Shown one piece after another: positions 1-50,508 of a stretch of 50,508 bases of DNA. The stretch covers positions 4,907 to 55,414 of the forward strand of contig NVUM01000004.1 of assembly GCA_002733125.1 (NCBI GenBank), in the 5' to 3' direction. Both the position numbers and the translations under genes were made by a program. Numbering within the stretch: the first letter of the stretch is position 1; the number at the start of each line of letters is the position of its first letter. Below the pieces are notes generated by a model. That model ran no database searches. It was not told the DNA's origin and saw only the letters and a program-made list of their open reading frames with translations. The DNA is from Porticoccus sp. (GTDB lineage: Bacteria; Pseudomonadota; Gammaproteobacteria; Pseudomonadales; Porticoccaceae).

Positions 1-551
1 CAGCACAAATTGATGAAGCGGCCGTGGCCCTCGGCGACTTTCATGACCACCGCACACATCAGCAGGGCCGTTGTGAGGTTATCGGCAATCGGAGAAATAA
101 CAAAAGCCAGTCCGCCGGTTATCCAGAACAACGACCTGTAACTGAAGCCTTTGCGCACCAACCAGGCCCGCAGTGCATCAAAGACGCGGCGCTCCTCCAG
201 GGCGTTGATATAGGTCATCGCCACCAGCAGGAATAGCATCAGCTCGCTGAATTCCAGCAGGGTATGACGAAATGCACCCTCGGCCTCATTTGGCATGCCG
301 TTGGCAACATAGCTGGTGCCGATCAATACCCAGATAATGCCTGCGGCAACCAGCACGGGTTTCGACTTGCGCAAATGCAGTTTTTCTTCACCCATCACCA
401 GAATGTAAGCCAGCGTAAAAACCACCAGAGCCACCAAGCCGGTCGTTGTGCTGGTTAGGTCGATAGGGCCCGCGGCCGCAAAGGCGGCGGTGGGAAAGAG
501 GAAGAGCAACAGGCTGAATAGCAGTGATTTGACGCAAGCGGTCCGTGTCAT
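1..551 (-). CDS. nhaD: Sodium:proton antiporter NhaD (5' part; 3' end outside window)
   Basis: Translating the minus strand from the ATG at 551 gives an open frame of about 183 codons to the window edge. It begins with a hydrophobic leader ending in FPTAAFAAAG, followed by several membrane segments. The order of segments and the stretch ISPIADNLTTALLM match NhaD antiporters of the ion transporter superfamily, which exchange Na+ (or Li+) for H+ at the inner membrane. A GAGG lies 11 bases before the ATG. The gene is divergent from prfC. The C-terminal half, with the rest of the transport core, is not in the window. Family assignment is from sequence recognition; substrate specificity is inferred. 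Confidence 0.85.
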   Translation of the reverse strand, partial: MTRTACVKSLLFSLLLFLFPTAAFAAAGPIDLTSTTTGLVALVVFTLAYILVMGEEKLHLRKSKPVLVAAGIIWVLIGTSYVANGMPNEAEGAFRHTLLEFSELMLFLLVAMTYINALEERRVFDALRAWLVRKGFSYRSLFWITGGLAFVISPIADNLTTALLMCAVVMKVAEGHGRFINLC

Positions 552-803
552 GTTCAGGAATACCTCGGCATGTGTGGCAGTAATGGTTGGGGTCGTGAGG
601 AGCTCTTCCAGGGTACGCCGCTGGCGCGTGCGATCCGGCGGGAAGGTGGGCGACTTTACCAGAAATGATCGATTGATTCATCGTCCGAAGAGGCGTTTTT
701 TTGCCCGCAGACAGCCATCTGGCTGATTGGCTGTGGCTGTTTAACAAACTTTTGATGCAGATCAGCCTGGTTCTGCATCCCCTGGTAAAAAGTTGATGTC
801 TTT

Positions 804-880
804 TGTTGGTTGTTGGTTGTTGGTTGTTGGTTGTTGGTTGTTGGTTGTTGGTTGTTGGTTGTTGGTTGTTGGTTGTTGGT
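804..880. repeat. Perfect tandem heptamer array, 11 copies of TGTTGGT
   Basis: Eleven exact head-to-tail copies of the 7-mer TGTTGGT run from 804 to 880 with no interruption. They sit in the 515-base spacer between the divergent genes nhaD (start 551) and prfC (start 1067). The unit has no stop codon in any frame on either strand, so spurious ORFs run through it. Nothing else in the 552-1066 spacer could be identified with confidence. Perfect short arrays of this kind are prone to copy-number change by slipped-strand mispairing. Confidence 0.97.
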
Positions 881-1066
881 GTTTTGAGTTGCCCCGGGAA
901 TGGCCGGGTGCGAAGTGTTGCTGTTATTGTCTGAAAACCCTGTTATTCCTCTGCTCAATTTATCATCCCTTTCGTTTATAGCGGAGGGGCATTCAGATAC
1001 AATGGGGGGCTTTTTATTGTTTAGAAAACGCTTTAATTAACCGGTCACAGGCAGGAATCAAGCAGT

Positions 1067-2653
1067 ATGGGTGATAGCAGTTTATCCAATGAAATCAATA
1101 AGAGGCGTACGTTTGCTATCATATCGCACCCCGATGCCGGCAAAACCACCATCACCGAGAAGCTGCTTTTATTCGGCAACCTGATTCAGGTGGCGGGTAC
1201 CGTGAAAGGTAAAAAAGGCGATCGCCAGGCGACTTCCGACTGGATGCAGATGGAGAAGGAGCGGGGGATTTCCGTCACTTCATCGGTGATGCAGTTTCCC
1301 TATCGGGATGCCATGGTCAATCTGCTGGATACCCCCGGCCACGAAGACTTCTCCGAGGATACCTATCGGACGCTCACGGCGGTGGATTCGGCACTGATGG
1401 TGATTGACGGTGCCAAGGGTGTTGAAGCCCGCACCATCAAATTGATGGATGTCTGCCGACTGCGGGACACGCCCATCATTTCTTTTGTCAACAAAATGGA
1501 CCGCGACATTCGCGACCCTGTCGATTTGCTGGATGAAATTGAAGCGGTCTTGAAAATTACCGGCGCACCGATTAACTGGCCCATTGGCATGGGACCGGAT
1601 TTCAAAGGCGTGTATAACCTTTATACCGATATGATCCACGTGTTTAGACCGGGGCAGGGGCATACCATTCCGGAGGACATTCAGATTGTCGGAATTGACT
1701 CCGATGAAGCCACAGAATTGTTGGGTTATTACGTGGATGATATCCGCGAGCAAATCGAGTTGGTGCGCGGTGCGACCCACCAGTTCGATCTCGAGATGTT
1801 TCTCGCCGGGCAAATGACGCCGGTGTTCTTCGGTACCGCCCTGTCAAACTTCGGTGTCCGGGAAATGCTGGACCATTTCGTGCAGTGGGCACCACCGCCG
1901 CAACCCCGCGGTGCGGTGGAGCGGGTGGTGGAACCCGATGAGCAGCAGTTCTCCGGCTTCGTATTCAAAATTCAGGCGAACATGGACCCTAGGCACCGGG
2001 ATCGCATCGCTTTCATGCGGCTCTGTTCCGGTAAATATACCCAGGGCATGAAGATGCGCCACGTGCGTCTGGGCAAGGAAGTCCGCATTGCCGATGCAGT
2101 GGGCTTCAAGGCTGGCGAGCGAATTGCCGTGGAGGAGGCGGTGGCCGGGGATATTATCGGTCTGCATAATCACGGCACCATCCAGATAGGTGATACTTTC
2201 ACCGCGGGCGAAGATCTTAAATTTACCGGTGTCCCCCATTTTGCACCGGAATTGTTCCGGCGTATCCGCCTGCGCGATCCGATGAAAATGAAGCAACTCC
2301 AGAAAGGCCTGCAGCAGCTGTCGGAAGAGGGCAGTACCCAGGTATTCTTCCCGATCCAGAGCAACGACATCGTGGTCGGCGCAGTGGGCCAGTTGCAGTT
2401 CGACGTGGTGACTTATCGCCTCAAGGACGAGTACGGGGTGGAGGCGGTCTATGAGCCGGTCAATGTTTATACGGCTCGCTGGATTGAATCCGACGACAAG
2501 AAAAAAATCGACGAGCTGAAGCGCAAGGTGCCAGAGGGCATTGCAGTGGATGGTGGAGGCCATCTCACCTATCTGGCTTCCACCCGGGTCAATCTGTCAC
2601 TGACCGTCGAGCGCTATCCCGAGATTGACTTCAGGGCAACCCGGGAGCTCTGA
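1067..2653 (+). CDS. prfC: Peptide chain release factor 3 (RF3)
   Basis: This 528-residue translational GTPase recycles RF1/RF2 from the ribosome after termination. The G1 loop HPDAGKTT is at residues 21-28, switch region ERGISV at 65-70, G3 DTPGH at 88-92 and G4 NKMD at 142-145. These are followed by the EF-Tu-like beta-barrel and the RF3 C-terminal domain. The length is the normal 526-530 for RF3 and distinguishes it from EF-G. The start ATG is preceded by AGGA about 12 bases upstream. It is monocistronic as far as can be seen, transcribed away from nhaD. Confidence 0.97.
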
Positions 2654-2773
2654 CAGAGAGGCGTGATTTGGCGTCTTCGAGTGCCCGGGCGTCATTTTTG
2701 ATCAACCCTTAGTCATTGCCCGCCATCACTGGTTGTAATAGTCTGAGTGCCATCGAACGGATGGGGAAATGCC

Positions 2774-3268
2774 ATGGATAACCGCCGCAAAACGGTCGTC
2801 ATCAACAGCCGGTTTCAGTACCAGTATGCGCTGCTCGCAGCCGCAGTTGCCGTCCTGTTGGTCAACCTGACCATTATCGCCCATGCCCTGCTTGCCGGCC
2901 CCCCGGGCCTGCTGCTCGGGGGTTGGAATATTCTGTTGGTGGCGGCGCTGGAAGTGCTGCTGATCGGCGGTGTCTGGTGGGGCAGTCTGGTGTCGAGTAA
3001 TCGTATTGCCGGCCCCGTCTTTGTCCTGGTTCGGCAGGCAGAAGCACTGGCAAGCGGCGATTTTACTGCCAGAATTCGTTTGCGTAAGCGGGATGTTTTT
3101 CAGCCCGAGGCAGAAGCAATCAACCGGAGCTTTGATATCCTGCAATTGCGCCTGCAAAGACTGAAACACCTGGTCGGTGAGTTGGAAAAACTGCCTGCCG
3201 GTGAGTCGGTTGGCCCGGAAAAAATTGCCCAGCTAAAAGCTGAACTCGATCAATTCAAGACAACCTGA
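2774..3268 (+). CDS. Small two-TM HAMP-like membrane protein
   Basis: This 164-residue protein has two membrane segments (about 17-40 and 50-72). They are followed by a segment that looks like a HAMP linker (NRIAGPVFVLVRQAEALASGDF, then a charged RIRLRKRD) and a C-terminal helical or coiled region. There is no kinase, methyl-accepting or cyclase domain after the HAMP, so it is a stand-alone signalling-like membrane protein of unknown role. The ATG at 2774 is preferred over the upstream in-frame start at 2747 because GGGGAAA sits 5 bases before it. The HAMP call is by pattern only. Confidence 0.6.
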   Translation: MDNRRKTVVINSRFQYQYALLAAAVAVLLVNLTIIAHALLAGPPGLLLGGWNILLVAALEVLLIGGVWWGSLVSSNRIAGPVFVLVRQAEALASGDFTARIRLRKRDVFQPEAEAINRSFDILQLRLQRLKHLVGELEKLPAGESVGPEKIAQLKAELDQFKTT

Positions 3269-3310
3269 TGCCATTATCCGCACGAATGCCAGTATCAATA
3301 ACCCGAGGGC

Positions 3311-4093
3311 TTGCCGATTCCGATCCGGCAGGTAACTACCGCGTTGCCTGACCCGTCTGTTTTTCTATTGCTGACTGCCATCGCCTTTGCGGCCGGTTTT
3401 ATTTCCTCCATGGCCGGTGCGGGTGGCATGCTGACTTTGCCGGCCCTGCTCTGGGCAGGGCTGCCGCCTATTACTGCCCTGGCAACCAACAAGGTTCAGA
3501 GTACGCTGGGTACACTCTCCTCGGCCTGGAATTTTTTTCGCAAGGGGCATCTGGAACTGAAACCACTGTTGCCATCCTTTGTGACAGCACTGTTGGGTGC
3601 CTGCCTGGGAACCTGGACAGCACTCAGTGTGGGCAACGAATTACTGGCACTGTTGCTGCCGGTATTGTTGATTGCCATTGGCCTGTATTTCCTGCTGGCA
3701 CCGAAAATGACTGACGAAAACCGTCAGTCTCGCCTGTCCCCGGCACAGTTTGCCTGCACTGCTGCACCCTTAATGGGATTTTATGGCGGTTTTTTTGGAC
3801 CGGGGATGGGGTCGATTTTCCCGTTTCTACTGGTTTGGCTGTTGGGTTATGGTTTACGTAAAGCGACGGCTCAGACCAAGGCCATGGTCCTTTCGGTGAA
3901 CGGCGTGTCGGCCGTGATATTTATAGTCGGTGGCCATGTGGTCTGGTCCCTGGCGATCGCCATGTCTCTGGCACAGGTGGTTGGCGCGCGGTTGGGTTCC
4001 AATCTGGTGATCAGCCGCGGCTCAGCATTGGTTCAGCCGGTAATTATCGCGGTAACCCTGCTGGTGGCATTCAAGCTGTTGGTGCTACCGTGA
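3311..4093 (+). CDS. Sulfite exporter TauE/SafE family permease
   Basis: This 260-residue polytopic membrane protein has the TauE/SafE (DUF81) signature: an N-terminal GFISSMAGAGGMLTLPALL segment, then ATNKVQSTLGTLSS, and a second internal repeat with MGFYGGFFGPGMGSIFPF. Members move sulfite, sulfoacetate or other organic anions; the substrate here is unknown. A stop codon at 3299-3301 leaves TTG at 3311 as the most upstream start; a later TTG (3344) is possible. It overlaps the next gene by GTGA, so the two are probably translationally coupled. Confidence 0.85.
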   Translation: MPIPIRQVTTALPDPSVFLLLTAIAFAAGFISSMAGAGGMLTLPALLWAGLPPITALATNKVQSTLGTLSSAWNFFRKGHLELKPLLPSFVTALLGACLGTWTALSVGNELLALLLPVLLIAIGLYFLLAPKMTDENRQSRLSPAQFACTAAPLMGFYGGFFGPGMGSIFPFLLVWLLGYGLRKATAQTKAMVLSVNGVSAVIFIVGGHVVWSLAIAMSLAQVVGARLGSNLVISRGSALVQPVIIAVTLLVAFKLLVLP

Positions 4094-4419
4094 CCCTGCT
4101 GCTAACGATATTTCTGACATTTGCCGTAGTGCTGGTAGCACTGGTGGTTTTTGTCCGCTTTGGTACGCCCTACTATCTGCTGAAACAGGAGAACCTGGAA
4201 ACCCTGCTCACCCTGATGGTGAAAGGGCGGGCCACGGATTCCGACTGGCAGGTATTTCTGGGCGTACCGATCCGACATAATGAGCGCCTTGAAATGATTC
4301 GTCAGCAATGTGTCGACATCGATCAGCGCGAGTATGTCGGCGGCACGGGGTTTCTGTTGACCAGAAAGGGTATTGACGAAGTGAAGCAGTTGCTCGATGA
4401 ACTCAAGGGGGAGCAATGA
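4090..4419 (+). CDS. Small membrane-anchored protein of unknown function
   Basis: This 109-residue protein has one N-terminal membrane helix (residues about 3-25) and a soluble charged remainder. It starts at GTG 4090, overlapping the TGA of the TauE/SafE gene, and its own stop overlaps the ATG of the following transporter. It is therefore the middle gene of a tightly packed three-gene unit. I do not recognise the family. The coupled position suggests an accessory role for one of the two flanking transporters, but this is inference. Confidence 0.7.
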   Translation: MTLLLTIFLTFAVVLVALVVFVRFGTPYYLLKQENLETLLTLMVKGRATDSDWQVFLGVPIRHNERLEMIRQQCVDIDQREYVGGTGFLLTRKGIDEVKQLLDELKGEQ

Positions 4420-5528
4420 TGAGTGGAGAATTATCACCCATGGCCAAGGGATTGCTGACTGCTGCTGCCTTCGTGGTGGTGGTTGCCGGCCTCAAGGCGG
4501 CAGAAACCGTGTTGGTGCCGTTTCTGTTGTCGGTATTCATTGCACTGATTTTTTCGCCGCTGCTGGCCTGGCTCAAAGCGTGCCGGGTGCCCAATGTGGT
4601 GGCCATCTGCCTGATCATTGCCCTGGTGGTACTGATTGGCTGGCTGATTGGTATTCTGGTGGGTTCGTCCATCAATGACTTCCGAAAAAATCTGCCAGCC
4701 TACCAGGCGGGGCTGCAACAGCTGAGCGGTGGAGTTCTGACCTGGCTGGGGGAGCACGGGGTCAAGCTGGACATGGAACAGATGCGCAACAGTTTTGATC
4801 CCGGCAAGGTCATGCAGTTGGCTGGCAACACCCTGAGCTCGCTCGGCAATGCCATGACCAATGCCTTCCTTATCCTGCTGACCGTGATCTTTATCCTCGC
4901 GGAACAGGTGGGCTTCAGTGAAAAATTGCAGTTGGCCAGAAAGGACAATGGTGCCAGTCGTGACACCATGCAAAAGTTTACCGACAGCGTTAACAGCTAT
5001 CTGGGCATCAAATCGCTGTTGAGCCTGCTCACCGGGGTACTGGTGATGATCTGGTTGTGGATTCTCGGTCTGGATTACCCGGTGATGTGGGGGTTGTTGG
5101 CGTTTCTGCTCAACTTTGTACCGAATATCGGCTCCATTATCGCGGCGGTGCCACCGGTGCTGCTGGCACTGGTTCAACTGAATCCGCTGTTTGCGGGACT
5201 CACTGCCCTCGGCTTTCTCGTGGTGAATGTGCTGGTGGGCAATTTTCTCGAGCCGAGAATCATGGGCCGGGGGCTCAATCTGTCGCCCCTGGTGGTATTT
5301 CTTTCATTGGTCTTCTGGGGTTGGGTGCTTGGCCCGGTCGGTATGTTGCTGTCCATTCCGCTGACCATCATGGTCAAGATTGCCCTGGAAAATGACCCCG
5401 ATACCTACTGGATGGGCGTGATGCTCGGTTCCGGCGAGGGTGCCCCGGTATTGACGAAAGCAGAAGAGCAGCTATCGAAGGAAGCAGATAACAAGGTATC
5501 GACGGACGCGGAAGACAAGCAGCACTGA
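4416..5528 (+). CDS. AI-2E/PerM family transporter
   Basis: This 370-residue protein has about eight membrane segments in the arrangement of the AI-2 exporter (TqsA/PerM, UPF0118) family. Recognisable stretches are ETVLVPFLLSVFIALIFSPL near the N-terminus, YLGIKSLLSLLTGV in the middle and LNFVPNIGSIIAA followed by EPRIMGRGLNLSPLVVFLSL. The C-terminus is hydrophilic. Family members include an autoinducer-2 exporter and Na+-linked permeases; the substrate here cannot be inferred. The ATG at 4416 overlaps the previous TGA and has GGGGGAG just upstream; ATG 4419 is an equally possible start. Confidence 0.88.
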   Translation: MMSGELSPMAKGLLTAAAFVVVVAGLKAAETVLVPFLLSVFIALIFSPLLAWLKACRVPNVVAICLIIALVVLIGWLIGILVGSSINDFRKNLPAYQAGLQQLSGGVLTWLGEHGVKLDMEQMRNSFDPGKVMQLAGNTLSSLGNAMTNAFLILLTVIFILAEQVGFSEKLQLARKDNGASRDTMQKFTDSVNSYLGIKSLLSLLTGVLVMIWLWILGLDYPVMWGLLAFLLNFVPNIGSIIAAVPPVLLALVQLNPLFAGLTALGFLVVNVLVGNFLEPRIMGRGLNLSPLVVFLSLVFWGWVLGPVGMLLSIPLTIMVKIALENDPDTYWMGVMLGSGEGAPVLTKAEEQLSKEADNKVSTDAEDKQH

Positions 5529-5578
5529 GCATCCCGCTCCGGAAAAATATTTCTTGCAACGAAGGGGAGAGAGCGACG

Positions 5579-6241
5579 ATGTCCAATCAAACCATCAGTC
5601 TCACAGACGCACTTCATCAGTACCTGCTGGATGCCTCTCTGAGGGAACCAGAGGTGCTAAAGGCATTGCGCGAGGAAACCGCGACACTCTCCACCGCCAA
5701 CATGCAGATTGCCCCGGAGCAGGGGCAGTTCATGGCCTTATTGGTGCATTTGTGCGGTGCCCGACACATCATTGAAGTGGGGGTCTACACCGGTTACAGC
5801 TCCCTGGCAATGGCGTTGGCTCTGCCCGAGAATGGCCGTTTGCTGGCCTGTGATGTCAGTGAAGAATATACCAATATTGCCCAGCGCTACTGGAGCGAGG
5901 CCGGTGTGAGCAGCAAAATAGACCTGCATCTGGCCCCGGCAATCGAGACCCTGGAAACCCTGCGCAAAGACGGTGCCGCCGGGCGTTTTGACATGGCCTT
6001 TATCGATGCCGATAAAGCGGGTTACGACGCCTATTACGAACACTGCCTGGCGCTGCTGCGCCAGGGCGGCCTGATTGCTGTGGATAACGTGCTGTGGGGC
6101 GGTTCGGTGATCGATCCCGACAAACAGGATGAAGACACCTGTGCTATTCGTGCCTTTAATCAAAAATTGTTGGCCGACCAGCGGGTGGACATCAGCCTGG
6201 TGCCGATTGGCGACGGACTGCTGCTGGCGAGAAAAAGATAG
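5579..6241 (+). CDS. SAM-dependent O-methyltransferase (CCoAOMT/catechol type)
   Basis: This 220-residue class I methyltransferase has the SAM loop EVGVYTGYSS at 66-75, the metal and substrate loop FIDADKAGY from 141 and AVDNVLWGG at 167-175. This order is diagnostic of the divalent-metal-dependent caffeoyl-CoA/catechol O-methyltransferase family. The usual bacterial length is 210-225. The physiological acceptor is not predictable. The ATG follows a GGGGAGAGAG purine tract about 7 bases upstream. It stands alone between the AI-2E transporter and purT. Confidence 0.92.
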   Translation: MSNQTISLTDALHQYLLDASLREPEVLKALREETATLSTANMQIAPEQGQFMALLVHLCGARHIIEVGVYTGYSSLAMALALPENGRLLACDVSEEYTNIAQRYWSEAGVSSKIDLHLAPAIETLETLRKDGAAGRFDMAFIDADKAGYDAYYEHCLALLRQGGLIAVDNVLWGGSVIDPDKQDEDTCAIRAFNQKLLADQRVDISLVPIGDGLLLARKR

Positions 6242-6315
6242 TGCCCGGCGGATTTGATTGTGCAGCTTCTCGATCTGTCTCAGGGGATCGACAGGCTCAC
6301 CGACAGGAGTGATTC

Positions 6316-7497
6316 ATGACAAGCATTGGTACACCGCTCACAACCCATGCCACCCGGGTGATGTTTCTCGGCAGTGGTGAACTCGGCAAGGAGGTGGCGA
6401 TAGAGTTGATGCGCTACGGTTGCGAGGTGATTGCGGTGGATCGCTACGCCAATGCGCCGGCCATGCAGGTGGCCCATCGCAGTCATGTGATCAATATGCT
6501 GGACGGGGAGGCACTGCGCTGGCTGGTGGAGAACGAAAAGCCGCATCTGATCGTGCCGGAAATCGAGGCGATTGCCACGGCCGAGCTGGTGGCGCTCGAA
6601 CAGGAGGGCTGGCAGGTGGTGCCCTCGGCGAGAGCGGTCCACCTCACCATGAACCGCGAAGGCATTCGCCGACTTGCCGCCGAAGAACTGAAACTGGCTA
6701 CCTCGCCCTATCGTTTTGCTGAAACCAGGGCTGAATATGATGCGGCTATCAGGGCGGTAGGGCTGCCCTGCGTGGTCAAACCGATCATGTCTTCTTCAGG
6801 CAAGGGCCAGAGTACCGTCAAAACCGAAAACCAGATCGATGCCGCCTGGGAATACGCCCAATCCGGTGGTCGCAGCGGTCAGGGCAAGGTGATTGTCGAG
6901 GGGTTTGTGGACTTTGATGATGAGATCACGCTGCTCACAGTGCGTCATCGGGATGGTACAAGTTTCTGTGCCCCCATCGGCCATCGTCAGGAAAAAGGCG
7001 ATTATCGCGAGTCCTGGCAGCCCCAGTTTATGGATGCCGCTGTCCTTGAGGAGGCGCAGCGGGTTGCCGCCGCCGTCACCGGCGCTCTGGGTGGCTATGG
7101 CCTGTTTGGGGTAGAACTGTTTATCAAGGGCAATGCCGTCTATTTCAGTGAGGTGTCGCCGCGGCCCCACGATACCGGTCTGGTGACACTGATGTCCCAG
7201 AATCTGTCCGAGTTCGCCATGCACGCCAGGGCCATTCTCGGCTTGCCGATTCCGGTGATCCACCAGCTTGGACCCTGTGCTTCCGCTGTGCTATTGGTGA
7301 CGGGCGAGTCCAGCGACATGCGTTACGGCAACCTGTCTGCAGCGCTGGCCGAGCCGGACACGGAACTGCGCCTGTTCGGTAAACCGGCGGTTCGTGGTGA
7401 ACGACGCCTCGGGGTTGCATTGTCCCGGGATAGCAGCACTGAAGCGGCTGTCGCCAAGGCGCTGCGGGTTATTGGGCAGATCGAGGTAACCCTGTAG
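6316..7497 (+). CDS. purT: Formate-dependent phosphoribosylglycinamide formyltransferase 2
   Basis: This 393-residue ATP-grasp enzyme makes formyl-GAR from GAR, formate and ATP in purine synthesis. The N-terminal nucleotide-fold loop [14 protein letters not shown] is at about 17-30. The ATP-grasp core contains [17 protein letters not shown] and the metal-binding [11 protein letters not shown]. The length matches PurT (about 392). ACAGGAG precedes the ATG. No PurR-like palindrome was recognised in the 74-base upstream gap. Confidence 0.97.
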
Positions 7498-7591
7498 TGA
7501 ATATTACACAAATCAGCGGTTGGGCCTGCCTCTGGCAAACCCGGTTTGTTGTGTTTGTTCGATCCATCAACTGTCGATCCGGAGTATCCCT

Positions 7592-9493
7592 GTGAGTGGC
7601 GTAAACAGCGATCAGTTAATCGTCTTTGCGGTGCTGGCCGCTACCTTGGGTATGTTTGTCTGGAATCGCTGGCGCTACGATATCGTCGCACTGATGGCCC
7701 TGCTGGTGGTGGCGCTGGTGGACATCGTGCCGCCTGATCAGGTCTTTATGGGGCTCGGCCACCCCGCAGTGATTACGGTGGCGGCGGTGCTGGTGTTGAG
7801 TCGCGGGCTGCTCAACGCCGGGGTGGTGGACACCCTGTCCAAGCACCTCATGCGTGCGGGCAATGCGCCCTGGATCCAGGTGGCGGTGTTGACCGGTATC
7901 GTGGCCATCTGCTCCGGTTTTATGAACAATGTCGGTGCGCTGGCGCTGTTTATGCCAGTGGCGGTGTGGATGTCCCGCCAGAGCGGCTTTTCACCCTCCC
8001 TGCTGCTGATGCCATTGGCGTTTGGCTCGCTGCTCGGCGGCATGCTGACCATGATCGGCACCCCGCCCAATATCATCATTGCGTCCTATCGGGCAGAGGC
8101 CGGTGGCATACCTTTTGGCATGTTTGATTTTATGCCAGTGGGGGCGATGGTGACACTGGTTGGGGTCGCCTTTATCGCACTGGTCGGCTGGCGATTAACG
8201 CCCCGGCGTGAAGATCAGGATGACTCGGAATCGTTGTTTGAAATCAGCGCCTATCTGACGGAACTGCGTATTCCGGAGGGCTGCAAATACGCAGGGCAAA
8301 CCCTTCATGACCTGTTGTCCGTCATACAGGACGACTCCGATGTGATGGTAGTGGGCTTGTTCCGCGATGAGCAGCGCCAGGAAATGCCGTCCATTTACAA
8401 GGTGCTGCGGGAGCAGGATATTTTGCTGGTGGAGGCGGACTCGGAAAGCCTCAAGTCACTGATTGACGAGACCGGCCTCGAATTGGCAGAGGGGAGCAGC
8501 AAAGAGGAGAATTTGGCAGATTCATCTAAAGATGAAGATGATGAATTGCAGGTTTCTGTAGAACATGCGCAGGTCGACCGGAACAGCGATGCCGCTGCCG
8601 AAGAAAATACCGATGAGAAATCAAAGGTAAAACCGGGCAAGCTGACACTGGTGGAGGCCATTGTCACACCCGGTTCGGTACTGCTGGGAACAACCGCCAC
8701 CGGGGTTGATTTACGCAAGCGCTTTAGCGTGAATGTGCTCGCTGTAGCCCGGCAGGGCCATCGGTTGCGGCAACGTATTGGCAAAATCCGCTTTGTGGCG
8801 GGGGACATACTGCTGTTGCAGGTTCAGGAAGAGAATATGTCGGCGGCCCTTTCAAGTCTGGGTTGTCTGCCGCTGGCTTCCCGGGGTCTGGAGATAGGCC
8901 GGCCTCGCAAGGTTTTTCTGGCCATTGCAATTTTTGCCATGTCGTTGGTGGTGATAGCCTTGAATCTGGTATCCGCGGCCACTGCGCTGGTGGGCGGTGC
9001 ATTGGTGATGGTGCTGGTGAATCTGGTGCCGCCGGGTGAAATCTACAAAAGTATCGATATGCCGGTAATTGTGTTGCTGGCAGCCATGCTGCCGGTTGGC
9101 AATGCTCTGGAAACCACCGGCGGCTCCCAGTTGATTGCCGACGGTTTATTGAACATTGCCGGCGCTGTGCCGCCGATGGCGACCCTGGCGATACTGATGA
9201 CAGCGGTCATGCTGCTGTCCAATGTGGTCAACAATGCCGCCGCTGCGATTCTGGCTGCACCGGTAGCGATTAACCTTGCTCAGGGTATGCAGGTCTCGGC
9301 GGATCCCTTGCTGATGGCAGTGGCGATTGGTGCCTCCAGCGCCTTTCTGACACCCATCGGACATCAATCCAATACCCTGGTGATGGAGCCGGGTGGTTAT
9401 CAGTTCAGTGACTACTGGCGAATGGGCCTGCCCTTATCCATACTGATTGTTGCCTGTGCCACGCCCATGATCCTCTGGGTCTGGCCACTGTAA
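7592..9493 (+). CDS. SLC13 family carrier with two RCK (TrkA-C) domains
   Basis: This 633-residue membrane protein has an N-terminal block of membrane helices with SGFMNNVGALALFMP and IGTPPNIIIASY. A cytoplasmic middle of two TrkA-C-like domains follows (around ISAYLTELRIPEGCKYAGQTL and TPGSVLLGTTATGVDLRKRF), then a second membrane block with SNVVNNAAAAILAAP and SSAFLTPIGHQSNTLV. This is the DASS/SLC13 layout with regulatory RCK domains; substrates in the family include dicarboxylates, sulfate and other anions. The GTG at 7592 is chosen because GGAG lies 7 bases before it and the upstream in-frame extension from 7520 is not membrane-like. A strongly acidic, low-complexity stretch of about 60 residues separates the two RCK domains. 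Confidence 0.88.
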   Translation: MSGVNSDQLIVFAVLAATLGMFVWNRWRYDIVALMALLVVALVDIVPPDQVFMGLGHPAVITVAAVLVLSRGLLNAGVVDTLSKHLMRAGNAPWIQVAVLTGIVAICSGFMNNVGALALFMPVAVWMSRQSGFSPSLLLMPLAFGSLLGGMLTMIGTPPNIIIASYRAEAGGIPFGMFDFMPVGAMVTLVGVAFIALVGWRLTPRREDQDDSESLFEISAYLTELRIPEGCKYAGQTLHDLLSVIQDDSDVMVVGLFRDEQRQEMPSIYKVLREQDILLVEADSESLKSLIDETGLELAEGSSKEENLADSSKDEDDELQVSVEHAQVDRNSDAAAEENTDEKSKVKPGKLTLVEAIVTPGSVLLGTTATGVDLRKRFSVNVLAVARQGHRLRQRIGKIRFVAGDILLLQVQEENMSAALSSLGCLPLASRGLEIGRPRKVFLAIAIFAMSLVVIALNLVSAATALVGGALVMVLVNLVPPGEIYKSIDMPVIVLLAAMLPVGNALETTGGSQLIADGLLNIAGAVPPMATLAILMTAVMLLSNVVNNAAAAILAAPVAINLAQGMQVSADPLLMAVAIGASSAFLTPIGHQSNTLVMEPGGYQFSDYWRMGLPLSILIVACATPMILWVWPL

Positions 9494-9511
9494 AACAAGG
9501 ACAGGAATATC

Positions 9512-9877
9512 ATGGCGCTTACCGAGATTATTTCCCTGGCGGGATACGCCATCGAAGCTGCCGGTGTGTTGGTGGTGATGATCGGCTCTGTTCTCTCCAC
9601 CATCAATTTCCTGCGGGGTTATCGACATCAGTCGGAGGGCATTGCTTACCGGGTGTATCGCAGGCAGCTGGGGCGTTCGATTATCCTGGGGTTGGAGTTC
9701 CTGATTGCCGGGGACATCATTCGCACCGTGATTGTAGAAACGTCACTGGAGAATGTCGCTGTGCTCGGCCTGATTATTCTGATCCGAACCTTCCTCAGCC
9801 TGACCCTGCACCTTGAAATAGAGGGCCGGTGGCCCTGGCAGCCGGAGGATAAGGGATCCGCACAGAAGGCCAGTTAA
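9512..9877 (+). CDS. DUF1622 family membrane protein
   Basis: This 121-residue protein has three predicted membrane segments and a positively charged loop (RVYRRQLGRSIILGLEFLIAGDIIRT). That pattern fits the DUF1622 family, whose function is unknown. It follows the SLC13 gene by 18 bases with AGGACAGGA upstream, so it is probably co-transcribed with it. The C-terminus EIEGRWPWQ is typical of the family. Confidence 0.82.
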   Translation: MALTEIISLAGYAIEAAGVLVVMIGSVLSTINFLRGYRHQSEGIAYRVYRRQLGRSIILGLEFLIAGDIIRTVIVETSLENVAVLGLIILIRTFLSLTLHLEIEGRWPWQPEDKGSAQKAS

Positions 9878-9889
9878 ACAAAATCTTGT

Positions 9890-10010
9890 TGAGTCATTGA
9901 TCGTTCGGATGGAGGTTGATAAATCCTGTCAGGAAGAATTGTTCGGTCTCAGCTGAACGCAACAGGCCGGTGAATGCCTGGCGTATTCCTCACGGGTGCT
10001 CATCAAAGGG
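9890..10010 (-). pseudogene. Decayed duplicate of the 3' end of selO
   Basis: This 121-base stretch is a direct repeat of the C-terminal end of the intact selO gene plus about 40 bases beyond its stop. Bases 9902-9938 match 11137-11173 at 35 of 37 positions. Bases 9967-9991 match 11202-11226 at 24 of 25. Bases 9993-10007 match 11233-11247 exactly. The first two blocks keep a constant offset of 1235; a 5-base deletion before the third shifts it to 1240 and breaks the frame. Read on the minus strand the copy encodes FDEHP, then after the frameshift EEYARH, and a stop at the same place as selO. Homology fades above about 10020. The mscS gene lies between the two copies. Confidence 0.88.
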
Positions 10011-10108
10011 CATTTTATGCGTCCTATACTTCTTGCCCTCATCTGTGTCAGCCTCGGATGGTGACCGCTCTGGCCGATATTCTTGCATATTTTCGTTTCA
10101 AGAAAGGA

Positions 10109-11002
10109 TTATGAATCGGCGGCTTGGGACTCATTTTTTTTCGGAGGCCTGACAAGCCGTACCTGGCCGTCGATATGTACATCACGTTGCGGAAATGCAA
10201 TAACAATGTTGTTGGCCTCGAAAAGCTCGGTAATCCGGAAACGAATATTCGAGCGTAGTGTTCTAAGATCCGTATCTCCGAAGCTGTCAATCCAGACATA
10301 GACATCAAATATCAGCGCGCTGTCTCCGAAGTCTTCAAAAATGACTATCGGAGCCTTTTCTTCCGACAGCACTTCCGGTTCCCCAACGGCGGCCTGCATG
10401 ATCAGATCGGCAACTTTCCTGACCGGCGAACCATAAGCGACACCGACAGTGATAGTGGTCCTCACCATGCGATCAACCAGTGTCCAGTTGACCACCATGT
10501 TTTCCAGTAACTGGCTGTTGGGAATAAGGAGATGAACGCCGTCTATGCGGCGGATTCTGGTGGAACGTGTATTGATGGTATCTACACTACCTCTGACATC
10601 ACCGATCTCGAGGAAATCCCCGATCCGGATCGGCTTCTCCCACATCAGTATCCAGCCGGAAATGAAATTGTTGATGATATTCTGGGCACCGAAGCCGACA
10701 CCGATTGCAATGGCGCCTGAAACAAAGGCGAAGGCTGCCAGGGGAATACCGAGAATACCCAGCCCTGTGATAATGACGATAGTCAGGATCACTATGAAAT
10801 AGAGACGCTGGATCAACAGGGCGACATCAGCGTTGAAGTTTCTGGCGTTCAGGGTCTTGTTCAGCAGGTGACTCGATTTCTTGATGAAAAGATAGATCAG
10901 CCACAGTACGAGAGGAATAAGAAAAAGGTGGGCGAGCGTTATTGCCTGGTCGCTGATCTGAAAAAGCTGATAGGTGAAAATATCCTGAAATGTCTCCATC
11001 AC
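10109..11002 (-). CDS. Mechanosensitive ion channel of the MscS family
   Basis: This 297-residue protein has three membrane segments followed by the MscS beta domain and C-terminal alpha/beta domain. The pore helix region AIAIGVGFGAQNIINNFISG and the following MWEKPIRIGDFLEI are the family hallmarks. The protein gates on membrane tension and releases solutes on hypo-osmotic shock. The start is ATG at 11002 or the adjacent ATG at 10999. The gene is flanked on both sides by selO 3'-end sequence, intact on one side and decayed on the other. Confidence 0.93.
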   Translation of the reverse strand: MMETFQDIFTYQLFQISDQAITLAHLFLIPLVLWLIYLFIKKSSHLLNKTLNARNFNADVALLIQRLYFIVILTIVIITGLGILGIPLAAFAFVSGAIAIGVGFGAQNIINNFISGWILMWEKPIRIGDFLEIGDVRGSVDTINTRSTRIRRIDGVHLLIPNSQLLENMVVNWTLVDRMVRTTITVGVAYGSPVRKVADLIMQAAVGEPEVLSEEKAPIVIFEDFGDSALIFDVYVWIDSFGDTDLRTLRSNIRFRITELFEANNIVIAFPQRDVHIDGQVRLVRPPKKNESQAADS

Positions 11003-11163
11003 TGCGATTCACCCATCGATATACTCTGCTTTTTCATACATCTCATCCTGTATTGTTTTTATCTTTCCACATTGTAGATCATGTCAATACTCTGGCTCAC
11101 GCTGCTTTTGCCTTCAAGTTTGAGTCTGTCATCGAACGTTCGGATGGTGGTTGATAAATTCTG

Positions 11164-12636
11164 TCAGGAAGAACAGCTCACACTCAGCTGTTGGCTCCAG
11201 ACCGGTGGATGCCTGGCGTATTCCTCGCAGTCCGGGTGCTCATCAAAAGGTGTTTGCAGCAGCTTGAGCAATCGGTCAATTTCACGATAATCCCCGTCAT
11301 CCTCGGCCTTGCGAATGGCGATTTCTGCCATGTAGTTGCGCAGAACATACTTCGGATTGGTTTTCAGCATGGCCTGATGGCGCTCCGCCGCTGAAATCTG
11401 TTCAGCTTCCCTGGCGAGTCGCTGGCGATAGCGTTCAGCCCAGCCATCAAAAGCTGCGCGATCCAGAAACAGGTCACGCAGCGGGTCATTGGTACCTTTC
11501 TCATGAAAGTCGCAGAGTTTGCGAAAGAAAATAGTGTAGTCGACATTGCTGGCTGCCATGGCCGCCAGCAGATCATCGATGAGTGACTGATCATCCCTCT
11601 CTGCCGTGACCAGACCGAGCTTTTGCCGGTGGAGCTGCAACAGGCTATCAAAAAACAGCGGCTCGTATTCTTCCAGTACTGTGGTCAGTGCTTCCACGCT
11701 GAGCAGGCTGGTCAGTGCATTGGCCAGGGCCTTGCAGTTCCAAAGGCCGATAATGGGCTGGCGCTTGAAGGCATAGCGTCCGCCATGATCGGAATGGTTG
11801 CAGATAAAGTCCGGGTTGTAGCCGTCGAGAAAGCCGAACGGGCCGTAATCGAGGGTGTCGCCAATAATCGACATGTTATCGGTATTCATCACGCCGTGGG
11901 CAAAGCCCACTGCCTGCCACTGGGCAATCAGCTGCGCTGTGCTGTGAACGGCGTGACGGAACATGGTCAGATAGCGATCGTCACGGGCCGTCAGTTCCGG
12001 CAGGTGTTGTTCGATCACATGGTCAGCCAGAATCTGCACCTGCCGGGTTTCACCCCGATGGTGGAAATATTCAAAGGAGCCGAAGCGGACATGACTGCGG
12101 GCCAGCCGGATCAGCATGGCGGCCTGCTCGGTGGTTTCGCGATAGACCGGTTCGTTGCTGGCGGCGATGCTCAGTGCCCGGGTGGTGGCAATGCCCAGCC
12201 CATGCAGATTCTCACTGCACAGGTATTCACGGATGGAGGAGCGCAGTACCGCGCGACCATCGCCGAAGCGGGAATAGGGTGTCTGTCCGGCCCCTTTGAG
12301 GTGGACGTCCCATTTGCCCTGTGGTCCATCCACTTCACCCAGTAACAGTCCGCGCCCGTCGCCCAATCGGGGCACGTAGGAACCAAATTGGTGACCGCTG
12401 TAGACCATCGCCCGGGGGGTGCTGCCCGGCAGGGTGAGGTTGCCGCTGCACCACTGCAAAAACCAGTCCTGTTGCAATTCTGCGGTATCGATACCCAACA
12501 GTTCGGCGGCGTCCTCGTTGACGCTGACCAGCCAGGGGTTTTCAATGCCACTGGGTATGACCGAAGTGGAGAAGTCCCCACCCAATGTGGCAAAACTGTT
12601 CTTGAAGTGCAGTGTACTGATAATCTGGTCATCCAT
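11164..12636 (-). CDS. selO: Protein adenylyltransferase SelO (YdiU)
   Basis: This 490-residue pseudokinase-fold enzyme transfers AMP from ATP to protein Ser/Thr/Tyr residues, including redox proteins, in characterised relatives. The conserved blocks are YSGHQFGSYVPRLGDGRGLLL, LKGAGQTPYSRFGDGRAVLR, the catalytic stretch HGVMNTDNMSIIGDTLDYGPFGFLD (Asp-Asn pair in NTDN, metal Asp in DYGPFGF) and the C-terminal SCSS tail. The length is normal. It is divergent from the cyclic-nucleotide-binding gene. Its 3' end is repeated at 9890-10010. Confidence 0.96.
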   Translation of the reverse strand: MDDQIISTLHFKNSFATLGGDFSTSVIPSGIENPWLVSVNEDAAELLGIDTAELQQDWFLQWCSGNLTLPGSTPRAMVYSGHQFGSYVPRLGDGRGLLLGEVDGPQGKWDVHLKGAGQTPYSRFGDGRAVLRSSIREYLCSENLHGLGIATTRALSIAASNEPVYRETTEQAAMLIRLARSHVRFGSFEYFHHRGETRQVQILADHVIEQHLPELTARDDRYLTMFRHAVHSTAQLIAQWQAVGFAHGVMNTDNMSIIGDTLDYGPFGFLDGYNPDFICNHSDHGGRYAFKRQPIIGLWNCKALANALTSLLSVEALTTVLEEYEPLFFDSLLQLHRQKLGLVTAERDDQSLIDDLLAAMAASNVDYTIFFRKLCDFHEKGTNDPLRDLFLDRAAFDGWAERYRQRLAREAEQISAAERHQAMLKTNPKYVLRNYMAEIAIRKAEDDGDYREIDRLLKLLQTPFDEHPDCEEYARHPPVWSQQLSVSCSS

Positions 12637-12849
12637 TGAGGGTTAAAACGTGTCCTGGCAAATGACAGGGCAGGTTTTGCGACCGCTGCTTGTATGGTGT
12701 TTTCGTTGCCGGTTTGTCCCGGTTACTGTAACAGCTGTCTTCCGGTTGTATCACCCCGGTGCCCTGTTCCTGCGTTAAATACGCTTAAAAACTGGCTATC
12801 CGCCGCAAGGGGTATGATAATTTGCCCAGCAACCAGGGGAGCTCTATTG

Positions 12850-13512
12850 ATGCCTACCAACCCGGCATTGGAACTGACAGCGGAAGAGCTGGAAAAAAAG
12901 GTCGCTTCACTGCATTTTTTCAAGGAAGTTGGCCGCCACGATCCGCAGCAGCTGCAGATACTGATTCAGCAGTCCCATCTCTATTCGGTAGCACCCGGTG
13001 AGACCTTTCTTAAGGCCGGCGAACAGGGCAGCTGGATGTATTTCCTGATGCGGGGGAAATTGCTGGTGTGCGACCCGCTCGATCACAGCAAAGTGATTGG
13101 GGTTTTGATTCCGGGGGACGTGTTTGGTGAAATTGCCGTGATTACCGGCCATAAAAGAACACAGGATATTGTCGCTCCGGGGCTGATTCGTGAAGCTGTT
13201 GTGTTCGCCACGGACTTTGCCTGTCTGCATGCCAAACCTGAGCACAATCCGTTGACGTTGCCGACCAAACTGATTGTCTATCGGCAGATTGTACATATCC
13301 TCCGCTGGCGCATAGAACTCTATCGCACCCGGTTTCCCGATCACCCAATGGTGCGGGTACCGTTCAACCTGATTCACCGTTCTCCCGCAGGCGATACAGA
13401 AGAGGAGTTGCAGGAACAGCGGGACTACGCCCTGTTTCTGGCTGACCGTCTGCAGCAGCTCAATACAAAACTCGGGCCGATCAACAATGATGTCGGAGAT
13501 GTTGTAAGTTGA
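12850..13512 (+). CDS. Cyclic-nucleotide-binding (Crp-like effector) domain protein
   Basis: This 220-residue protein carries one cNMP-binding beta-roll. The signature region is PGDVFGEIAVITGHKRTQDIVA (about residues 89-110), which corresponds to the phosphate-binding cassette with FGE and a following Arg. No helix-turn-helix or enzymatic domain follows; the C-terminal third is a charged helical region. It may be a stand-alone sensor or protein-interaction module; ligand binding is not assured. The ATG at 12850, with AGGGGAG upstream, is chosen over a long hydrophobic extension starting at 12694 that lies in the divergent promoter region. Confidence 0.75.
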   Translation: MPTNPALELTAEELEKKVASLHFFKEVGRHDPQQLQILIQQSHLYSVAPGETFLKAGEQGSWMYFLMRGKLLVCDPLDHSKVIGVLIPGDVFGEIAVITGHKRTQDIVAPGLIREAVVFATDFACLHAKPEHNPLTLPTKLIVYRQIVHILRWRIELYRTRFPDHPMVRVPFNLIHRSPAGDTEEELQEQRDYALFLADRLQQLNTKLGPINNDVGDVVS

Positions 13513-13618
13513 AGGTCTTCGCGATTCGCGTTTCATCCTTTTATTGGCTCGGCTACCATGGCCGCTGCGGTGCAGAATGGTCTGCGTGCGAGCTGTGGTG
13601 CTCTGTGGGAGAACATAA

Positions 13619-14710
13619 TTGAATGCCAATGTGAAAATCGCACTGGTGATCCTGGTGTTAATAATCATCTGGTTTGTCAGTGGATTGGTGACGGGTAACA
13701 GCGAGATCACACCAGCCGACGACCCGGCGGTTTTGGGCGAGCTGACCAAGGTCAGGGTTCGCTGGGTGGAGGCAGAAGATTATTCCCGCCAGATTTCCGC
13801 CCGGGGCAGGACGGCGCCGAATCGCCATGTGACCCTGCGGGCTGAAGTCAGTGGGCGGGTGGTAGCGGTGCCCGCGGACAAGGGGCAGGCGGTCGATGAA
13901 GGCGATACCATTTGCGAACTTGCCAAGGAAGACCGCGAGCAGCGGGTACAGGAAGCCCAGGCAGCGGTCGCTCAGGCAGAAATCGATTATCGTGGTGCCT
14001 TGAAGCTGAAAGAAAAAGGCTATCAGTCTGATTCGGCCATTGCCCAGGCCAATGCACGTCTAGAAAGCACAAGGGCGACCCTTCGCCTCGCGGACATCAA
14101 TTTAGCCAATACCCGTATTGCGGCCCCCTTTGCCGGTTTTGTCGACGACCGGCCCGTGGAGGTGGGTGATTACATGGACCGCAATCATATCTGTGCCGAG
14201 ATCGTGGAAATGAACCCGCTGAAAGTGGTTGCGCGCCTTTCGGAACGCGAAGTGGTTCGCGCCGAGGTTGGCGGTAAGGCATCGGTACGGCTGGCCACGG
14301 GGCAGTTGGTCACCGGTGAGGTGACCTATCTCAGTCACCTGGCCGAACCGCAAACCCGCACCTATGAAATGGAGATCACCCTGCCGAACCCTTCTTTCCA
14401 GCTTCGCGCCGGTGTGGCCAGTCAGGTGATGGTTGCTACTCAAGTATTTCAGGCCCACCGTGTTCCGGCATCGCTGTTGGCGCTGGGTGATGGTGGTGAA
14501 CTTGGCTTGAAAGTCATTGATCGGGATGATCGGGTGGATTTTGTCTTGATCGATCTGATCGGTGATGACGGCGAGGGCGTGTGGGTTGCCGGGCTACCGG
14601 AGCGCACCCGTGTCATTACCGTCGGGCAGGAATATGTCTCTGCGGGTGAACAGGTGGTGGCAGAAGAGGAAGAAGCACTTCCTGTTGCAGAGGTTCAGTC
14701 TGCCCAATGA
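13619..14710 (+). CDS. RND efflux periplasmic adaptor (membrane fusion protein)
   Basis: This 363-residue HlyD/AcrA-type adaptor has an N-terminal membrane anchor (ALVILVLIIIWFVSGLVTG), then a lipoyl-like domain (HVTLRAEVSGRVVAVPADKGQAVDEGD), a helical hairpin rich in Ala/Gln/Glu, a beta-barrel and a C-terminal acidic tail. The TTG start at 13619 is supported by GGGAG 7 bases upstream; the in-frame GTG at 13631 is an alternative. Its stop overlaps the permease start (ATGA). No outer-membrane channel gene is adjacent, so a TolC-like partner elsewhere is presumed. Confidence 0.92.
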   Translation: MNANVKIALVILVLIIIWFVSGLVTGNSEITPADDPAVLGELTKVRVRWVEAEDYSRQISARGRTAPNRHVTLRAEVSGRVVAVPADKGQAVDEGDTICELAKEDREQRVQEAQAAVAQAEIDYRGALKLKEKGYQSDSAIAQANARLESTRATLRLADINLANTRIAAPFAGFVDDRPVEVGDYMDRNHICAEIVEMNPLKVVARLSEREVVRAEVGGKASVRLATGQLVTGEVTYLSHLAEPQTRTYEMEITLPNPSFQLRAGVASQVMVATQVFQAHRVPASLLALGDGGELGLKVIDRDDRVDFVLIDLIGDDGEGVWVAGLPERTRVITVGQEYVSAGEQVVAEEEEALPVAEVQSAQ

Positions 14711-17700
14711 AGCTTCTCGAGCAGGCGATCAGTCGAGCCAGAGCCACCGTATCCATTCTGCTGTTTGTATTGATTGCGGGAGTGGTCGCCCGTTACCTGA
14801 TCAGCGTTGATCTGAATCCCGATGTGACCGTGCCGGTGGTGATGGTGACGGTGACGCATCAGGGCATTTCGCCAGAAGACGCCAATCGCCTGCTGGTCAA
14901 GCCGCTGGAAATCGAATTGAAATCACTGGACGGGGTGGAAGAGCTCACCACCCGCGCCCAGGAAGGGTCGGCTTTTGCAGTTGTGGAATTTGAAATTGAT
15001 ATTGATATCAGTGCCGCACTGGCAGATGTGCGTGAGGCGGTGAACCGCGCTAAGGCGGAATTCCCCAATGATACGGATGAGCCGATCGTCAACGAGTTGT
15101 CGGCATCCCCCGAGCCGACCCTGGTGATTGCCTTTTCCGGTGAACAGCTTACCGAACGCGAGTTGTTTCACATTGTCCGTGATTTGCGGCTGGAAATAGA
15201 ATCGCTGCCGGAAATTCTGCAGGCGAATCTGTCGGGTGATCGTGAGGAGGTGGTCGAAGTCCTGCTGAACCCCTCTGCACTCGAACACTACAACATCACG
15301 GCTGATGAACTGTTGAAAACCGTGGCAGCCAATAACCTGCTGGTTCCCAGTGGCGAGTATGATACGGCCAGCGGCCGTTTCGGGGTCAAGGTGCCTGGTC
15401 TTATCGAGGAGCGTGAAGACCTGATGGGTCTGCCGGTGAAGTCCAACTCAGAGGGGGTCGTCACGCTGGCAGATGTGGCTGATGTTCGCCGTACCTTTAA
15501 GGATCCCACCACCTTTAGTCATATCAATGGTCGGCAGGCCATGGCCATTGAGGTGTTCAAACGCAACCAGGCCAATGCCATCAAGTCTGTCGCCTCGGTC
15601 AAGGCCCTGGTTGAGGGTTCGGCGGACACCCTGCCTCGGGGCGTCCAGATCGACTATATTTTTGACGCGTCTGATTTTGCCCTGCAAATGGTCAATGAGT
15701 TGCAGGGCAACATTCTCACCGCTGTTGCTCTGGTGATGGTGGTGGTGGTGGCCGCACTGGGTTTGCGTTCCGGGTTGCTGGTGAGCCTCGGTATTCCCTT
15801 TTCGCTGTTTGGTGCAACGATTGTTGTCTACCTGCTCGGTTATAGTTTTAACTTTATGGTGATTTTCGGACTGTTGCTGGCACTGGGGATGCTGATTGAT
15901 GGGGCCATTGTGGTGGTGGAATACGCTGACCAGAAAACCCTCTCGGGTATGTCGCTGCGTGATGCCTATGTGACAGCAGTGCGCCGTATGTTTATGCCGG
16001 TGGTCGCTTCGACGGCAACGACGCTGGCCGTTTTTTTACCGCTCATGCTCTGGCCGGGGGTGGTGGGAGAATTCATGTCCTACCTGCCAGTGACAGTTTT
16101 TGCGGTGCTCAGCTGGTCGCTGTTGTATGCCCTGTTGTTTGTGCCGGTACTGGGTGTGCTGTTTGGCCGAAAAAAAGATCAGCTGGCACCGGCAACCGAT
16201 ATCCCGGTCAGGGGGAAGGCTTACCTCGGCAAGCTTGGCAATGGCTACGGCAAGTTTATTGGCTGGGCCCTGACGCAGCCGGTATTGACGATAGCTTCGG
16301 TGTTGCTGCTGTTGGTGACGATTTTTGTGCTCTACGGCACGTTTGGTCGTGGGGTGGACTTTTTTGTGGAGACCGAAGACCGCTACGGGATCGTGTCTGT
16401 GCAGGCACAGGGCAACTTGACCATAGCCGATATGGCGCGATTGTCCCGGGAGGTCGAACTCCGGGTAATGGCCGTACCCCATGTAAAAACCGTGTACGCG
16501 GCAAGCCGGGGCAGTAGTATTGGAGGGAACCTTGAGCGTGCCAAAGATCAGATCAGTAATATCTTGGTGGAGTTGGGGCGGGCCAGTGATCGCGACCGCA
16601 CCAGCCGGGAAGTCTATGCCGATATTCGTCGCGCCGTGGCCGGTATGGCGGGTATTGATGTGACGGTTAATCCGGTTCAGGGTGGTCCGCCGGTGGGTAA
16701 GGACATCCAGTTGCAGCTTTCTTCCTCCAATCGGGAAATCATGCGGGAGGAAGCCCGCCGGATTCGCTATTACCTGGAAAATCAGATGACCGGTTTGCGA
16801 GATATTGAGGACACTCTGCCTTTGCCCGGCATCGAGTGGGAGCTGGTGGTCGATCGTGCCGAAGCGTCTATGCTGGGCGTCGATACCCTGCAGGTGGGCA
16901 ACATGGTGCAGTTGGTGACCAATGGCATAAAAATCGGTGAATTTCGGCCCGATGATGCAGAGGAGGAAGTAGAAATCCGGGTGCGGTATCCGGCGGCGGA
17001 CCGCGGTCTGTTTGCTCTGGATGAACTGCGGGTTACAACGCCTTCCGGAGCCGTGCCGGTCAGCACCTTTGTTGAACGTAAACCCCGGCCCAGGCTGGAC
17101 AGCATCCAGCGGATCGACCGGAGTGATGTGCTGTTTGTCAGGGCCAATGCCGAAGATGGCGTGTTGCCTGATGACAAGGTGAAGGAGATCGCCGCTTGGT
17201 TGGAAACCGCCGACCTCAATCCTGCTGTGAAAATCGCTTTTCGGGGTGCCAATGAGGAGCAGGAGGATTCCATCGCGTTTCTCGGCGTGGCCTTCCTGAT
17301 GGCGCTGTTTTTGATGCTGATCCTGATGGTCATGCAGTTCAACAGTTTCTACCAGGCGTTCCTGATTCTGTCGGCCGTGGTGATGTCTACGGCCGGTGTA
17401 TTATTGGGTTTGCTGGTGATGCAACAGCCGCTGAGTGTCTTGATGTCGGGTATCGGCATCGTGGCGCTTGCCGGTATTGTGGTGAACAATAATATTGTGC
17501 TGATTGATACCTACAACCATCTGCGTCGGGAGGATAGTCGTCTGAGCGCATTGGATGCCGCTGTCTCGTCCGCCATTACCCGACTTCGTCCGGTATTGTT
17601 GACCACGGTCACAACAGCGGTGGGATTGCTGCCATTGGCCTGTAGTGTCAGTCTGGACTTTATTCACCGACAGATCGAGGTGAACGGTGAACTGGCTTCA

Positions 17701-17856
17701 TGGTGGCAGCAATTGGCCGCGGCAATCGTCAATGGCCTGCTGTTCTCGACGATTTTGACACTGGTGTTCACCCCGGCCATGCTGGTACTGCCCGAGTTTT
17801 TGCGGGCCCGTGTTATGCCTCGGCTGTCTGGTGTGCCAACTCAGCAGTCTGATTGA
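14707..17856 (+). CDS. RND efflux transporter permease (AcrB-like)
   Basis: This 1049-residue inner-membrane pump of the AcrB/AcrD/AcrF family has twelve membrane segments and two large periplasmic loops. The TM4 proton-relay region reads ALGMLIDGAIVVVE with Asp398; the position equivalent to the second AcrB Asp is Gly. The TM10 region reads GIVVNNNIVLIDTYN. It pairs with the adaptor gene immediately upstream by a 4-base overlap. Substrate cannot be inferred; drugs, detergents or lipids are possible. Confidence 0.95.
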   Translation: MKLLEQAISRARATVSILLFVLIAGVVARYLISVDLNPDVTVPVVMVTVTHQGISPEDANRLLVKPLEIELKSLDGVEELTTRAQEGSAFAVVEFEIDIDISAALADVREAVNRAKAEFPNDTDEPIVNELSASPEPTLVIAFSGEQLTERELFHIVRDLRLEIESLPEILQANLSGDREEVVEVLLNPSALEHYNITADELLKTVAANNLLVPSGEYDTASGRFGVKVPGLIEEREDLMGLPVKSNSEGVVTLADVADVRRTFKDPTTFSHINGRQAMAIEVFKRNQANAIKSVASVKALVEGSADTLPRGVQIDYIFDASDFALQMVNELQGNILTAVALVMVVVVAALGLRSGLLVSLGIPFSLFGATIVVYLLGYSFNFMVIFGLLLALGMLIDGAIVVVEYADQKTLSGMSLRDAYVTAVRRMFMPVVASTATTLAVFLPLMLWPGVVGEFMSYLPVTVFAVLSWSLLYALLFVPVLGVLFGRKKDQLAPATDIPVRGKAYLGKLGNGYGKFIGWALTQPVLTIASVLLLLVTIFVLYGTFGRGVDFFVETEDRYGIVSVQAQGNLTIADMARLSREVELRVMAVPHVKTVYAASRGSSIGGNLERAKDQISNILVELGRASDRDRTSREVYADIRRAVAGMAGIDVTVNPVQGGPPVGKDIQLQLSSSNREIMREEARRIRYYLENQMTGLRDIEDTLPLPGIEWELVVDRAEASMLGVDTLQVGNMVQLVTNGIKIGEFRPDDAEEEVEIRVRYPAADRGLFALDELRVTTPSGAVPVSTFVERKPRPRLDSIQRIDRSDVLFVRANAEDGVLPDDKVKEIAAWLETADLNPAVKIAFRGANEEQEDSIAFLGVAFLMALFLMLILMVMQFNSFYQAFLILSAVVMSTAGVLLGLLVMQQPLSVLMSGIGIVALAGIVVNNNIVLIDTYNHLRREDSRLSALDAAVSSAITRLRPVLLTTVTTAVGLLPLACSVSLDFIHRQIEVNGELASWWQQLAAAIVNGLLFSTILTLVFTPAMLVLPEFLRARVMPRLSGVPTQQSD

Positions 17857-17870
17857 TGGTGGTCGGTCCT

Positions 17871-18212
17871 ATGAAAAAGCTTTTTTCCCTGTTTTTTTAC
17901 AGTTGGAGCACGGTGGCCTTTCTGGTCTCTCTGGTGGCACTGCTTGTCTACCGGGACCTCGTCTGGCTGGGGGTTTTGCTGTCATCCGGGGCGCCCCTTC
18001 TGAATCGTATTCGTCCCTACGATGACGGCTATTCGATCAACCGAAAATTGCGCCAGCCTCTGGTATCCCTGTTCGTTATGTCTGGGGTGGCCTGGGTATT
18101 ATTGACTGTTGCCGGGGGCGCATGGCCACTGTGGCTGGTGCTGGGCGTTCTGGGCGGTTTTCTGCTCAATACCTACTGGGCCAGTGTCGACGACAATGAT
18201 CTTCGGGATTGA
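17871..18212 (+). CDS. Small membrane protein downstream of the RND pump
   Basis: This protein of about 113 residues has four hydrophobic segments and a short acidic C-terminus (DDNDLRD). I do not recognise a family. The start is uncertain: ATG 17871 is used, but an in-frame ATG at 17856 overlaps the permease stop codon. Close spacing suggests co-transcription with the efflux genes, but a role in efflux is only a guess. Confidence 0.65.
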   Translation: MKKLFSLFFYSWSTVAFLVSLVALLVYRDLVWLGVLLSSGAPLLNRIRPYDDGYSINRKLRQPLVSLFVMSGVAWVLLTVAGGAWPLWLVLGVLGGFLLNTYWASVDDNDLRD

Positions 18213-18215
18213 TCC

Positions 18216-18827
18216 GTGAGTCATGTCGCCGGAGACGATGCTGCCTTGCTGCTTCGCGATCTGCTGGCCGAGGTGCGGTCCTGTACCCTGTGCAGGGATT
18301 TGCCACTGGGGCCGAGGCCGGTGTTGCGCGCGGAATCGACGGCCCAGGTTCTGGTGATTGGCCAGGCGCCGGGGACTCGGGTGCATGCCAGTGGTATTCC
18401 TTGGGATGATCCAAGTGGTGACCGGTTACGCCAGTGGCTCGGGGTCAGCAAAACACAGTTTTATGATGCGGGCTTTTTTGCGATTATGCCGATGGGCTTT
18501 TGCTATCCGGGGCGGGGTAGGTCCGGTGATTTGCCACCCAGGTCAGAATGTGCGCCCACCTGGCATGAGGCGATACTGACCCGGTTGCCGAGGGTATCCC
18601 TGACCTTGTTGATCGGCCAATATGCCCAGCGCTATTATCTCAAGGAGACTCAACACCGGACGCTCACTGAACGGGTCCACCACTGGCGGGATTATCTACC
18701 TGGTACTATGCCTCTGGTCCATCCCTCGCCTCGCAATCGATATTGGCTGGCCAAAAATCCATGGTTTGAGGCTGAACTGGTACCCCGCTTGAAACAAGAG
18801 ATTGCAGTGAGACTTCAACACACGTGA
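18216..18827 (+). CDS. Uracil-DNA glycosylase family protein
   Basis: This 203-residue protein has the UDG superfamily fold signatures: an N-terminal CTLC (residues about 23-26), VLVIGQAPGTRVHASGIPWDD as the motif-1 region, IMPMGFCYPG and the C-terminal PLVHPSPRNRYW (HPSP is the motif-2 equivalent). This matches the COG1573-like subgroup, whose members remove uracil or other bases from DNA or have diverged roles. Two Cys at the N-terminus plus CYPG and SECAPTW might suggest a metal or Fe-S site, but this is not established. The GTG start follows the previous stop by 3 bases. Confidence 0.85.
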   Translation: MSHVAGDDAALLLRDLLAEVRSCTLCRDLPLGPRPVLRAESTAQVLVIGQAPGTRVHASGIPWDDPSGDRLRQWLGVSKTQFYDAGFFAIMPMGFCYPGRGRSGDLPPRSECAPTWHEAILTRLPRVSLTLLIGQYAQRYYLKETQHRTLTERVHHWRDYLPGTMPLVHPSPRNRYWLAKNPWFEAELVPRLKQEIAVRLQHT

Positions 18828-18894
18828 AACGGCTGTTTGCCGATTGAGCCATTTTTAGTGGTATGTTGCACCACACCGACATCAGGGAATAGAC

Positions 18895-20265
18895 ATGAGT
18901 AACCAGTTTCTTGACCGATCAAATTTTATTCGTGTGCCGGTTAGTGGTTTGAAGCTGGGCATGCTGGTGACTGAGCTTGATCGCCCCTGGCTGGAAACAC
19001 CGTTTTTGTTGCAGGGTTTTGTGATACGCCACCCCTCTGAAATTCGCAAACTGCAAGAGTACTGTGATTACGTGTTTGTGGAAAAGGAGGGCCGCCGTTG
19101 GGGTGACAAGAAAGACCCATTTCGTGCAGATTTTGGTCTTTCAAAGCGTAATATTGATGGTTCTGGTGGCAGTGGCCTGCAAAAAAGGGTCCGTGCGAGG
19201 GATCAGAAGCCCTCGCCTATAGAGGCCATGCACTCGCGCCCCGAACATCCAGTTCAGACCTCCGTCGAGGAAGAGCATCCTTCGGCTCGAAGAGCCTATG
19301 AGGCTGCCCATAGTCAGGTATCCAGTCTTCTTGACCAGGCCAGACTTGGTAATGCGCTGGATACCGAGGGTGCCAAGCAGACAGTGAGCCATTGCGTTGA
19401 CAGTATCCTGCGCAACCCCAGTGCGTTGATGTGGATGGCGAAAATCAAGCACATGGATTATTACACCATGGAGCACTGTTTGAATGTCTGTATCCTTGCG
19501 GTTGCTTTTGGTCGACACCTCCGTCTATCCAAAGAGGAGCTGGTTAAACTCGGTGTCGGTGGTCTGTTGCACGACGTTGGCAAAATGCGTATCCCGGCAG
19601 AAATTCTCAACAAGCCCGACAAGCTAAACAAGGATGAGTTTGAGGTGATGATGACTCACGCGGAAGAAGGGCGAAAACTGTTGATGAAATCTCAGGGTAG
19701 TCTCAGCTCTGCTATCGACGTGGCCATCAACCATCACGAGAGAATGGATGGCAAAGGATATCCGCGGGGTCTGTACGCTCACGAACTATCGGTCTATGCG
19801 CGTATCATTGCCATTGTCGACGCCTTCGATGCCATGACCAGTGATCGCTGTTATGACATGGCTCGTTCTACTTTGGACTCGTTGAAAGAAATTTACCGGC
19901 ATCGTGGAACTCATTTTGATGAGGACCTTGCCCTGGAGTTTATTCAGTTGATGGGTCCCTACCCGCCGGGCACGATTGTAGAGTTGAGCAATGGCTATGT
20001 CGGCATTGTACTTTCCTCGCAAAGTAAAAAACGCCACTTACCCAACGTCAAGTTGGTGCTTGGCAGTGATAAACAACCAATTCCCGAAGAGTTTGTTGAT
20101 CTGTTGGATGTGGAGCGAGGCACGGTACCTCGTGAGTGGCTGATTCATCGAGTGCTGAAGGATGGTGAATACGGTGTATTCCTGAAAGACTGTCCGGTAA
20201 AAACTGCTGTGGCCGGTATTGCCTCTGCTGCTCCTCAGTCCGGGGAAGAGCAGCCCGACGATTAA
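18895..20265 (+). CDS. HD-GYP domain protein with N-terminal DUF3391
   Basis: This 456-residue protein is a predicted cyclic-di-GMP phosphodiesterase. The N-terminal DUF3391 (about 10-110, with KLGMLVTELDRPW) is followed by an HD-GYP domain. HD is at residues 226-227 in LLHDVGKMRIP, the GYP motif HHERMDGKGYP is at 280-290 and IVDAFDAMTSDR follows at 307-317. All usual metal ligands appear present. AGGGAAT lies before the ATG. A truncated paralogue of the DUF3391 start lies just downstream. Confidence 0.93.
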   Translation: MSNQFLDRSNFIRVPVSGLKLGMLVTELDRPWLETPFLLQGFVIRHPSEIRKLQEYCDYVFVEKEGRRWGDKKDPFRADFGLSKRNIDGSGGSGLQKRVRARDQKPSPIEAMHSRPEHPVQTSVEEEHPSARRAYEAAHSQVSSLLDQARLGNALDTEGAKQTVSHCVDSILRNPSALMWMAKIKHMDYYTMEHCLNVCILAVAFGRHLRLSKEELVKLGVGGLLHDVGKMRIPAEILNKPDKLNKDEFEVMMTHAEEGRKLLMKSQGSLSSAIDVAINHHERMDGKGYPRGLYAHELSVYARIIAIVDAFDAMTSDRCYDMARSTLDSLKEIYRHRGTHFDEDLALEFIQLMGPYPPGTIVELSNGYVGIVLSSQSKKRHLPNVKLVLGSDKQPIPEEFVDLLDVERGTVPREWLIHRVLKDGEYGVFLKDCPVKTAVAGIASAAPQSGEEQPDD

Positions 20266-20327
20266 CGGCTGGCAAGATTAGCAGGGAAGCATGTTCGTTG
20301 GCCGTGTAAGCGAACAGGAAGTGCGTC

Positions 20328-20450
20328 ATGGATAAAAAATTTCTCGATAAATCTATCTACCGGGTCACTGTTTTTGAAGTGAAGCTTGGCATGTTTGTCG
20401 CGGAGCTCGACTCTCGACTGCCCCTGACTTTAGTCGGAGAGAGTAAATGA
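20328..20450 (+). pseudogene. DUF3391 N-terminal fragment, truncated paralogue of the HD-GYP gene
   Basis: This 40-codon frame has an ATG and AGGAAG upstream. It aligns with the first 30 residues of the upstream HD-GYP protein: FLDKS, then RV, then KLGMFVAELD here against FLDRS, RV and KLGMLVTELD there. It then ends at TGA after 40 residues with no GYP domain downstream; the convergent greB gene begins 27 bases later. The simplest reading is a remnant of a tandem duplicate. A very short expressed peptide cannot be excluded because the start and ribosome-binding site look intact. Confidence 0.75.
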
Positions 20451-20477
20451 GGTGATTATGCCGGAAAGATTACAGTT

Positions 20478-20999
20478 TCATTCAGTTGGGCTTGTCGATT
20501 TCGTTGAGTAGCTCACCGCGCTGATCAGACACAGCGCCGTGGCGCCCTTGATGGCCATAGATATCTCATCATCGAGGCGCCTGCCCAGGAGTTGTCGTCC
20601 CAGTGGTGAATCAATGCTGATTTTATGTTGTGCGGGATCAATTTCATCGGCGCCCACCAGCCTGAAGCAATGTTGGTTCCCGTGCACATCTTCGAGGGTG
20701 ACCCAAGCGCCGAAATAAATCCTGTCGCGGTCCTCGGGTTGTCGGTCCACGACGGTGAGTTCATCGAGCCGCTTGCTCAGATAGCGTACCCGCCGGTCAA
20801 TTTCCCGAAGTCGTTTTTTGCCGTAAATGTAATCGCCATTCTCCGAGCGGTCGCCATTTTTGGCGGCCTCATGGACGGCGGCCGTGACCACAGGGCGTTC
20901 CACTTTCCAAAGCTGGTGCAGTTCTTCCCGCAATGCCCGAGCGCCTTCCGGTGTGATATAGGGTGCGCTTCTGGCGACGGGTGGCCGGTATCTGCCCAT
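20478..20999 (-). CDS. greB: Transcription elongation factor GreB
   Basis: This 173-residue factor rescues backtracked RNA polymerase by stimulating transcript cleavage. The N-terminal coiled coil carries the acidic-tip region AAKNGDRSENGDYIYGKKRLREID and the C-terminal FKBP-like domain contains FRLVGADEIDP and SPLGRQLLG. The YIYGKKRLREIDRRVRYL signature favours GreB over GreA. The length is slightly longer than average because of an extra Ser/Thr-rich tail. It lies 11 bases downstream of the peptidase gene, on the same strand. Confidence 0.93.
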   Translation of the reverse strand: MGRYRPPVARSAPYITPEGARALREELHQLWKVERPVVTAAVHEAAKNGDRSENGDYIYGKKRLREIDRRVRYLSKRLDELTVVDRQPEDRDRIYFGAWVTLEDVHGNQHCFRLVGADEIDPAQHKISIDSPLGRQLLGRRLDDEISMAIKGATALCLISAVSYSTKSTSPTE

Positions 21000-21010
21000 G
21001 GGTTAGCGGT

Positions 21011-22969
21011 CTATTCCTGAAGATTGTGTATGGAAATGGCTGGCAGTTCATCCGCGGGGATAAAGTCGAAAACCTTGCCGTAAAAATACAGCTCCGCCTC
21101 AAGTGCCTGGCGGATTGTCTCCGCCTTTCTGAAACCATGGCCCTCGTCGGCAAAGGGCAGGTAGGCCACGGGCAGGTGTTTTTCTTTCAGTGCGTTGACC
21201 ATGGTCAACGCTTGCTCCGGTGGTACCACCCGGTCGTCCAGCCCCTGGAAAAAGATCACCGGGCAATGGAACTTCTCGGCATGGTAAAGCGGGGAGCGGT
21301 CACGATAGATGGACTGTTTTTCCGGATAGGGACCTACCAGACGGTCGAGGTAGCGGGACTCGAATTTATGGGTGTCGCGGGCCAGTGTTTCGAGGTCGCC
21401 AATACCGTACAGGCAAGCTCCCGCCTTGAACAGATCCCGAAAGCACAGTGCGGCCAGCACCGTATAGCCGCCAGCACTGCTGCCCCGGATAGCAATTTTC
21501 TGTGGATCGACCTTTTGCTGTTCGATCAGGTAGCGAGCACCTGCGGTCACATCTTCCACATCGACGATACCCCACTGGCCCTGGAGTTGTTGCCGGTATC
21601 GACGTCCATAACCGGTGCTGCCCCGGTAATTGACATCCAGTACGGCAAAGCCCCGGCTGGTCCAGTACTGGATTTTCAGGTTGAGGGCGGAACCGGTCGC
21701 CCCGGTTGGACCGCCATGGCAGACGACGATAAGCGGCGGCAGGCTGCTTGCCGGACCGTTGAACCCGGGGTTGGCCGGTGGGTAAAAGAATCCGTGGGCG
21801 ACATTTCCCCCGCTGGTTGGAAAGCTGACCGGTTGGGGGTTGGACAGATAACCCGATTGAATAGCCGGTGAACTGCTCCTGGCTAAGACACTGAGCTGGC
21901 CTGGTTGAGTATCCCTCTCGCCGATATCCAATTGGGCCAGCTCTGCTCCCCGGGTGGCGGATGCCCCCACCAGCCATGCGCGATTGTCCTCACAATAGAG
22001 GTCAGAGATCTGGGTGTAGTCGTTTGAAACCGGCTGCAGTGTCTGGCTGCCGGGCGGTAACATGGCCAGTTGCCAGCTCCCCTGCTGTGTATAACTGCAG
22101 ACCAGTGTCCCGTCGTCGCAGAAACCGTAGTTGGACATGCCCAATACCCAGAGCGGGGTGGCAAACTCGGCCGCCATCGGCAACAGGGCCGAGATCTGAT
22201 CGCTGTCGGGGTTCCAGCGGTATAGGTTCCACCAGTTGTCGCGGTCGGAGATAAAATACAATCGGTTATCCGGTGACCAGCAGGGCTGTACAATCGATTC
22301 ATGTCCGCTACCGGCAAGCAGGCGTGGTGCCCTGGGGTTTCCGTCGGCGTCCAGTTCTGCCAGCCAGAGCTGGGTGTTGTCCCAGGGTAAATCCGGATGA
22401 TTCCAACTGATCCAGCACAGCTGCTCATTGTGCTTGTCGAGCCTTGGATAAGCGTAAAAGTCCGCGCCTTCACAGAGCCGTTGAATGTCCATTGACCGGT
22501 CCAGTGGCACCGAGACCAGAAGATTTTCCGGCTCACCCGGTTGTGCATGGTTTTCTGCCACGCAAATCAGCCGCTGGCGTTTGCGATCCAGACAAAAATC
22601 GGCAAACCGGTAGTCACTTTCGGGGGTGAGTGGGCGCGGGATCGCATCGAGGACACTCAGGTCCTGAGCGTAGATACGCTGATCATCCTGAAGGCAGAAG
22701 TAAAGCATGTCGTCAGCCACCAGATAGGGTATGCCGCCGTATTCGTGTACCTTGCTGCGGACGCTGAGGGGTGGATTGAGGACGTCCCGAATATTATCCT
22801 GCGGGTCTTTTTGTACAATGACCGATCGACCGTTTTCCCACGGGCGGGACTCCAGCCAGTATAGATTGCCGCGATCCACTCGAGGCCAGGCGTACCCCGG
22901 CACAGCGCTGGTGAGCAACGTGGGGACGATGGGAGATGCCCAACTGCCGTATGGTGCGGTTACCGACAT
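21011..22969 (-). CDS. S9 family (prolyl oligopeptidase-like) serine peptidase
   Basis: This 652-residue protein has an N-terminal beta-propeller (repeats such as QPCWSPDNRLYFISDRDNW) and a C-terminal alpha/beta-hydrolase domain. The nucleophile is Ser498 in GSSAGG, the acid is in GLDDRVVP near 578-579 and the base is His611 in DEGHGF. No signal peptide is visible, so it is probably cytoplasmic. It likely trims short peptides. It lies between yciH and greB on the same strand. Confidence 0.93.
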   Translation of the reverse strand: MSVTAPYGSWASPIVPTLLTSAVPGYAWPRVDRGNLYWLESRPWENGRSVIVQKDPQDNIRDVLNPPLSVRSKVHEYGGIPYLVADDMLYFCLQDDQRIYAQDLSVLDAIPRPLTPESDYRFADFCLDRKRQRLICVAENHAQPGEPENLLVSVPLDRSMDIQRLCEGADFYAYPRLDKHNEQLCWISWNHPDLPWDNTQLWLAELDADGNPRAPRLLAGSGHESIVQPCWSPDNRLYFISDRDNWWNLYRWNPDSDQISALLPMAAEFATPLWVLGMSNYGFCDDGTLVCSYTQQGSWQLAMLPPGSQTLQPVSNDYTQISDLYCEDNRAWLVGASATRGAELAQLDIGERDTQPGQLSVLARSSSPAIQSGYLSNPQPVSFPTSGGNVAHGFFYPPANPGFNGPASSLPPLIVVCHGGPTGATGSALNLKIQYWTSRGFAVLDVNYRGSTGYGRRYRQQLQGQWGIVDVEDVTAGARYLIEQQKVDPQKIAIRGSSAGGYTVLAALCFRDLFKAGACLYGIGDLETLARDTHKFESRYLDRLVGPYPEKQSIYRDRSPLYHAEKFHCPVIFFQGLDDRVVPPEQALTMVNALKEKHLPVAYLPFADEGHGFRKAETIRQALEAELYFYGKVFDFIPADELPAISIHNLQE

Positions 22970-22972
22970 CGG

Positions 22973-23296
22973 TCAGCCCCCGGCAAACTTAACGGTATGA
23001 CCCTGACTGATCAGCGTGTCGCGAATCTTTTCCCGGTGGTCACCCTGAATCTCGATAATGCCGTTTTTGATACATCCTCCGGTACCGCAAAGTTCCTTGA
23101 GTTTTTTTGCCAAGGACTTCAGCTCGCCATCGCTCATTTCGAGACCACTGATTGTGGTTACGCCCTTGCCTTTTCGGCCACTGGTTTCACGGCGGATCCG
23201 CACAATGCCATCACCGGCAGGTCTGGCCGGGGCAGCATTGCCGGATTTGATACGCCCGCTCTCCGTGGAATATACAAGACGGGATTCTTTGCTCAT
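22973..23296 (-). CDS. yciH: SUI1/YciH family translation factor
   Basis: This 107-residue protein has a C-terminal SUI1 (eIF1-like) domain with VRIRRETSGRKGKGVTTISG and GTGGCIKNGIIEIQGDH, and a short N-terminal extension. In E. coli YciH affects initiation fidelity and stress-time translation. The length is typical. It is co-directional with the peptidase, with only 3 bases between. Confidence 0.93.
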   Translation of the reverse strand: MSKESRLVYSTESGRIKSGNAAPARPAGDGIVRIRRETSGRKGKGVTTISGLEMSDGELKSLAKKLKELCGTGGCIKNGIIEIQGDHREKIRDTLISQGHTVKFAGG

Positions 23297-23326
23297 GGTG
23301 ATAGGGTTTTCCTGGGTTCAGAACAG

Positions 23327-24325
23327 TTAGTCCAGTGTGAGTACAATTTTGCCAATATGCTCGCTACTTTCCATCAGCTGATGGGCTTTGGCGGCCTGGG
23401 CCAGCGGGAAAGTCTCATTGATAACCGGCGCAATGGCACCATTTTCCAGCAATGGCCAGACCTTATCCAGCACAGACCTGGCTATCGCGGCTTTTTCCGA
23501 TACAGGACGGGCCCGCAGCGTAGAGCCGGTCAGTACCAGCTGTTTCAGCATGACGGGCATTAGGTCTACTTCCACTCTGGAACCCTTGAGGAACGCGATT
23601 GACAGGATGCGTGCGCGAAATGCCGCGGCATGGATATTTCTGCCGACATAGTCACCGCCCACCATATCGAGAATCACGTCTGCACCCACGCCATCCGTCA
23701 GCGCTTTCACCTCCTTGACAAAATCCTGTTCCCGGTAGTTGATCGCAGCCTCGGCACCGAGTTGCAGGCAATAGGCACATTTTTCGTCACTGCCAGCTGT
23801 GGTGAATACGCGATGATCCAGCATATTTGCCAGCTGGATTGCAGTGGTTCCAATACCGCTGCTGCCGCCATGAACCAGAAGGGTTTCCCCTGGCTGCAGA
23901 GTATTTTGCTGGAACAGATTGCTCCAGACCGTAAAGAATGTCTCCGGAATGGCTGCGGCCTGAATCAGATTGAAGGGCGATGGTATCGGCAGGCAAAGGG
24001 TTTCATGGGCAATGGCATACTCGCTGTAACCACCACCATTGAGGAGAGCACACACCGATTGCCCCACCTGCCAGTTTGCTTCATTCCTGCCGACGGAAAC
24101 AATTTCCCCGGCGACTTCCAGACCCGGAATATCCGAGGCTCCCTGTGGTGGTGGATACCGCCCCTGGCGTTGCAGTACATCAGGCCGGTTGACGCCCGCA
24201 GCCCTCACGCGAATCAGCACCTCATCATCACCAGGTATTGGCACAGGACGGTGGGTTGCAGTAAGTACCTCCGCCGAACCGGGTTTACCGATTTCAATAC
24301 ATGCCATTTCCCGGGGTAATGTCAT
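23327..24325 (-). CDS. NAD(P)H quinone oxidoreductase (MDR superfamily, PIG3-like)
   Basis: This 332-residue zinc-independent medium-chain dehydrogenase has an N-terminal GroES-like part with VRAAGVNRPDVLQRQGRYPPP and IPGLEVAGEIVSVG. The Rossmann loop VHGGSSGIGTTAIQLA and C-terminal AHQLMESSEHIGKIVL follow. This pattern matches the TP53I3/PIG3 group of NADPH:quinone reductases. The start ATG at 24325 overlaps the stop of the upstream permease gene (ATGA), which is why it is preferred over the long extension reaching 24583. An alternative start is the ATG at 24307. Confidence 0.92.
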   Translation of the reverse strand: MTLPREMACIEIGKPGSAEVLTATHRPVPIPGDDEVLIRVRAAGVNRPDVLQRQGRYPPPQGASDIPGLEVAGEIVSVGRNEANWQVGQSVCALLNGGGYSEYAIAHETLCLPIPSPFNLIQAAAIPETFFTVWSNLFQQNTLQPGETLLVHGGSSGIGTTAIQLANMLDHRVFTTAGSDEKCAYCLQLGAEAAINYREQDFVKEVKALTDGVGADVILDMVGGDYVGRNIHAAAFRARILSIAFLKGSRVEVDLMPVMLKQLVLTGSTLRARPVSEKAAIARSVLDKVWPLLENGAIAPVINETFPLAQAAKAHQLMESSEHIGKIVLTLD

Positions 24326-25530
24326 GACCAGCTCCAGATTTGAATAAGAAGAAAGCCAATACAGAGTAATGCACCAGTCGCCGGCAAACCCAGCTGTAAC
24401 GGACCCCGTTGTCGCTCTCGATAATGTAAGGATAACAGGGATAGATTGACGAAGGTAAACACGAGCAGTATCAGGCAGCTGGTGGCTCTGGCGAGGGTGG
24501 TGACCGGTAGCCAGAGGGCAAAGGCGAGCACCAGGCTGCCAGCCAGCAGTGTTGCGGGGATAGGGGTTCTTGTCGCGGTGCACACTGAACTGAGCAGAGC
24601 CGGAGCCAGTTGTCGTTTCGCCATACCGTAAAGCACCCGGGATACCATGATGATTTGCAAAAGTATGCCATTAACCATGGCGACGACCCCGATTGCTCCC
24701 ATCAGTTGCAACGGGAGATCACTGTTTCGCTCGACCAGAAGCACCATTGGTGCGTGCGAGCTGGCCAGCCTCTCTATCGGCACCGTTTGCAGAGCCACGA
24801 TCGCAATGGTGGCATAGAGAAGTGTTGTCACTGTTACGGCTATGGCAATCCCGAGGGGGAGATTCGTCTGTGGGTTTTTGACCTCTTCTGCCATATGGAC
24901 CATATCTTCAAAGCCGATAAATGCGAAAAATGCCAAAAAAGCCCCGCTGGTGATGGCTGTAAATTCTGTCGTGCTGAACTCGGGGATCAGTGATGACCAG
25001 CCAATCCCACGTTGTTTGATGTCATCCCCGCTGATGACGATGATCAATAGCAAACCGGCGAGCTCCAGCACGGTTGTCAGGATGGCGATAGTGACAGATT
25101 GTTTGACTCCCCAAAGAGCAATAGCGGTGAGGATGATGATCAGTATTGTCATCATCAACCAATCGGGCAGATGGGAAAAAACGCCCATATAACCGGTAAA
25201 GCCCCGGGTGATTGTGGCCGCGGAAATAATGGCACCCAATACCAGTGCATACCCCACGAGGGCACCCAGATGCCTGGATCTCAGCGATTCCACGATATAC
25301 ACAGGCTCCCCTGCGCTGTGGGGAAACCGTCGGGAGAGTTCCGCGTATGAGGCGGCGCTGAAACAGACAACCACCGCTGCCAGAAGAAAAGCCCATGGTG
25401 CCATCATGCCGCTTTCGCTGACAACCTTGCCCAGTAGCACGTAAATTCCTGCGCCAACAATAGTTCCTATGCCATAAAAACTGATTTCCAGGAGTGACAG
25501 GGAGCGAAGAAGCGGGGTTGGCTGATCCAT
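24322..25530 (-). CDS. APC superfamily amino-acid permease
   Basis: This 402-residue protein has about twelve membrane segments. The first contains YGIGTIVGAGIYVLLG, the APC consensus for the unwound TM1 substrate site, and later FFAFIGFEDMVHMAEEVKNP matches the TM6 to loop region. Family members carry amino acids or polyamines; the substrate is not identified. Its stop overlaps the start of the quinone oxidoreductase gene. Confidence 0.92.
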   Translation of the reverse strand: MDQPTPLLRSLSLLEISFYGIGTIVGAGIYVLLGKVVSESGMMAPWAFLLAAVVVCFSAASYAELSRRFPHSAGEPVYIVESLRSRHLGALVGYALVLGAIISAATITRGFTGYMGVFSHLPDWLMMTILIIILTAIALWGVKQSVTIAILTTVLELAGLLLIIVISGDDIKQRGIGWSSLIPEFSTTEFTAITSGAFLAFFAFIGFEDMVHMAEEVKNPQTNLPLGIAIAVTVTTLLYATIAIVALQTVPIERLASSHAPMVLLVERNSDLPLQLMGAIGVVAMVNGILLQIIMVSRVLYGMAKRQLAPALLSSVCTATRTPIPATLLAGSLVLAFALWLPVTTLARATSCLILLVFTFVNLSLLSLHYRERQRGPLQLGLPATGALLCIGFLLIQIWSWS

Positions 25531-25688
25531 GAGTCAAGTATAGGCCTTGATGGTTTGGACAGTAGTCTGATGGCTGGATTTTCAGTGACGTGATTAACTA
25601 CCCAAACCGGGCTGCAACCTTTAGGATTGGTCAAGCTGTCGGTATGGCGGTCAATCATCAAATAATAAAGGGGCGTCGTTGACACACC

Positions 25689-26546
25689 ATGGACAAACAG
25701 CAATTGCGCGAACAGCTTTACCGGATCATTTTTGGTACAGACACTAAAGCGGGGCAACGCTTTGATATATTTCTGATCTATGCCATTTTGATCAGTGTAC
25801 TGGCTGTCATACTGACCACGGTTGAATCTCTCAGTAGCCGTTACGCACTGTTATTTTTCTCAGTGGAATGGTTTTTTACAGCGCTGTTTACCGTGGAATA
25901 CGGCCTGCGTATTTTCTGCTCCCCCAATCGCCGCAAATACCTGTTCAGCTTTTATGGTCTGATCGATCTGGTTTCGATTATCCCCTCCTACCTGGCCCTG
26001 TTTTTTACCGGTGCCCATTATTTGCTCATTATCCGCCTGTTGCGGGTATTGCGTGTTTTTCGGATATTGAGGCTGGTCCGCTATCTATCTGAAGCCGATG
26101 TGCTGATGCGCTCCATCAATCAGGCCCGGCGGAAAATTTTTATCTTCTTTTTCTGTGTGTTGGTATTGAGCACACTGTTCGGTTGCCTGATGTACGTCGT
26201 GGAAGGCCCCGCAAATGGCTTTACCAGTATCCCCAAGAGTATTTATTGGACCATCGTGACCCTGACCACCGTGGGTTTTGGCGATATCACGCCCCACACA
26301 GTATCAGGGCAAATTATTGCCACGCTGGCGATGCTGACCGGTTATTCAATCATTGCCATTCCCACGGGCATCATCACGGCTGAACTGGCCGGTGAAATGC
26401 AGCGGGAAAAATCCCTGTATCCCTGCCCCAACTGCGTCAAGGCAGGTCATGACCGGGATGCCAGTTTTTGCAAATGGTGTGGCGCGGGCCTCGCCACCAG
26501 TGATTCCAATCCTGATAGTCCACCTTCGACCAGCGGGGGAGACTAA
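25689..26546 (+). CDS. Kv-type voltage-gated potassium channel with C-terminal zinc ribbon
   Basis: This 285-residue protein has six membrane segments, an S4 voltage sensor with regularly spaced Arg (RLLRVLRVFRILRLVR, 116-131) and the selectivity filter TTVGFGD at 193-199. Past S6 there is a short cytoplasmic tail with Cys246, Cys249, Cys261 and Cys264 in CPNC and CKWCG, a probable zinc ribbon. The channel core is like KvAP and other prokaryotic Kv proteins. The ribbon is an uncommon cytoplasmic addition; its role is unknown. The next gene begins 4 bases after the stop codon. Confidence 0.92.
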   Translation: MDKQQLREQLYRIIFGTDTKAGQRFDIFLIYAILISVLAVILTTVESLSSRYALLFFSVEWFFTALFTVEYGLRIFCSPNRRKYLFSFYGLIDLVSIIPSYLALFFTGAHYLLIIRLLRVLRVFRILRLVRYLSEADVLMRSINQARRKIFIFFFCVLVLSTLFGCLMYVVEGPANGFTSIPKSIYWTIVTLTTVGFGDITPHTVSGQIIATLAMLTGYSIIAIPTGIITAELAGEMQREKSLYPCPNCVKAGHDRDASFCKWCGAGLATSDSNPDSPPSTSGGD

Positions 26547-26549
26547 CCA

Positions 26550-28025
26550 GTGGGTCATTGGCTCTGGCCACCCCTGGTGCTGATTGGTCAGGGCTGGCAG
26601 TGGATCGGTGAGTTCTGGCTGCCGGTTTATATTCTGACTGTGATATTGGGTGCTGCGCTGGCAATTGAGGCCATTTTCAAAGCCCGCACGACCCAGGGGG
26701 CCATAGCCTGGTCGCTGGGATTGATTTTTTTACCGCCGTTGGTGGTACCTGTTTATCTCCTGTTTGGACAGCGGCGGTTCTACGGCTACGTGGAGGCGCG
26801 TCGTAAGGGCGATTTGGAAATACAGCGGATCGCCCAAAAGCTGTTGTCGGAAATGGCCCAGGACTTCAGTATGCCGGGCGATGCTCCCGCCGCTGTTCAA
26901 CTTCTTGAACAGTTGGCTCTGATGCCATTCACCCGTGGCAACCGGGTGTCATTGCTGATCAATGGGGAGCAGATTTTCGAGCGTATCTTTGCGGCAATAG
27001 ACGGTGCCGAAGACTACATACTGGTGCAGTTCTATATCGTTCGAGACGACCGTTTGGGTAACGAACTCTTACAGCGGCTGGCGGCAAAAGCCCGCCAGGG
27101 TGTCAGGGTTTATTTTCTCTTCGACGCCATTGGCAGCTTCAAATTGACGCGTCGTTATTTGCGAGTCTGTCGGAACGCGGGGATAACCATTGAATCCTTT
27201 CGCACCTGGCGCTGGCGTAAACGCCGGCGTTTTCAGATCAATTTCCGCAACCATCGCAAGGTGGTTGTCGTGGATGGTCGGTGTGCTTTTGTTGGCGGGG
27301 CCAATCTGGGTGATGAATATCGCCACCACCATCTTCGTCTTAAACCCTGGCGGGATACCCATGTCCAACTGGAAGGTCCTGCAGTGAAAGGGGCACAGGT
27401 TTCCTTCCTGGAAGACTGGTATTGGGCGACAGGTGAGGTCCCTGCCATGAACTGGCATCCGGAGAGTATGCCAAATGATCAGCAGGTGCTGGTGCTGCCG
27501 AGCGGCCCGGCTGATCTGCTGGACTCCTGTCAGTTGATGTTTTTACATGCCATCAACAGTGCCAGGGAGCGCATCTGGATTGTCAGCCCCTATTTTGTTC
27601 CCGATGAATCGATTAGTAATGCCCTGAAGCTGGCGGCCCTGCGTGGTGTTGAGGTGCGTCTTATGTTGCCGGGTATCACCGATAACCGGCTTGTTCAGTT
27701 ATCTTCCTTTGCCGCGCTGATGGATATGCAGTATTCCGGTATTCAGGCTTTTCAGTATCAGCGCGGTTTTTTGCATCAGAAAGTTGTGCTGGTGGACAAC
27801 GACCGTGCATATGTGGGAACTGCCAATTTCGATAACCGCTCGTTTCACCTTAACTTCGAGATTACTGTCATGGTCAGGGATTGGGCGTTTGCCCAAGAGG
27901 TGGAGGCGATGTTACTGGATGATTTCAGTGGCTGCCGGCCATTGACGGTTGAATCACTGGAAAAACGCAGTCTGATATTCCTTTCGCTGACGAAATTGGC
28001 AAGATTGTTCTCGCCAATCCAATAG
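26550..28025 (+). CDS. cls: Cardiolipin synthase (phospholipase D family)
   Basis: This 491-residue enzyme has two N-terminal membrane segments and two HKD motifs. The first is at His235/Lys237 (HRKVVVVDGRCAFVGGAN) and the second at His409/Lys411 (HQKVVLVDNDRAYVGTAN). It condenses phosphatidylglycerol (or related lipids) to cardiolipin at the inner membrane. The GTG start at 26550 has GGGGGA upstream and the gene follows the channel gene by 3 bases, so the two are probably one transcript. It is ClsA-like in size and layout. Confidence 0.94.
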   Translation: MGHWLWPPLVLIGQGWQWIGEFWLPVYILTVILGAALAIEAIFKARTTQGAIAWSLGLIFLPPLVVPVYLLFGQRRFYGYVEARRKGDLEIQRIAQKLLSEMAQDFSMPGDAPAAVQLLEQLALMPFTRGNRVSLLINGEQIFERIFAAIDGAEDYILVQFYIVRDDRLGNELLQRLAAKARQGVRVYFLFDAIGSFKLTRRYLRVCRNAGITIESFRTWRWRKRRRFQINFRNHRKVVVVDGRCAFVGGANLGDEYRHHHLRLKPWRDTHVQLEGPAVKGAQVSFLEDWYWATGEVPAMNWHPESMPNDQQVLVLPSGPADLLDSCQLMFLHAINSARERIWIVSPYFVPDESISNALKLAALRGVEVRLMLPGITDNRLVQLSSFAALMDMQYSGIQAFQYQRGFLHQKVVLVDNDRAYVGTANFDNRSFHLNFEITVMVRDWAFAQEVEAMLLDDFSGCRPLTVESLEKRSLIFLSLTKLARLFSPIQ

Positions 28026-28079
28026 ATCGTCAGAAAATAGGGTACGATAGTCCCCCATATATCGCTGTTGAGAAACATT

Positions 28080-28391
28080 ATGACGCTGACTGCCGAACTC
28101 CTGGGCGAAACGTCCCCCTATATCTATAACCTGGTTTACGACGTCGATGTGCGTCTGCTCTTTATTGAGTGTCTCAACGACCCCTCAGATGAAGAACCGT
28201 CCCTGCGTATCGTCTTCCCCGAGGTTATCAGTTATGCCGAGAGCAACCAGCCAGATGCGTTGGATGATGAGCTCATGGATGATCTGGTCAGTATGGACTG
28301 GAGCAATGAAAATCAGGTGACAATCCTGACCTGCAAAAAAGAGATTATTCTGGAGCTGACAGGCAAGCCGTTTACCGAACAAATCAGCTGA
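28080..28391 (+). CDS. Small acidic protein of unknown function
   Basis: This 103-residue acidic protein has no membrane segment or motif that I recognise. The C-terminal half (DDLVSMDWSNENQVTILTCKKEIILELTGKP) looks like an alternating beta pattern. The ATG at 28080 is preferred over an in-frame TTG at 28068. It is convergent with the following RHH gene. Confidence 0.6.
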   Translation: MTLTAELLGETSPYIYNLVYDVDVRLLFIECLNDPSDEEPSLRIVFPEVISYAESNQPDALDDELMDDLVSMDWSNENQVTILTCKKEIILELTGKPFTEQIS

Positions 28392-28433
28392 TCAAGGTAT
28401 CGTTTTGTGCAGAGGTGAGGGCCTGCAGCGCTG

Positions 28434-28625
28434 TTAGCCAGTTTTGTCTTCATCGCCAAAGACCTCATTTCGCCAGTCAGGCCCCAGGTTGTCTTCGACA
28501 TATTCCCTGATAAATTGGCGAATTTTTTGGGAAGGGGTGACATCTTCGTTGGCACACAGCCTTTCAAAGATGGCTTTTTTCTTCGGATCAATCAGTAGTG
28601 TCAATCTGGCAGTTCGATTTTCCAT
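28434..28625 (-). CDS. Ribbon-helix-helix (CopG-like) DNA-binding protein
   Basis: This 63-residue protein has a short beta strand (RLTLLIDPKKKAIF) followed by two helices (TPSQKIRQFIREYVEDNL), the RHH arrangement of Arc/MetJ/CopG regulators. No toxin-like gene is adjacent, so this is probably an autonomous regulator rather than an antitoxin. It is divergent from the SulP gene; a paired direct repeat (ATGTTAATT twice, 28660-28679) lies between the two starts and is a candidate operator. Confidence 0.7.
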   Translation of the reverse strand: MENRTARLTLLIDPKKKAIFERLCANEDVTPSQKIRQFIREYVEDNLGPDWRNEVFGDEDKTG

Positions 28626-28659
28626 CAGGTGATTCTCGCTAGAGCGGTTTTCAGTTATT

Positions 28660-28679
28660 ATGTTAATTGAATGTTAATT
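28660..28679. promoter_or_regulatory. Direct repeat ATGTTAATT x2, candidate operator
   Basis: Two exact copies of ATGTTAATT (28660-28668 and 28671-28679) are separated by 2 bases, giving an 11-base period, about one helical turn. They lie in the 101-base spacer between the divergent RHH gene and SulP. RHH dimers commonly bind side by side on such spaced repeats, so autoregulation or SulP control is plausible. This is inference from position and symmetry only. Confidence 0.4.
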
Positions 28680-28726
28680 TGTCTGATCCGTAAACTCAAT
28701 AGTTTCTGCCGCTTCAGGTTTCCTCT

Positions 28727-30523
28727 ATGGCCCATCGCGCGCACCTTTTTTCACTAAAAATCGCTCATGGTTTGCGTACCTCTCTGAGTGATACTCCCTA
28801 CAACTCAAAGGTTTTTTTCAAAGATGCCATGGCTGGCATTGCTATTGGCATTATCGCCATTCCTCTCGCCATGGCGCTGGCAATCGCGAGTGGTGTTGCG
28901 CCACAGTACGGGCTCTACACTGCCATTATTGCGGGTTTCGTTATCCCGCTGACTGGCGGCTCGCGTTTTAGTGTTTCTGGTCCTACCGCAGCTTTCGTCG
29001 TCGTTCTCTATCCGGTTGTTCAGCAATATGGGCTGTCCGGTCTGCTGGTGGCCAGCATCCTGGCCGGTATCATACTGGTTGTGATGGCGCTGTTGCGACT
29101 CGGACGTTACATTGAATACATTCCGGAGCCGGTTACCCTCGGTTTCACTGGGGGGATTGCAGTTGTGATTGCCGTTCTCCAACTCAAGGACTTTCTGGGC
29201 TTGCAGATTACAGAGATGCCGATTCATTTTACCGATAAAGTATTGGCGCTGATTAATGCCCTACCCGATTTTTCGTTATGGAGTCTGATCACGGGGCTGG
29301 TCACTTTGCTGGTGATGCTGCTTTGGCCATTTCTGAAAACCCCAGTTCCCGGACACCTGCCGGCGGTGGTTATCGGCAGTCTGGTGGCAGTGATGCTGAA
29401 CCAGCAGGGTGCGGGTATTGCCACGGTTGGATCTACCTTCAGTTTTGTCCTCCCCGATGGAACGGTCGGGGCGGGTATTTCATCGGTAATACCGGATATT
29501 CAATGGCCCTGGCAAAGAACGCAGTCGGGCGAAGCACCGTTGGCATTCAGTTGGTCCGTCACTCAGGATCTGCTGTCGGCGGCTTTTGCCATCGCGATGC
29601 TCGCGGCCATTGAGTCACTGTTGTGTGCTGTGGTACTGGATCGTGCATCTGGTACCAAACACAGCGCCAACAGTGAATTGCTGGGGCAGGGTATTGGCAA
29701 TATTATCGCGCCCTTTTTCGGCGGTATTACAGCCACGGCTGCGATTGCCCGTTCGGCGGCCAATCTCAAGGCCGGCGCAGTGACACCGATCGCGCCAATG
29801 ATTCACGCCCTGGTGGTATTGGCTGCCGTGGTATGGCTTTCGTCGCTTTTATCGTTTATGCCGATGGCCAGCATGGCGGCGCTACTGGTGGTCGTTGCCT
29901 GGAAAATGAGCGAGACATCCCGGATCGCGCACCTGCTGAAAACTGCTCCGCCGAGCGATGTGCTGGTGTTTGCGGTCTGTTTCTCCCTGACCATATTGTT
30001 TGACATGGTGATTGCTATCACCGCGGGTCTTGTTCTGGCGTCTTTGTTGTTCATGAAAGAGATTGCGGAAATGACAAAAATCAGTGATATCTCCCGCAAT
30101 AAAAAAATGGTCGACGGGGATATTCCCGACGGTTGGCGTGTATTGAAAATAAATGGCCCATTATTCTTTGCGGCGGCAGACCGTGTCTTCGGTGAGCTGG
30201 CGCAGTTAAGCAAGGGTCAAAAGGGTCTCCTGCTATATCTGGATGGCGTATCGATTCTCGATTCTGGCGGCGTGGCGGCGCTCTATAAATTGCTCGATAC
30301 TTGCCGTGTATCCGGTACGCGCCTATTTCTGGCAGACTTCCAGTTTCAACCATTGAAAACACTGTCGCGGGCCGGCTTTCGCCCGGATGGGACCAATTGC
30401 AAAATGTTTTCCGAGCTATCCGGCGCTCTGGCCGCATTGAGGGATGAAGAAAAAACTGCTGCTGTCAGTCGGGCGTATGATGCGCCTGCCAACCCTGAGC
30501 CGCGGTCATGTCAGAGCGAATAG
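28727..30523 (+). CDS. SulP family anion transporter with STAS domain
   Basis: This 598-residue SLC26/SulP carrier has an N-terminal membrane domain (AMAGIAIGIIAIPLAMALAI and GPTAAFVVVLYP are the signature segments) and a C-terminal STAS domain (about 465-560, ending with LDGVSILDSGGVAALYKLL). SulP members carry sulfate, bicarbonate or other anions, often with Na+. It precedes the Mrp operon, which makes a sodium-coupled anion such as bicarbonate conceivable but not shown. It is divergent from the RHH gene. Confidence 0.93.
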   Translation: MAHRAHLFSLKIAHGLRTSLSDTPYNSKVFFKDAMAGIAIGIIAIPLAMALAIASGVAPQYGLYTAIIAGFVIPLTGGSRFSVSGPTAAFVVVLYPVVQQYGLSGLLVASILAGIILVVMALLRLGRYIEYIPEPVTLGFTGGIAVVIAVLQLKDFLGLQITEMPIHFTDKVLALINALPDFSLWSLITGLVTLLVMLLWPFLKTPVPGHLPAVVIGSLVAVMLNQQGAGIATVGSTFSFVLPDGTVGAGISSVIPDIQWPWQRTQSGEAPLAFSWSVTQDLLSAAFAIAMLAAIESLLCAVVLDRASGTKHSANSELLGQGIGNIIAPFFGGITATAAIARSAANLKAGAVTPIAPMIHALVVLAAVVWLSSLLSFMPMASMAALLVVVAWKMSETSRIAHLLKTAPPSDVLVFAVCFSLTILFDMVIAITAGLVLASLLFMKEIAEMTKISDISRNKKMVDGDIPDGWRVLKINGPLFFAAADRVFGELAQLSKGQKGLLLYLDGVSILDSGGVAALYKLLDTCRVSGTRLFLADFQFQPLKTLSRAGFRPDGTNCKMFSELSGALAALRDEEKTAAVSRAYDAPANPEPRSCQSE

Positions 30524-30747
30524 AAGGCAATGATCATCCCGTTTGTTGGTCGGATTTCTGTCTGGTCTCAGGGTTTATCTGCCAGTCTGGCAGGGCCGGT
30601 GGGCTGTCTGCCCAGGCTTTTCTGCATTGTAAAATATTGTGTGCAAAAGTGGTGCTTATTTGACATACTTTTTGACACTTTTAGCAAAGCTTTTTTTGGA
30701 AACAATGAGCAAGTACTCGGCAAATTACTATAACAATTAGGGACCTT

Positions 30748-31112
30748 ATGGTTACCGTGCTGAAACGAATGTCGAGACCGATTTTTGTCTCCATGATGTT
30801 ATGGGGCGCGGTGGTGGCGAATGCTTGTGCTCTGGACAAAATGGCGGGGCAGCAATTTCTTTCTTCCTGTCAATTCTGCGCAAACCCGATACACTTCTCT
30901 TCCCCGCCTACTGATGTTGCATGTGGCCTTGTGTTTTTCCAGCGGGAGTTTCCTGTCAAATGACACTTGACGATCTCGCTACAAAAATTAATAGTGAGGC
31001 GGCTTTGGATAACAAAAAATGCTTCAGCCCACGTGCGGTGTTGATAACGGCAGATCAGAATGACAAATATATTCTTGCCGTAGTGCTCGACAAGCCCTTC
31101 TCCAATAAATAG
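30748..31112 (+). pseudogene. Frameshifted small exported protein
   Basis: Frame 1 from ATG 30748 gives a signal-peptide-like N-terminus (MSRPIFVSMMLWGAVVANACALD), then GQQFLSSC, and stops at 30963. Frame 3, open from 30915 to 31112, carries a plausible remaining domain (CVFPAGVSCQMTLDDLATKI, then a hydrophilic C-terminus). The two overlap in 30915-30963, as expected for a single frameshift. The layout (signal peptide, early Cys, then a Cys-x-Pro-x-Gly-Val stretch) faintly resembles Rap1a/Tai-type small periplasmic proteins, but this is weak. A sequencing error is possible. Confidence 0.45.
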
Positions 31113-31116
31113 AGTA

Positions 31117-31166
31117 TTGTCGGCATTTTTTTAAAAATTATATAAATATAACGAGGTATTAATACC
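31117..31166 (+). promoter_or_regulatory. Candidate promoter and 12-bp palindrome ahead of the Mrp operon
   Basis: A possible -35 TTGTCG (31117-31122) and -10 TATAAA (31141-31146) are 18 bases apart in an AT-rich stretch. They are followed at 31155-31166 by the perfect palindrome GGTATTAATACC. This puts the palindrome close to the expected transcription start and about 30 bases before the mrpE ATG, where a repressor would act. Support is sequence pattern only; a 12-base palindrome can occur by chance in AT-rich DNA. Confidence 0.4.
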
Positions 31167-31195
31167 CATCTCATGCGGATCATCGACGGACTATC

Positions 31196-31666
31196 ATGAA
31201 ACACTGCCTGAGCCTTGCTTTTGTACTGATGGTGTTGTGGCTTGGAAATTCTGGCTACTATTCGCCGCTGTTATTGTCGCTCGGCGCTTTTTCCGTGGTA
31301 TTTGCCGTCTGGGTTTCCCATCGTATGGATGTGGTCGATCACGAATCCCAGCCCCTTCATCTGAGCGGGCATATTTCATTTTTCTACTGTTGGCTGGTGG
31401 GTAAGATTATTCTCAGTAATATTGATGTGGTGAAGCGCATCTGGTTGGGCAATAAATCGATCAGTCCCTGTGTTGCCAGGCTGCCGTTGAGTCAGAAGAC
31501 GGATATGGGAAAAGTCATCTACGCCAATTCCATAACCCTTACGCCGGGCACTGTGTCGATGGATATCGAGGGCGCTACAGTGTTGGTACACGCTCTGACA
31601 GCAGAGAATATAGCCGAACTGAAGGATGGTGAAATGAATCGGCGCGTTGCAGATCTGGAGCTTTAG
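31196..31666 (+). CDS. mrpE: Mrp/Mnh Na+/H+ antiporter subunit E
   Basis: This 156-residue protein has two to three N-terminal membrane segments and a soluble C-terminal domain with NSITLTPGTVSMDIEGATVLVHAL, the hallmark of MrpE. It is the first gene of a nine-gene antiporter cluster in which consecutive genes touch or overlap, apart from a spacer of about 100 bases between mrpG and mrpB. The next gene starts directly after its TAG. Confidence 0.93.
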   Translation: MKHCLSLAFVLMVLWLGNSGYYSPLLLSLGAFSVVFAVWVSHRMDVVDHESQPLHLSGHISFFYCWLVGKIILSNIDVVKRIWLGNKSISPCVARLPLSQKTDMGKVIYANSITLTPGTVSMDIEGATVLVHALTAENIAELKDGEMNRRVADLEL

Positions 31667-31939
31667 ATGCTGGTTGCAAGTGCAGTGGCAATTCTGGTTG
31701 TGATGGTGATGGCGATTGTCCGTGCGTTGCTCGGCCCCACGATTTATGACCGCATTCTGGCTGTTAATCTGTTTGGCACCAAAACTGTACTGCTGATCGC
31801 AGTAATAGGTTTTTTGTTCGGCCGGCCCGACTTTCTGGATATTGCACTGGTGTATGCATTAATCAATTTCATCAGCATTGTTGGCGTGCTCAGGTATTTT
31901 GAATACAGCCGTAGTGATGAAGAGGGAGGGCGCCTCTGA
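31667..31939 (+). CDS. mrpF: Mrp/Mnh antiporter subunit F
   Basis: This 90-residue protein has three membrane helices with ALLGPTIYDRILAVNLFGTKTVLL and DIALVYALINFISIVGVLRYFE, both typical of MrpF. The ATG immediately follows the mrpE stop and its TGA overlaps the mrpG ATG. Confidence 0.93.
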   Translation: MLVASAVAILVVMVMAIVRALLGPTIYDRILAVNLFGTKTVLLIAVIGFLFGRPDFLDIALVYALINFISIVGVLRYFEYSRSDEEGGRL

Positions 31940-32259
31940 TGCTTGCCGGCATGGTGACTGTGTTGAGTTCTGCCTGTCTTTTCCTGGGCGCTTTTCTGCT
32001 CATTTCTGGTGCTGTCGGGGTGCTGAGGTTCCCCGATTTCTTCACCCGGATGCATGCCGCAGGCGTTACTGAAACGCTGGCTACTACACTGATTCTGCTC
32101 GGTCTTATGCTGCTTGCGGGTTGGAGTATTTTGTCTTTCAAGTTGCTGTTGATTTTACTGTTTATTCTGATCACGAGCCCGGTTGCTAGTCACGCACTGA
32201 CAAAAGCGGCGCTCCATGGAAACCTTCAGCCGCTGGTCGATGAGAATAATGAACAATAG
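31939..32259 (+). CDS. mrpG: Mrp/Mnh antiporter subunit G
   Basis: This 106-residue protein has three membrane segments. FLLISGAVGVLRFPDFFTRMHAAGVTETLAT is the MrpG signature. It overlaps mrpF by one base. After its stop there is a spacer of about 100 bases containing a 7-bp inverted repeat (ACCGGAG at 32274, CTCCGGT at 32298), the only sizeable gap in the operon. Confidence 0.93.
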   Translation: MLAGMVTVLSSACLFLGAFLLISGAVGVLRFPDFFTRMHAAGVTETLATTLILLGLMLLAGWSILSFKLLLILLFILITSPVASHALTKAALHGNLQPLVDENNEQ

Positions 32260-32361
32260 CTTTGGCACCCCAAACCGGAGGCGGGCACAGACCCTTTCTC
32301 CGGTCAGATCCCCTGGTGGTGTGCCTGAAGGAATAATGTTGACGACGAAGGGAGTGCTTCC

Positions 32362-33354
32362 ATCGAACTAGTCCTGGATATTACGCTGCTGCTACTTCTG
32401 GTAGTCACCGCGCTGGCCATTGCCCGGCAGAGGGATCTGTTTGCCTGCGTGATGTTGGCTGGGATCTATGGCCTGTTGTCAGCCAGTTTCTTTGTCTCCA
32501 TGGATGCTGTGGATGTAGCCTTTACCGAGGCGGCTGTGGGCGCAGGGGTTTTCCCCTTGCTGATGCTGACCGCGCTGACCGTGGCTGGCCGTTATGAACA
32601 GACGGCCCACCGCCGACCACGGGCAGCTTTTTTCCTCGTGCTGGTGACCGGTGCCCTGCTGATATTGGGCACCCTGGACATGCCACCCTTCGGCTCGCCA
32701 GATGCCCCTGCACACACTCATGTCGCTGCGCGATATATTCAGGCATCTCCCACTGAAATCGGTATTCCCAATATGGTGACATCGGTGTTGGCAGATTACC
32801 GTGCCTTTGACACCCTGGGAGAAGTGGTGGTGGTTTTCACGGCGGTGGTGGGTGTGTTGATTCTGCTGACGTCGGGGGAGCAGCGTCAACAGTCCTCCCC
32901 GGCAAATGCTGTTGAAACAATGCGCAGTCACATGATTCTGCGGGTGGTGAGCAAGATGCTGATTCCCCTTATGCTGCTGTTTGCGCTCTATGTCCAGTTT
33001 CATGGTGAATATGGCCCCGGCGGTGGCTTCCAGGCTGGAGTTATTTTTGCGGCGGCGATTATTCTGTATGCAATGTTGTTTGGTCTGGCCAAGGCCCAGG
33101 CTGCGATCAAACCATCAATCCTGCGATTGTTGGCCGCATTCGGGGTTTTACTCTACGGTGGCGTGGGGGTTGTCAGTTTTTTGACAGGCGTGAATTACCT
33201 GGACTACAGCCGTCTTGCCGCTGATCCTGTTGCTGGACGACACATCGGTATCCTCGTTATTGAGTTGGGGGTGGGCATCACAGTGGCCGCTGCGATGATT
33301 CTGATTTTTTACGCGTTTGCCGGTTATGCCACCGGTCGAGTTGAGGCCGAATAA
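32362..33354 (+). CDS. mrpB: Mrp antiporter MrpB-type subunit (DUF4040 plus MnhB), apparent ATC start
   Basis: This protein of about 330 residues has an N-terminal DUF4040 part (AGIYGLLSASFFVSMDAVDVAFTEAAVGAGVFP) joined to a MrpB domain (LIPLMLLFALYVQFHGEYGPGGGFQAGVIFA). No ATG, GTG or TTG occurs in this frame between the upstream stop (32326) and GTG 32449. A start at GTG 32449 would remove the first membrane helix (DITLLLLLVVTALAIARQRD). GGAG at 32351-32354 lies 7 bases before ATC 32362, and a Met there would give the family N-terminus MELVLDITLLLLL. I therefore place the start at ATC. A short out-of-frame ORF (ATG 32336) covers this site; a frameshift in or near it is the alternative. Confidence 0.7.
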   Translation: MELVLDITLLLLLVVTALAIARQRDLFACVMLAGIYGLLSASFFVSMDAVDVAFTEAAVGAGVFPLLMLTALTVAGRYEQTAHRRPRAAFFLVLVTGALLILGTLDMPPFGSPDAPAHTHVAARYIQASPTEIGIPNMVTSVLADYRAFDTLGEVVVVFTAVVGVLILLTSGEQRQQSSPANAVETMRSHMILRVVSKMLIPLMLLFALYVQFHGEYGPGGGFQAGVIFAAAIILYAMLFGLAKAQAAIKPSILRLLAAFGVLLYGGVGVVSFLTGVNYLDYSRLAADPVAGRHIGILVIELGVGITVAAAMILIFYAFAGYATGRVEAE

Positions 33355-33704
33355 TGTTGCCGGAGCTTTATAACTACTGGGTGGTAATCATACTGATGAT
33401 GATAGGTTTTTATATCGTCATCGTGCAGGGCAATCTGATCAAGAAGCTGATTGGCCTGAATATTTTCCAGACTTCTGTTTTTATCTTTTATATCAGTGTG
33501 GGAAAGGTGGCGGGGGGCAGTGCCCCGATCGTTGCCGAGGGCGTGAGTGTCTATTCCAACCCGTTACCCCACGTGCTGATTCTCACTGCCATTGTGGTGG
33601 GTATCGCCACTATGGCGCTGGCGCTGGCACTGGTGGTTCGCATCAAGAATGCCTACGGCACGGTTGAGGAAGAAGAGTTACAGGAACGAGATCTGCGGTG
33701 CTGA
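33354..33704 (+). CDS. mrpC: Mrp/Mnh antiporter subunit C
   Basis: This 116-residue protein is NuoK-like, with three membrane segments. NLIKKLIGLNIFQTSVFIFYISVGK and PLPHVLILTAIVVGIATMALALAL are typical of MrpC. Its ATG overlaps the previous TAA, and the next gene starts inside its last codons. Confidence 0.94.
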   Translation: MLPELYNYWVVIILMMIGFYIVIVQGNLIKKLIGLNIFQTSVFIFYISVGKVAGGSAPIVAEGVSVYSNPLPHVLILTAIVVGIATMALALALVVRIKNAYGTVEEEELQERDLRC

Positions 33705-35170
33705 GCCATCTCCCTATTTTACAAGTGATTGTGCCCCTGCTGGCAGCGCCAGCCTGTTTGTTGCTGGATAGGGCCCGTGCGGCCTGGCTGTTTGCCTGTA
33801 TGGCCAGTCTTGTCTCAGTGGCAATAAGTGGCTTGCTGGTGTTCCAGGTTCATCAGTTTGGTGCGTTGAGCTACAGCCTGGGGGGGTGGGATGCACCCTG
33901 GGGTATCGAGTATCGCATCGATTTGTTGTCGGCCTACGTGCTGCTGATCGTTAGTGGTATTGGCGCATTGATGATGCTGGCTGCGAATACAGCTATCAGA
34001 ACAGAAGTTCCATCAGAAAGGCAGCCGCTGTTTTATGTGCTCTATATGCTCTGTCTGGCGGGCCTGCTGGGCATTGTCGCCACAGGCGACATCTTCAACG
34101 TGTTTGTGTTTCTGGAGATCTCTTCACTGGCAACCTATGCCCTGATTGCCCAGGGGCGGGACCGGCGTGCATTATGGGCTGCCTACCAGTATCTGATTGT
34201 CGGCACGATTGGGGCCACGTTCATCCTGATTGGTATCGGTTTTCTATACAGTCTCACCGGCACCCTGAATATGCAGGATCTGGCGAACCGGTTGCCGGCG
34301 CTGGAAAACTCTGCCACAGCCTTTACGGCATTTGCCTTTCTGATGGTGGGTGTCTGCCTGAAACTGGCGTTGTTCCCGCTGCATTTGTGGTTGCCGAATG
34401 CCTATGCCTACGCGCCCTCAATCGTGACCGCGTTTTTGGCTGCTACGGCAACGAAAGTGGCGGTTTATCTGCTGATTCGTTTTCACTTTTCTGTATTTGG
34501 GGTTGGTTTTGCCGCGTCCGTGTTGCCATTGCACAGCATATTTTTGGTGCTCGGCCTGGTGGGGGTGTTTGTGGCATCGCTGGTGGCCATCCAGCAGCCC
34601 AACGTGAAACGTCTGTTCGCCTACTCCAGTGTGGCTCAGATCGGTTACATGATTATTGGTATTGGCATTGGCTCTGCCACCGGGTTGCAGGCAACGCTGT
34701 TGCATCTGTTCAACCATGCTCTGATGAAGGGGGCGCTTTTTCTGGCATTGGCTGCGGTTGTGTTCCGTTTTGGCAGTGCCGATATACGGCATTTCGCAGG
34801 GCTGGGCCAGCGCATGCCCTGGACCATGGCAATTATCGTGATTGGCGGTCTGAGTTTAATTGGTGTGCCCGGTACGGTTGGTTTTATCAGCAAGTGGTAT
34901 CTGGTTCTGGCGGCCCTCGAACGCGATTGGTGGCCGCTGGTTATTGCCGTGCTGCTGGGTTCTCTGCTCGCTGTTATTTATATCTGGCGACTGGTGGAAG
35001 TGGCTTACTTTAGGAAAGGTGAGGATGAAGTCTGCAGAGAGGCACCGCTGTCGCTGTTGATACCAACTGCCATATTGGCACTGGCCAATATCTACTTTGG
35101 GATCGATACGCGCCTGCCGGTCTATCTATCGGATAGTGCGGCACAAATGCTGTTCGGAGGTGGCCCGTGA
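33698..35170 (+). CDS. mrpD: Mrp/Mnh antiporter subunit D (first of three D-like genes)
   Basis: This 490-residue protein is homologous to complex I subunits NuoL/M/N, with about fourteen membrane helices. The conserved proton-path residues are present: Glu in FVFLEISSLATYAL, Lys in VCLKLALFPLHLWLPNAY and the TM12 Lys in FNHALMKGALFLA. It starts at GTG 33698, seven bases before the mrpC stop. It ends overlapping the second D-like gene. Confidence 0.94.
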   Translation: MLSHLPILQVIVPLLAAPACLLLDRARAAWLFACMASLVSVAISGLLVFQVHQFGALSYSLGGWDAPWGIEYRIDLLSAYVLLIVSGIGALMMLAANTAIRTEVPSERQPLFYVLYMLCLAGLLGIVATGDIFNVFVFLEISSLATYALIAQGRDRRALWAAYQYLIVGTIGATFILIGIGFLYSLTGTLNMQDLANRLPALENSATAFTAFAFLMVGVCLKLALFPLHLWLPNAYAYAPSIVTAFLAATATKVAVYLLIRFHFSVFGVGFAASVLPLHSIFLVLGLVGVFVASLVAIQQPNVKRLFAYSSVAQIGYMIIGIGIGSATGLQATLLHLFNHALMKGALFLALAAVVFRFGSADIRHFAGLGQRMPWTMAIIVIGGLSLIGVPGTVGFISKWYLVLAALERDWWPLVIAVLLGSLLAVIYIWRLVEVAYFRKGEDEVCREAPLSLLIPTAILALANIYFGIDTRLPVYLSDSAAQMLFGGGP

Positions 35171-36645
35171 CAGCACTTCTGGCCCTGCAACTTACCCTGG
35201 TCGTGCCACTTTGCGGGGCGTTGCTGATCGCCCTGTGTGGCCGCTGGCCCAACCTCAGGGAAGCGGTGACTCTGTCTACGGCAGGTCTGCTCTTCTATCT
35301 GGTCATACAGGTGTTCGGTGCCGTCGAACGCGGTGGGGATGAAGCCGCTGCACTCTATGTGGAGTTGTGGCAGATTTTGCCCGGCCTGCACATTGCCCTT
35401 CACTCGGAACCCCTGTCGATTCTTTTTGCGCTGGTGGCCAGTGGGCTGTGGATTGTCACCTCGGTTTATTCGATCGGCTATATGCGCGCCAATCAGGAAA
35501 AGCGGCAAACCCAGTTTTATGTGTGTTTTGCCGTCGCAATTTTTGGGGCTATGGGCGTGGCGTTTGCAGCCAACCTGCTGACCCTGTTTCTGTTCTATGA
35601 AGTGCTAACCCTGTCAACTTATCCGCTGGTTGCCCACAAGGGTGACGACAAGGCCCGCGCCGGAGCAAGAACGTATCTCGGTATTCTGCTGGCGACTTCC
35701 ATCGGGCTGTTTTTACCGGCCATGATGTGGACCTATTTTGTTGCCGGCACCCTGGATTTCCGTCCCGGCGGTATACTCGAGGGCAATATCGGCGGCATCG
35801 GCGCCACCATCCTGTTGCTGATGTTCATGTTCGGTATCGGCAAGGCCGCGCTGATCCCGGTGCATCGCTGGCTGCCCGCTGCGATGGTGGCGCCGACGCC
35901 CGTGTCTGCTTTGCTTCATGCTGTGGCCGTGGTGAAAGCCGGTGTGTTCACCATCGCTAAAGTGGTGATTTATATCTTCGGGCTCGACTTTCTGGTGGAT
36001 GTGCCACACGAAGTGATTGCCGTCTATATCGCCGGATTTACCATTGTGGTGGCCTCCATACTGGCCCTCCGGCAAACCAATATAAAACGTATGCTGGCCT
36101 ATTCAACGGTCTCGCAGTTGTCTTACATCGTGCTGGCGGTTCTGGTGCTCACCCCCCTCTCGGAAATCGGCGCTATCGTGCATATCGTCGCTCACGCGGT
36201 GGCCAAGATCACGCTGTTTTTTGCGGCGGGGGCGATCTATATCGCCAGCAAAAAAACCGAGATCAACCAACTGGATGGCATCGGATTCCGGATGCCTATC
36301 ACTATGGGTGCGTTTGCTATAGCGGCACTCAGTATGATCGGTGTGCCGCCTACCGGCGGCTTTGTCTCGAAGTGGTACATGATTGCCGGCGCGTTTCAGA
36401 TTGACAGTTATTTTGTGCTAATTGTGCTAACGCTTTCTACCGGTCTCAATGCGGCCTATTTTCTGCCGATCATTTTTCGGGCTTACTTTCGCAAGGAGTC
36501 GGTTGCGCCACCGAAGTCCCATGGCGAAGCGCCCCTGCCCATGGTGGGGGCTATCTGTGTCACGGCGTTGCTGACGCTGTTGGTGTTCTTTCTGAATGGT
36601 CCGTTGGTTGCCTTTGAAATGGCAGTCCTGGGGGTGCCCCGATGA
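35167..36645 (+). CDS. Second Mrp D-like proton-pumping subunit
   Basis: This 492-residue NuoL/MrpA-D-like membrane protein has Glu in LFLFYEVLTLSTYPLV, Lys in FGIGKAALIPVHRWLPAAM and Lys in VAHAVAKITLFFAAG, so the ion-path residues look intact. It may stand in for part of the missing MrpA. The GTG start overlaps the previous stop, and its TGA overlaps the ATG of the small gene that follows. Confidence 0.9.
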   Translation: MTALLALQLTLVVPLCGALLIALCGRWPNLREAVTLSTAGLLFYLVIQVFGAVERGGDEAAALYVELWQILPGLHIALHSEPLSILFALVASGLWIVTSVYSIGYMRANQEKRQTQFYVCFAVAIFGAMGVAFAANLLTLFLFYEVLTLSTYPLVAHKGDDKARAGARTYLGILLATSIGLFLPAMMWTYFVAGTLDFRPGGILEGNIGGIGATILLLMFMFGIGKAALIPVHRWLPAAMVAPTPVSALLHAVAVVKAGVFTIAKVVIYIFGLDFLVDVPHEVIAVYIAGFTIVVASILALRQTNIKRMLAYSTVSQLSYIVLAVLVLTPLSEIGAIVHIVAHAVAKITLFFAAGAIYIASKKTEINQLDGIGFRMPITMGAFAIAALSMIGVPPTGGFVSKWYMIAGAFQIDSYFVLIVLTLSTGLNAAYFLPIIFRAYFRKESVAPPKSHGEAPLPMVGAICVTALLTLLVFFLNGPLVAFEMAVLGVPR

Positions 36646-36917
36646 CCAACCGTAATAACGCGGTAAATAACGCGCAAAAAAGCTGGCTCTACCGGCCGGA
36701 AAATCATAAAAAACTCTGGTGGGGTTTTGGCCTGATACTGGCTGCGACGGTTGTCGTTCAGCTGTTTGTTTCGGTACACGGCCACTTCGGTTTTGACGGA
36801 TGGTTCGGTTTCAGCGCCGCTTTTGGTTTTCTTTCATGTGCCCTGATGGTGGTATTCGCGAAACTGCTCGGATACCTTTTGAAACGGCCCGATAATTATT
36901 ACGACGACGATGCTTGA
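36642..36917 (+). CDS. Small two-TM subunit inside the Mrp operon
   Basis: This 91-residue protein has a soluble N-terminus, two membrane segments (about 27-45 and 55-80) and an acidic end (NYYDDDA). It overlaps the D-like genes on both sides (ATGA upstream, 8 bases downstream), so it must be a co-translated accessory of the antiporter. No named family is recognised. Confidence 0.75.
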   Translation: MTNRNNAVNNAQKSWLYRPENHKKLWWGFGLILAATVVVQLFVSVHGHFGFDGWFGFSAAFGFLSCALMVVFAKLLGYLLKRPDNYYDDDA

Positions 36918-38595
36918 ATTAATTTTTCCGCCCGCATTCATTCTCATTCTCGGCGCTTTCCTGATCGGGCCGATAAGGGCGCCGTTGCGACCGTTGATTG
37001 TGCTGGGCGCACCGCTGTTGACGCTCTATACCATCTGGCAGATGGGCGACGGTATTCAGCTGACCGCACAATTTCTCAATTACGAGATCCAGCTGATTGA
37101 GTCGAGCCCCCTGCGCCGCCTGTTTGCAACTATTTTTGCCATCATGGCGTTTGTCGGTGGGCTGTTTGCCTTCCGCCAGGCGAAGTGGTGGGAACTCGCC
37201 GCTGCCCAGGCTTACGCGGCGGGTGCTATCGGCGTTTCCTTTGCCGGGGATCTGATTACCATGTTCCTGTTCTGGGAGCTGATGGCCATTTTTTCGACCG
37301 TTGTAGTGTGGTGTGGTGGCACCGAGGGAGCGCGAAAGGCGGGGATACGCTACGCCATCATGCACCTGGTGGGCGGTGTACTGCTGAAAATCGGTATTGA
37401 GGGGGTGATGGTCCACACCGGTTCCATCGAGATTCAGCCGATCCCGCTGACCAATATAGATGGCTGGCTGATCCTGATAGGTGTGCTGATTAACGCTGCG
37501 GCACCGCCATTATCCGCCTGGCTGGCGGATGCGTACCCGGAATCCAGCCCCAGTGGCTCGGTATTTTTGTCGGCCTTCACCACCAAAACCGCTGTGCTGG
37601 CACTGATACTGTTGTTCCCGGGTCAGCAAATCCTCATCTGGATTGGTCTCTACATGATTTTCTACGGGATCATCTATGCTCTGCTCGAAAACGATATGCG
37701 CCGAATCCTGGCCTATTCCATCGTCAACCAGGTGGGTTTCATGGTCTGTGGTATCGGTATCGGTACTGAAATGGCCATTAATGGTGCGTCGGCCCATGCC
37801 TTTGCCCATATTATCTACAAGGCACTGCTGCTGATGTCCGCGGGTTCTGTGCTGTATATGACCGGGCGACGCAAGTGCAGTGAACTGGGCGGGCTCTACC
37901 ATTCGATGCCGCTCACTGCACTGTGCGGCATTATCGGTGCCCTGGCGATATCGGCATTTCCATTCACCTCGGGCTTTATCTCCAAATCGATGATTTCCCA
38001 GTCCGCCGCCGACCAGCATTTAATGATGGTCTGGTTATTGTTGCTAGCCGCCTCCGCAGGTGTTTTTCTGCACGCCGGTATCAAGTTTCCCTGGTTCGTG
38101 TTTTTCCAGAAGGACTCGGGGCTGCGACCCAAGGATCCGCCCTGGAATATGCGCGCAGCCATGGTTCTGTTGGCCGCTGCCTGTATTTTACTGGGTATTT
38201 TCCCGGAGTGGCTCTATCGCCTGCTGCCTTACCCTGTGGATTATGTGCCCTATACGGCATCGCATCTGGTGACGCAGCTGCAATTGTTGCTGTTCTCCGG
38301 GCTGGCTTTCTTTGCCTTGTTGCCGTTGATGAGGCGCACCCTGACGATCAGTCTCGACTTTGACTGGGTGTATCGTCGGCTTATCCTGTCTCTGATGAAT
38401 CGGTTGATCTGTCTGCTCAGTTGCCTCAATACGGCTTTGCGAAATGCTTCTAACCGGGTGTTTTCCATCATCTGGACCTATATAGGCCGGCACCATGGCC
38501 CCGAAGGGATGCTGGCGCGCACCTGGCCAACGGGCAGTGTCGTAACCTGGGTTGTGGTACTGCTTACCGTCTTCCTGCTGTTCAGTATCTATTGA
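36910..38595 (+). CDS. Third Mrp D-like subunit, TM7 Lys replaced
   Basis: This 561-residue NuoL/N-like membrane protein has Glu in MFLFWELMAIFSTVVVW and Lys in HIIYKALLLMSAGSV. At the TM7 position, where the other two D-like proteins have Lys before the ALxPxH segment, it reads LINAAAPPLSAWLADAY, with Asn. The C-terminus has extra membrane segments and an Arg-rich hydrophilic linker. It is the last gene of the operon; no convincing terminator is seen in the 88 bases before the next gene. Confidence 0.9.
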   Translation: MLELIFPPAFILILGAFLIGPIRAPLRPLIVLGAPLLTLYTIWQMGDGIQLTAQFLNYEIQLIESSPLRRLFATIFAIMAFVGGLFAFRQAKWWELAAAQAYAAGAIGVSFAGDLITMFLFWELMAIFSTVVVWCGGTEGARKAGIRYAIMHLVGGVLLKIGIEGVMVHTGSIEIQPIPLTNIDGWLILIGVLINAAAPPLSAWLADAYPESSPSGSVFLSAFTTKTAVLALILLFPGQQILIWIGLYMIFYGIIYALLENDMRRILAYSIVNQVGFMVCGIGIGTEMAINGASAHAFAHIIYKALLLMSAGSVLYMTGRRKCSELGGLYHSMPLTALCGIIGALAISAFPFTSGFISKSMISQSAADQHLMMVWLLLLAASAGVFLHAGIKFPWFVFFQKDSGLRPKDPPWNMRAAMVLLAAACILLGIFPEWLYRLLPYPVDYVPYTASHLVTQLQLLLFSGLAFFALLPLMRRTLTISLDFDWVYRRLILSLMNRLICLLSCLNTALRNASNRVFSIIWTYIGRHHGPEGMLARTWPTGSVVTWVVVLLTVFLLFSIY

Positions 38596-38683
38596 CTCCA
38601 ACGGACACAGCCTTTCCCTTTTTCATGCGGGCTTTATACCCTGAAAACCAACTTATCCACCGGCAAATATGCTATAAGGCGCC

Positions 38684-39541
38684 ATGAAAATTCCGAAACG
38701 TTTACAGCCCCTGGTTGACGATGGTCTGGTGGATGAAGTCATCCGCCAGATGATGAGTGGCAAAGAGGCAACCGTCTACATGGTGCGCAGTGGCGGAGAG
38801 CTACGCTGCGCGAAAGTCTATAAAGAAGCGGATAAACGCAGCTTCAAAAAAGCCGTGCAATATCAGGAAGGCCGAAAAGTGCGTAGTGGACGCCGTGCCA
38901 GAGCCATGGAAAAAGGCACCCGTTACGGTCGCGAGCAGCAGGAGGAAACCTGGCAGAATGCCGAGGTGTCAGCCTTGTATCGCCTGGCTGCCGCCGGGGT
39001 GCGGGTACCGGAACCTTTTGGCTGTGTCGATGGTGTATTACTGATGGAGTTGGTGACTGACAGCGACGGCGATGTGGCGCCGCGACTCAGTGAAATCACC
39101 ATGTCCAGCCAGCAGGCTATCACCGACCATGGTTTACTGATGCGTGAGGTGGTGCGCATGCTTTGTGCCGGTCTGGTACACGGTGACCTGTCTGAATTTA
39201 ACGTGCTGCAGGATGCGTCTGGCCCGGTAATCATTGATTTGCCTCAGGCAGTCGATGCCTCTGCCAATAATCACGCAGAGTTTATGCTGGAGCGCGATGT
39301 TCAGAAAATTACCGAGTATTACGCGCAGTTCGCTCCCGAATTGCTGGAGACCCGGTTTGGCAAGGAAATCTGGGCGTTATATGAGGCCGGTGACTTGCAT
39401 CCCGATGTGCCATTGTCCGGTTATTTTGCAGAGGATCTGCAAAAGGCCGATGTGGCAGAGGTTCTGGATGTGATCAGTTATGCCCTCAGTGAAGAGGAGG
39501 AGCGGCAACAGCGTCGTCGTGATGCAGAGGAAGGTGATTAG
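38684..39541 (+). CDS. RIO-family serine protein kinase
   Basis: This 285-residue kinase has a RIO1-type fold: nucleotide loop SGKEATVYMV from residue 25, Lys44 in CAKVY, catalytic loop HGDLSEFN at 166-173 and metal loop IDLPQAVD at 184-191. It resembles the single RIO kinase of pseudomonads, annotated as a serine protein kinase; its bacterial substrates are poorly known. It stands alone between the Mrp operon and the ABC-F gene. Confidence 0.92.
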   Translation: MKIPKRLQPLVDDGLVDEVIRQMMSGKEATVYMVRSGGELRCAKVYKEADKRSFKKAVQYQEGRKVRSGRRARAMEKGTRYGREQQEETWQNAEVSALYRLAAAGVRVPEPFGCVDGVLLMELVTDSDGDVAPRLSEITMSSQQAITDHGLLMREVVRMLCAGLVHGDLSEFNVLQDASGPVIIDLPQAVDASANNHAEFMLERDVQKITEYYAQFAPELLETRFGKEIWALYEAGDLHPDVPLSGYFAEDLQKADVAEVLDVISYALSEEEERQQRRRDAEEGD

Positions 39542-39647
39542 CCCCGACGACTTACAGTCTATGCGTGAATGACGCCTGTCCAGCCCGGCTAAGAGAGCAG
39601 AGAATCATTAAATCCCATTGTTTTTTATAAATATTTTTGGCTACCCC

Positions 39648-39676
39648 TCGACGCATTGCCGACAACTGCGTATAGT
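39648..39676 (+). promoter_or_regulatory. Candidate sigma-70 promoter of the ABC-F gene
   Basis: TCGACG (39648-39653), a 17-base spacer and TATAGT (39671-39676) precede the ABC-F TTG start by about 55 bases. The -10 matches five of six consensus bases and the -35 four of six. Confidence 0.5.
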
Positions 39677-39729
39677 CCGCAGCCTTCGTTACACCATCTT
39701 TTTCGTTTTATCGCGCCTAGGATATTCCC

Positions 39730-41352
39730 TTGATCTCGACCGCAAACATCACCATGCAGTTTGGTGCCAAGCCGCTGTTTGAAAACATCTCCGTTAAATT
39801 TGGTGAAGGTAATCGCTATGGCCTGATCGGTGCCAATGGCTGTGGTAAATCCACCTTCATGAAAATTCTGGATGGCAGTCTTATGCCCACCGCCGGCAAC
39901 GTGTCCATCACCCCGAATGAGCGGGTTGGTACGCTGCACCAGGATCAGTTTGCCTTCGAAAAATACCGGGTAATCGACACGGTCATCATGGGTCACGCGG
40001 AACTTTGGGAGGTGAAACAGGAGCGCGACCGCATCTACGGCCTGACAGAAATGACCGATGCCGATGGCATGAGGGTGGCGGAACTGGAAGCGCGATTTGC
40101 CGAAATGGATGGTTATACCGCCGAGAGCAGAGCCGGCGATTTTCTGCTGGGCGCGGGTATTGCCGAGGCCCTCCACGAGGGCCCGATGAGTGATGTGGCC
40201 CCCGGCCTGAAGTTGCGGGTCCTGCTGGCCCAGGCACTATTTTCCGACCCGGATATCCTGTTGCTGGATGAGCCCACCAACAACCTCGATATCAATACCA
40301 TTCGCTGGTTGGAAGGTGTGCTCAACGAGCGCAAGAGCACCATGGTGATCATTTCCCACGACCGCCATTTTCTGAACGCCGTTTGTACGCATATGGCCGA
40401 TATCGATTACGGTGAGCTGCGCCTCTATCCCGGCAACTACGATGATTTCATGACGGCATCGACCATGGCCAGAGAGCGCCTGCATTCTGAAAATGCCAAA
40501 AAATCTGCCCAGATTGCAGATTTGCAGCAATTCGTCAGCCGCTTCTCTGCTAACGCATCAAAGGCCAAGCAGGCGACATCCAGAGCCAAGCAGATCGAAA
40601 AAATCAAACTTGATGAAGTGAAGGCCTCCAGCCGGATGAGCCCCTATATTCGCTTCAAGCAGGAGAAAAAACTACATCGTCAGTCCCTGATTCTGGAAAA
40701 TCTCGGCCACGGGTTTGATGGCGGACCGCTGTTCAGCAAGGGCAACCTGATCCTGGAGGCGGGCTCCAGACTGGCCATTATCGGCGAAAACGGTGCCGGC
40801 AAAACCACATTGTTGCGTTGCCTGATGAACGAGCTGACTCCCGATCATGGCAAAATCAAGTGGTCCGAAAACGCAGTGCTCGGTTATTGTCCCCAGGACA
40901 GTACGGCGGATTTTGATTCTGATCTGACACTGTTCGACTGGATGAGCCAGTGGCGAAAACCCCGCCACGATGACCAGATTGTCCGCGCTACGCTGGGCCG
41001 CCTGCTGTTCAGCGCTGATGATTTCAACAAGAAAGCACGAGTCTGTTCTGGAGGGGAAAAAAACCGCCTGTTGTTTGGCAAGCTGATGATGACCGATGCC
41101 AATGTGCTGCTTCTCGATGAGCCCACCAACCACCTCGACATCGAGGCGATTGAAGCGCTCAATATGGCGCTGGAACACTACGATGGCACACTGATTTTTG
41201 TCAGTCACGACCGCGAATTTGTCTCCTCCCTGGCGACCCGGGTGATTGAAATCAAGGATCGCACGTTGGTTGATTTCCAGGGTACCTATGAGGAATACCT
41301 GGCTAGTCAGCAAGCTATGGATAATATGGATAAAGCAGTGGGTGCCCGCTGA
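39730..41352 (+). CDS. ybiT: ABC-F family ribosome-associated ATPase (YbiT type)
   Basis: This 540-residue protein has two ABC cassettes and no membrane domain. Walker A motifs are GANGCGKST at 34-42 and GENGAGKTT at 352-360; a signature SGGEKN is at 440-445; Walker B forms [12 protein letters not shown] and [12 protein letters not shown] are both present. The linker between the cassettes is Lys-rich. Proteins of this group modulate translation on the ribosome. The TTG start at 39730 is used because no better ATG fits the N-terminal [17 protein letters not shown] consensus. Confidence 0.93.
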
Positions 41353-41442
41353 TTCATGGCATAAAGCCGCCGCTCAGGGGCTTTGCTGGCTGTGTGCCAT
41401 GGTCTTCAATCTATGGCTTCTGGTACTTCCGGGCGGGTGCCT

Positions 41443-41979
41443 TTACTCAAAGCGTTTCATGGCAGTGAGCAGGTGTTTGGCCGAGACGTGGTGATCGCCT
41501 GGTGACGCCAGCAGGCTTTGAATACGTTTCTTGAGTGAGGCAAAGCACTCGGTGAAAGCGCGTCTCGCGGCCGCTGGATCATTGTGAATCGCCGCAGGGT
41601 CGGGTAGCCCCCAATGCACGTGTTCAATTTTGCCGTCAAGCAGTGGGCAGTCTTCTGCTGCTGCGTTATCACATACCGTCAATATCACATCAAAAACCGG
41701 TGCTTCAGTACCGATAAATTCTTGCCAGCTCTTGCTGCGATAGGTCTCCGGGGCACTATCAGCCAGTGTCCGGATCTGCTCAAGCGCCAGTGGGTTTACC
41801 CGTCCGGTGGGTTTGCTGCCTGCACTGTATGCCCGGAAAAGCGTTGAACCAATCGTATTAAACAGTGCTTCGGCCATAATACTCCGGGCGGAATTGCCGG
41901 TGCACAGCACCAGTATTCGCAATGGAGAAAGCAGGTGACTGCCGGTGTCTGCGCGTTGATCCAGACTATCTGTTGTCAT
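41443..41979 (-). CDS. arsC: Thioredoxin-type arsenate reductase / LMW phosphatase-like
   Basis: This 178-residue protein has the P-loop CTGNSAR with Cys26 and Arg32, and a second Cys pair, Cys103 and Cys111, in TVCDNAAAEDCP. The Cys spacing fits thioredoxin-coupled ArsC, which relays the disulfide from the active-site Cys through two more Cys. The reduction of arsenate to arsenite is inferred. The ATG at 41979 is preferred over an upstream extension to 42096, which overlaps the neighbouring gene. No ArsR, ArsB or Acr3 gene is adjacent. Confidence 0.85.
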   Translation of the reverse strand: MTTDSLDQRADTGSHLLSPLRILVLCTGNSARSIMAEALFNTIGSTLFRAYSAGSKPTGRVNPLALEQIRTLADSAPETYRSKSWQEFIGTEAPVFDVILTVCDNAAAEDCPLLDGKIEHVHWGLPDPAAIHNDPAAARRAFTECFASLKKRIQSLLASPGDHHVSAKHLLTAMKRFE

Positions 41980-42026
41980 TACACTTTGCCTCATAGCTGA
42001 AAAATCTGAGCTGTTGATTCCGATGC

Positions 42027-44177
42027 CTAGCGCTGCCAGCGGTGGTAGCGCTCCACCAGTTTTAACAACCCCTGCGGCGCATGGGCTTTTTTCCACTCGC
42101 CGGCAGCAAACTTGTTGGCTTCTGCCAGGGTGGGGTAGATATGGATGGTGCCCAGAATCTTGTTGAGACCGAGTCCGTGTTTCATCGCCAGCACATACTC
42201 TGCAATCAGATCTCCCGCATGGTTGCCGACAATCGTCACCCCGAGAATGCGGTCTGAGCCGGGCCGGGTCAGCACCTTGACGAAACCCTCGGCACAGCCG
42301 TCGGTAATGGCCCGATCCAGATCGTCGATGCCGTAGCGGGTCACCTCGAATTCCACACCCTGTTCAGCGGCATCCTGTTCGTTCAGTCCTACCCGCGCCA
42401 CTTCCGGGCTGGTAAAGGTGGCCCAGGGAATCACCGAGTAATCCACCCTGAATTTTTTAAAGCGGCCGAACAGTGCATTGACGGCGGCATACCAGGCCTG
42501 GTGGGCGGCGGTGTGGGTGAACTGGTAGGGTCCGGCCACATCGCCGACGGCGTAGATGTTGGGAAAGCGGGTCTGCAGGAACGCATTGAGGGCAATGGTG
42601 CCATTTTTATGGGTCGTTATGCCCAGTGCTTCCAGCCCCAGTCCGTCGGTATTGGCTTTGCGGCCGATGGCGATCAAAATCTGGTCAAATACCAGGCGCA
42701 CACTTTCACCCTGGTGTTCGCTATAGAGTACCTTGTCGCCGCCTTCCACCGAGAAGCGATCCGCCTTGTGGTTCAGCAACAGCTCGACGCCGTCCCGGCG
42801 CAGGGCGTCGGCCACCAGCTTGGCGGCATCGTCATCTTCCCGGGGCAAAATGCGGGGCAGCATTTCCACCTGAGTGACACGGGTGCCGAGGCGGGCAAAG
42901 GCCTGGGCTAATTCACAGCCGATGGGGCCGCCACCGAGAATCAACAGACGGCCCGGGTTGTTGCGTATTTTCCACAGGGTCTCGGTGGTTAGGTAATCAA
43001 TCTGTTCCAGCCCTGGAAAGGGCGGCACCAGTGGGGCGGCACCGGAGGCGATAATGATATTGCGCGCGGTCAGGGTCTGCTTCCCTTCGTTGCCGGCAAT
43101 TTCCACCGCCCAGGGGGAAACCAGTCGCGCGCTGCCCTGGCGGCAATCCACCCCCAGTTGGCGGTAGCGCTCAACCGAGTCGTGGGGTTCGATGGCCTTG
43201 ATCACCCTCTGGATACGATCCATTACCGCGCCGAAATCGGCTTCCGGTTGCAGCGGTTTCAGGCCGTAGTCCGGACTGTGGCTGGCCATTGAGGCTACCT
43301 GGGCGCTTTTAATCAGGGCTTTAGACGGCACGCAGCCGGTGTTAAGGCAGTCGCCGCCCATGCGCTCTTTCTCCACCAGAGTGACGCCGGCCTTGACGGT
43401 GGCGCCGATATAAGCGCTCACCAGACCGCCGGAGCCGGCGCCGATCACGATGAGATTGCGGTCAAAATGTTTGGGCTTTTCCCAGCCGCGATAGACCTTC
43501 GCACGCTGCAGGGGTGCGAGCAGAGCGCGGGCAATCCAGGGAAACAGTCCCAGCAGCACAAAGGCACCGATCAGCCCGGGGGAGAGAATACCCCCTGCGT
43601 TTTGCAGTTGTGCCATCTGGGTGCCAGCGTTGATATAGACGGCGGTGCCCGCCAGCATTCCCACCTGACTGACCCAGTAGAATGTCCAGGTTTTGAGGGG
43701 CGTCAACGCCATCACCAGGTTGATCAGAAAGAATGGAAAGACCGGTACCAGCCGCAGGGTAAACAAATAAAAGGCACCGTCTTTTTCTATACCCTGATTG
43801 ATGGTTTTCAGGCGCTCGCCAAAACGCTGTTGCACCCAATCCCGCAACAGGTAACGGGCCACCAGAAAGGCGAGAGTGGCCCCTATGGCCGAAGCAAAGG
43901 AGACAAGCAACAACCCGGTGACAAACCCGAAAATAGCGCCGCCCGCCAATGTCATGACAGCAGCACCGGGGATCGACAGCGCAGTCACGATCACATACAC
44001 CACCAGAAAAATCAGACAGCTCAACAGCCGGTTTTCCGCATAGAAGCTGTGAATGATGTCCAGTTGTTGTTGCAAGTAAGCCAGACTCAGATATCGCCCG
44101 AGGTCGAGGAAGAAATACGCTGCCATCGCGATAACCACAGTGGCGACAATCATCAGCTTCTTGGTGGTTCTATGCAC
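42027..44177 (-). CDS. TVP38/VTT membrane domain fused to a mercuric-reductase-like flavoprotein
   Basis: This 716-residue fusion has an N-terminal VTT/SNARE-associated (DedA-like) membrane domain (about 10-220, with AAVMTLAGGAIFGFVTG and LRLVPVFPFFLINLV). It is followed by a class I pyridine nucleotide-disulfide oxidoreductase: FAD loop GAGSGG at 246-251, redox Cys277 and Cys282 in GGDCLNTGCVPSKAL, NAD-site GGGPIGCELA and C-terminal HIYPTLAE. There is no HMA domain and no C-terminal Cys pair, so Hg(II) reduction is not implied. Fusions of this type are known in other bacteria as unassigned FAD-dependent oxidoreductases. The flavoprotein half is presumably tethered to the inner membrane. Confidence 0.92.
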   Translation of the reverse strand: MHRTTKKLMIVATVVIAMAAYFFLDLGRYLSLAYLQQQLDIIHSFYAENRLLSCLIFLVVYVIVTALSIPGAAVMTLAGGAIFGFVTGLLLVSFASAIGATLAFLVARYLLRDWVQQRFGERLKTINQGIEKDGAFYLFTLRLVPVFPFFLINLVMALTPLKTWTFYWVSQVGMLAGTAVYINAGTQMAQLQNAGGILSPGLIGAFVLLGLFPWIARALLAPLQRAKVYRGWEKPKHFDRNLIVIGAGSGGLVSAYIGATVKAGVTLVEKERMGGDCLNTGCVPSKALIKSAQVASMASHSPDYGLKPLQPEADFGAVMDRIQRVIKAIEPHDSVERYRQLGVDCRQGSARLVSPWAVEIAGNEGKQTLTARNIIIASGAAPLVPPFPGLEQIDYLTTETLWKIRNNPGRLLILGGGPIGCELAQAFARLGTRVTQVEMLPRILPREDDDAAKLVADALRRDGVELLLNHKADRFSVEGGDKVLYSEHQGESVRLVFDQILIAIGRKANTDGLGLEALGITTHKNGTIALNAFLQTRFPNIYAVGDVAGPYQFTHTAAHQAWYAAVNALFGRFKKFRVDYSVIPWATFTSPEVARVGLNEQDAAEQGVEFEVTRYGIDDLDRAITDGCAEGFVKVLTRPGSDRILGVTIVGNHAGDLIAEYVLAMKHGLGLNKILGTIHIYPTLAEANKFAAGEWKKAHAPQGLLKLVERYHRWQR

Positions 44178-44381
44178 AGGGCATTCCTTTCAGTGTTTAA
44201 GTTCATGTTAGTTTGCGGCCAGTCGCTGGACTGACACAAACTTGTGATTCAGCAATATCAATAAGATGGGCAAGGAACGGTTTTGTTACAAGCAATTTTG
44301 ACGAATGGCGCTAACTTGGGAAAAGGACAAGGAGGTATTGCGGGCACTATTTTTGGTTGAGACAGGGAAAAGATAGAGCAG

Positions 44382-44399
44382 GGGTGCCTGACACCCCCG
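44382..44399 (-). terminator. Weak hairpin downstream of the tiny Lys-rich gene
   Basis: A 6-bp stem (GGGGTG and CACCCC) with loop CCTGA lies just past the stop of the minus-strand 39-residue ORF. On the minus strand it is followed by a short CTCTATCTTTTCC rather than a clean T run, so intrinsic termination is plausible but weak. Elsewhere in 44178-44409 I see no gene. Confidence 0.35.
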
Positions 44400-44409
44400 C
44401 TCGCTAACG

Positions 44410-44529
44410 TTAACGGCTTGAGATGGTTCTTTTTTCTTTCTTTTCTTTACGTTTTTCTTTCAGCGTTTTTTGGGGCGGTTTTTTGCTGCCCGCTTGAATT
44501 TTGCTCTTACTCACTTTGTTCTTACTCAT
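44410..44529 (-). CDS. Tiny Lys/Arg-rich basic protein (39 aa)
   Basis: A 39-residue frame starts at ATG 44529 with GGAG 8 bases before it and ends at TAA (44410-44412). The protein starts MSKNKVSKSKIQAG, then has KKPPQKTLKEKRKEKK and a Ser/Arg end; it is very basic with no hydrophobic segment. Short MSK..KKPPQKTLKEKR proteins are widespread hypotheticals in gammaproteobacteria and may contact RNA or ribosomes; that role is inference. It is shorter than the usual ORF cut-off. Confidence 0.7.
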   Translation of the reverse strand: MSKNKVSKSKIQAGSKKPPQKTLKEKRKEKKEKRTISSR

Positions 44530-44686
44530 GTCAGTCTCCATTGTTCTGTTGATCGAATATAAGCAAAAAGTGACTGCCGCATAGGGCGATAGAGGAAAAT
44601 AAAAATTCAGCTTAGCTGTTTATTCTCAACTATGAGCGGCATGAAAAAGACTGCATGATTATTTCCCTCCATATCTGTGAAAATTT

Positions 44687-45079
44687 TTACGCTACAGCCA
44701 GAATTCGAAAACGATTCATACGGTTTCCGACGAAGAAGGTTATGGTTTCGCCGTGTTTTTTACCTAGCAGGGCAGAGCCCAAAGGGGAAAGAACGGAGAT
44801 TTTTCCTTGCGATGGATCACTATCACCAGGCAGCACAACGGTGATAGTGGTTTCACTGTCGTCGAGCATATCGATGAGGTTGATGCTTGATTCTATTGAG
44901 ACGGTGTTGCCATCGTGGGGTGTATCGGTGGGTGAGTCATAGATACCCTGCAATTTATCAATCACGTTGGCAATTTCAACCGGACTTAGCGTCAAGGGGT
45001 AGAATGTTTTATTCCTCTCCACCGGATCCATCAGTTTTCCGATAAAATTCCGGATGTCTGACAAGTACTTAATATTCAT
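44687..45079 (-). CDS. Rnk/GreA C-terminal-domain-like protein
   Basis: This 130-residue protein has an N-terminal helical part and a C-terminal FKBP-like domain (TITVVLPGDSDPSQGKISVLSPLGSALLGKKHGETITF) seen in GreA/GreB and in Rnk (the regulator of nucleoside diphosphate kinase). It lacks the Gre coiled coil with its acidic tip, so it probably binds RNA polymerase without inducing cleavage. The start is at ATG 45079. Two stem-loops lie upstream. Confidence 0.8.
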   Translation of the reverse strand: MNIKYLSDIRNFIGKLMDPVERNKTFYPLTLSPVEIANVIDKLQGIYDSPTDTPHDGNTVSIESSINLIDMLDDSETTITVVLPGDSDPSQGKISVLSPLGSALLGKKHGETITFFVGNRMNRFRILAVA

Positions 45080-45100
45080 TTTGCACACCAATAGCTTAGG

Positions 45101-45124
45101 TGCCCTGGGTTTTTGACCAGGGCA
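45101..45124 (-). other. Hairpin in the upstream region of the Rnk-like gene
   Basis: A perfect 8-bp stem (TGCCCTGG at 45101-45108, CCAGGGCA at 45117-45124) with an 8-base loop lies 22 bases upstream of the start codon of the minus-strand Rnk-like gene. There is no T run for termination on either strand. Confidence 0.6.
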
Positions 45125-45155
45125 TAACAGTTAGATTTTTGGATAGAACCGGGGG

Positions 45156-45183
45156 CCGAGCGTGACTAATCAATCACGCTCGG
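45156..45183. other. Strong 10-bp stem-loop
   Basis: CCGAGCGTGA (45156-45165) and TCACGCTCGG (45174-45183) form a perfect stem with loop CTAATCAA. No T tract follows on either strand. The rest of the 322-base gap 45092-45413 holds this, the hairpin at 45101 and the tRNA terminator; I see no gene in it. Confidence 0.6.
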
Positions 45184-45345
45184 TTAGGAGGGGAAGGCTA
45201 CGTGGTGTGTTCTAGGGGAAAAATGCATTTTCTTCACAGCTTCCTGTTAAAAGTAGTCTGCGCAATCAACTCGATTATAGCTTTGCAATATTTATAATCA
45301 AGCGTATGGAAGTTGAGGGGGTTGAAGGGATGGTTTTAGCGACTA

Positions 45346-45387
45346 AAAACAAAAAAACCATTTAAGAATCAAATTCTTAAATGGTTT
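45346..45387 (-). terminator. Intrinsic terminator of the tRNA-Leu transcript
   Basis: A perfect 15-bp inverted repeat (stem arms 45355-45369 and 45373-45387, 3-base loop) is followed on the minus strand by a run of T (poly-A at 45346-45357 on plus). It lies 27 bases past the tRNA 3' end on the same strand. This is a textbook Rho-independent terminator. Confidence 0.93.
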
Positions 45388-45413
45388 CTCGCGGTCATTC
45401 AACCTTTTTAAAA

Positions 45414-45500
45414 TGGTGCCCAGGAGAGGACTTGAACCTCCACGACCTTGCGGTCACTAGCACCTGAAGCTAGCGCGTCTACCAGTTCCGCCACCTGGGC
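45414..45500 (-). tRNA. tRNA-Leu(CAG)
   Basis: This 87-base gene includes an encoded CCA. The acceptor arms are GCCCAGG and CCTGGGC. The anticodon stem CTAGC/GCTAG encloses the loop TTCAGGT with CAG at positions 34-36, reading CUG Leu codons. The long variable arm and T-loop GGTTCAAGTCC are class II Leu features. It has its own promoter and terminator and sits next to rnr, an arrangement also found in pseudomonads. Confidence 0.97.
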
Positions 45501-45538
45501 ACGATGGGAAGCAGAAGCTGCTTCACCAGCGGTGCGAG

Positions 45539-45567
45539 ACTATAGAGACGGTATCCGCCATTGTCAA
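45539..45567 (-). promoter_or_regulatory. Sigma-70 promoter of tRNA-Leu
   Basis: On the minus strand TTGACA (45567-45562) and TATAGT (45544-45539) are separated by exactly 17 bases. The -10 ends 38 bases before the tRNA 5' end. The -35 is a perfect consensus. Confidence 0.88.
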
Positions 45568-45672
45568 TTATGTGCTGCAAAAAAATGCATTGAAAAGACA
45601 GTAATGATTGTTCTGATTTAGCCCCGAGCCTGCAGTTAAAGCCGGTTGCTGAAAAAAAGCCGTGGAGAGTTC

Positions 45673-45702
45673 CCGACAAGTATGTTCTGATATTTATATA
45701 CT
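45673..45702 (+). promoter_or_regulatory. Possible promoter of rnr
   Basis: CCGACA (45673-45678) and TATACT (45697-45702) lie 18 bases apart, about 55 bases before the rnr ATG. The -35 matches four of six consensus bases. Confidence 0.4.
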
Positions 45703-45756
45703 TTAGCCGATTTCCTCTGTGGCGTCGGCAGTACACTTCTTACGTTTGGACTTCCA

Positions 45757-48174
45757 ATGAAAAAAACTGTGAACAAAGATCCCTTTGCCGACCGTGAAGC
45801 GGCTAAATACGACAAACCGGTGCCCAGCCGGGAGTTTATCCTCGATTTCCTCGAAAACAGTGTTGGGCCTCTGACCTATGAAGAGCTTCTTGATGCATTT
45901 GGCCTGAGCGATGAGGATGGCAAGGAGGCGCTTCGCCGCCGTTTGATCGCCATGGAGCGGGATGGTCAGGCCGTTCGCAATCGCCGCAACGCCTATGGCC
46001 CGTTGAACAAGATGAATCTGATCAAGGGCCGTGTTATTGGTCACCCCGAGGGGTTCGGCTTTGTTAAACCCGCCGAGGGCGGTGACGATCTGTTTCTATC
46101 TAGCCGCCAGATGCGCCGTGTCATGGATGGTGATGAGGTGCTGGTACGTGTGGCGGGGGTGGATCGCAGGGGCCGCTCGGAAGGGTCCATCGTCGAGGTG
46201 GTAGAGCACCGTACCAGTACACTGGTGGGTCGTTATTTTGTGGAGAGCGGTATCCATTTTGTTCGCCCGGACAACCCCCGTGTCTCCCAGGACATCATGA
46301 TTCCCCCTGACCAACGCAGCGATATTGAGCCAGGCCAGATTGTGGTGGTGGAAATCACGACCCATCCGAGCCGCCAGAATCTGCCAGCCGGGCGGGTTAT
46401 TCAGGTGCTGGGTGAGCATCTGGCGCCTGGGATGGAGATTGATATTTCCATTCATAATTACGGTATTCCCAATCAATGGCCGCAAGCGGTGATCGATCAG
46501 GCCGAGGCCATCCCGGCTGAGGTCCGGGAAGAGGACAAACAGTTCCGGGTGGATTTGCGCCACCTGCCCTTTGTCACGATCGACGGTGAGGATGCCAGGG
46601 ACTTTGATGATGCCGTGTACTGCGAACCGCTCAGTCGCGGTGGCTGGCGGCTCTATGTGGCGATTGCCGATGTCTCACATTATGTGGCTGTGGGCAGCCC
46701 GCTGGACGAGGAGGCCTACTTGCGGGGCAATTCCGTGTATTTTCCCCAGCATGTGGTACCGATGTTACCGGAAAAGCTCTCCAACGGCCTCTGTTCACTG
46801 AATCCCCAGGTGGATCGACTCACCATGGTTTGTGAAATGACCATGGATGCCGACGGTCAGATCACTAAATTCCAGTTCTATGAAGGGGTTATTTATTCCC
46901 ACAGCCGGCTGACCTATACCCAGGTTGCCGCCATGATTGCCCAGCACGGAGACCGCAATAGCGGTATTCGCAAGCAGTTTAACGCAGTGGTGGAGCACGT
47001 TGACCACCTCTATGACCTGTTTCTCGCTCTGTTGGGTCGTCGGGAGATCCGTGGCGCCATCGACTTTGATAGTCAGGAAACCCGCATTCTGTTTGATGCC
47101 GAGCGCAAAATTCAGCAGATCATCCCCTCTGAGCGCACCGAGGCACACCGGCTGATTGAGGAGTGTATGCTCTGTGCCAACGTCTGCACGGCGACACTGC
47201 TGGAGAAGAGCAAACTGCCGGCACTTTACCGGGTTCACCAGCGGCCCCGGCAAGAGAAGCTGGCCAACCTCCGTGAGTTTCTGGGTGAGATCGGCCTCGG
47301 TTTACCGGGTGGTGACGAGCCTTCGCCAAAAGATTTCCAGCAGGTATTGTTAAAAATTGCCGGTCGCCCCGATGCCGGTGTGATTCAGACAGTGATTCTA
47401 CGCACCATGAATCAGGCCGTTTATGACCCCGAGAATGACGGTCACTTCGGTTTGAATTATTCGGCTTATGCCCACTTTACCTCCCCAATCCGGCGCTATC
47501 CCGACCTGCTGGTGCATCGGGCGCTTCGTTATCTCATTCGCAAAAAAGGGAAAGTGAGCCATACCAGGCAAGTGGAAGGGGCTCCTGTCCTGAGTGCTGC
47601 GTCGATTTATCCCTATGATGAGCAGTGGATGATCAACAGCGGTGAACACTGCTCCATGACGGAGCGCCGGGCCGATGAAGCGACCCGCGATGTGGTGAAT
47701 TGGCTGAAGTGCGAATACCTGTTGTCCAGGGTCGGTGATGAATACGAAGGCGTCGTGGTTTCGGTGACCGGTTTCGGTTTGTTTGTACAGCTGACCGAGC
47801 TGTTTATTGAAGGCCTTGTTCATATCACCGGGTTGCCAAAGGATTACTACTACCACGAAGCCGCCCACCACCGCCTGGTGGGGGAGCGAACCAAGCGGGT
47901 GTTCCGGCTGGGTGACAAATTGCGGGTCAGGGTCAGTCGGGTGGCACTGGATGAACGCAAGATCGATTTTGATCTGGTGGAAGAAGGTAAAAAAGGCAGG
48001 AAAGCGACCTCCGCAGGCCCTAAAGCTGCAGCGCTGGCAGCAGAACACGAACAGTCCGGAAGAAAGCGCGGAAAAACCGGAAAATCCAGGTCGGACAAGT
48101 CCGCTGCAAAAACGGATAAAACCGGTAAGCAGCAGAAACCCCGGCGACGCAAGCCACCAGCTGCAAAACGCTGA
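45757..48174 (+). CDS. rnr: Ribonuclease R
   Basis: This 805-residue 3' to 5' exoribonuclease digests structured RNA and takes part in rRNA and tmRNA quality control. It has an N-terminal winged-helix-like region, cold-shock domains and the RNB domain with catalytic Asp276, Asp282, Asp284 and Asp285 in DGEDARDFDDAVY. A C-terminal S1 domain (YEGVVVSVTGFGLFVQL) and a Lys/Arg-rich tail that aids RNA unwinding follow. The usual length is about 800. It is followed by rlmB at 33 bases. Confidence 0.97.
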   Translation: MKKTVNKDPFADREAAKYDKPVPSREFILDFLENSVGPLTYEELLDAFGLSDEDGKEALRRRLIAMERDGQAVRNRRNAYGPLNKMNLIKGRVIGHPEGFGFVKPAEGGDDLFLSSRQMRRVMDGDEVLVRVAGVDRRGRSEGSIVEVVEHRTSTLVGRYFVESGIHFVRPDNPRVSQDIMIPPDQRSDIEPGQIVVVEITTHPSRQNLPAGRVIQVLGEHLAPGMEIDISIHNYGIPNQWPQAVIDQAEAIPAEVREEDKQFRVDLRHLPFVTIDGEDARDFDDAVYCEPLSRGGWRLYVAIADVSHYVAVGSPLDEEAYLRGNSVYFPQHVVPMLPEKLSNGLCSLNPQVDRLTMVCEMTMDADGQITKFQFYEGVIYSHSRLTYTQVAAMIAQHGDRNSGIRKQFNAVVEHVDHLYDLFLALLGRREIRGAIDFDSQETRILFDAERKIQQIIPSERTEAHRLIEECMLCANVCTATLLEKSKLPALYRVHQRPRQEKLANLREFLGEIGLGLPGGDEPSPKDFQQVLLKIAGRPDAGVIQTVILRTMNQAVYDPENDGHFGLNYSAYAHFTSPIRRYPDLLVHRALRYLIRKKGKVSHTRQVEGAPVLSAASIYPYDEQWMINSGEHCSMTERRADEATRDVVNWLKCEYLLSRVGDEYEGVVVSVTGFGLFVQLTELFIEGLVHITGLPKDYYYHEAAHHRLVGERTKRVFRLGDKLRVRVSRVALDERKIDFDLVEEGKKGRKATSAGPKAAALAAEHEQSGRKRGKTGKSRSDKSAAKTDKTGKQQKPRRRKPPAAKR

Positions 48175-48207
48175 TGCAGCTTGTGTAGCCTCTGATGAGT
48201 ACTGATC

Positions 48208-48972
48208 ATGACAGATAAGCTGACGGACCATGCCAAGGGGCAGGGTCAGTGGATCTTTGGATTACATGCGGTCCAGGCCGTGTTGAAAACCTCTGCCAAC
48301 AAGGTGCGGCAGTTAAAAGTGTTGCGTGGCCGCGAAGACCAGCGCCTGCAAAAAATACTGGCCATGGCCGAGCGCCAGGGACTCAGTGTGGAGCGGGTGA
48401 TGCGCTCGGATCTGGATGACCTGACAGACGGCTCGCATCAGGGTGTTGCAGCACTCTGTGATGATGCTGAAGTCCAGGATGAACATTTCCTCTATGAACT
48501 ACTTGATCAGTCAGAGGAAACGCCTTTCTTGCTGATTCTGGACGGTATCACCGATCCGCACAATCTGGGTGCCTGTCTCCGCTCTGCTGATGCCGCTGGA
48601 GTGCAGGCCGTGATCGTGCCAAAGGACAACTCGGTGGGCCTCACCCCGGTCGTGCAAAAAGTCGCCTGCGGTGCCGCTGAAAACGTGCCACTGGTGGTAG
48701 TGACCAATCTAGCACGGACCCTGAGGAAGTTGCAGTCGAGGGGGTTATGGGTTATCGGTGCGGCGGGAGAAGCCGAACAGCTGGTTTACGATGCTGACCT
48801 GAAAGGGCCGGTCGCGTTGGTCATGGGTGCCGAGGAAAAAGGCCTTCGACGACTGACCCGAGAATATTGCGACCTGTTGGTAAAGCTGCCCATGGCGGGT
48901 GTGGTCAGCAGTCTGAATGTGTCCGTTGCAACGGGTATTTGCCTGTTTGAAGCTGTCAGGCAGCGCCGATAA
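48208..48972 (+). CDS. rlmB: 23S rRNA (guanosine-2'-O)-methyltransferase RlmB
   Basis: This 254-residue SpoU/TrmH-family enzyme modifies G2251 of 23S rRNA (E. coli numbering). The N-terminal substrate-binding domain begins IFGLHAVQAVL. The C-terminal knotted SPOUT domain has LDGITDPHNLGACLRSADAAGV, ALVMGAEEKGLRRL and LPMAGVVSSLNVSVATGICLFE. The rnr-rlmB order is the usual one in this group. Confidence 0.97.
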   Translation: MTDKLTDHAKGQGQWIFGLHAVQAVLKTSANKVRQLKVLRGREDQRLQKILAMAERQGLSVERVMRSDLDDLTDGSHQGVAALCDDAEVQDEHFLYELLDQSEETPFLLILDGITDPHNLGACLRSADAAGVQAVIVPKDNSVGLTPVVQKVACGAAENVPLVVVTNLARTLRKLQSRGLWVIGAAGEAEQLVYDADLKGPVALVMGAEEKGLRRLTREYCDLLVKLPMAGVVSSLNVSVATGICLFEAVRQRR

Positions 48973-49005
48973 CGGCTTGCCAGCACTGCCTGACGGCCCG
49001 TGTAT

Positions 49006-49170
49006 TTATTTGATAATGCAGTGTTTTGCGAAGTCGGCGGCTTCGTTGGCCGTCCAGTCACCTTTGGGCGTATCTTTCATTTTGGCACACCAGGCTTCAC
49101 TGCCCACCTTGGTGCAACCAACACTGGACAGTGCAAACAGTACAATGGCTAACAGGCCTATCGTTTTCAT
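49006..49170 (-). CDS. Small DUF3012-type lipoprotein
   Basis: A 54-residue frame starts at ATG 49170 with GAGGAT 6 bases upstream. The signal sequence ends in LSSVGC (lipobox, Cys19), followed by CAKMKDTPKGDWTANEAADFAKHC, which matches the DUF3012 family of small outer-membrane-type lipoproteins of unknown function. It lies opposite the rpsF promoter in the rlmB-rpsF gap and is shorter than common ORF cut-offs. Confidence 0.85.
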   Translation of the reverse strand: MKTIGLLAIVLFALSSVGCTKVGSEAWCAKMKDTPKGDWTANEAADFAKHCIIK

Positions 49171-49259
49171 GTTTTATCCTCGGCAAATGGGGAAAGTCAG
49201 CGATCAATCATAGCGGCTAAAATGGACAGTTCCAACCCTGTAACTCCCTGAAATGTCGC

Positions 49260-49288
49260 TTGAAATAGCAGTGGCATACCCGTAGAAT
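49260..49288 (+). promoter_or_regulatory. Promoter of the rpsF operon
   Basis: TTGAAA (49260-49265), a 17-base spacer and TAGAAT (49283-49288) lie about 80 bases before the rpsF ATG. Both hexamers match consensus at four to five bases. Confidence 0.65.
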
Positions 49289-49323
49289 GCCCGCCCTTGG
49301 CCTGTATCCGGCCAATACTCCTT

Positions 49324-49347
49324 GCTGCACCGCACTGGGTGGGCAGC
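49324..49347 (+). promoter_or_regulatory. S6:S18-type autoregulatory leader hairpin
   Basis: GCTGC (49324-49328) pairs with GCAGC (49343-49347). Inside, an ACCG bulge is followed by CAC pairing with GTG around a 3-base TGG loop. A stem with a bulged CCG just before rpsF is the known S6:S18 binding motif, by which the ribosomal protein complex represses its own messenger. The hairpin ends 21 bases before the ATG and just upstream of the GTAGGGAGA ribosome-binding site. Confidence 0.6.
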
Positions 49348-49368
49348 TATAACCCGTAGGGAGAGACA

Positions 49369-49869
49369 ATGCGTCACTACGAAATCGTATTTATGGTTCA
49401 CCCGGACCAGAGCGAGCAGGTTCCCGGGATGATCGAGCGTTACAACAGCACCATTGCCGCCGGCAACGGAACGGTACATCGACTCGAGGACTGGGGCCGC
49501 CGCCAACTGGCCTATCCAATCAACAAGATCCACAAAGCTCACTATGTCCTGATGAATATTGAATGTGGTCAGGATGTTCTGGATGAGCTGAGTTCTGCCT
49601 TCCGCTACAACGATGCTGTTATCCGCAGTGCAATCTTCAGCTGCGATGAAGCTGTGACGGGTGACTCGCCGATCATGAAAGCGGAGAAGTCAGATCATCG
49701 CAGCGATCGTCGCGATACCCGGACTGAAGAAGCGGCATCTGACAGTCAGCGTACTGATGAGGGACAACGTGCCCCCTCCGCTGATAATTCAGACAACGAT
49801 GATGACACGTCTTCTGCCGATGATGCAGCCGATGCGCCGTCAGAAGAAGTAGTGGAAGAGGAGAAGTAA
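49369..49869 (+). CDS. rpsF: 30S ribosomal protein S6 with long acidic tail
   Basis: This 166-residue protein has a normal S6 fold in residues 1 to about 100 ([18 protein letters not shown] and [22 protein letters not shown]). From about residue 110 onwards there is an additional charged, Asp/Glu/Ser-rich tail ([12 protein letters not shown], ending EEVVEEEK). Typical S6 proteins are 95-140 residues, so the tail is long. S6 binds 16S rRNA with S18, encoded immediately downstream (2-base gap). Confidence 0.97.
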
Positions 49870-49871
49870 AG

Positions 49872-50099
49872 ATGGCCCGTTTTAATCGTCGTCGTAAATT
49901 CTGCCGTTTCAGTGCCGAAGGTGCTCCGGAAATCGATTATAAAGATCTGGAAACACTGAAGCAGTATGTCTCTGAAACTGGAAAAATTGTGCCAAGTCGT
50001 ATTACCGGTACCAAGGCCAAGTATCAGCGTCAGCTGTCCACTGCTATCAAGCGTGCGCGCTTACTGGCATTACTGCCTTACACGGACAGCCACCAGTAA
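49872..50099 (+). CDS. rpsR: 30S ribosomal protein S18
   Basis: This 75-residue protein has the conserved N-terminal Arg-rich [13 protein letters not shown] and the central [26 protein letters not shown]. It binds S6 and the central domain of 16S rRNA. The length and position after rpsF are as expected. Confidence 0.98.
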
Positions 50100-50115
50100 T
50101 TCTTAGCACCAGCTG

Positions 50116-50508
50116 ATGCGGGCACTGGCTCAGTACATCATGCGCGGACGGGTACAGGCGTCAGTGGTGGCCTTTTTTGGCAGCCTGCTACCGCTGCTCA
50201 GTCCGGCTACGGTCAGCCTTGTTACCCTGAGTAAAGGGGTCGCTGAGGGTTGCCTGATTTTGTTGTGGGGCTGTCTGCCACTTCTGATTGCATTTTACGT
50301 CAGTGGCGTCAGTCCCATGATAACCCTGGCCACCTCGGCAGGCATGGTGGCGGTTTTGGTGTCATCGGCGGTGTTGAGACAGACACAGTCCTGGTCGCGA
50401 ACGCTGTTGGTATTGGTGTTTATCAGTGCAGTTGGCAGTGTGGTACTCAATCTGCTTTTTAGCGATTCGGCCCGGGAGTTGGAAGCACTTGTTGCCGGCA
50501 TGTTCAGT
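50116..50508 (+). CDS. Membrane protein of the rpsR-rplI interval (partial)
   Basis: An open frame from ATG 50116 runs to the window edge (131 codons). It begins MRALAQYIMRGRVQASVVAFFG and has several membrane helices. A protein with this N-terminus commonly lies between rpsR and rplI in gammaproteobacteria; the family is DUF2232-like and its function is unknown. The C-terminus is outside the window, and rplI would be expected next. Confidence 0.75.
   Translation, partial: MRALAQYIMRGRVQASVVAFFGSLLPLLSPATVSLVTLSKGVAEGCLILLWGCLPLLIAFYVSGVSPMITLATSAGMVAVLVSSAVLRQTQSWSRTLLVLVFISAVGSVVLNLLFSDSARELEALVAGMFS

Follow-up and report, generated by a model that had tools for sequence, protein, structure and literature searches.

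Capture of an mscS gene on a DNA fragment of about 1.1 kb has probably taken place at the 3' end of selO, with about 125 bp of the target duplicated, the end of selO kept, and the other copy of that end left to decay. The locus lies in a 50.5-kb stretch of Porticoccus sp. DNA, the whole of which we refer to as the window. We found it in two forms among close relatives: a filled site, where mscS has a copy of the selO 3' end on either side, and an empty site with a single copy.

The sequence-only reading of this stretch had placed a decayed copy of the selO end beyond mscS, in the same orientation and at a constant offset of 1235 bases up to a 5-base deletion. That description was borne out. 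The direct repeat joins 9893-9991 with 11128-11226, 99 nt at 83% identity with an offset of 1235, and it resumes past the 5-base deletion in the left copy (9993-10015 and 11233-11255, offset 1240); BLASTN joined both blocks as 123 columns at 80%. We call the left copy A and the right copy B. Copy B covers the final 29-30 codons of selO together with 36 nt past its stop. The positions of all features are collected in Table 1.

Table 1. Features of the selO-mscS locus (positions in the window)
Feature	Position	Strand	Remarks
DUF1622 gene	9512..9877	+	PF07784; native neighbour, across the insert from selO; adjoins selO in the four empty-site genomes
Copy A, decayed selO 3' end and about 36 nt past the stop	9893..10015	-	5-base deletion; possible start at 9889, where TTGAGTC is in common with 11120-11126
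Insert, about 1.1 kb	10016..11127	none	Missing from four close relatives
Left end of insert	10017..10108	+	Hydrophobic N-terminus (15 codons, 10017-10064), then in-frame stop; shared with G002
mscS, MscS-family mechanosensitive channel gene, 297 aa	10109..11002	-	PF00924 and PF21082
Copy B, functional selO 3' end and 36 nt past the stop	11128..11255	-	
selO, protein adenylyltransferase SelO, 490 aa, intact	11164..12636	-	PF02696, above cut-off

The two copies agree at 82 of 99 positions, while the next best places in the window reach 44. Dinucleotide shuffles of the left copy (n=300) gave a maximum of 51 and a mean of 44.4 matches, so that chance similarity could be rejected and the earlier comparison with shuffled sequence comes out far above chance. 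An interspersed repeat was rejected as well, since the two selO-tail copies are the only strong places for this sequence in the window's own genome. The window holds just two families of direct repeats of at least 45 nt, the selO repeat being the longer. The possibility that the short copy is part of an RNA found no backing: no Rfam family matched between 9500 and 12800 up to E=1, and its reading as a repeat stands. No terminator-like sites were seen in 9800-11300, and the promoter count in the same interval did not rise above that of shuffled sequence. The same repeat structure recurs in another assembly (G002:C123), which makes an artefact of assembly unlikely.

A search with SelO matched 54 of 58 genomes, the window's own included, and 18 neighbourhoods were then fetched. 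Six genomes, again counting our own, have a common neighbourhood of purT, a transporter gene, DUF1622, selO and a CRP-like gene (the G002 contig ends within purT). Two of the six sites are filled, those of the window's genome and of G002, whose MscS proteins are 97% identical. In the other four genomes (G011, G009, G015 and G005) the DUF1622 gene adjoins selO, the repeat is present once, and mscS is missing. When the sites were aligned, the sequence flanking copy A matched the empty sites on the DUF1622 side and that flanking copy B matched them on the selO side. Because the flanks of both copies each match those of the empty sites, we read the filled site as an insertion with duplication of its target.

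The sequence-only reading had offered two histories, the insertion of mscS with flanking sequence and a tandem duplication of selO-mscS followed by loss of most of one selO; the comparison of close relatives that it called for supports the former and speaks against the latter, as four of the six genomes lack mscS here and none has a second selO unit at this place. A tandem array that lost one mscS and most of one selO is very unlikely. The copies are indeed co-oriented, and the order of selO end, mscS and selO end would fit a partly deleted array. However, among the genomes examined none showed selO-mscS lacking the duplication, nor a second unit there, and selO was absent within up to 4 kb on either side of mscS relatives in genome_contigs (the 80 best-matching of at least 252 loci). 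Moreover, copy A is contiguous with native DUF1622-side sequence, as copy B is with native selO-side sequence, and removal of the second mscS would have had to be precise.

Elsewhere in the genus, selO adjoins a methyltransferase gene (for example in G016, G010 and G006), and in G012 and G013 a transporter-like ORF lies between the two. With neighbours of selO so varied in the genus, this interval evidently changes easily. In one further neighbourhood (L047 4508-4603, G008:C90), roughly 32 terminal codons are all that is left of selO, next to the methyltransferase gene; this is another lineage with the tail only.

Copy B is intact and copy A has decayed. The 5-base deletion in copy A is common to both filled genomes. 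Between the window and G002, copy A differs at 14 of 82 once-coding sites and copy B at none of 87. The SelO tail SVSCSS was found in both B copies and in all six relatives translated, while in copy A the corresponding tail is NNSS (window) or SRSS (G002), the terminal SCSS motif having been lost. At one place copy B has Val where both A copies and six relatives have Ala; copy A is therefore not derived from the present-day copy B.

The two copies differ at 19 of 117 positions in the window and at 14 of 117 in G002, and copy B differs from the single copy of G009 at 13 of 122 positions and from that of G011 at 14 of 122. As the divergence between A and B resembles that between B and the relatives, either the event is old by the measure of these genomes, or a sister lineage supplied one of the copies. 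Copy B is identical between the window and G002 over 122 nt, fewer changes than a dS of about 0.1 predicts. In addition, copy A of the window has a one-base gap and the letters GATAA in common with copy B, both of which copy A of G002 lacks. Recent exchange or gene conversion would explain both the identity of copy B and the features common to A and B in the window. A tree of the short repeat, in which none of four inner branches was well supported, was set aside.

The divergence between A and B, as deep as that among the six genomes, would also fit a filled state ancestral to all six, from which four genomes lost mscS by recombination between the direct copies, restoring a clean single-copy site. 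Such loss would leave no scar, and in a recombining region an empty allele could spread as well. Yet this history requires either several losses or the spread of the empty allele, and it still needs the original insertion with duplication, just at an earlier date; we consider it unlikely. The direction of change is nevertheless not firmly polarised between gain and loss, because the region is a recombination mosaic. Identities across the neighbourhood form a patchwork in which 250-column blocks are 100% identical between differing pairs of genomes, so that recombination must be frequent here. The mosaicism is strong when 6300-13600 of the window is compared with G002, G011, G009, G015 and G005; some blocks of G002 are 100% identical to G009, others to G015 or G005.

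We return to capture of mscS at selO as the preferred history and ask what was captured. The MscS protein has two domains above cut-off, the MscS beta domain (PF00924, 79 bits) and the C-terminal domain (PF21082, 51.3 bits), and scores below the NCBIfam cut-offs of all six models that it matched. Between the window and G002, dN is 0.012-0.014 and dS 0.10-0.13, giving a dN/dS of 0.09-0.14; mscS is under purifying selection. The dS of selO, 0.10-0.12, is near that of mscS. For the cell, the most likely effect of the capture is one predicted MscS-type channel added. The left end of the insert possibly represents a remnant of a second captured gene, to judge from its reading frame, for which the loci compared gave only weak matches beyond the two carriers.

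To judge from its patchy occurrence and its identity of at most 63% to the other relatives found, mscS looks acquired. At E<=1e-60, relatives of mscS occur in 8 of 112 genomes of the family, the two carriers included, and the best identity besides these is 63%; the closest among the best 80 of at least 252 relatives in genome_contigs is likewise 63% identical. We built a protein tree of 48 rows (the window protein, named relatives and the best-matching loci of 91, with rows ended at the first internal stop). In this tree the carriers, whose branch is long, group with unclassified gammaproteobacterial and pseudomonadal bins, at a support of 93/84, which is below 95, and apart from their genus-mates G010 and G013. 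Composition lends weak support to a foreign origin: the G+C content is 0.492 in mscS, 0.571 in selO, 0.542 in the window, and 0.47 and 0.39 in the flanks of the insert, but in GC3 mscS (0.587) does not fall below its CRP-like neighbour (0.575).

Since no donor was found among the family genomes, genome_contigs, plasmid records or, by insert DNA, the genomes of the order, the case for horizontal origin is indirect. A plasmid donor was rejected, as just 3 of 72,556 records matched, at 51-53% identity. When insert DNA was searched against 390 genomes of the order at 1e-20, 15 matched, the own genome included, and the other 14 did so within the coding part of mscS only. A viral origin was rejected too, with no confirmed relative in viral_contigs (close-relative patterns) and no PHROGs family.

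Could the fragment have been a small element that integrated site-specifically at the selO 3' end, the repeats being its attachment sites? The arrangement has something of this, because the target gene is completed by one repeat while the other has been moved away from it, as happens when elements enter tRNA genes, and a true case of the tRNA type is present in G007 (see below). We regard this as highly improbable, however: the insert has neither an integrase nor another long ORF beside mscS, mscS has no viral relative, and the own genome holds no further copy of the repeat. Nor was a transposase ORF seen in the insert, where mscS is the sole plausible gene. Seven inverted pairs were found, none with arms at 10016 and 11127, and the duplication, about 123-128 bp long, exceeds typical transposon target duplications.

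The capture of mscS may thus be pictured as follows. A DNA fragment of about 1.1 kb with an mscS-type gene would have entered the lineage of the window's genome and G002, we infer by horizontal transfer, and have been joined at the selO 3' end by illegitimate recombination of the incoming DNA, perhaps guided at one end by homology or microhomology; fill-in of a widely staggered break would be an alternative. The joining would have duplicated about 125 bp of the target, comprising the terminal ~30 codons of selO with ~36 nt past its stop, leaving selO with a complete end on the mscS side and the other copy free to decay. Homologous recombination in the flanks may later have carried the insert from one sister species to another. 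The motif TTGAGTC, common to the native flank (9889-9895) and the right end of the insert (11120-11126), may be a microhomology, but four extra bases separate it from the repeat in copy B. Ku was found in none of 17 genomes of the genus, which makes Ku-dependent end joining unlikely. ComEC is present in 13 of the 17, and DprA in the own genome; because these families also match in 10 and 11, respectively, of 14 control genomes, E. coli included, their presence says little about competence.

Insertion with long target duplication has been described in Helicobacter pylori, frequently for restriction-modification genes, and is credited in the papers cited to Nobusato et al. 2000, Gene 259:99-108 (PMC1643837, PMC3031569, PMC4978471, PMC3154945). 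In the cited description, a gene of one genome lies between long direct copies of a sequence that is single in a related genome (PMC1643837). Our locus matches this pattern with a different cargo: the gene is absent at the orthologous site, the repeat is single where the site is empty, and the duplication is long. Restriction-modification cargo, in these accounts a frequent association that does not strictly define the process, is replaced here by an MscS-family channel gene in a pseudomonad-type gammaproteobacterium, and, unlike in the H. pylori descriptions cited, one copy has decayed. The locus thereby offers a clear example, with filled and empty sites, an intact and a decayed copy and two assemblies, of a gene gained with no mobile element visible, and one whose cargo is other than a restriction-modification gene.

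Other systems resemble parts of this history. Homology-facilitated illegitimate recombination, in which one end of the foreign DNA is joined by homology and the other illegitimately (PMC3240628), is a candidate for the joining of the mscS insert; duplication is not its hallmark as stated in that source, and a homologous anchor would here be hypothetical. In Streptococcus pneumoniae, DNA that is taken up can leave a tandem duplication of the target, but the duplications described are about 100-900 kb long and require a repeat (PMC3784515), as against about 125 bp around an insert. Transposed genes of Arabidopsis are likewise reported to be bracketed by direct repeats whose sequence is present at the empty orthologous site, though in a plant and by movement within a genome (PMC2869330). 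In a full-text search of the literature for selO together with mscS, the matches listed were all unrelated by title.

It is tempting, though doubtful, to regard insertion with long target duplication as a general, element-free means of capturing ordinary genes, and not just selfish restriction-modification systems, at gene ends, the decaying spare copies marking and dating each capture. Under such a route the target gene would stay unbroken, its end being restored by the stretch that is duplicated. The footprint consists of a long direct copy of the end of a gene on the other side of an accessory gene; gene-level annotation misses it, and it could be counted over many genomes. We scanned 335,947 bases (the window and 18 stretches from relatives) and, in the own genome, 394,797 bases that include overlaps and the surroundings of the window, partly the same sequence; this sample, in which no second clear case of insertion with target duplication appeared, does not show a general process.

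The scan did return other repeats. In the own genome, two repeat pairs lie within single ORFs. A 188-bp direct repeat of 84% identity (L195 10799-10985 and 11536-11720, G000:C18) surrounds an ORF that looks RadC-like by eye, and a similar stretch occurs in G005. In L048 (G007:C5), an 85% direct repeat (4762-4847 and 11134-11222), one copy of which overlaps a tRNA-Phe gene, encloses about 6.4 kb; with an ORF that by eye is integrase-like beside a selO-family gene, this interval resembles an ordinary integrative element. In L032 (711-1225 and 2664-3017, G011:C2), pieces of a REP-type transposase-like ORF are repeated next to an HsdS-like ORF, both so judged by eye. The remaining direct repeats, at 66-76% identity (L036 12488-15046 and L047 1269-3098), may be tandem paralogues.
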